From the NCBI GenBank assembly GCA_016936215.1, contig JAFGPL010000228.1, forward strand, positions 1 through 34,147: a DNA stretch of 34,147 nt. The letters are read 5' to 3'. Below are positions 1 through 34,147 of this stretch, piece by piece. Below the pieces are notes generated by a model. It was not told the origin of the DNA. It was given only the letters and a program-made list of their open reading frames with translations, and made no database searches. Position 1 is the first letter of the stretch. Every line of letters starts with the position of its first letter. Source of the DNA: Bacteroidales bacterium (lineage in GTDB: Bacteria; Bacteroidota; Bacteroidia; Bacteroidales; UBA10428). The position numbers and the translations under genes were made by a program.

Positions 1-1
1 C

Positions 2-3000
2 ATCAACTGGAATGGCTCCGAAATCATTACCTTCACAGCTACCGACCCCACCGGGCTTTCTGACAGGGATTCGGTAACATTTACCGTGACCCCGGTCAAC
101 GACCCGCCGGAAATAAAAAATATTGAACCCACAACCCTGATTTATACAGAAGGAGATGGCGAAAAAAGTATCTCGTCAACCATTCATTTAGAGGATAAAG
201 ACAATACCAGTCTTGCTTCTGCAATTGTTTCTATCATTACGGGTTATAACAGAAATGAAGACAGTCTTACTTTTCAAAACAATTTCGGCATCACAGGTGT
301 ATGGAATATTGAAACCGGCTCGATGAGTTTAACAGGTAATGCCACCCCTGCAAGTTACCAGCAGGCTTTAAGAAGTATCAAATATCTGAATTATAATGAA
401 ATAAATCCGGACAACGCTTTTCGCACCATTAAATTCATAATATTTGACGGTAACTTATACAGCAGTTTTTTAACACGAAACATTAATATTTTGCAGGTTA
501 ACGATGCCCCCTCAGTACAAAATGTAATGACAAGCGGAAGCAAGACCATTTTCTCAATTTTAAACGGCATTTACAATTATATTGATCCTGAAGGCGATAC
601 AGAAGGAAGTTCAGAATTTGGATGGTTCAGGGCATTAAATGAGTTGGGCGAAAATCCGGTAAAAATTGCTTCCTCGAAACAATACAGGCTTCAATTTTCT
701 GAAGGGGGCAAGTGGATTGGATTTACTGTAAGGCCAAAGGATGTTAAAAATGCTTTATCTGATACAAATTTTTATAGCAATCTTGAATACATCAATGCTG
801 CCCCTGTTGCTTTAAATCCCAGGGTAACAGGGCTTATAGGTTTAGACCAGACCATAACTGCCGAGTTCGATTACAGTGACACAGAAGGAAATCCGGAAAA
901 TACTGGAAATCATAAATATACATGGTATAAAGCAGATAACACACAGGGAAATCCTTTAAAAACCATTATTGGTACTGAAAAGCAATATACCATTTCAGGT
1001 ACAGATGAAGGAAAATATATAAGTTTTGAAACAGCGCCTGCCGCCAGTTCAGGATCTTTAATTGGAGACACCATTAAAAGCGAATGGTATGGCCCGATCT
1101 TTAGGTTGCCTTCAGCCGAAATCAGCGGAAACGACTCTGTCTGTAGCGGTGACACTGCCCGGTTAACAGTGCGCCTTACATACGGAACTCCCCCATGGAG
1201 TTTTACCTATATAGTTAACGGTAAAAGCCCTAAAACAATAACCGGGATTAATGGCACGGTTTTTACGCTAAAGGTGCCTGAGAATGGCGTGTATTCATTG
1301 ACCTCGATGAGAGATGCAAACAGGCGTGGCACAGTTACCGGAACAGGCAGGGTAACGTACCGTACTGCACCATCAGCCCTTCTTTCCGGAGGAGGAACGA
1401 TATGTGAGGGCACATCGGCCTTTTTGAAAGTTGAACTCACAGGCAGGGCACCCTGGAGTTTCAAATACAGGAAAGATAACCTTTCACCTGTTTATGTCGG
1501 CAATATTGCAACAAATGATTATCTTATGCCAGTGAAAAACGAAGGAACCTATTCGTTGACCGAGGTAACAGATAAATATTGTAAAGGCACTGTATCCGGC
1601 AGCGTACCGGTTTCTGTGATCCCTGCTCCAGAGGTTGAAATCGGAGGCCTTGGCGGGGCTTATAGCGTTAACAACAAAGAAATTCCTGTTTTTGGCACAC
1701 CCAAAGGGGGCAGCTTCAGTGGTGATGGATTGCTTACCCGCAATGATTCTGTTTTCTTCTATCCAAAATGGGCTGGTGTTGAAGGTTCACCACACAAAAT
1801 ATTATATTCTTACATGAGCCCCACTACCGGGTGCATTGGAAAAGACTCTGTAATGGTTGATGTACTGGCAGTAAATGCCGATATAATATTCCCCGGCAAC
1901 AAACTGCTTTTCTGTTACAATGAAACACCATTTTTAATAAGGGGAACAAACCTTGGAAATGTTATCGGTGAACTAACTATTTCCGGAGGCACAGGATTGA
2001 CCGATAATGGTGACAATACAGCAGTGATAGACCCCTCAAAACTCACAGGCGGTGAATACCATGTTACCTACAGATACTACCATAAAGCCTGGTTTGAATT
2101 AACCGAAAGTTTTACCATTGAATATGTGAATTCTATCTGGTTTATCGGTTTTGACAGAAATACCTTTTGCAATAATGATGTACAATATCCATTGAACGGC
2201 AACATGGAAAAAGGGATTTTTCATGGTGACAATGTTACAGGCAGTCCGCAGAATGGGTATTATTATGTTCCAGCCTATGCCCTGCCCGGTCCGGATACCA
2301 TTTTTTATACCTATACCACTGCAAACGGCTGTTCAAGGAGCATATCCGAAACGGTAACCATACAGGAGGCCCCCCGGATAAGTTTTACGGTAAGCGATAC
2401 TTGTATCATTGCAGGTTCGGAAATACCGGTCTATTTCATCAGCAATACTGTTTCAAAAGACAGCATAACAGTCTGGGAATGGAATTTTGATGATCCTTCC
2501 TCGGGTGTTAATAATAAGAGTGGAATGAAAAACCCCGGGCATGTTTACCACGATGCCGGCACACGTTATGTCTCATTGCGTGCCTCTTCCATTCTTGGTT
2601 GTTCGGCATCGCTCGAAAAGAAATTTATTTTCGGTGACCGCCCAAAAGTTGATTTTCACTGGGAGAGCGAATGTTTTCACGAAGACGGTCCGATATTGCT
2701 GACCGACCATTCAACCCTGAAGATAGGAATACCTGAGAAATACAAATGGATAGTAAAACTTGACCAAAAAGATTCTGTGCTTGAAAACAAAGATGTTTAT
2801 TTCAATTTTGAAAAGCCGGGCGAATACCTTATTTCCCATATCGTGCAATCTAACTATGGCTGTTCCGATACGCTTTCAAAAGTTATTCCTGTGAGGCCAG
2901 TGTTTAATATCTCAAATAATATTTATTTTGAAGATTTTGAAAACGGCCCAAACGGCTGGAATGCCTCGGTTGAGACAGCAGGTCAACAAAGTAACTGGAT

Positions 3001-4429
3001 TCTGGGAAATGGGTCTACAGCAATTAACAACGATTCAAAATACTGGTACACCATTGTTCAACCGGGCTTAAAACAGCAATCATCGGTGATCAGCCCCTGT
3101 TTTGATTTTACAATGACTAAAAAGCCAATGATACGGTTTGCTGCCAAAAGAAGCTTTGAGCAACTGAGGGATGGGGCAGTGCTTCAGTATATCTGTAAAG
3201 ATGACCAGGAATGGACAAACCTCGGTGATCTTAACAGCGGTATAAACTGGTACAACAGGTATTCCATTAACGGGCTTCCGGGAGGCCAATCTATAGGATG
3301 GTCTGATAATAAAGATGCCATTTGGACAGACATGAAGCACAATCTTGATTCCTTAAAAGGGTTATCGGACGTACGGTTCAGATTTGCATACGGAAACGAT
3401 GGGACAACTTTCGGCAACAATGGTTTCGCCTTCGACAGCATTTGGATTGGTGACCGCAGGAAGGTGGTACTGCTCGAGCATTTTACAAATATTTCGGACA
3501 CTACAAGTATTTCTGCGAATAGTGAATTACAAAATATTTTTAACAGGTCAAACAGCGATGTAATTAAAATACACTATCACACTTCATTTCCGGGGGTGGA
3601 TCCACTGAACCTTGAAAATCCGATTGTTTCAGAGGCAAGGGTATTTTATTACGGGCTCATCGAAGTCCCCTACACTTTTATGGATGGCGGTTCTGATGGA
3701 GCCCACCGGTACGACTATTACCTTCAGCATCCTGATATAAGGCAATTACAGTTGCAATCTTTAATCGACCCCATGTTTGATATTGACGTTACTACAGTGT
3801 TCGGGACCCACACAGTAAATATTAATCTGTTAATAAAAGCATTAAAACAAATTAATTTAAATGAATATACCCTGCATATTGCTGTTATTGAAAAAGAAAT
3901 TACCGGGGTCCAGGGTATTAACGGGGAATCGCGGTTCAGGGATGTTGTTAAAGCACTGGTACCAAATCCTGCCGGTTCGTATATTCATAAAGAATGGGGA
4001 GTGAATGAGCAACTTGAATTGAAGTATTCCTGGGACTATTCTGACAATGTTAGGCATACAGACCAGTTAAGGGTAGTAGTTTTTATTCAGGATGAAGGCA
4101 CCAGGGAAGTATATCAGTCTGCCATTGACAAATTCGACATCATTAGTTCTGTTCCCGACCACCCTGGCTGCAACTGCCCGTTTGATTATACAGTGTATCC
4201 CAATCCTGCATCAGACTTCACTTTGGTTACATTTTCATCTCCCCTTAAGGAAGATTTCTTAATGCGCATTTACAGTGCCGATGGTAAAATAATCGAAAAC
4301 AAAAAAATAGAGTCAGGAACAACAGTTTATTATCTTGATACACAAAAATTTGGCAAAGGATTGTTTTTCATTTTACTTTCTTCAAAGGATATTGTGTTAA
4401 AGCCTGTTCGCCTGGTAGTTGATTTCTGA
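2..4429 (+). CDS. Giant T9SS-secreted adhesin-like protein, 5' end outside window
   Basis: The frame is open from base 2, so this is the C-terminal 1475 residues of a longer protein; the GTG at 86 is not its start. The first residues (WNGSE..TFTATDPTGLSDRDSV) are typical of tandem cadherin-like/Ig-like bacterial repeats, followed by a second repeat type containing EDSLTF, GITGVWN and ALRSIKYLN. A PKD domain (VWEWNFDDPS, then GHVYHDAG) lies near residues 820-880, followed by a second PKD-like segment. A jelly-roll/MAM-like region starting at EDFENGPNGWN spans about 973-1153. A thioredoxin-like Omp28-type domain (VVLLEHFTN) spans about 1155-1377 but lacks the usual Cys pair. The end is a T9SS type A sorting domain (YPNPASDF ... 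GKGLFFILL). The protein is inferred to be exported across the outer membrane and cell-surface attached or released; its ligand is unknown. It converges on the kinase gene with 44 bp between stops. Confidence 0.9.
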   Translation: MNWNGSEIITFTATDPTGLSDRDSVTFTVTPVNDPPEIKNIEPTTLIYTEGDGEKSISSTIHLEDKDNTSLASAIVSIITGYNRNEDSLTFQNNFGITGVWNIETGSMSLTGNATPASYQQALRSIKYLNYNEINPDNAFRTIKFIIFDGNLYSSFLTRNINILQVNDAPSVQNVMTSGSKTIFSILNGIYNYIDPEGDTEGSSEFGWFRALNELGENPVKIASSKQYRLQFSEGGKWIGFTVRPKDVKNALSDTNFYSNLEYINAAPVALNPRVTGLIGLDQTITAEFDYSDTEGNPENTGNHKYTWYKADNTQGNPLKTIIGTEKQYTISGTDEGKYISFETAPAASSGSLIGDTIKSEWYGPIFRLPSAEISGNDSVCSGDTARLTVRLTYGTPPWSFTYIVNGKSPKTITGINGTVFTLKVPENGVYSLTSMRDANRRGTVTGTGRVTYRTAPSALLSGGGTICEGTSAFLKVELTGRAPWSFKYRKDNLSPVYVGNIATNDYLMPVKNEGTYSLTEVTDKYCKGTVSGSVPVSVIPAPEVEIGGLGGAYSVNNKEIPVFGTPKGGSFSGDGLLTRNDSVFFYPKWAGVEGSPHKILYSYMSPTTGCIGKDSVMVDVLAVNADIIFPGNKLLFCYNETPFLIRGTNLGNVIGELTISGGTGLTDNGDNTAVIDPSKLTGGEYHVTYRYYHKAWFELTESFTIEYVNSIWFIGFDRNTFCNNDVQYPLNGNMEKGIFHGDNVTGSPQNGYYYVPAYALPGPDTIFYTYTTANGCSRSISETVTIQEAPRISFTVSDTCIIAGSEIPVYFISNTVSKDSITVWEWNFDDPSSGVNNKSGMKNPGHVYHDAGTRYVSLRASSILGCSASLEKKFIFGDRPKVDFHWESECFHEDGPILLTDHSTLKIGIPEKYKWIVKLDQKDSVLENKDVYFNFEKPGEYLISHIVQSNYGCSDTLSKVIPVRPVFNISNNIYFEDFENGPNGWNASVETAGQQSNWILGNGSTAINNDSKYWYTIVQPGLKQQSSVISPCFDFTMTKKPMIRFAAKRSFEQLRDGAVLQYICKDDQEWTNLGDLNSGINWYNRYSINGLPGGQSIGWSDNKDAIWTDMKHNLDSLKGLSDVRFRFAYGNDGTTFGNNGFAFDSIWIGDRRKVVLLEHFTNISDTTSISANSELQNIFNRSNSDVIKIHYHTSFPGVDPLNLENPIVSEARVFYYGLIEVPYTFMDGGSDGAHRYDYYLQHPDIRQLQLQSLIDPMFDIDVTTVFGTHTVNINLLIKALKQINLNEYTLHIAVIEKEITGVQGINGESRFRDVVKALVPNPAGSYIHKEWGVNEQLELKYSWDYSDNVRHTDQLRVVVFIQDEGTREVYQSAIDKFDIISSVPDHPGCNCPFDYTVYPNPASDFTLVTFSSPLKEDFLMRIYSADGKIIENKKIESGTTVYYLDTQKFGKGLFFILLSSKDIVLKPVRLVVDF

Positions 4430-4473
4430 GCAACTGATAATGCAAAACAGCCGGCAATAAAAATTCGGTATTT

Positions 4474-6672
4474 CTAAACAGGCAAAGACAAAAAAAATGT
4501 TGTGCCGGAATCTTCATTCGGCTGGTACCACAACTTTCCGCCAAGCAATTCAGAGAGCTGGCGGGATATGGACAATCCAAGCCCAAACCCCGGATAAAGC
4601 TTTCCATCACTGGAATTGATCTTGATAAAGCGGTTAAAAATACTCTCGCCCATTTCTTTACTAACACCAATACCAGTATCTTTTACAAAGAATTCAATTT
4701 CGCTTTTTTTCTTTTGATACCCTATTTCGATGAAGCCTTTTTCAGTAAACTTTATCGCATTGTTTACCAGGTTATAAAGTACCTGACGAAGACGTATCAC
4801 GTCGGTTTCAATAACAAGATTTTCTTTGTCAGCATGGTTCCTGTAAAAAATCTCTATATGATGTTTTTCACATCGCTCCTTTTCTCTATCAGCATATAAA
4901 GCAAGTTCAGACAAGACCTCCGGGACATTCACACGGTTAATGCTTATTTCAAGCTGTCCGGCTTCGATTTTCGAAATATCAATAATATCATTTATCAGCG
5001 TTAGCAAGTGGTCAGAAGAAGAACGGATATATTTGGACATCTTTTTTATCTCCTCCTCTGTAAGATTTCTCTCAGACATAAGGTATGAAAATCCCACAAT
5101 TGAGTTCAGCGGTGTCCTGATTTCATGTGACATATTGGCGAGAAAAGCAGACTTGAGCCGGTCAGACTCTTCGGCTTTCTTTTTGGCATTGATTAGTTCC
5201 TGTTCAAACTGTTTTTTATAAGTTACATCAATACCGATACCCCTTATACCAAAAGGTTTTCCGTCTTTTAAAATCAGGTTGGGATGGACTTCGTATATAA
5301 ATTGTCTACCCTCTTTGTCCCTGACCATGTATATTGAATCTGTAATTTTTTCTTTTTTAATTAGTTTTTTGATATTTGTGCTTGCTTTCTCAATATCTTC
5401 TTTAACTACAATATCCATCAGGTTAACTCCCCGGTTTAAATCTTCCTTGGTGTAACCAAACTTTTCGAAAGCATGGTTATTAACAAAGAGAAACCTTCCG
5501 TTCAGGTCGGTTTCGAAAACTATCTGGGGAAGTAGTTCTGCGAATTCCCTGAACCTGGACTCACTTTCTTTATATTTTTTCTCAGCCCTTATCCTCCTGA
5601 AATTGCTGATTACCAGAAATGTGATTATTATTAAAAGAACGATAATGAAAATGATCACAGCAACTGTTTCATATTTATATTCATCAAACAATTTCCCGGG
5701 TTTATTGATAAACCTGGCTTCCTGAGGAAAATTTTGAATGTTCAGGTGAAATTTTCCGGCCATTTTATAGTCAAAAATATACTCACCATCCTGCTCCGAA
5801 ATTTTCGGTACCCGGCTTTTGTCCTCTCCATCAAGCAGCTTTAGTGCTATAAGGGCAGTTTGCATGCCGTGTTTCCGTCCTGACCTTACGAACCCGCCGA
5901 TTGCCCCGCTGCCAATAACTTCAGGATAACTCGAATATACAGGGACATGGGCATGTTGTGCCAGCATGGCCCCAAAATCATGGGGGACTACCGGGTTTCC
6001 ATATGAATCTACCCCTACCCCGTGATAATAAATAATGTTATTGCCACCGAGACATGATACTTTCTCGACAAGTATTGGTACCGTATAGTTCTCAAGCAAT
6101 TCAAGCTTTGTTGATATCCCTTCGTTCTTGAAACATTCTGTCAGCACGCTGTCCCTGATCCTTCCGGTAGTGCTTTTCTCAGAAACAAAATAAAATGTGT
6201 CAATACTGAACTCGTGAATTTTCAGGATGGTTTGCACGATAGGAAGCCAGTCATCCGTTTCAAGCACCCCGAAATAATCTTTGTTTTCGATATTATAGTC
6301 TCTGTAATTTGAAATGCCGCAAAATACGACCGGAACATCCCATATCTTTTCAAAACTGCTGTTTATAATAAAATCGAGCGCATTATTGTCAGAAGTAATG
6401 ATAAGGTCAATTTTTACACTGTTGTATTTTGAAACCAGATAATCTTTAAAGTTTAAAATGTTTTTCTGCCCTGTAAACCTTTTGGCATCCTGGTATTCGA
6501 CATAGAGATTTACATCTGCCCTGTCTGCAAAAACTTCCTCGACCCCTTTGGTAATCCCGTCTGTCCAGGGGAAACCCGGATGATACGAATTAACAAGCAG
6601 CACATTCTTTTCGGAATAGGCATTGAACCATGTAAGTGCAAAAAAACTTATTAAAAAAATGCGACGGTCCAT
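4474..6672 (-). CDS. Hybrid-input sensor histidine kinase with ABC substrate-binding-like sensor domain
   Basis: The 732-residue protein has a signal peptide (residues 1-20) and a periplasmic region of about 310 residues resembling the ABC_sub_bind family (VLLVNSYHPGFPW; IDLIITSDNNALDF; VPVVFCGISNY). A single membrane helix lies at about 336-356, a PAS domain at about 370-487 (VFETDLNGRFLFVNNHAFEKFGY), and a HisKA domain has phosphoacceptor His516 in SHEIRTPLN. The HATPase domain shows an N box (NLVNNAIKFTEKG), G1 (DTGIGVS) and G2 (GFGLGLSISRQL). There is no receiver domain, so phosphate must go to a separate regulator, which is not adjacent. It probably senses a small periplasmic ligand; the ligand cannot be predicted. 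It is transcribed divergently from the phosphoesterase at 6868. Confidence 0.93.
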   Translation of the reverse strand: MDRRIFLISFFALTWFNAYSEKNVLLVNSYHPGFPWTDGITKGVEEVFADRADVNLYVEYQDAKRFTGQKNILNFKDYLVSKYNSVKIDLIITSDNNALDFIINSSFEKIWDVPVVFCGISNYRDYNIENKDYFGVLETDDWLPIVQTILKIHEFSIDTFYFVSEKSTTGRIRDSVLTECFKNEGISTKLELLENYTVPILVEKVSCLGGNNIIYYHGVGVDSYGNPVVPHDFGAMLAQHAHVPVYSSYPEVIGSGAIGGFVRSGRKHGMQTALIALKLLDGEDKSRVPKISEQDGEYIFDYKMAGKFHLNIQNFPQEARFINKPGKLFDEYKYETVAVIIFIIVLLIIITFLVISNFRRIRAEKKYKESESRFREFAELLPQIVFETDLNGRFLFVNNHAFEKFGYTKEDLNRGVNLMDIVVKEDIEKASTNIKKLIKKEKITDSIYMVRDKEGRQFIYEVHPNLILKDGKPFGIRGIGIDVTYKKQFEQELINAKKKAEESDRLKSAFLANMSHEIRTPLNSIVGFSYLMSERNLTEEEIKKMSKYIRSSSDHLLTLINDIIDISKIEAGQLEISINRVNVPEVLSELALYADREKERCEKHHIEIFYRNHADKENLVIETDVIRLRQVLYNLVNNAIKFTEKGFIEIGYQKKKSEIEFFVKDTGIGVSKEMGESIFNRFIKINSSDGKLYPGFGLGLSISRQLSELLGGKLWYQPNEDSGTTFFLSLPV

Positions 6673-6747
6673 CAGATTAATTATTCATTCAGGAAAAATG
6701 CAGCCTTTAAATATAATAATCACCGTTGAATTTTGAAAATAAACCTG

Positions 6748-6755
6748 CAAATATA
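6748..6755 (-). promoter_or_regulatory. Candidate -7 element for the sensor kinase gene
   Basis: On the minus strand this reads TATATTTG, matching the Bacteroidota primary-sigma -7 consensus TAnnTTTG. It lies about 75 bp upstream of the kinase start codon. I see no clear TTTG -33 partner at the usual spacing, so the call rests on one short motif. Confidence 0.3.
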
Positions 6756-6813
6756 ATGAAACTTTATAATTGACAGTTTCTGTTGCATATAACTGAGGTT
6801 TTAGCCAAAATTT

Positions 6814-6821
6814 TATGTTTG
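6814..6821 (+). promoter_or_regulatory. Candidate -7 element for the metallophosphoesterase gene
   Basis: TATGTTTG matches TAnnTTTG and lies 46 bp before the ATG at 6868, a suitable place for a Bacteroidota promoter. The -33 TTTG element is not evident. Confidence 0.35.
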
Positions 6822-6867
6822 TTACCCTGAAAATAACTAAATTTACTTACGACAAACCAAAAACCGG

Positions 6868-7527
6868 ATGGAAATAATTGCATTTACCGATATTCACGGG
6901 CGAACAGATTCTTTTGACAGGATATCCGGTAATATTAAATCGGCCGATCTAATCGTAATAGCAGGGGATATTACCCATTTTGGTTTAGAAAAAGATGCCA
7001 GGGCAGTATTGGAGAATATTGCACAATATAACGACAGCATACTTGTTGTTGCAGGAAATTGTGACCAAACAGGAGTCGTTAAATATTTATGCAGCCAGGA
7101 GTGGAACCTGCACAATGAAGTAAAAAACATAAACGGATACACCTTTATCGGGTTGGGAGGTTCATTGCCTTGTCCCGGCAAAACACCGCTTGAATATTCT
7201 GAAGAGGAATATAGTTTACATATTGCCTCCATCAGCGGAAAAATTAATGCAGAAACACAGAAAATCCTAATTACCCACCAACCCCCAGCTAACACGGTAA
7301 ATGACCAGGTGGCAGCAGGCCAGCATGTAGGCAGCCATATTATCAGAAAATTCATTGAAACACTTCAGCCCATAATTACCTTTACAGGGCATATTCACGA
7401 AGGTATAGGCATTGATACCATTGGTATTTCCAAAATCATTAATCCCGGCCCCTTCAGGGAAGGTAATTATGCCTATGCAAAAATTATTGACGGACAAATT
7501 ATTGATCTTGATATCAGGAAAATATAA
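6868..7527 (+). CDS. Calcineurin-like metallophosphoesterase
   Basis: The 219-residue cytoplasmic protein has the metal-binding signatures of the calcineurin-like phosphoesterase superfamily in order: FTDIHGR (D-x-H), VIAGDITHFG (GD), VVAGNCDQ (GN, with Cys-Asp in place of the usual His-Asp), ILITHQPP (H) and TGHIHEGIG (GHxH). Such proteins hydrolyse phosphodiesters or phosphomonoesters with two metal ions; the physiological substrate here is unknown. There is no signal peptide. It is transcribed alone, divergent from the sensor kinase and convergent with the ABC transporter gene 55 bp downstream. Confidence 0.88.
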   Translation: MEIIAFTDIHGRTDSFDRISGNIKSADLIVIAGDITHFGLEKDARAVLENIAQYNDSILVVAGNCDQTGVVKYLCSQEWNLHNEVKNINGYTFIGLGGSLPCPGKTPLEYSEEEYSLHIASISGKINAETQKILITHQPPANTVNDQVAAGQHVGSHIIRKFIETLQPIITFTGHIHEGIGIDTIGISKIINPGPFREGNYAYAKIIDGQIIDLDIRKI

Positions 7528-7582
7528 GTATTGAAAGATTTTACCGGAGAAAAAGTATACCCAACGAATTAGCTTTGGCCTT

Positions 7583-10500
7583 CTAATAATCAGCCTTTAT
7601 TTTCCACCTGTCTGAAATGCTTTCTGCATAATCGAGCAATTTCTTAAGCAATCTGAAATAAAGCACTATAAATAAAAGTAACGACATAACCCAGATCACA
7701 ATAGTATTGACCCAGAACGTACTATAATAATTTCCAAGGAACTGTTTCCGGGGCGCATAAAAATGGGCTTTAACAAATTTGTTTTCCGGATCGAGGTACA
7801 CCGGGTCTACCTTTTGATATAACTGACCTTTGTATTCAACGATCCTCACTACTTCGTTGGTATTCTCAACAAATTTTGCAAGTTCATCGTTGTGGTGGTT
7901 TCGTTTAAGCGCAAGAAAGGCCTCCTTTTTGGCAGGTGTATCCTGAAACTCCCTTATTATCCTGTCCCTGTCATCGTTTGCCCGGTTATATATTCTGATA
8001 TATACCTTATTAACAGTGTTAATATATTCTTTCGTGTTATTAATTACATTTGGTGTAAGGTGCTCCGGTGTAAGGCTGTCAAGATACTGAAATTCAACAT
8101 TCTGATTTTTCTCCAGCTTTTTTGAAACACCGCTTTTCAATTCCTTTCCAATCTCATTCCTTAGCACAAGCAGGTTATAACTTACTTTTTCACGGTATAA
8201 AGGATTATTGTAGTTTTTTTCAAGATAATCGAGTTTGTTAAGCAGGTTTTTAACCCAATAGTTTTTCTTGAATTCAGCATTGCTCATCACCTTGTTATGC
8301 TGATAAAATATTTTCATATAATCATTTTCCTTAAACTGGTATACCGAAAGCGCCTCATATCCCCAACGCGCAGTCATTATTTCACCATAAGCAGGAATAC
8401 TGCCGGGGGATGAGATTTTGGGGTTTAGTTTTTCATATTTCACAATTACACCACTAAGGATAATTTGCGGGATAACAAGAAAAGGAATTAATATATAGAT
8501 GGTTACCACTGTCTTAAAACTATCTGAAATCACAAGACCCATAAGGTTTGATGCAGCCCATGCGCTGAACAGGATAATCCAGTATTCGGCAAACATCCCC
8601 TTAATTTGTATGATGCTGTTACCGACAAGCACAAAAGTAAAAGCCTGTAATGCAGAAATACCAAGCATTACAGCAACTTTTGACAACAGGTAACTCATCC
8701 AGCTAAGGTTAAGAAAGGCTTCCCTTTTAAGTATCTTTCGGTCCTTAATTATCTCTTCGGCACTAACGGTAAGCCCCATAAAAATGGCCACGATCACCGA
8801 CATAAAAATGTATACCGGCAGGTTACTGTTCCCGACAAAAGTGTAACCAAGTTCATTCGTGGCGCTTACATCATAATATTTGATAATAAACGACAGGATA
8901 AATGCCAGCACCGGCGCTTCGAGAAAAGTAATAATGAGATACTGGGTATTTGCTAATTTTGAAAGGACATCGCGGGTTACAAAAATAAAAAACTGTTTCA
9001 TCCAGTTGGGTATCCTGAATGAAATTGATGGCAGTTCGCCCATTGATTTTACAGCATCCTGCTTTTGCTCTTTGCTTTCTTCATAATACTGGTTCCATTC
9101 TTTGGGTGATATTTTGCGGTGATAGGTCTGTTTACCGTATTCATCCACAATCAGCGACTCTACAATATTGAAAATTTGTTCGGGGTTGACATTTCCGCAT
9201 ATATGACATTCGCTTTCAGACCAGTTGGCCTGGTGTACCTTCGACTTAAAATATATAATCGAGTCAATGGGATCGCCGTTATAAATAAGATAACCTCCTG
9301 TGTCGAGGATCAGGAGACGGTCGAACATCTTAAAAATATCAGACGATGGCTGATGGATAACCACAAATACGAGTTTACCCTTCAGGGTTAGGTCTTTCAG
9401 CAGGTCCATGATGTTTTCCGAATCTCTCGACGACAGACCCGAAGTAGGTTCATCGAGAAACAACACGGCAGGCTCACGGATAAGCTCAAGGGCAATATTT
9501 AGCCTTTTTCGCTGTCCACCGCTAATTTTTTTATTTAGCGGCGTACCTACCATTATATCTTTTATCTCGAACAAACCAAGGTTTTGCAACACTTTATTCA
9601 CGGTCTCCTCAATTTCCTTCTCAGAGTAATGGCTGAAGCAAAGCCTGGCATTGTAATAAAGGTTCTGATATACAGTAAGTTCTTCAATCAAAAGGTCATC
9701 CTGTGATACATGGCCAATTAACCCTTCAAGTTTGTTCTCACCATCGTGTATGTCAATACCGTTGACCAATATCCTTCCGGTCGATGGCTTCGAAGAGCCG
9801 TTAAGCACGTTCAGCAAGGTTGATTTGCCTGCGCCGCTGGCACCCATGATTCCTACCAGCCTGCCCGATTCCTCCGAAAAACTCATCGGGTACAGGCCTG
9901 TTTTTTCATTCTTAAATTTATAACTGATATTTTCTACCTCAAATACTATCTTCGACTTTTGAGAATCATCGTTGAAAGTACTTACAATATCGCTGTAATA
10001 GATAGGTTTTACGTGGTGATTGCGTATTGATGAGCCAGTGTGCAGCACATACGACCTGTCCTGCTGCAAAAGCTGGCCGTTTACATACATTTCGCTTAAT
10101 CCGTTATACTTCAGGAAAAAGATATTCGCAGATGCAATGCTTAAAATCCTGATTTGCCCGATAAGAAACTCGGAAAAAAGATGCTTGGTTTCCGGATGTT
10201 TGAAATCTTTATTGTTATCTATTAACAGTATATCGGGGCTCGAAGGTACTTCACAGAATTTGCAAAGGGTAAATTCCTTAATCAGCCTATACTCATGTTC
10301 GGTTATATGGAAAGAAGAGGCTACCGTTTCGAGAAATTCAAATTCCTGTTTGGTGATGGTGCTTGAATCTGAATTAACAAATTCAAAAAGTTGTATCAGA
10401 ACAATGATTTTCTGCTTTTGGGTAAGCTCTTTATTTATGTACTTATCAATTATTTTAAGAACTTTTACCGAATCTCTGACAATCCTCAGTTCCTTGTGGT

Positions 10501-10696
10501 CTGAATAATATGCATCAAACAGGTCGAGGTATTTTTTAACGAGTTCGAGGTTAAGCTGCCTGCGCAGGAAGTTTTCCACTACCTTTCGCCTGTTCTGGTA
10601 TGACTCGTTTACAGATTTTTTATTTACAGCAATACTCTCCGGCCTTGCAATAATTGCAAATAATTCCATCAACGCCTCAAGTATATGTTCGCTCAT
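7583..10696 (-). CDS. TerB-like/ABCG-type ABC transporter fusion with large extracytoplasmic insert
   Basis: The 1037-residue half-transporter begins with an all-helical TerB-like region (about 1-145), then a small beta-rich segment (about 150-245) that may be FHA-like. The ATPase follows: Walker A GASGAGKS at 285-292, signature ISGGQ at 391-395, Walker B VLFLDEP at 411-417 and the H-loop His in VVIHQPSSD. A conserved-looking CHICGNVNPEQIF stretch follows the ATPase. The ABC2-type membrane domain starts near residue 565. About 190 charged residues sit between the fifth and sixth membrane helices, and the last helix is WVNTIVIWVMSLLLFIVLYF. The ABCG-like order (ATPase first) suggests export or lipid handling; the substrate is unknown. 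This fusion architecture occurs in other Bacteroidota. It is divergent from clpB. Confidence 0.88.
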   Translation of the reverse strand: MSEHILEALMELFAIIARPESIAVNKKSVNESYQNRRKVVENFLRRQLNLELVKKYLDLFDAYYSDHKELRIVRDSVKVLKIIDKYINKELTQKQKIIVLIQLFEFVNSDSSTITKQEFEFLETVASSFHITEHEYRLIKEFTLCKFCEVPSSPDILLIDNNKDFKHPETKHLFSEFLIGQIRILSIASANIFFLKYNGLSEMYVNGQLLQQDRSYVLHTGSSIRNHHVKPIYYSDIVSTFNDDSQKSKIVFEVENISYKFKNEKTGLYPMSFSEESGRLVGIMGASGAGKSTLLNVLNGSSKPSTGRILVNGIDIHDGENKLEGLIGHVSQDDLLIEELTVYQNLYYNARLCFSHYSEKEIEETVNKVLQNLGLFEIKDIMVGTPLNKKISGGQRKRLNIALELIREPAVLFLDEPTSGLSSRDSENIMDLLKDLTLKGKLVFVVIHQPSSDIFKMFDRLLILDTGGYLIYNGDPIDSIIYFKSKVHQANWSESECHICGNVNPEQIFNIVESLIVDEYGKQTYHRKISPKEWNQYYEESKEQKQDAVKSMGELPSISFRIPNWMKQFFIFVTRDVLSKLANTQYLIITFLEAPVLAFILSFIIKYYDVSATNELGYTFVGNSNLPVYIFMSVIVAIFMGLTVSAEEIIKDRKILKREAFLNLSWMSYLLSKVAVMLGISALQAFTFVLVGNSIIQIKGMFAEYWIILFSAWAASNLMGLVISDSFKTVVTIYILIPFLVIPQIILSGVIVKYEKLNPKISSPGSIPAYGEIMTARWGYEALSVYQFKENDYMKIFYQHNKVMSNAEFKKNYWVKNLLNKLDYLEKNYNNPLYREKVSYNLLVLRNEIGKELKSGVSKKLEKNQNVEFQYLDSLTPEHLTPNVINNTKEYINTVNKVYIRIYNRANDDRDRIIREFQDTPAKKEAFLALKRNHHNDELAKFVENTNEVVRIVEYKGQLYQKVDPVYLDPENKFVKAHFYAPRKQFLGNYYSTFWVNTIVIWVMSLLLFIVLYFRLLKKLLDYAESISDRWKIKADY

Positions 10697-10862
10697 TTCT
10701 TAGAGTTTTATAAATCTGAAAGAATCCTGTCTGCCCGGTTTTAAAACCTCTTTCTGAGATATAATTATGCAGCAGACGTAAATTTCTACGCAATAATCCA
10801 TGATAGGTTACGTAAACTATTGTTTTTAATAGGCATAAGTTTTCTCTTTTCATATTTCTACG

Positions 10863-10907
10863 TATGTCAAATTGACTAATAACCTCTTCAAATTATGTCA
10901 AAATGTC
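10863..10907. promoter_or_regulatory. Paired palindromic sites upstream of clpB
   Basis: TATGTCAAATTGAC (10863-10876) contains the perfect inverted repeat GTCAA-A-TTGAC. It recurs with two changes as TATGTCAAAATGTC (10894-10907), exactly 31 bp further on, about three helical turns. The pair lies 72-116 bp upstream of the clpB start, between divergent clpB and the ABC transporter gene, so either gene could be controlled. No factor can be assigned. Confidence 0.35.
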
Positions 10908-10978
10908 GTTTCAACTTACAAAAAAACGAGTGGTAAGAATTTTGATAATCTTAACATAACATCAAACAAAAGCATAAA

Positions 10979-13576
10979 ATGAACCTGAATAATTTCACGA
11001 TACGCGCACAGGAAGCCATACAACAAGCTTTCGTCATTGCCAGGGGCTACAGCCACCAATCGGTTGAAAACGGTCACCTTTTAAAAGGAATTTTTAGCCA
11101 GGGTGAGAGCGTTGCAGCTTTCCTGCTGAAAAAAATGGGGATAAATCAGCCTGCCTTTGACAAGGTTCTTGATAAAATCATCGAATCGTACCCAAAGGTT
11201 ACGGGAGGAGAGGAATACCTGTCGTCACACGCCAATAAATCACTTCAGAAAGCGCTGGCATACGCCAAAGAATTTGGTGACGAATTTGTATCGGTTGAGC
11301 ACTTGATGATGGGAATTCTGGCATCGGGCGATGATGTTTCGCAACTGATGAAAGACTATGGATTAACCGAAAAAGATTTAAAAAACGGCATAAAAGAACT
11401 ACGAAAAGGTTCTAAGGTAGACAGCCAGACAGCAGAAGACACTTACAATTCATTGAACCGTTATGCCGTCAACCTCAACGACATGGCCAGGAGCGGCAGG
11501 CTCGACCCTGTTATTGGCCGCGAAGATGAGATAAGGCGCATTCTTCAGATACTTTCACGAAGGACTAAAAACAACCCAATACTCATTGGCGAGCCCGGAG
11601 TTGGTAAGACTGCCATTGCCGAAGGCCTTGCCCATCGTATTGTGGCAGGTGATGTACCAGAAAACCTGAAATCGAAACAGGTTTTTTCTCTCGACATGGG
11701 TGCGCTCATTGCCGGGGCAAAATACAAAGGTGAGTTTGAAGAAAGGTTGAAAGCGGTAGTAAAGGAGGTTATAGCCTCTGACGGTGAAATTATTTTATTT
11801 ATTGATGAGATACATACCCTCGTGGGGGCAGGAAAAAGCGAAGGGGCAATGGATGCAGCAAATATTCTTAAACCCGCGCTTGCCAGGGGTGAATTGCGCG
11901 CAATCGGGGCCACTACATTAAACGAATATCAGAAATATTTCGAAAAAGACAAAGCCCTTGAAAGAAGGTTCCAGATAGTGATGGTTGACGAACCCGATGA
12001 ATTGAGTGCGATTTCCATCCTCAGGGGATTAAAGGAACGTTACGAGTCGCATCATAAAGTCAGGATAAAAGATGAAGCCATCATTACCGCTGTTGAACTT
12101 TCGCAAAGGTACATTACCGAGAGGTTCCTTCCCGACAAGGCAATAGACCTTATTGATGAAGCCGCTTCAAAAATGAGGCTCGAGATGAATTCGGTGCCTC
12201 AGGAAATAGATGACATTGAACGCCGCATCAAACAGCTTGAAATAGAACGCGAGGCAATAAAGCGTGAAGGTGACAGGGAAAAAGTACAAAAACTGGCACA
12301 AGAAATTGCCACACTTTCCGATGAAAGAAACAACCTCAGGGCCAAATGGCAATCTGAAAAAAACCTCATTGAGCAAATACGCCAAAACCTGGATGCCATA
12401 GAAAACTTAAAGATGGAAGCTACCCGTGCAGAACGTTCAGGCGATTACGGTAAAGTTGCCGAAATACGTTATGGTAAAATTAAAGAGACCGAACAACAGA
12501 TAGAAAACCTTAAAAAGCAGTTATCGGATATGCAAAAAGAAAACAGCCTCATACAGGAAGAGGTGACATCTGAAGATATAGCCGAAATCGTGTCTAAATG
12601 GACCGGCATACCGGTTATTAAAATGCTTCAGGGTGAAAAAGAAAAGCTATTGCACATGGAAGAAGCCTTGCACAAACGGGTGATAGGACAGGAAGAAGCA
12701 ATAGCAGCGGTGGCCGATGCAGTGCGCCGCAGCAGGGCCGGCTTGCAGGATGCCAAAAAACCAATTGGTTCATTTCTCTTTTTAGGGACTACAGGGGTTG
12801 GCAAAACAGAACTGGCAAAAGCTGTGGCTGAATTCCTGTTCAACGATGAAAACCTGATCACCCGTATTGACATGTCTGAATACCAGGAAAGACATTCAGT
12901 TTCGAGACTTATTGGTGCCCCCCCGGGATATGTCGGCTATGAAGAAGGAGGACAGCTTACCGAGGCAGTGAGACGCAAGCCCTATTCTCTTATTTTGCTC
13001 GATGAAATAGAAAAAGCGCATCCCGATGTTTTTAACATTCTGCTCCAGGTATTAGACGATGGAAGGCTTACCGACAACAAGGGACGAACGGTAAACTTTA
13101 AAAATACCATTGTGGTCATGACCTCCAATGTTGGTTCCCACATCATACAGGAAAACCTCCAGGGTCTAAATGATTATAATAAAGAAGTTGTTTTTGAGCA
13201 GACCCGTAAGCAGGTTTTTGAACTGCTGAAGAAAACAATCAGGCCTGAATTCCTGAACCGTATTGACGAACTCATAATGTTCACCCCGCTAAGCCATGAT
13301 GAGATTCGCCAAATCGTTAAGCTTCAGTTTGACAATGTTTTAAAAACACTGAAAAATACCGAACTTAAGCTTATCATTTCTGAAGAAGCCATTAACTGGA
13401 TCGCGGAGGTAGGTTACGATCCTCAATATGGGGCACGACCCATAAAGCGGATGATGCAGAAATACATTCTGAATGAATTGTCTAAACAGATTCTTGAAGG
13501 GGCAATAACAAAATTTCAAACAATTACAATCGAGAAGGAGGGCAATGGTCTTAAATTTCAGAACACGAATAAATGA
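10979..13576 (+). CDS. clpB: ClpB disaggregase, AAA+ chaperone
   Basis: The 865-residue protein is full length for ClpB. It has an N-terminal Clp_N domain (about 1-145), AAA-1 with Walker A GEPGVGKT at 204-211 and Walker [14 protein letters not shown], the long coiled-coil middle domain (about 400-530) that distinguishes ClpB from ClpA/C, AAA-2 with Walker A GTTGVGKT at 603-610, Walker [13 protein letters not shown], and the C-terminal small domain ([13 protein letters not shown]). It acts in the cytoplasm as a hexamer that rescues aggregated proteins with DnaK/DnaJ/GrpE. The upstream 282 bp carry paired palindromic sites that could link it to stress control. Its stop lies 3 bp from the stop of the convergent STAS gene. 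Confidence 0.98.
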
Positions 13577-13579
13577 GGT

Positions 13580-13918
13580 TTAAGAAAAGCTTTTCAAGCA
13601 ATCGTCAAGTGTTTCGTAAAGTTCGAATACATTATGAAGTTGCAGCAGCTTAAACAATTCCATTACCTCTGGTGAAATGTTACAGATTTTAAACTGGCCC
13701 TGGTTGTTGTTCGCCGTTTTCATAATGGAAAGAAACACTCCAAAACCGGTGCTGTCAATAAACCTGATACCTTCGAGGTTGAGTGCCAGTTTTATACCGG
13801 CATGGGTATACATATTTTTAAGGTCTTCCTTCACAGGTTCTGCAATCAATGCGTTAAACCTGTCGAGTTTATCAAACTTTACAACCAAAATACCGTTAAT
13901 TTTTTCAGTTTTTAACAT
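13580..13918 (-). CDS. STAS-domain anti-sigma factor antagonist-like protein
   Basis: The 112-residue single-domain STAS protein has the canonical loop FIDSTGFGVFLS, in which Ser56 is the position phosphorylated in SpoIIAA/RsbV-type antagonists. It probably acts in a partner-switching circuit with an HATPase serine kinase and PP2C phosphatase, neither of which is in the window. It is the second gene of a pair with the HPt protein (10-bp gap), suggesting co-expression. It is so close to clpB that the two 3' ends leave no room for a separate terminator. Confidence 0.9.
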   Translation of the reverse strand: MLKTEKINGILVVKFDKLDRFNALIAEPVKEDLKNMYTHAGIKLALNLEGIRFIDSTGFGVFLSIMKTANNNQGQFKICNISPEVMELFKLLQLHNVFELYETLDDCLKSFS

Positions 13919-13928
13919 AACCCAAAGT

Positions 13929-14282
13929 TTAGAAATACAATTCCAGATTTTTAGTTACCTCATCAAGTTCCGAAACAGCTTCGGTTGTTTCTATTTTAAA
14001 CTTTTCTATAATAGCAGGATATTTTTCAACATCATTTCCGGCACAAGCCATTAATTCAAGACTTTTTAACTGGCTGGCCAGTTCTGTCAATCCCATAATC
14101 GAAATTGAAGATTTTGCCTTGTGCGCAAGTTTACCAAGCTTTTCATATTCCTTGTCCAGGAAATGCTGTTCCATTCCATCTGCAAATTCAACCACCTGAT
14201 TTTTAAAAATATCAATCATTTCTAATATCAAAGCCTGGTTACCTCCCGACATCTCTTTCAGGTATGTTAAATCTGTCTTCAT
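13929..14282 (-). CDS. Histidine phosphotransfer (HPt) protein
   Basis: The small all-helical protein has the HPt signature LAHKAKSSISIMG, giving phospho-accepting His54 when counted from the ATG at 14282. I chose this ATG (117 residues) over the TTG at 14309 because the sequence after it (MKTDLTYLKEMSGGN) begins at a natural family start. A free HPt carries phosphate between a hybrid kinase and a response regulator; neither is adjacent. It is co-directional with the STAS gene, so phosphorelay and partner-switching signals may meet here. Confidence 0.85.
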   Translation of the reverse strand: MKTDLTYLKEMSGGNQALILEMIDIFKNQVVEFADGMEQHFLDKEYEKLGKLAHKAKSSISIMGLTELASQLKSLELMACAGNDVEKYPAIIEKFKIETTEAVSELDEVTKNLELYF

Positions 14283-14443
14283 ATCACTCTGAGAAAGGAA
14301 TAATCTCAAAGTTAAAAAAATGTGTTAATTTATTTCCCAAATATTGTAAATTAATTTTTTTATTTTTATACAAAATATCATTACAATAACCGTTTTGCAT
14401 AAATTGGAACACCAAATTCACAGGTTTTCAAAATAAAGATACT

Positions 14444-15499
14444 ATGAAAAAATATTCATTTCTGTTATTTTCAGTTTTTCTTTGTGCTGTTGCATTCAGT
14501 CAGGTTGGCGGCACAGGCGAAGACACTAATAAAAAGAGAAAACAGGCCGAACAGATGTATAACCAGGCCGTAGACTTTCTTTTGAAAAAGGATTATAACC
14601 AGGCCGTTACCCAGCTTGATCAGGCCGTATCGCTCTATCCTTCATTTGCATTGGCCTACCTGCAAAGGGGCAAGGCACTTTTCGAACTACAGAATGGTTA
14701 CCTTGCCCTGGATGATTTTACCAAAGCCACAGAACTCGACCCTACCATTGGGGAAGCTTACTTTTGCAGGGCTTTTGCCCAGTTTACCATAGACACCTCC
14801 GGGGTAAACATTTCAGACCTTGACAATGCCATCAGGTATGGTTATGGCGAACCACAGGCATATTATTACAGGGGTTTGTTTAAGCTCATCAACAATGATA
14901 ACGATGGGGCAATTGTAGATTTTTCAAAGGCTGTAGAACTGCGCCCCAATTATTCAAAGGCATATCACGACCGGGGAACTGCCAGGAAAAACAACGGTGA
15001 TTACCAGGGCGCTATCTATGATTACAGGATGGCCCTGAGTTACGACCCAAAAATCGCCATCGCTTACAATAACATGGGTAGCGCTAAAAAGCTTATTGGA
15101 GATTTTCAGGGTGCAGTTAAAGATTTTTCAATGGCCATAGAGCTCGACTCAACCATGTTTATGGCTTATAACAACCGTGGGGGGGCAAAATTTGTACTCG
15201 GTGACTACGAAGGTGCACAGGCAGACTTTGAAAAGACCCTTGAATTAAATCCTGGTTATATGCTTGCATTGTGCAACATGGGAAATGTTCATGCCCAAAA
15301 GGGAGACTACACAAAAGCCATAGAGCTTTTCGACCAGGTAATAGCAACCATGCCTGCATACGGTATTGCCTATCTCAACAGGGGACTTACAAAAGAACTT
15401 ACCGGCGACATTTATGGAGCCTGTAAAGACTGGAAACAGGCGCTCGATTATGGTATTAAAGATGCCGAAGCCTATTTAAAGGAATGTGAACAACAATAA
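14444..15499 (+). CDS. Periplasmic TPR-repeat protein
   Basis: The 351-residue protein has a clear signal peptide (KKYSFLLFSVFLCAVAFSQ) followed by about eight tetratricopeptide repeats, recognisable by recurrent AYxxRGxAK, GDYxGAxxDF and AIELDP spacing. TPR arrays mediate protein binding and have no catalytic role. The next gene, a PorE-like OmpA protein, starts 16 bp after its stop, so the two are probably one operon acting in the periplasm or at the outer membrane. The partner is unknown. Confidence 0.88.
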   Translation: MKKYSFLLFSVFLCAVAFSQVGGTGEDTNKKRKQAEQMYNQAVDFLLKKDYNQAVTQLDQAVSLYPSFALAYLQRGKALFELQNGYLALDDFTKATELDPTIGEAYFCRAFAQFTIDTSGVNISDLDNAIRYGYGEPQAYYYRGLFKLINNDNDGAIVDFSKAVELRPNYSKAYHDRGTARKNNGDYQGAIYDYRMALSYDPKIAIAYNNMGSAKKLIGDFQGAVKDFSMAIELDSTMFMAYNNRGGAKFVLGDYEGAQADFEKTLELNPGYMLALCNMGNVHAQKGDYTKAIELFDQVIATMPAYGIAYLNRGLTKELTGDIYGACKDWKQALDYGIKDAEAYLKECEQQ

Positions 15500-15515
15500 C
15501 GATAAATTTCTATCT

Positions 15516-17591
15516 ATGAAGATTTATAAAATTACCCTAACAGCAATTATCCTTTTTATGGCAACTATTGCTGCCACACCTCAGCAATTGATCAAAATCA
15601 GGAGAAGCGAATTTAAAATTATTGATGAAGGTTTTAAAGAAGCCTGGTCTGCCGTAAAAGAAGGAAACAGATTAATTCCTGAGGGTTCAGGTTCATACAG
15701 GGAAGCCAGGAAAAATTACCTGAAAGCATACAGATATAACCCAAATAATCCCGAGCTGAATTATATGATTGGTATTACTTATCTTTTTACCGATAATAAA
15801 TACGAATCTATAAAATACCTGAAAAAAGCATTTAAAGAAAATCCCGAGGTTGCCCCCGATGTAAGGCTTATGCTTGGCAGGGCTTATCATTATACCCTTG
15901 ATTTTGACAATGCGTTGCTTGAATACTCGGAATATCTGAAAACACTTTCACCGAAAGAGATTGTTGTTAAAAAACCCATCGTTGACAATTATATACTTGA
16001 ATGCCGAAACGGGAAGGAACTTGTGTCTGAACCAAAACGGGTGGTTGTGCTGAACCCCGGTCCGGCCATCAATACAGAGTATGACGAATACAGCCCGGTA
16101 ATAACCAGGGATGAAAAGACAATGTTTTTTACATCGCGCAGGCAACACACCGAAAAAAGCCCGCGGAACCCTGCCGATAATAAATATTTCGAAGATATTT
16201 ACAAAACCGAAGATAAAGGCGCCGGTTGGCAACAGGCTGTGCGTTTTGACCCTAAGGTCAATAAAAAGAAAAACAAGGCCAACAATGCAGCCGTAGCCAT
16301 CTCGTCAAAAAATGACGACCTTTATATATACATAGGTAAATCACGTGCAGGTGATATTTTTTCCAGTACACTTAAAGAAGGCAAATGGACAAAACCGTCA
16401 CCCCTTTCTAACCGCATCAATACCCCTTCAAGGGAGACATCGCTGGCACTGTCCTCCAACGGAAAAACAATGTATTTCTGCTCTGCCAATCCAAAGACTT
16501 CATTTGGGGGCTCAGATATATACATCACTACGCAGGATGTAAACGGAAAATGGCAAAAACCCAAAAACATCGGCCAGATGATCAACACAAAGCTTGATGA
16601 AGTCGCGGTGAGCCTGTCTGCCAACGACAGCATACTCTATTTCAGCTCAAAAGGTCACAAAACCATGGGAGGGTTTGATGTGTTTTTCAGCCGTCTTACC
16701 GAAACCGGCTTGTGGACGCAGCCCGAAAATATCGGCTACCCTGTAAACACAGCAGACGATGATGTTTTTTACTCAGTATCACCCGATAACCGTTATGCAT
16801 ATTACGCTACTATTCGGGAATCGGGACTTGGGGGCAAAGATATTTATAAAGTCATTTTCCTTGGTGAAGAAAAAGAGATGATCCAAAGCAACGAAGACAT
16901 TCCTGTCCTCGGTGTTTTGCCTCCGTTTGAAAGTATTTTCTTCACCATGCCGGCGAAGCTTCAGCTTGATACGTCTATCACCATGAAAGGCAGGATTACT
17001 GATAGTGAAAACGGCAAATCTGTAGTCGCCAAACTTGAACTGATAGATCCTTCACAAAGCAGGGTAATCGCAACGGCTATTTCAGATACCGGGGGCTATT
17101 ATACCTTAAAAGTTCCCGAAGCAAAACAATACGGAGCTGAAATAGTGGCCAAAGGGTACCTGCTATTCCTTGATGCAGTTGACCTGCAAGGACAAACTTA
17201 CCTGAAGGATTACATCAAAGATTTTCAGCTTGAACGTGTAGAGGTAGGTGCAAAAGTGATCCTTAAAAACATTTTCTTCGAGTTTGGGAAAGCAACGCTT
17301 AAACCCGAATCATATGCCGAGCTTGACAATGTTGTGAAATTGCTTCAGAATAATGAAGGTGTAAGGCTTGAGATAAGCGGCCATACCGACAATGTTGGCG
17401 CCCTTAAAACCAATATGAAACTTTCTGAAGACCGCGCCAAAGCTGTGGTTGAATACCTTATCGGCAGGGGAATTGCATCGGGCAGGCTTGAATATAAAGG
17501 TTATGCCTACACCCAGCCTATTGCACCAAACAATACCGAAGAAGGACGCGCACAAAACAGAAGGGTTGAGTTTAAGGTATTGAGTAAATAA
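15516..17591 (+). CDS. PorE-like OmpA-family protein (TPR, PD40, carboxypeptidase-regulatory-like and OmpA domains)
   Basis: I start the gene at ATG 15516 (691 residues) because it begins a good signal peptide ([20 protein letters not shown]). The GTG at 15486 would overlap the TPR gene and add a charged leader. The order is: TPR region ([13 protein letters not shown]), WD40/PD40 propeller repeats ([33 protein letters not shown]), a carboxypeptidase-regulatory-like beta domain ([14 protein letters not shown]), and an OmpA peptidoglycan-binding domain ([38 protein letters not shown]). This is the architecture of PorE of the type IX secretion system, although similar proteins also occur outside it. 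Expected location is the periplasmic side of the outer membrane, anchored to peptidoglycan. Several other T9SS substrates in the window fit that role. Confidence 0.85.
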
Positions 17592-17620
17592 AAGTCAGTG
17601 ATTATATTTTTAAATATCAA

Positions 17621-18709
17621 ATGAAGAAAACAGCCTTAAACCAAATTCATAAAGCCTTAGGCGCCCGCATGTTAGAGTTTGCAGGTTTTGAAATGCCCCT
17701 TGAATATACAGGCGTTACCGATGAACACCTCGCAGTAAGAAATTCTGTCGGTGTTTTTGATGTATCGCACATGGGAGAAATATGGGTAAGGGGCGCCAAT
17801 GCAACTGCTTTCTTACAGCGGGTAACCTCCAACGATGTAATCAGGCTTTCCCCGGGCAAAGCCCAATATTCATGCTTTCCAAATGGCCGTGGCGGTATTG
17901 TTGACGACCTGATTGTATATCAAACCGAACCCCTTAAATACCTGCTGATTGTAAATGCCTCCAATACGCAAAAGGATTTTGAGTGGCTGAAAAAACAAAA
18001 CCAGGCAGGGGCAGAAATCGAAAATGCAAGCGACAGTTTTTCACAGCTCGCCATACAAGGGCCAAATGCCGAAAAAACCCTGCAGAAAATTACCCCGGTC
18101 AGCCTTGGGGAGATACCTTCATTCTCTTTTTTATCTGGCGAAATGGCCGGGATAAAAGACATCATTATTTCCCGTACCGGGTATACCGGCTCGAAAGGTT
18201 TTGAGCTTTATTTTGACAACAAACATGCCGAAAAAATATGGAAAGCTTTGTTTGAGGCAGGGAAAGAATTCGGAATTAAACCTGTAGGGCTTGCAGCCAG
18301 GGACACATTAAGGCTTGAAGCCGGTCTGTGCCTGTACGGCAACGATATTGACGATTCAACTTCCCCGCTTGAAGCCGGTCTTGGCTGGATTACCAAATTT
18401 GTTGACAACAAAGATTTCATTGACCGTGAGTTCTTAGCCAGGCAGAAGCAACAAGGTATTTCAAAAAAACTGGTCGGTTTCGAAATGATAGACAGGGGAA
18501 TTCCCCGGCAACACTATGAGATTGTGGATGCTTTTAACAAAAAAATCGGAGAGGTTACTTCCGGTACCATGGCCCCCTTTCTTAAAAAAGGAATCGGTAT
18601 GGGTTATGTTCAGACACCCTATACTGTTGAAGACCAGAGTATTTTTATCAAAGTGAGGGATAAATTACTGAAAGCTAAAATTGTAAAACTACCGTTTTAT
18701 AAAGGATGA
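17621..18709 (+). CDS. gcvT: Aminomethyltransferase, glycine cleavage system T protein
   Basis: The 362-residue protein is full length for GcvT. It transfers the methylene group from aminomethyl-lipoyl-H protein to tetrahydrofolate, releasing ammonia. Diagnostic segments are [13 protein letters not shown] (47-59), IVDDLIVY (93-100, including the catalytic Asp region), [12 protein letters not shown], and the C-terminal [17 protein letters not shown]. gcvH and gcvP are not in the window. Its position just upstream of serC/serA links glycine and one-carbon metabolism with serine synthesis. Confidence 0.97.
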
Positions 18710-18777
18710 AGATAAAAAATAATCCATATTTCTATTTAATCAAATAATTCTTTACTTTGTCGCTGCAATTCGAACTC

Positions 18778-19515
18778 ATGCAGCATAAGAATAAAATAGA
18801 GGTTTGTTTCACACCGGCTGTTTTTCCGGAATTTGAAAATCCCGAAGCCATCGTGGTAATTGTTGATATCCTCAGGGCTACATCGGCCATATGCACAGCC
18901 TTTATGAGCGGCGTCGAAAGAATCATCCCGGTTGGCACACTTGAAGAAGCAGAAGCATACAAGAACAAAGGGTACCTTGTCGCCGCCGAACGGGATGGGA
19001 TTGTAAGGGATTTTGCAGATTTTGGCAATTCACCCTATAATTTCACCCGCGAAAGAATCGAAGGCAAAGAAATTGTCTACAGCACCACCAACGGCACAAA
19101 TTGTATCATGCTAGCCAGGAACCATCATAAAGTGCTTATCGGGGCATACCTCAATATTACTGAAATTGCCGGTTATGTAATATCACAGCAGCGCGATCTG
19201 TTGATCCTATGCGCAGGCTGGAAAAACAAATTCAACCTCGAGGACACCCTTTTCGCAGGCGCCCTTTCAGAAATGGTTTTAAAGAACGAAGCTTTTTATA
19301 CTATCTGCGATTCCACACTGGCCTCGGTTGACCTCTGGAACCTTGCTAAAACAAACCTGTTAAAATATATTGACAAGGTAGCCCAACGCCATAGGTTAAA
19401 AAAAAATAAGCTCGATGATGTTATTGAATATTGTCATACCTTTGACCTTACAAAAATTATCCCGGTCTTAAAAGATAATTATTTAGTAAGGTTGAATTAC
19501 CCCTATAACAATTAG
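18778..19515 (+). CDS. 2-phosphosulfolactate phosphatase family protein (ComB-like)
   Basis: I use ATG 18778 (245 residues) rather than TTG 18757, since MQHKNKIEVCFTP is a natural start for the family. Family signatures are VVIVDILRATS (26-36), AAERDG (69-74), DFGNSP (81-86) and YSTTNGT (101-107). ComB removes phosphate from 2-phosphosulfolactate in coenzyme M synthesis of methanogens; bacterial homologues are widespread and their substrate is often unproven. No other coenzyme M or sulfonate genes are nearby. It precedes serC and serA, so a role in another phosphorylated three-carbon acid pathway is possible. Confidence 0.88.
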   Translation: MQHKNKIEVCFTPAVFPEFENPEAIVVIVDILRATSAICTAFMSGVERIIPVGTLEEAEAYKNKGYLVAAERDGIVRDFADFGNSPYNFTRERIEGKEIVYSTTNGTNCIMLARNHHKVLIGAYLNITEIAGYVISQQRDLLILCAGWKNKFNLEDTLFAGALSEMVLKNEAFYTICDSTLASVDLWNLAKTNLLKYIDKVAQRHRLKKNKLDDVIEYCHTFDLTKIIPVLKDNYLVRLNYPYNN

Positions 19516-19608
19516 TACCTGAGATGATGGCATTTATCAACAGGTTGCCTGTTGGAAAAAAATATGTTTAAATTCTTTGAAATTTTCTTGCAACTTATAA
19601 TTATTTAC

Positions 19609-19616
19609 TACTTTTA
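19609..19616 (+). promoter_or_regulatory. Possible -7 element of serC promoter
   Basis: TACTTTTA differs at one position from TAnnTTTG. A TTG triplet at 19588-19590 lies 18 bp upstream, near the expected -33 spacing. The serC ATG follows about 47 bp later in an otherwise AT-rich gap of 148 bp. Confidence 0.25.
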
Positions 19617-19663
19617 TTCCACTTTTTCTATTGTTATTTTTTTAACAAATAAATATTTTGGGT

Positions 19664-20734
19664 ATGAAAAAACATAACTTCAATGCAGGACCGTCAATTT
19701 TGCCGGAATTTACAATTAAGAGTACAGCTGAAAATATACTTAACCTGAATGGTATTGGTTTGTCATTAATGGAAATATCGCACCGCAGTAAGGAATACAC
19801 TGCAATCAATGACGAAGCCCAGGCCATGATGAAAGAGTTGCTTGAGATTCCTTCCGGTTACTCGGTATTGTTCCTGCAGGGAGGTGCCAGCCTGCAGTTC
19901 TGTATGGTTCCCTTTAATCTTCTAAACAAAAAAGCTGCTTACCTCGAGACCGGTTCATGGGCGAAAAAAGCCATAAAAGAGGCAAAATTCTTTGGCCAGG
20001 TTGATGTAGTGGCTTCTTCGGCAGACAAGAATTATTCTTATATACCAAAGGGATTTTCTATACCAAAAGATGCCGATTATTTTCATATCACCACCAACAA
20101 TACCATTTACGGTACAGAGATCAGGAAAGATATTGATTCACCTGTACCCTTAGTGGCAGATGCTTCTTCGGATATATTAAGCCGTCCCATGGATGTTTCC
20201 AAATACGCCCTTATTTATGGTGGGGTGCAGAAAAACTTAGGCCCCTCAGGTGTTGCTTTTGTTATTATCAAAGACGACATACTTGGCAAATTTGAGCGCC
20301 AGATACCTACAATGCTTAATTACAAAACTCATATTGACGATAAATCTCTTTTCAATACACCTGCGTGTATAACAGTTTTTGCATGCCTTCAGACCATGAA
20401 ATGGCTCAAACAGCTTGGCGGACTAAAAGCTATGCAAAAAATAAACACTGAAAAAGCAAAATTACTTTACGACGAAATAGACAGAAACAAGCTATTTATC
20501 CCAACTGTGCAGGAAGAAGAAGACAGGTCGGTTATGAATGTTACCTTCGTGATGAACGAAAATTACAAAGAGCTGGAATCTCAATTCCTTGAATTTGCTA
20601 CTTCTAAAGGAATGGTTGGCATTAAAGGGCATCGTTCGGTCGGGGGGTTCAGGGCATCTATCTATAACGCTTTGCCCAAAGAGAGCGTCCAGGCGCTGGT
20701 GGATACAATGAAAGAATTTGAATCGAAGAACTAA
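19664..20734 (+). CDS. serC: Phosphoserine aminotransferase
   Basis: The 356-residue protein is full length when started at ATG 19664 (the TTG at 19658 adds only two residues). It converts 3-phosphohydroxypyruvate plus glutamate to phosphoserine and also acts in pyridoxal phosphate synthesis in many bacteria. It shows [10 protein letters not shown] (6-15), SHRSKEY (39-45), LQGGASLQF (71-79) and [12 protein letters not shown], with the PLP-binding lysine at 190. It is followed by serA after 11 bp, forming an operon. Confidence 0.97.
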
Positions 20735-20745
20735 AAAAACTGAAT

Positions 20746-21669
20746 ATGGCGAAAGTATTGCTTGCAAATGAAAAACCTTTTGCCCAGGTGGCAAAAGACG
20801 GAATAGCAAAAATCTTCAAGGATGCCGGGTTTGAACTGGCATTGCTTGAAAAATATACCGACCACGCTGATCTTGTCAAAGCCGTGGCCGATGCTGATGC
20901 AATGATTATCCGTAGCGACATTGTTGACCGTAAGGTTATTGAAGCCGCTAAAAAGCTAAAAATTGTAGTGCGCGCAGGCGCAGGGTACGATAACATAGAC
21001 CTTGCTGCTGCCACAGAAAAAGGCATCGTGGCGATGAACACCCCCGGGCAAAATGCCAACGCCGTGGCCGAGCTTGCCATCGGTATGATGATTTACCTTA
21101 ACCGTAACGGCTTCAACGGCACTTCCGGCACCGAACTTAGGGGTAAAACCATCGGAATACATGCTTACGGAAATGTGGGAAAAATTGTCGGTTACATCGC
21201 CAAAGGCCTGGGTATGGATGTATATGCCCATGATCCGTTTGTAGATTGCGTACTTATTGAAAATGACGGGGTAAAATGCGTGGAAGATGTGAAAGAACTG
21301 TATAAAAAATGTCAGTATGTCTCCATCAACCTGCCTTCAAACAGTGAGACCAAAGAATCTATAAACTATAGCCTGCTGTCGCTCATGCCCAAAGGAGCTA
21401 CATTGGTAAACACAGCCCGAAAAGAGATCGTGGACGAAAAAGCCCTGTTGAAGATGTTTAAAGACAGGCCTGATTTCAGGTATATTTCGGATGTTACACC
21501 TGACTGCAAAGACCAGATTGCAGGCGATTACGAGGGCAGGTATTTCTTTACACCAAAGAAAATGGGCGCCCAGACAGCCGAAGCCAATAACAATGCAGGA
21601 CTTGCTGCTGCACGGCAAATCGTAAACTTTTTAACCAAAGGTGATACCACCTTCCAGGTAAATAAATAA
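20746..21669 (+). CDS. serA: D-3-phosphoglycerate dehydrogenase, short form lacking ACT domain
   Basis: The 307-residue NAD-dependent D-isomer hydroxyacid dehydrogenase makes 3-phosphohydroxypyruvate, the substrate of the adjacent SerC. Visible motifs are GAGYDNID (78-85), NTPGQNANAVAELA (98-111), the dinucleotide loop GIHAYGNVGKIVGY (137-150), and VNTARKEIVDE with catalytic Arg225. The C terminus stops after the substrate domain, so there is no ACT domain for serine feedback. The usual catalytic His after Thr-Pro is replaced by lysine (TPKKMGAQT, Lys271/272). The same Lys form is, to my recollection, found in other Bacteroidales and Entamoeba enzymes. A strong terminator hairpin follows at 21695. 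Confidence 0.95.
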   Translation: MAKVLLANEKPFAQVAKDGIAKIFKDAGFELALLEKYTDHADLVKAVADADAMIIRSDIVDRKVIEAAKKLKIVVRAGAGYDNIDLAAATEKGIVAMNTPGQNANAVAELAIGMMIYLNRNGFNGTSGTELRGKTIGIHAYGNVGKIVGYIAKGLGMDVYAHDPFVDCVLIENDGVKCVEDVKELYKKCQYVSINLPSNSETKESINYSLLSLMPKGATLVNTARKEIVDEKALLKMFKDRPDFRYISDVTPDCKDQIAGDYEGRYFFTPKKMGAQTAEANNNAGLAAARQIVNFLTKGDTTFQVNK

Positions 21670-21694
21670 ATATTCTCTTTTATTCATAATACGT

Positions 21695-21734
21695 TACTGG
21701 TCATCGGTATTTACCTGATGACCAGTATATTTTT
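21695..21734 (+). terminator. Intrinsic terminator-like hairpin after serA
   Basis: TACTGGTCATC (21695-21705) pairs perfectly with GATGACCAGTA (21717-21727). The loop contains a further GGTA/TACC pairing. It is followed by the U-rich tract TATTTTTAT. It separates serA from the DUF1015 gene, so read-through into DUF1015 is probably partial or DUF1015 has its own promoter. Confidence 0.75.
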
Positions 21735-21780
21735 ATAAACAGGCCCAAAGAAATAATTCATATTTTTAAATACCAAAAAA

Positions 21781-23028
21781 ATGGCTATTATCAAACCTTT
21801 CAAAGGTTATCGCCCGAAAAAAGAAGCAGCCCACTTGCTGGCATGCAGACCCTATGATGTGTTGAATTCAGATGAAGCAAGGGAAGAGGTAAAATCCAAT
21901 CCCCGGTCATTTCTTCATGTTACCAAATCAGAGGTAGACCTTTCTCCTGAAATAGATATTCACTCAGACACGGTGTACCAAAAAGCAAAAAGCAACCTTG
22001 GTGAGATGATCGCCAACGGAACTTTTAAACAAGACGATGTCCCCTGTTATTATATTTATGCACAGACTTTCTGGGGCAGGACCCAGTATGGTATTGTTGG
22101 TTGCGCCGCTGTTGAGGACTATCTGAACAATGTAATTAAAAAACATGAACTAACAAGGCCCGATAAAGAAGAAGACCGGAAAAACCATATACGAATCACC
22201 AATTTCAATGCCGAACCGGTATTCTTTGCATTTCCCGATAACGCTTCCCTGGATGCGATCATTAAAAAAACCGTTGCCAAAGAACCGGTATATGGTTTCA
22301 CCGCAAATGATGGCGTAGGCCACCAGTTATGGGTAATCAGCAACCAGGAGACTGTGCAAAAAATCGAGCATATTTTCAGCAATGAAGTACCGTTTACATA
22401 CGTTGCAGACGGGCACCACCGTACTGCAGCAGCTGCACATGTAGGTGAAGAACGAAAAATAAAAAATCCTTCTCATACAGGAAACGAAGAATATAATTTT
22501 TTTATGGCAGTGCATTTTCAGGCCAGCGAACTTACCATTATTGATTACAACCGTGTGGTAAAAGACCTCAACGGACATACAACCGAATCGTTTATTAAAA
22601 AGCTGGAGGAGTCATTTTCTGTTGAAAAAATTGGCAAAGAAGAATACAAACCCCGGAAACTGCACGAATTTTCGATGTATATTGAAGGATACTGGTACCG
22701 CCTGAAAGCAAAAGTCAATGCCTTTAATGACTGTGACCCAATTGACTGCCTTGATGTAACAGTACTATCTAACCATGTACTGGCCCCAATCCTGAATATC
22801 ACAGACCTAAGAAAATCAACCCGAATTGATTTTGTAGGCGGTATCAGAGGTCTTGGTGAACTTAAGAAAAGGGTTGATTCAGGAGAGATGGCCGCTGCAT
22901 TTGCCCTGTATCCCGTTTCAATGGACCAACTGATTAAAATTGCTGATACTGGCAATATAATGCCTCCAAAAACCACATGGTTTGAACCCAAATTAAGAAG
23001 CGGACTGGTGCTGCATTGCCTTGATTAG
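21781..23028 (+). CDS. DUF1015 family protein
   Basis: The 415-residue protein matches the DUF1015 family: an N-terminal IKPFKGYRPKKE, HLLACRPYDVLN, then a conserved VADGHHRTAAAAHVG at about 208-222, and a C-terminal FALYPVSMDQLIKIAD...MPPKTTWFEPKLRSGLV. The DGHHR motif (210-214) resembles the signature of ParB/sulfiredoxin-fold proteins, a fold that includes the free serine kinase SerK; this is a motif-level resemblance only. The gene follows serC-serA in many Bacteroidota, which suggests a role in serine or phosphoserine metabolism. No enzyme activity can be assigned from the sequence alone. It is convergent with rsmE (10-bp gap). Confidence 0.9.
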   Translation: MAIIKPFKGYRPKKEAAHLLACRPYDVLNSDEAREEVKSNPRSFLHVTKSEVDLSPEIDIHSDTVYQKAKSNLGEMIANGTFKQDDVPCYYIYAQTFWGRTQYGIVGCAAVEDYLNNVIKKHELTRPDKEEDRKNHIRITNFNAEPVFFAFPDNASLDAIIKKTVAKEPVYGFTANDGVGHQLWVISNQETVQKIEHIFSNEVPFTYVADGHHRTAAAAHVGEERKIKNPSHTGNEEYNFFMAVHFQASELTIIDYNRVVKDLNGHTTESFIKKLEESFSVEKIGKEEYKPRKLHEFSMYIEGYWYRLKAKVNAFNDCDPIDCLDVTVLSNHVLAPILNITDLRKSTRIDFVGGIRGLGELKKRVDSGEMAAAFALYPVSMDQLIKIADTGNIMPPKTTWFEPKLRSGLVLHCLD

Positions 23029-23038
23029 CAGATTAGCA

Positions 23039-23746
23039 TTACTCGTTTAGGAAATTCAGTTGTGCACAGGCTACAACACCTGCTGTTTCAGTTCTTAACC
23101 TGTTGTTACCCAACGTAACCGGCAAATAACGGTGCTGAATGGCTATGTCAATTTCTGCTTTTGTAAAGTCACCTTCGGGGCCGATAAGTATTACTGCGTT
23201 TTCTCCTTTAAGGTAATGCTCACCTATCGTTGCACGCTGTCCTTCTGCACAGTGGGCAATAAATTTTATCGTACCTGTAAATGGCAGGCGGATAAAATCA
23301 TCATATTTTGTCATCTTATTCAGTACTGGTTTCTTTGCCACAACCGATTGCTTCATGGCTGCGACAACAACCTTTTCAAGTCTTTCGGGCTTAACTGCAC
23401 TACGCTCAGACCGGGTGCAAAGTAACGGTGTGATTTCATCCACCCCAATCTCCACCGCCTTTTCAAGAAACCATTCAAAACGGTCTGTGCTTTTTGTGGG
23501 GGCAATAGCTATATGCAGGTGAAAATTACGTTTGTTGTAACCGGTTGTCACTTTTTCAACTGCCACCATGCATTTTCGCTGATCGGGATTGTCAATCCTG
23601 CATAGGTAAAGGTTGCCACATCCGTCAATGAGTTGCACGGGATCATCTTTTTTAAGCCTCAGTACCCTTATGCAGTGTTTAGATTCCTCTTCCGAAAGGG
23701 TATAAGAATCTGACTGGCCAATGTCGGGGGTGTAAAAAATATGCAT
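23039..23746 (-). CDS. rsmE: 16S rRNA (uracil-1498-N3)-methyltransferase
   Basis: The 235-residue SPOUT-fold enzyme methylates U1498 of 16S rRNA using S-adenosylmethionine. Diagnostic segments are IAPTKSTDRFEWFLEKAVEIGVDEITPL, LIGPEGDFTKAEID and LGNNRLRTETAGVVA, the trefoil-knot SAM site. I start at ATG 23746 (MHIFYTPDIG), the usual family start. The reading frame extends upstream to 23890, but that would overlap the divergent phosphoesterase gene and has no family similarity. Only 34 bp separate the two divergent starts. Confidence 0.95.
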   Translation of the reverse strand: MHIFYTPDIGQSDSYTLSEEESKHCIRVLRLKKDDPVQLIDGCGNLYLCRIDNPDQRKCMVAVEKVTTGYNKRNFHLHIAIAPTKSTDRFEWFLEKAVEIGVDEITPLLCTRSERSAVKPERLEKVVVAAMKQSVVAKKPVLNKMTKYDDFIRLPFTGTIKFIAHCAEGQRATIGEHYLKGENAVILIGPEGDFTKAEIDIAIQHRYLPVTLGNNRLRTETAGVVACAQLNFLNE

Positions 23747-23780
23747 ACTTTTATCTGTCTGAACATCAAAATTAACAAAA

Positions 23781-24275
23781 ATGATGAAAATTGGATTGCT
23801 GTCCGATACACATGGTTTTCTGGACGAAAGGTTTCTGAAACACGTAGAAAAATGCGACGAAATATGGCATGCCGGAGATATAGGAAACATCGGTGTTGCT
23901 GACTACATAGCCGGCATAAAACCCCTGAAAGCTGTTTATGGCAATATTGACGGGCAAGATGTAAGAATTGTATGGCCGGAAATTTTAAGGTTTGATTGCG
24001 AGGAGACCGAAGTGCTTATAAAACATATCGGCGGGTATCCAGGTAACTATGACAGGTCTGTGTCGCAACTTATCCGCAATAATCCGCCAAAACTTTTTAT
24101 TTCGGGACACTCGCACATTTTAAAAGTTATGTTTGATAAAAAAAACAACCTCCTTCATATCAATCCTGGGGCTGCCGGAAAGATTGGCCTGCACAAAGTT
24201 CAGACCATGATTAAGTTTTCAATAAACGGAAAAGACATAAAAGACCTTGAGGTAGTAGAACTGGAGAGGAAATAG
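23781..24275 (+). CDS. YfcE-type metallophosphoesterase
   Basis: The 164-residue protein is the usual size for the YfcE/MJ0936 phosphodiesterase group. Metal ligands are visible in SDTHGFLD, IWHAGDIGN, VYGNIDG and FISGHSHI, with the final INPGAAG typical of the group. The enzyme hydrolyses phosphodiesters such as artificial bis-pNPP or 2',3'-cAMP in characterised relatives; the natural substrate is unknown. A second ATG lies at 23784 and could be the start. It is divergent from rsmE and convergent with the DUF4256 gene. Confidence 0.9.
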   Translation: MMKIGLLSDTHGFLDERFLKHVEKCDEIWHAGDIGNIGVADYIAGIKPLKAVYGNIDGQDVRIVWPEILRFDCEETEVLIKHIGGYPGNYDRSVSQLIRNNPPKLFISGHSHILKVMFDKKNNLLHINPGAAGKIGLHKVQTMIKFSINGKDIKDLEVVELERK

Positions 24276-24319
24276 CTGCTAAAAGCACAAAGTCAAACAA
24301 ACAGAAACAATCTTTAAGG

Positions 24320-24913
24320 TCATATCCTGAGCGAGCCACGAAATCCCCTGGCGCTGTAATAAGATTGGGCACCATTGTGATACACGAAAACCTGCCCGTA
24401 ACGATAATCTGCAAATAGCGCCCCTCCCAGCTTTCTTATGGCAGGCGGCGTTTGCACCCAGCTCGATGTTTTTGTGTCAAAGTTACCCAGCTTCTGCAAT
24501 TCACGGTACTGAGCTTCGGTTAAAATCTGAATGCCCATGGCTTCGGCCATATCCACAGCGTTGTTTTGCGGCTTGTGTTCTTTCCGTGACAATTGCCCCT
24601 GACGGTCGTAGCACAAATTCCTGCGGCCAGAAGGGCTTTCAATAGAACAATCATAAAAAATATATTCATCAGCTTCATTGTCATAACCAACAACATCGGG
24701 TTCTCCTTCAGTCGTTTCCATCTCAAAGAGTGACCAAAGTTTTTCTTTACCGGCCATTCCGCCTGAGCGGCAGTTTTCAAGTTTAGCCTGAATTTTCTCC
24801 CAGTCAATGCCTGTATGGCGATCTATATTTTGTTCGAAACGGGCTTTCAATATCGCAATCAGTTCGTCATATTGCCCAGGCAATAATTCTTTTTTTGTTA
24901 TAAGGTTTATCAT
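24320..24913 (-). CDS. DUF4256 family protein
   Basis: The 197-residue cytoplasmic protein matches DUF4256 in its segments DELIAILKARFEQNIDRH, SGRRNLCYDRQGQL, NNAVDMAEAMGIQILTEAQY and the C-terminal GGALFADYRYGQVFVYHNG. I chose ATG 24913 over the TTG at 24958, since MINLITKKELLPGQ fits the family start. Function is unknown; no signal peptide or membrane segment. It may be horizontally mobile among bacteria, as the family has scattered occurrence, but nothing here proves it. Confidence 0.85.
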   Translation of the reverse strand: MINLITKKELLPGQYDELIAILKARFEQNIDRHTGIDWEKIQAKLENCRSGGMAGKEKLWSLFEMETTEGEPDVVGYDNEADEYIFYDCSIESPSGRRNLCYDRQGQLSRKEHKPQNNAVDMAEAMGIQILTEAQYRELQKLGNFDTKTSSWVQTPPAIRKLGGALFADYRYGQVFVYHNGAQSYYSARGFRGSLRI

Positions 24914-25164
24914 GGTCGTAAGGGTAAATACAACATATTTTTCAATTTGTTTAAACAACCAAAAAGAAGATTTTGTTTATTCAAATGGTAAAAAATAAAA
25001 CATACTGCTTTTCATCGGTTCTGATATCTCAATTTGCCTTATTTTTTTTTCTGCCAAACTTCCGGCATAACCGGTGAACGGTTTCTGCCCTTTTATTGAC
25101 GAATATTTGATGGAATTATTAATTATTAATTCAGAATTTTAATGTTTATCAATTATGGCTTAAA

Positions 25165-28100
25165 ATGAACAAAAGATTATTTATTCCAGCTATTGCAGTT
25201 TTACTTTTTTATTGTTTGCCGGGAAGGGCACAGACCGATCCGGGCACTGCAAACCTCATGCACCAATGGACATTTGATGATGGCACTGCCAATAATGCCA
25301 TAGCTTTAAATCCCTTACACGGAACCTTACAGGGAGGGGCAACAATAGCCAGCAAAGCACTGGTGCTTTCAGCCCAGGGACAATACCTCTCATTCTCTGG
25401 TACCGCTTTGGCATTGAATAATTATCCTGCTATATCGCAGGAAATCTGGTACTCCTCAGTAGCGGGCGCTAATACCGGTTTTACCATGCTTTCATATTTC
25501 GGAAACACATCCGGTGGTTTGGGCTATAATTATATATCTGCTTCTACGGCAAGGCAGGACAACATAAGCCGTATTGCCATTTCCAACGGTACATACAGCA
25601 ATGAAATATTTGCCGATGAGCCGGAATACGATGACGGCTTATTACACCAGATGGTTTCGGTAATTAATCCCGATTCAGTAATTCTCTTTATTGACGGAGA
25701 ACTTGTTTCCAAATCTACCAACACAATACCCCTGACTGCAATCGGCACATCCCTGGCCTACCTGGGCAAGGGAGGCTATACAAGCGACCCCACCTGGGTT
25801 GGTTCCATCTCACAGTTCAGTATTTACAATAAAACATTATCGCCCGGTGAGGTGAAATTTCTTTACCAGCAAGGTGCCGAACAATCGAAAATGATAACTT
25901 CAACTGTAAGCTTCATATCTTTTGATGAGTACTACACATCACAAAAAATCACCGTATCTGCACAAAACATTTCTGATACAATAAAAATTACTGCACCTGC
26001 CGGGATTACAGTAACACCTTCATCAATGCTCCCTGGCATGAGCAGCGCTATAATCACAATGAATTATGATACTGCTGTAGGCGTAGACGGAAATGTCGAA
26101 TTTTCCTGCGACAGTGCAGGTTTAACCATCCCTGTTAAATCTTTTTCAAATGCATGTTTTTCAAAACTTTATCCTTTTGCAGATAATCTTATTACCAATC
26201 CTTATATCAGTTCGCTTGACTCATTCTCAGGATGGGGAAACAGGAGCATTAATACAGATCCGGATTATGTTTACTGTGGCGCCACCAGTGGTAAAGTTAC
26301 CGGGAATAACGGAGGTTCACTGGATGTAACACTAACAGGACAATTACTTACAAATACCATCTATCGTATTAAAGCCCGCGTATATGCCATTGGTGGCCCT
26401 TTCCAGATAGGCGTTTTCGGGTGGAACGGCAACCAGGCAGATTTTAATAAATCAATTACCATAACAGGTTCATGGCAGGATGTGGATTTTACTTTTACAA
26501 CCGGTGAAACACTGGGCAATGCACAGGGAATTTTTTTCAACAACTATGGACTTGCAGGCACAACCGGTTACATTGACAACTGGGAAATGTATGCAGTGCC
26601 TAAAGTATACAGTTCATCGTCTTTTTTGGATTTTCTGTCGCCGGGTTCGAAAAAAACAACCTTACGGGGAGTTAACCTTCTGGAGGATATAATTATTACG
26701 GCTTCCGATGGTTTTACAGTTGCCCCCTCAACCATACCTGCCGATGTTAAAGGAGATACTTTAACCATCACATATACAGGAAATAAAACAACCAATGGTT
26801 ATATATTTTTTACCAGCGGCAACGTAAAAGACAGCATGTTTGTAAAAGGTTCTGTGGAACCAGCGCTGTTTACCTCTGTTGCTCTTATAGCAGTTGATGA
26901 AATTAACGACAGTGCAACTTTCGCCGTTACAGGTTATAACCTTACAACCGGTGTAACCCTCACAGCACCGTCAGGTATTACCCTCTCCGGCTATTCTTTG
27001 CCTTCGGATGTTGCAGGCACTATTGTAAAGATTAATTATGATGGACTTGCCAACTCTTCCGGAATAATTTCACTGACCAGCGGCACTGCAACTGCCAATA
27101 TTGACCTGATTGCCAGTCGCAACGACGAGTGTTTTATTCCACTTTTCCCTGAAAGAGAAAACCTGATTACCGACCCTACCTGCAATTATTTTGAAACAGA
27201 GGGATGGGGAGATAAGGGGATCAATACAGACCCTGCATTTGTATATTGCGGCAGCCGCAGCGGAAAAGTAACCGGCAATGGTTCTTTAGACCGGGTATTG
27301 ACGGGTGTTATGAAACCAAATACTACCTACCGGGTAAAGGCAAAAGTTTATAAAGAAAGCCCGGTAAATGGCGAAGACATGGGACACGTTACTTATACTT
27401 TAAACATTGACAGCGCTTCGAACCCCGAAGCATACCGTTTAATCACCGAGGCAATGGACAGTGCATGCGGATATTTTAATAAATACACCCCGTTTATTGA
27501 AAATATATATGTTTACTACGATGCAGGTATTCCCACTGCCCAGGCCAGTTATCACGGCAGTATAGGGTTTGGGCCCAATACACGCTATATGTGGGTGGGA
27601 ACTGCTATACACGAAATGGCCCATTATTTCGGATCAGGCACGACAACCACCTGGCAATCTCTGATGGCAAGCGGCGTATGGGCTGGTACTGTAGCTACTG
27701 CCCTAATGAATTCTATTAACGGCGGGATAATAAATGGAGATTCACAGCACTTCTGGCCATACGGGATCAACCAAAAGGAAGAAATAACCAGCTTGGGCTC
27801 ACTTGCAGTTCAGCACCAGGCACTTAGTGATGCAGTCAGGATTATTAAAGCCATGCTGGCAGACGACTGTGACCTGCCTACCAACAATCCCCCTGTCGGC
27901 ATAGGTATTTATGGCTGGAATGCAATATCAGAAGATATTTATCATGAAGTCACAATCTCGAATTCCTGGCAGGATATTGATTTCACCTTTACCACCGGCC
28001 CGCAGTTAAAGGCAAGCCAGGGGATATACTTCAACAGTGGCACCGGTTATATAGATAATTGGGAGATGTATGAAATACCTGTTGTAAATATTCCTCAACA

Positions 28101-28353
28101 GACCAATCTTCCTGTCACTAAAATTTATTTTCTGAATGGCAGACCTGTAACAGAATTGGCCTTAGCCAGGGAATCGCTTGTAAACATTGGTATTTATGAC
28201 CTTCAGGGCAGGATTATTGTCAGCGGGACATACAGATTCCAGGCCGGGACTGACAAAAAAATAATGAATGTTTTATTGCCTGAAGGTATTTATATTGTTA
28301 AGCTTGAATCTGATGATTTTACTGTTTCAAAAAAAGCAATATGCCAACATTAA
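25165..28353 (+). CDS. Secreted LamG/CBM-like T9SS protein with embedded HExxHxxG metallopeptidase-like domain
   Basis: The 1062-residue protein has a signal peptide (1-22), a LamG/concanavalin-like domain (about 28-240), an Ig-like beta domain (about 245-328), a CBM-like module (331-478), two more Ig-like beta domains (about 478-650), a second copy of the CBM-like module (656-1000), and a divergent T9SS sorting domain (LVNIGIYDLQGRIIVSG...GIYIVKLES). The second CBM copy is interrupted at residues 731-908 by a domain with HEMAHYFG (His816, Glu817, His820, Gly823), the HExxHxxG zinc-peptidase signature; NGDSQHFWPYG (conserved-looking His) follows. The same type of domain occurs in secreted lectin and glycoside-hydrolase proteins. 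It is probably exported to the surface to bind glycans, with possible proteolysis. It is upstream of the glycosidase gene with an 88-bp gap. Confidence 0.85.
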   Translation: MNKRLFIPAIAVLLFYCLPGRAQTDPGTANLMHQWTFDDGTANNAIALNPLHGTLQGGATIASKALVLSAQGQYLSFSGTALALNNYPAISQEIWYSSVAGANTGFTMLSYFGNTSGGLGYNYISASTARQDNISRIAISNGTYSNEIFADEPEYDDGLLHQMVSVINPDSVILFIDGELVSKSTNTIPLTAIGTSLAYLGKGGYTSDPTWVGSISQFSIYNKTLSPGEVKFLYQQGAEQSKMITSTVSFISFDEYYTSQKITVSAQNISDTIKITAPAGITVTPSSMLPGMSSAIITMNYDTAVGVDGNVEFSCDSAGLTIPVKSFSNACFSKLYPFADNLITNPYISSLDSFSGWGNRSINTDPDYVYCGATSGKVTGNNGGSLDVTLTGQLLTNTIYRIKARVYAIGGPFQIGVFGWNGNQADFNKSITITGSWQDVDFTFTTGETLGNAQGIFFNNYGLAGTTGYIDNWEMYAVPKVYSSSSFLDFLSPGSKKTTLRGVNLLEDIIITASDGFTVAPSTIPADVKGDTLTITYTGNKTTNGYIFFTSGNVKDSMFVKGSVEPALFTSVALIAVDEINDSATFAVTGYNLTTGVTLTAPSGITLSGYSLPSDVAGTIVKINYDGLANSSGIISLTSGTATANIDLIASRNDECFIPLFPERENLITDPTCNYFETEGWGDKGINTDPAFVYCGSRSGKVTGNGSLDRVLTGVMKPNTTYRVKAKVYKESPVNGEDMGHVTYTLNIDSASNPEAYRLITEAMDSACGYFNKYTPFIENIYVYYDAGIPTAQASYHGSIGFGPNTRYMWVGTAIHEMAHYFGSGTTTTWQSLMASGVWAGTVATALMNSINGGIINGDSQHFWPYGINQKEEITSLGSLAVQHQALSDAVRIIKAMLADDCDLPTNNPPVGIGIYGWNAISEDIYHEVTISNSWQDIDFTFTTGPQLKASQGIYFNSGTGYIDNWEMYEIPVVNIPQQTNLPVTKIYFLNGRPVTELALARESLVNIGIYDLQGRIIVSGTYRFQAGTDKKIMNVLLPEGIYIVKLESDDFTVSKKAICQH

Positions 28354-28441
28354 GATGTATACGATTGATAATTAACTTTAAAAAGCTTATTTATAATTAC
28401 ACTCAATAATGAAATGCAATTATTATTTAAATATTGAATCA

Positions 28442-31216
28442 ATGAAAAATTTATTAATATATCTGACACTATTGATATTATTCGTACCTGTACCTATAGG
28501 TTTGGATGCACAAACAACAAGCACCAGCAATTACCTGGCTGCCCAGCCTGTGATTCCTGACAGGTCAATTGGATACAGCGTTACAGACACAGGTGTTTAC
28601 AAACCAATTACATGGGGATTGGACCTGGCCTGGCTTAGTGAGGGAAATATCCGTCGGGGCATAGCCTTTATGGGGGCAGACAGGGTTGATGTAGTGAGGT
28701 CGTCTTTTACACCTACAGATTCTCTGGAAAACGGTGACCTGAAATCCGCAGAACTTGCCACCCTTAATCAACGGCTAAGTATTATCAATACATGGCTGGG
28801 GCCTGATACAAAAGTTGCGCTTAACTGCGACCACCCGTCTGTTCACCCCTGGTATGCAGGCAATGCAGCCCGCTGGGCACAATTGATAGATGTTACCACC
28901 CGGCGTCATCAGGAAGCAGGGCGCACGGTGGTTTCCGTTTCCCCTTTCAATGAGCCCGATTACGGCTGGGGTCAAGGTACCATCACCGACTTTTACAACA
29001 TAGCAGGTGAATTAAGGCTGAATCCCCGCTTCGACAGTATAAGAATTTCGGGCGGCAATACGCTTAATACCGACCAGGCTTTGGTTTGGTACAACCAGCT
29101 AAAAAACAGGTTAGACGAAGGAAATACCCATCAGCTTGCGGGCAGTTTCGATAATTATGCAAGTTTTTATACCACCGTGAGGGCCAATGGCCATCACGCC
29201 ACCAACGATGAACTGCACAATGTAATGGAGGCTATGGTTGGTGTTGAATACGGGTTGCAAACAGGCATCTGGTGGGGCACTGCTGAGCTGGCACGAGGTG
29301 AATTCGTTAAAGCCAGCGATGGCAGACGGTTGGGTTATGATGAACACCGGCCAAACTGGACTGCTGCATCGGTTTACCGTAACCCCGAAGGTAGAGTGCA
29401 GGCTTTTGGCGGCACATCAGAGCGACAGGCCGTAACCACAACATATCGCTTTGTCTCCAAAGACATGGATGTATTTTATGATGGCTATGGTCCGCAACGC
29501 GAATATATTATGATATTGCCGGGCGGAACCGGCTACCAGGAGGGACAGACCAATGCGGAAAGAGTTGTAAATATTTCCTGGGGCGATGACATCCAGCCTG
29601 TTATTAACGGACGGTATCTATTGGTAAACCGCAACAGCGGCAAAATTATGGAAGTGGCCGGCGGTTCATCGGCTGCCGGGACCAATATTCAACAAAATAA
29701 TTATACCGGTGCAACCTACCAGCAATGGGATGTTATCCCCGTGGATTCAAGAATAGGGGGCGATTTTAGCTACTTCACTTTAACCACCGCTCACAGCGGA
29801 AAAGCAGTTGACGTTTATAACTGGTCGCTGGATAACGGTGGCAACCTTGTGGTATGGGATGATACAAAAGGTGTTAACCAGCAATGGTATCTTGAGTATG
29901 CAGAGGATGGATGGTTTTACATCCGCAGCCGGCATAGCGCCAAATGCCTTGAAGTTGCTGATGCAAGCATTGCCAACGGGGCAAACGTTCAACAATGGGA
30001 TAAAGACAGTGGTACAAACCAGCAGTGGCGCTTTCTTACCGTGGAGACTGAAATTGAATTTAATCCACCTGCCGCACCTGGTAACCTCGCTGCCACTGCA
30101 AATGCAGAATCTGTTATATTAAACTGGACAGCCAGTCCGGAGCCTGATGTTTCGGGATATACAATACTCCGCTCAACTCGTCAGGGCGGGCCATACAATA
30201 CGATTGCCCGGGGCGTTACAACAACCTCTTTTGTGGACAATAGCACAACAACCAGTGGTAACTATTTTTACGTAATAATGGCTGTAGACAAAGCTTTGAA
30301 CCGGTCTCCATACTCTAATGAAGTTGAGGCAATTACAACCGGTTATAACAACATTGTTACACATTATGGTTTTGACGGCAACATTAATGATGGTACAATA
30401 AATTTAAACCATGGGGCACCATATGGTGAAATATCTTACGCTGAAGGTAAAACTGGCACAGGTTCATTAGCCCTAAACGGTTCAGATGCCTTTATTCAGT
30501 TGCCTTACAACCTGGCAAACCAACAGGAGATAACAATTACAGCATGGATATATTGGAATGGCGGCGCTACCTGGCAACGAATATTCGAATTTGGAAACGA
30601 TGGAAACGAATACATGTATTTAACACCAAGATTGCGTTTTGCCATTAAAAACCATACTTCAGAACAACGCCTTGATGCACCTGCTTTACCTGTTAGTGAA
30701 TGGTCGCATGTTGCTCTAACGCTGTCTGAATTAGTTGCACGCATATATGTTAATGGCCACCTTGCGAATGAATCAGATGCCATTACAATTAGCCCAACAG
30801 ACTTTAAGCCTGTATTGAACTATATTGGCCGGGGCCTGACACCAGTGCCTCAGTTCAATGGTTATATTGACGATTTCAGGGTGTATAACTATGCTTTGGA
30901 TTCCACTGATATTGAGGAAATTGTTGAAGGTGCTTCAACCAATCTGCCAGGTGCAGGATATACTGCCGAAAAAGATTTATACCTTTGGCCAATACCCGCA
31001 AATAATCATTTATATGTGAATCATCCTGCAACCCGGAGCAATCAATTATTTACACTTTCGGTGCTTGATGCAGATGGCAGGACGGTTATTAACAAATGCA
31101 TTAAAAATGATATTACTACAGAACTTGATATCTCAAACCTGCCTGAAGGCAGTTATCTGTTAAAAATAACCGACTTCGAAGTATCTGTAGTTAAAAAGTT
31201 TATCATCATGCGTTAA
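28442..31216 (+). CDS. Putative clan GH-A glycoside hydrolase with ricin, FN3, LamG and T9SS domains
   Basis: I use ATG 28442 (924 residues), which starts a clean signal peptide (MKNLLIYLTLLILFVPVPIGLDAQ); ATG 28409 would prepend 11 residues. The N-terminal 360 residues look like a TIM-barrel glycosidase: SPFNEPDYGWG places the expected acid/base Glu171 in an NEP motif, and Glu263 (VMEAMVG) or Glu269 (GVEYG) may be the nucleophile. The family within clan GH-A is not certain (GH30-like at best). A ricin-type beta-trefoil follows (about 389-535) with three QxW motifs (QQWDV, QQWYL, QQWRF), then FN3 (about 540-635), LamG-like (637-830) and a T9SS sorting domain (WPIPANNHLYV). Secreted or surface polysaccharide degradation is inferred. 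Confidence 0.85.
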   Translation: MKNLLIYLTLLILFVPVPIGLDAQTTSTSNYLAAQPVIPDRSIGYSVTDTGVYKPITWGLDLAWLSEGNIRRGIAFMGADRVDVVRSSFTPTDSLENGDLKSAELATLNQRLSIINTWLGPDTKVALNCDHPSVHPWYAGNAARWAQLIDVTTRRHQEAGRTVVSVSPFNEPDYGWGQGTITDFYNIAGELRLNPRFDSIRISGGNTLNTDQALVWYNQLKNRLDEGNTHQLAGSFDNYASFYTTVRANGHHATNDELHNVMEAMVGVEYGLQTGIWWGTAELARGEFVKASDGRRLGYDEHRPNWTAASVYRNPEGRVQAFGGTSERQAVTTTYRFVSKDMDVFYDGYGPQREYIMILPGGTGYQEGQTNAERVVNISWGDDIQPVINGRYLLVNRNSGKIMEVAGGSSAAGTNIQQNNYTGATYQQWDVIPVDSRIGGDFSYFTLTTAHSGKAVDVYNWSLDNGGNLVVWDDTKGVNQQWYLEYAEDGWFYIRSRHSAKCLEVADASIANGANVQQWDKDSGTNQQWRFLTVETEIEFNPPAAPGNLAATANAESVILNWTASPEPDVSGYTILRSTRQGGPYNTIARGVTTTSFVDNSTTTSGNYFYVIMAVDKALNRSPYSNEVEAITTGYNNIVTHYGFDGNINDGTINLNHGAPYGEISYAEGKTGTGSLALNGSDAFIQLPYNLANQQEITITAWIYWNGGATWQRIFEFGNDGNEYMYLTPRLRFAIKNHTSEQRLDAPALPVSEWSHVALTLSELVARIYVNGHLANESDAITISPTDFKPVLNYIGRGLTPVPQFNGYIDDFRVYNYALDSTDIEEIVEGASTNLPGAGYTAEKDLYLWPIPANNHLYVNHPATRSNQLFTLSVLDADGRTVINKCIKNDITTELDISNLPEGSYLLKITDFEVSVVKKFIIMR

Positions 31217-31278
31217 AATAAAAATCGTCTGATATTGGTAAAGAATTAAAGGTATGAATCATAAGGCAGGTAAATTTT

Positions 31279-31344
31279 CATGGAAACGGTTCGGAGTAAA
31301 CACGGAAACGGTTCCGTGAAGTCATGAAAACGGTTCGAAGGGAT
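31279..31344. repeat. Three 22-bp tandem repeat units
   Basis: The core (G/A)AAACGGTTC occurs at 31283-31292, 31305-31314 and 31327-31336 with an exact 22-bp period; units begin CATGG, CACGG and CATGA. The middle unit contains a perfect inverted repeat CACGGAA-ACGG-TTCCGTG (31301-31318). It sits just after the glycosidase stop. Function is unknown: an iteron-like protein site or a degenerate minisatellite. Confidence 0.7.
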
Positions 31345-31480
31345 TAATGGACATTTTTTAAAGACTGTCAATTATTCCTGTTGGATTATAAAGTACTATT
31401 TTACACTTATATATAAGATCCAATGTTGTTTAATTAAGAGAATGATCTTACTATTCTTATTCGCTTTGTGAAACCTTAGT

Positions 31481-31551
31481 GCCTCCGCCTGCCATATCCG
31501 CCTGAGGTGGAGGCGGACAGGCCCGCCTGCCAGAGCAAAGCGGCGGACAGG
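31481..31551. repeat. GC-rich repeat cluster (CCGCCTGCCA / GGCGGACAGG)
   Basis: CCGCCTGCCA occurs at 31485-31494 and 31523-31532; GGCGGACAGG occurs at 31512-31521 and 31542-31551. TCCGCCT (31497-31503) pairs with AGGCGGA (31511-31517) as a hairpin. The block is far richer in G+C than its surroundings and looks inserted into AT-rich sequence. Similar short GC-rich palindromes are frequent between genes in Bacteroidota genomes. Confidence 0.65.
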
Positions 31552-31647
31552 TTAGAGACTTTGTAGCTATGGTTTTTTATGCCGCCAAGACACGAAGTCT
31601 CAAAGTTTCTCAAAGCTTAATTAAACGAGATTGATATAAGATCTTAA

Positions 31648-31790
31648 TTTATCAGGGTATCTTTAAAAACCCGTTCTGTCATCACAAACGCAGTGCGGCG
31701 ATCTGTTAAACCATACGTATTTGTTGAGATTGCTTCGCTACGCTCGCATGACGGCTTCGTTTTAGTAGTTTTTAGAGATGCCCATAAATA
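31648..31790. repeat. REP/MITE-like element with terminal inverted repeats
   Basis: GGGTATCTTTAAAAAC (31655-31670) is inverted as GTTTTTAGAGATGCCC (31768-31783), 14 of 16 positions matching, and the pairing weakly extends into flanking TTTAT. Inside is the stretch GAGATTGCTTCGCTACGCTC at about 31727-31746, a sequence type common in intergenic repeats of bacteria (rich in self-complementary GCTTCGC/GCTACGC). No coding capacity, so any mobility would be in trans. Confidence 0.7.
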
Positions 31791-31900
31791 ACTTACTTTT
31801 AAGGTATGAAAAACCTGTGTTGCTTCATCAAAACAATATTTCTAAAGAATACGGATGACTAATACAGGTTAATAAAGCCGGGAGTAACTGAAGAAAAAAG

Positions 31901-31939
31901 AAAGAGGCTGCTGTGTTTGAAAGCATGGCAGCCTCTTTT
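31901..31939. terminator. Bidirectional terminator hairpin
   Basis: AAAGAGGCTGC (31901-31911) pairs perfectly over 11 bp with GCAGCCTCTTT (31928-31938), with a 16-nt loop. On the plus strand the stem ends in TTTT; on the minus strand it runs into TTTCTTTTTTCTTC. It lies 42 bp past the stop of the minus-strand LamG gene and is well placed to end both convergent transcripts. Confidence 0.8.
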
Positions 31940-31981
31940 ATCAATCAGGTTAAAAATATGTAAAATAACTATACCGGTTGT

Positions 31982-33901
31982 TTAATTTGTTTTAACCACT
32001 TTAAATATCCGGGTTATGTCGTTGCATTCCACCTTCACAAAATACATACCGGCTTTTGGAACAGAAACTATCTGTTTAGCATTGCCTTTCTGCTGAACAA
32101 CCAGGTTACCGCTAAGGTCATACACCATGATATTGGTATTTAAACCATTGGTAATTACAGTAAAGGTACCATTTGATATTGTCGGGTAAAGTAATACCGA
32201 CACTGTTTCAGCATCTTCAATAGCAGTTGGCAGAATAGTAAACTTAACAACATAGGTTAATGTTGCTGAATCGTCTTCTGCGGTAACTACAATAACTGTT
32301 GAATCACTTAAACCAGCAGCAGGAGTTACCACGGCTGCAGCATTTACATTGGCAGTTGTTGCAGTCACTGCGGGAACACTGGTAGTGCCATAAGGTAACC
32401 CAACATTATAAATCATTGAATCAGCCCTGAAACCATCTATGGATACGTCATTAACCTTAATATCGGATAAGGTTGCATCGTTTGATATTTCATAAAGCTC
32501 GTAATTGTCAATATAAGTAGCGGTGCAGTTGGAACCGAAATCACAGGTGTTGAAACTAAAGAATCCTGTTCTGGCAGCAGTTCCTGTCATAAAGATTGTA
32601 TCGAGTTCAACCCATTCACCTTCGGTATCGTAAGCAAAACCAAAGTCTTCACCATCGACATTTCCGCTGCCCCTTGCCAGGATACCAATACTTCCGCCAA
32701 CAGTTTTAACCATAGCACGAAGATGGTAAACGGTATTGGATTTCCATGCAAAGTCTGACAAATCCAATGCTGCGGTACAACCACTACCGGCTGCATCAAC
32801 CAATTTTGCGGCCCCTAAACCACAATAGGCCTCAAACCCGTAAACAATGCTTTTCGAACCCCATCCGCCAATTCCGGTAAGGCTGTCTAAAGTCGGAACG
32901 GATACAAAATTTGTCCTGCCATCATCGAATAAAGGAACAAAACAATCTTCTTCAAATTTAATATCAATGGTATAAATTCTTTCGGCCGTTCCATCTGCTG
33001 AAGTTACCTTGATGGTATCGGTGGTTTCACCGCCAGACAGGTCAACAGCTCCCCCGCCTGTTACCGTTGCAGAAGAATTATTTGGGGTAGCAGTAATGTT
33101 GACGGTTGCTGTACCTGATGGTACCTCTATAGCAAAATGTGAAACCAGCGGATCAAAAGCAGGTGTAATTGTCCCTGCATCTGCAGTAAGATCTGAAAGC
33201 TTGTCATCAGAAGCACTAAGGAATGTTGCTGCATTGGCTTCAATGGTTGCTACATCCATAGAACCTTCGTAAATATTATACTCGTGTATAGAACCTAACC
33301 ATGATGGGTCTGGCCAGCCGCCTGCGCATAGCATTGCAGTATCTGTTGCAATATCGGAAATAGCTTTGCTGTGTTTTGCTTCGCCAATTAAGGCACCATC
33401 AATGTAAAATGTAATGGTAGAATCTGTGAGGATACTAACGATATGATGCAACTTGCCGTCTTCGAGTTCTGCCCCGCTAACAGATGCGCCATCGACATAT
33501 TCTGTACGGCTTATATTGTCATTCCTGGCAATAGATACAAAATATGCATTCGTCCCGTTTGCACCTCCGAAATAGGTTAGCATAGTCCAGCCCGGGTTTG
33601 AAGCATTACCGGCACGCAAATATACTTCCTGTGTAATGGCACTGTATGTTGAAAGTGCCAGTGCAGCACCACTGAATTTAATATAGTCTCCGTTTGCAGC
33701 AGAGGTATATATCCCGCCTGCAATTGTACCTGTCCCCATGATGGTTCCGTTAACGGTGCCGGTTCCATCATTTGCCGTACCATCTTCAAAAGTATAGGAA
33801 TGCCTCAGGGTTACTTGCCCTGTAACCCCCATTGTAATAGTCAAGCCAAGAAAAGCAGTGGCTATCAGAACTTTAAAAAAAAGTAGATGTTTCAATTTCA
33901 T
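31982..33901 (-). CDS. Secreted LamG / cadherin-like / CBM-like protein with T9SS sorting domain
   Basis: The 639-residue protein has a signal peptide (1-28), a LamG/concanavalin-like domain (about 30-230) clearly related to that of the protein at 25165 (shared SYxxFxDGTAN, YxAITQE, WTMLTYFG, QDNISR/NDNISR), a cadherin-like beta-sandwich (about 232-315, LSDLTADAGTITPAFDP), a CBM-like module (320-473) beginning CFVPLF and ending YIDNYELYE, a second cadherin-like beta-sandwich (about 475-560), and a T9SS sorting domain (about 563-639, LLYPTISNGTFTV). No catalytic motif is visible, so it is inferred to be a glycan-binding surface or secreted protein. It is convergent with the glycosidase gene. 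Confidence 0.87.
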   Translation of the reverse strand: MKLKHLLFFKVLIATAFLGLTITMGVTGQVTLRHSYTFEDGTANDGTGTVNGTIMGTGTIAGGIYTSAANGDYIKFSGAALALSTYSAITQEVYLRAGNASNPGWTMLTYFGGANGTNAYFVSIARNDNISRTEYVDGASVSGAELEDGKLHHIVSILTDSTITFYIDGALIGEAKHSKAISDIATDTAMLCAGGWPDPSWLGSIHEYNIYEGSMDVATIEANAATFLSASDDKLSDLTADAGTITPAFDPLVSHFAIEVPSGTATVNITATPNNSSATVTGGGAVDLSGGETTDTIKVTSADGTAERIYTIDIKFEEDCFVPLFDDGRTNFVSVPTLDSLTGIGGWGSKSIVYGFEAYCGLGAAKLVDAAGSGCTAALDLSDFAWKSNTVYHLRAMVKTVGGSIGILARGSGNVDGEDFGFAYDTEGEWVELDTIFMTGTAARTGFFSFNTCDFGSNCTATYIDNYELYEISNDATLSDIKVNDVSIDGFRADSMIYNVGLPYGTTSVPAVTATTANVNAAAVVTPAAGLSDSTVIVVTAEDDSATLTYVVKFTILPTAIEDAETVSVLLYPTISNGTFTVITNGLNTNIMVYDLSGNLVVQQKGNAKQIVSVPKAGMYFVKVECNDITRIFKVVKTN

Positions 33902-34147
33902 AATTTATTAGTTTAAGTTAATTATTAGTAAATGAATGGCCAATTTATCAAAATCCTTCAGCAAACCGGCTCTCATTTTCAGCCTTTAACAGAGAGAAAC
34001 TCGTCATCCCGGAATATTTCCTGATAAACAACAAAACGGGTTAAATTGAACTTACTGCATCTATATAGTGTCTGTCCATAAAGTCGTGTGGCTGTTCTTT
34101 AAAGTTCGCAGACGAGGCGCGTGAAGTCCGAAAAAAGGGAGTTTACC
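33902..34147. other. Upstream region of the LamG gene and possible repeat edge
   Basis: The first half is AT-rich and should contain the promoter of the minus-strand LamG gene, but no convincing TAnnTTTG match is visible. From about 34068 the character changes: GTGTCTGTCCATAAAGTC begins a GC-richer stretch running to the window end. That could be the end of a mobile or dispersed repeat element, cut by the window. Confidence 0.3.

Follow-up and report, generated by a model that had tools for sequence, protein, structure and literature searches.

A zincin-like domain nested within a carbohydrate-binding-like module of a predicted secreted protein from a Bacteroidales bacterium

M60-like (PF13402) mucinases are HExxH metallopeptidases, also of Bacteroidota, that carry glycan-binding CBM32 or CBM51 modules. 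In the available portions of the papers describing them (PMC3267712, PMC13003899) these modules are presented as appended, whereas in the protein described here the HExxH domain is nested in a carbohydrate-binding-like module (CBM). An M60-like enzyme needs its CBM32 to act on large mucins but can dispense with it on short glycopeptides, according to the accessible part of the source (PMC13003899). Svx gluzincins of pectolytic plant pathogens are extracellular HExxH proteins that occur in a pectin-degradation setting, with extensins as the proposed substrate in the portion of the paper at hand (PMC9266454). None of the open-licence PMC papers that the searches listed, judged by title and opening of the abstract, deals with a zincin nested in a CBM, and a description outside the open-licence set is possible. 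The opposite nesting, of CBMs inside a GH10 enzyme, is known. Two features of the locus reported here appear to be new, namely an enzyme-like domain that sits inside a CBM, and a zincin-like domain family that is absent from the libraries we searched.

The window, by which we mean the whole stretch of DNA analysed (34,147 nucleotides, contig JAFGPL010000228.1 of assembly GCA_016936215.1), encodes a host protein made up of a LamG_3 domain, Ig-like repeats (recognized by eye), a first CBM copy, a second CBM copy with the nested domain, and a type 9 secretion system (T9SS) sorting tail. Pfam matched Laminin_G_3 to residues 73–231 (44.6 bits) and CBM_4_9 (PF02018) to two stretches of the protein (50.6 bits against a cut-off of 25.9), the best of which, residues 341–453, is copy 1. 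By eye, a putative signal peptide occupies about residues 1–22, and the C-terminus matches the NCBIfam sorting domain TIGR04183 (31.6 bits against a cut-off of 23), with Pfam PF18962 just below its own cut-off (25.1 against 27). The features of the locus are as follows.

25165–28353, plus strand: host gene, an open frame for a 1062-aa protein (ORF list)
26167–26598, plus strand: CBM_4_9-like module copy 1, uninterrupted (Pfam and genome search)
26386–26397, plus strand: AIGG of copy 1 (residues 408–411), where the nested domain stands in copy 2 (alignment)
27142–27354, plus strand: CBM copy 2, N-terminal half (positions 1–74 of the copy 1 query, 58% identity, E 1.1e-19)
27355–27888, plus strand: nested zincin-like domain with linkers, residues 731–908 (178 residues); conserved core 27379–27885 (residues 739–907) by profile
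27610–27624, plus strand: HEMAH motif (H816, E817, H820); HExxH in 20 of 20 aligned rows
27748–27750, plus strand: invariant H862 (H127 of the alignments), in HFWPYGIN; candidate third zinc ligand
27781–27783, plus strand: invariant E873 (E138 of the alignments); alternative candidate third ligand
27886–28074, plus strand: CBM copy 2, C-terminal half (positions 76–143 of the copy 1 query, 57% identity, E 1.5e-18)
28171–28341, plus strand: T9SS type A sorting domain (residues 1003–1059 matched)
28409–31216, plus strand: next gene, 55 bp downstream, with an NEPD-motif region, a ricin-type lectin, LamG_3 and a T9SS tail (Pfam); partner family
31982–33901, minus strand: paralogue with LamG, cadherin-like and uninterrupted CBM parts and a weak DUF6242 match under the cut-off (Pfam and copy 1 search)

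The original prediction held that the second module copy is interrupted by about 178 residues carrying HExxH with the reading frame left open, and a genome search and shuffle scores agree in bearing this out. Use of copy 1 as a query against the whole 5.3-Mb draft genome returned three other matches at E 0.001 or better. Two of these are the halves of copy 2, which abut at one point of copy 1 with 27355–27885 lying between them, and the third is a continuous copy at 32489–32914 on the minus strand (32%, E 8.9e-12), within the paralogue listed above. The sole residues of copy 1 between its matched halves are AIGG, a four-residue turn. In local alignments to copy 1 the two halves scored 221 and 209, and 1000 shuffles of each reached at most 47 and 57; at 33, the insert stays at the shuffle level (mean 31.9, maximum 58). 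The limits predicted for the insert, 27355–27888, proved right. Nesting in a loop of the module finds support in the sequence itself, in homologues that share the arrangement and in module copies that are uninterrupted at other places. At the level of sequence, then, we regard the location of a zincin-like domain inside the second CBM_4_9-like module as confirmed.

Scanning of genome contigs uncovered relatives of the insert at 12 loci, and the same nesting at the same site of the module is present in Maribellus sediminis (L011) and in genomes G219 (L023) and G709 (L054). The nested domains are flanked by the strand (T/S)YR(V/M)(K/R)AKV(Y/F) and then, on the far side, by VG(I/L)G(I/V); their N-side linkers measure about 3–9 residues, and the nested modules of the other lineages are 58–68% identical to that of the window. 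Adjoining the nested gene in M. sediminis is a gene (L011:2-3586) that resembles the minus-strand paralogue of the window. A maximum-likelihood tree of 27 domain rows puts the four nested ones together on one side of a branch with support of 84/95. This branch is unstarred and two of the nested rows are near copies; none of 500 label shuffles gave as few changes. The domain was probably inserted into the CBM turn once, as judged from these sequences.

At the loci read, the domain commonly occurs without this CBM, and at most of them it is C-terminal or central in other proteins, after FN3-like repeats (by eye). Genomes G219 and G709 hold stand-alone copies of the domain in addition to the nested one. 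In Dysgonomonas sp. 216 a stand-alone domain protein without a Pfam match is encoded at L022:5146-6519, and the very next frame (6526-7818) carries two unbroken module copies, which have 40% and 35% identity to copy 1 by BLAST and no Pfam match at 0.001. By its alignments, this gene pair is the same two parts un-nested.

Relatives of the insert are present in 9 of 247 genomes of the order and in 12 of 393 in a larger sample of the order, in 1 of 23 genomes of the window's family (the window's own), and in 3 of 395 genomes of the phylum, among them G574 (E 9.8e-4). The G574 match was considered as a domain carrier; it is a Peptidase_M8 protein and was left uncounted. Three pairs of domain-bearing genomes each share a genus (G219 and G709, G111 and G702, G078 and G182), and we took G709 to be the source assembly of L012, and G223 that of L019. 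Among plasmids the domain occurs in 2 of 72,556 records, both from Clavibacter phaseoli (38.7% identity), and on this match the family extends to Actinomycetota. One of these plasmids carries a 183-aa single-domain form, annotated as a hypothetical protein (L050:3932-4483), three genes away from a GH43 gene. The 87 pattern matches in viral contigs included no relative of the insert.

Alignment of 20 rows of the domain, the nested ones included, indicated that HExxH, two glycines, H127, W129, N134 and E138 are invariant. H127 comes 41–51 residues past the second zinc histidine in all 20 rows; in the window the invariant histidine and the invariant glutamate lie 41 and 52 residues after it, respectively. 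E138 falls in helix 136–140 of the insert model, and in classical gluzincins the third-ligand glutamate is on a later helix. Zinc may be bound by H816, H820 and H862 (or E873). Searched alone, the insert matched no Pfam or NCBIfam entry at E 1 and no PDB sequence at E 10, a profile of the 20 rows had no match in the PDB, and the 20 rows searched singly gave nothing better than E 0.088 in Pfam; the NCBIfam search of the domain was made with the window sequence only. Going by these searches, the domain is a zincin-like family absent from the three libraries (Pfam, NCBIfam and PDB sequences).

The canonical metzincin motif HExxHxxGxxH/D occurs in 0 of 20 rows. The window lacks the M60 pattern HEXXHX(8,28)E, which is not conserved in the family of its domain either (7 of 20 rows have the pattern, with no invariant glutamate there), and PF13402 matched neither the host protein nor any of the 20 rows. 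The Svx motif is HEXXHX(22)E in the part of the source available (PMC9266454), whereas in the window the spacing is that given above; the comparison with Svx is one of motif spacing. Like M8 leishmanolysin-like peptidases, the domain has HExxHxxGxG, a following tryptophan and a distal H-W. In hhalign comparisons, the family profile (A1) aligned to an M8 protein of the same phylum (L056) with a probability of 86 (pairwise E 4.7e-6, 85 columns), H127 falling one column off the distal histidine of L056, and to a three-row M8 alignment with a probability of 85 over 40 columns; single HExxHxxGxxH proteins that served as controls gave 17, 19 and 3, and of six M43 loci meant as controls two had a usable stretch. 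The L056 score is a selected one, because L056 was chosen as an earlier match of A1, and the probability was lower with two further M8 rows: 66 for one, whose alignment lay outside the active site, and 64 over 20 columns for the other. In contrast to M8, the domain has I, V, Y or D at the Met-turn column, as placed by the L056 alignment, with methionine in 0 of 20 rows, and Pfam M8 (PF01457) matched none of the 20 rows. Because of the selected score, the weaker M8 rows, the Met-turn column and the Pfam result, we call the insert zincin-like and not M8; a relationship to M8 is suggestive only.

Whether the insert folds as a separate unit had been set as a check that could refute the original prediction, and a model of the insert alone (residues 736–903) has a pLDDT of 90.6 and a pTM of 0.88, which supports a separate unit. 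The HExxH motif lies in helix 76–86 of this model. Zincin peptidases by title account for 49 of the 50 structural neighbours listed, which include M1 aminopeptidases, MMPs, astacin-type enzymes, ProA and LTA4H, the remaining neighbour being a TFIID chain; the Z scores of the listed neighbours are 6.8–7.4, so that even the best (7.4) is below the comparison tool's caution line of 8. Foldseek found no match at E 0.001 or better for either this model or that of the nested module, and its weak list for the insert includes non-peptidases, for example YbeY. Our reading is that the insert has a zincin-type fold and that none of the neighbours listed is a close solved relative. Of the earlier description of the insert as metallopeptidase-like, what stands is the fold and the motif (HExxH in all rows, and the listed neighbours at Z of 7.4 or less); what does not follow is a place among proven peptidases, to no family of which the insert has a significant match. 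The nested domain may have peptidase activity.

The nested module (residues 651–978) was modelled with AlphaFold2 from 13 rows, of which the CBM part rested on two, uninterrupted-CBM rows having been dropped from the input as wholly or partly misaligned. This model has a mean pLDDT of 71.1 and a pTM of 0.59, with the insert mostly at 80–97 by block, and model residues 1–43 and 45–63, in the CBM, fall below a pLDDT of 50 (62 CBM residues, over 40%). Untrimmed, and so with its low-pLDDT residues included, the model aligned to the CBM16 structure 3oea with a Z of 10.3 (105 residues aligned, model residues 39 to 321, rmsd 2.6). Across CBM16 structures VIA-align gave 102–107 residues (about 38 to 321), Z 9.8–10.3 and rmsd 2.4–2.9, and for the porphyran-binding CBM 8xmz the figures are 102 residues, Z 9.7 and 22% identity, again untrimmed in both cases. 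Other sandwich domains, insecticidal toxins among them, came within 1 Z of CBM16. Because the C-terminal half has about 70 residues, the CBM16 alignment must use residues that precede the insert, unless it uses residues of the insert itself. Given the ties within 1 Z and the untrimmed low-confidence residues, the alignments indicate a plausible common fold, not a family. The split module aligns to the same sandwich as CBM16/CBM_4_9 and 8xmz, and here a whole zincin-like domain replaces one of its turns.

The gene immediately downstream of the host gene encodes the NEPD/ricin protein. Its NEPD region, which is clan-GH-A-like by eye only, has no catalytic Pfam or NCBIfam match and no significant relative in the PDB (3clw at E 0.25), and the protein may be a glycosidase. 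Homologues were sought with a profile (A8) of four rows drawn from genes near domain genes, three of which came from the window, G111 and G702. The NEPD/ricin family is present in 10 of the 13 domain-bearing genomes; across the order it occurs in 10 of 384, and 9 of the latter 10, three of which supplied rows of A8, carry the zincin domain (binomial 2e-13 against the domain base rate of 12/393, with genomes taken as independent, the 384- and 393-genome samples overlapping and G691 taken as belonging to the latter). The exceptions are G691, where only the partner occurs, and G041, G709 and G505, where only the domain does. Partner homologues adjoin the domain gene or lie within two genes of it in the window and at L014, L028 and L052; the remaining 7 of the 10 genomes that have both carry partner and domain on different contigs, and linkage alone therefore does not explain the co-occurrence. 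Near the partner gene are a GH2 gene and a pectate-lyase-like gene in G143 and a PF11790/LamG gene and a hybrid two-component regulator in G078; in G219, G223 and G794 the neighbours chosen for the scan serve transport or housekeeping, apart from one that encodes a DUF3868 protein.

The most frequent close companion that we measured is a PF11790 (Glyco_hydro_cc) gene. Of 13 domain-bearing genomes, which have 0–3 such genes each, 8 have one no further than 7 kb from the domain. We take PF11790 to be the family of GH128 beta-1,3-glucanases, and NEP-type motifs presumably mark GH30-like enzymes. Scans of neighbours of the domain gene covered chosen genes. These included GH43 (L011, L014 and L016), GH127 with an alpha-galactosidase-like gene (L023), GH2 (L017 and L019), GH31 (L054) and a PL11-like gene (L028). 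Several others of those scanned are no CAZymes, namely LamG/cadherin proteins, a fasciclin protein, regulators, an L-fucose isomerase, transporters, housekeeping genes and proteins without a match. Genes for GH43, GH127, PL11-like and alpha-galactosidase-like proteins are the usual set for pectin and arabinogalactan. In Dysgonomonas sp. 216 the domain gene is preceded by one for a DUF6055 and DUF4859 protein (L017:2718-4829). At the contig edge, the window itself begins with an open-ended ORF of 1475 aa (2-4429) that matches PKD and Ig-like domains, has an Omp28 match under the cut-off and carries a T9SS tail.

We propose, with confidence that is evenly divided, that the host protein is a secreted, glycan-anchored zinc metallopeptidase nested in a CBM and belonging to a set of proteins that degrade cell walls or glycoproteins. 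A peptidase-like domain of an HExxH family would have entered a turn of a CBM4/9/16-like beta-sandwich. The type 9 secretion system would export the host protein, its sorting tail placing it outside the cell, and there the LamG domain and the CBM copies would tether it to complex glycans. The nested zincin could then cut protein or protein-linked material beside the bound glycan, while the NEPD/ricin protein and PF11790 proteins would cut glycans in the same matrix. By analogy, M60-like mucinases, which depend on CBM32 on large mucins, are a working precedent (PMC13003899, in the part available). A glycoprotein substrate is suggested by the architecture and the gene company; the split module may bind sugar, and the nested domain may be held in a rigid orientation, with which its short N-side linkers are compatible. 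Plant or algal wall glycoproteins fit the gene company best, and a fungal wall is possible. A wider version of this proposal, which we put forward tentatively and think less probable than improbable, is that a distal-His zincin family without a Met-turn, the NEPD/ricin protein and PF11790 would form a recurring set for protein-linked wall glycans of plants, algae or fungi, a counterpart to the mucinases, and that in one lineage the peptidase was joined into a CBM such that one rigid joint would set both capture and cleavage.

Several other explanations bear on these proposals. The split module could in principle be an assembly error, a frameshift or a broken gene, and the genome is indeed a draft in 332 contigs; however, the frame is open, both halves are conserved and the assemblies of three other genomes have the same nesting at the same site. 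Because homologous nested loci exist we reject assembly error, the chance of which we consider negligible. It is possible, if rather doubtful, that the arrangement is a neutral fusion in a tolerant turn, such that the split module may not bind sugar and the position of the domain would have no functional role. CBM-less forms are commoner among the loci read and the nested form is found at four loci only, two of them from one genus, as a neutral fusion might have it, but the split halves keep 57–58% identity to copy 1 and the nested module has been kept across lineages at the identity to the window given above.

Other alternatives accept the nesting and assign the domain a different task or target. 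We think it unlikely that the insert keeps its HExxH metal site for action on non-peptide bonds (glycan esters or acetyl groups), or for substrate binding only. The listed structural neighbours, nearly all zincin peptidases by title, and an HExxHxxG motif whose H, E, H and G do not vary speak against this, even though the invariants H.W...N...E fit no Pfam family matched, many of the scanned neighbours are carbohydrate-active and YbeY, which is not a peptidase, is among the weak Foldseek matches. A target in fungal or microbial walls (beta-glucan with mannoprotein), in place of plant or algal wall glycoprotein, would suit the presumed links of PF11790 to GH128 and of NEP motifs to GH30-like enzymes, and the frequency of PF11790 genes as close companions. 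We nevertheless judge such a target to be quite improbable in view of the GH43, GH127, PL11-like and alpha-galactosidase-like genes at some domain loci and the pectate-lyase-like neighbour of the partner gene in G143.

The glycan-targeted secreted metallopeptidases that we have read about are mostly mucin-degrading. Lying among polysaccharide-breakdown genes, the domain offers a lead to a peptidase-like family that is as yet undescribed. If the proposal of a glycan-anchored metallopeptidase is true, this uncatalogued zincin family would provide a handle on the treatment of wall glycoproteins by free-living Bacteroidota, and the nested form would be a natural experiment in how a single turn can couple an enzyme and a CBM, for which the stand-alone and two-gene versions may serve as the comparison.
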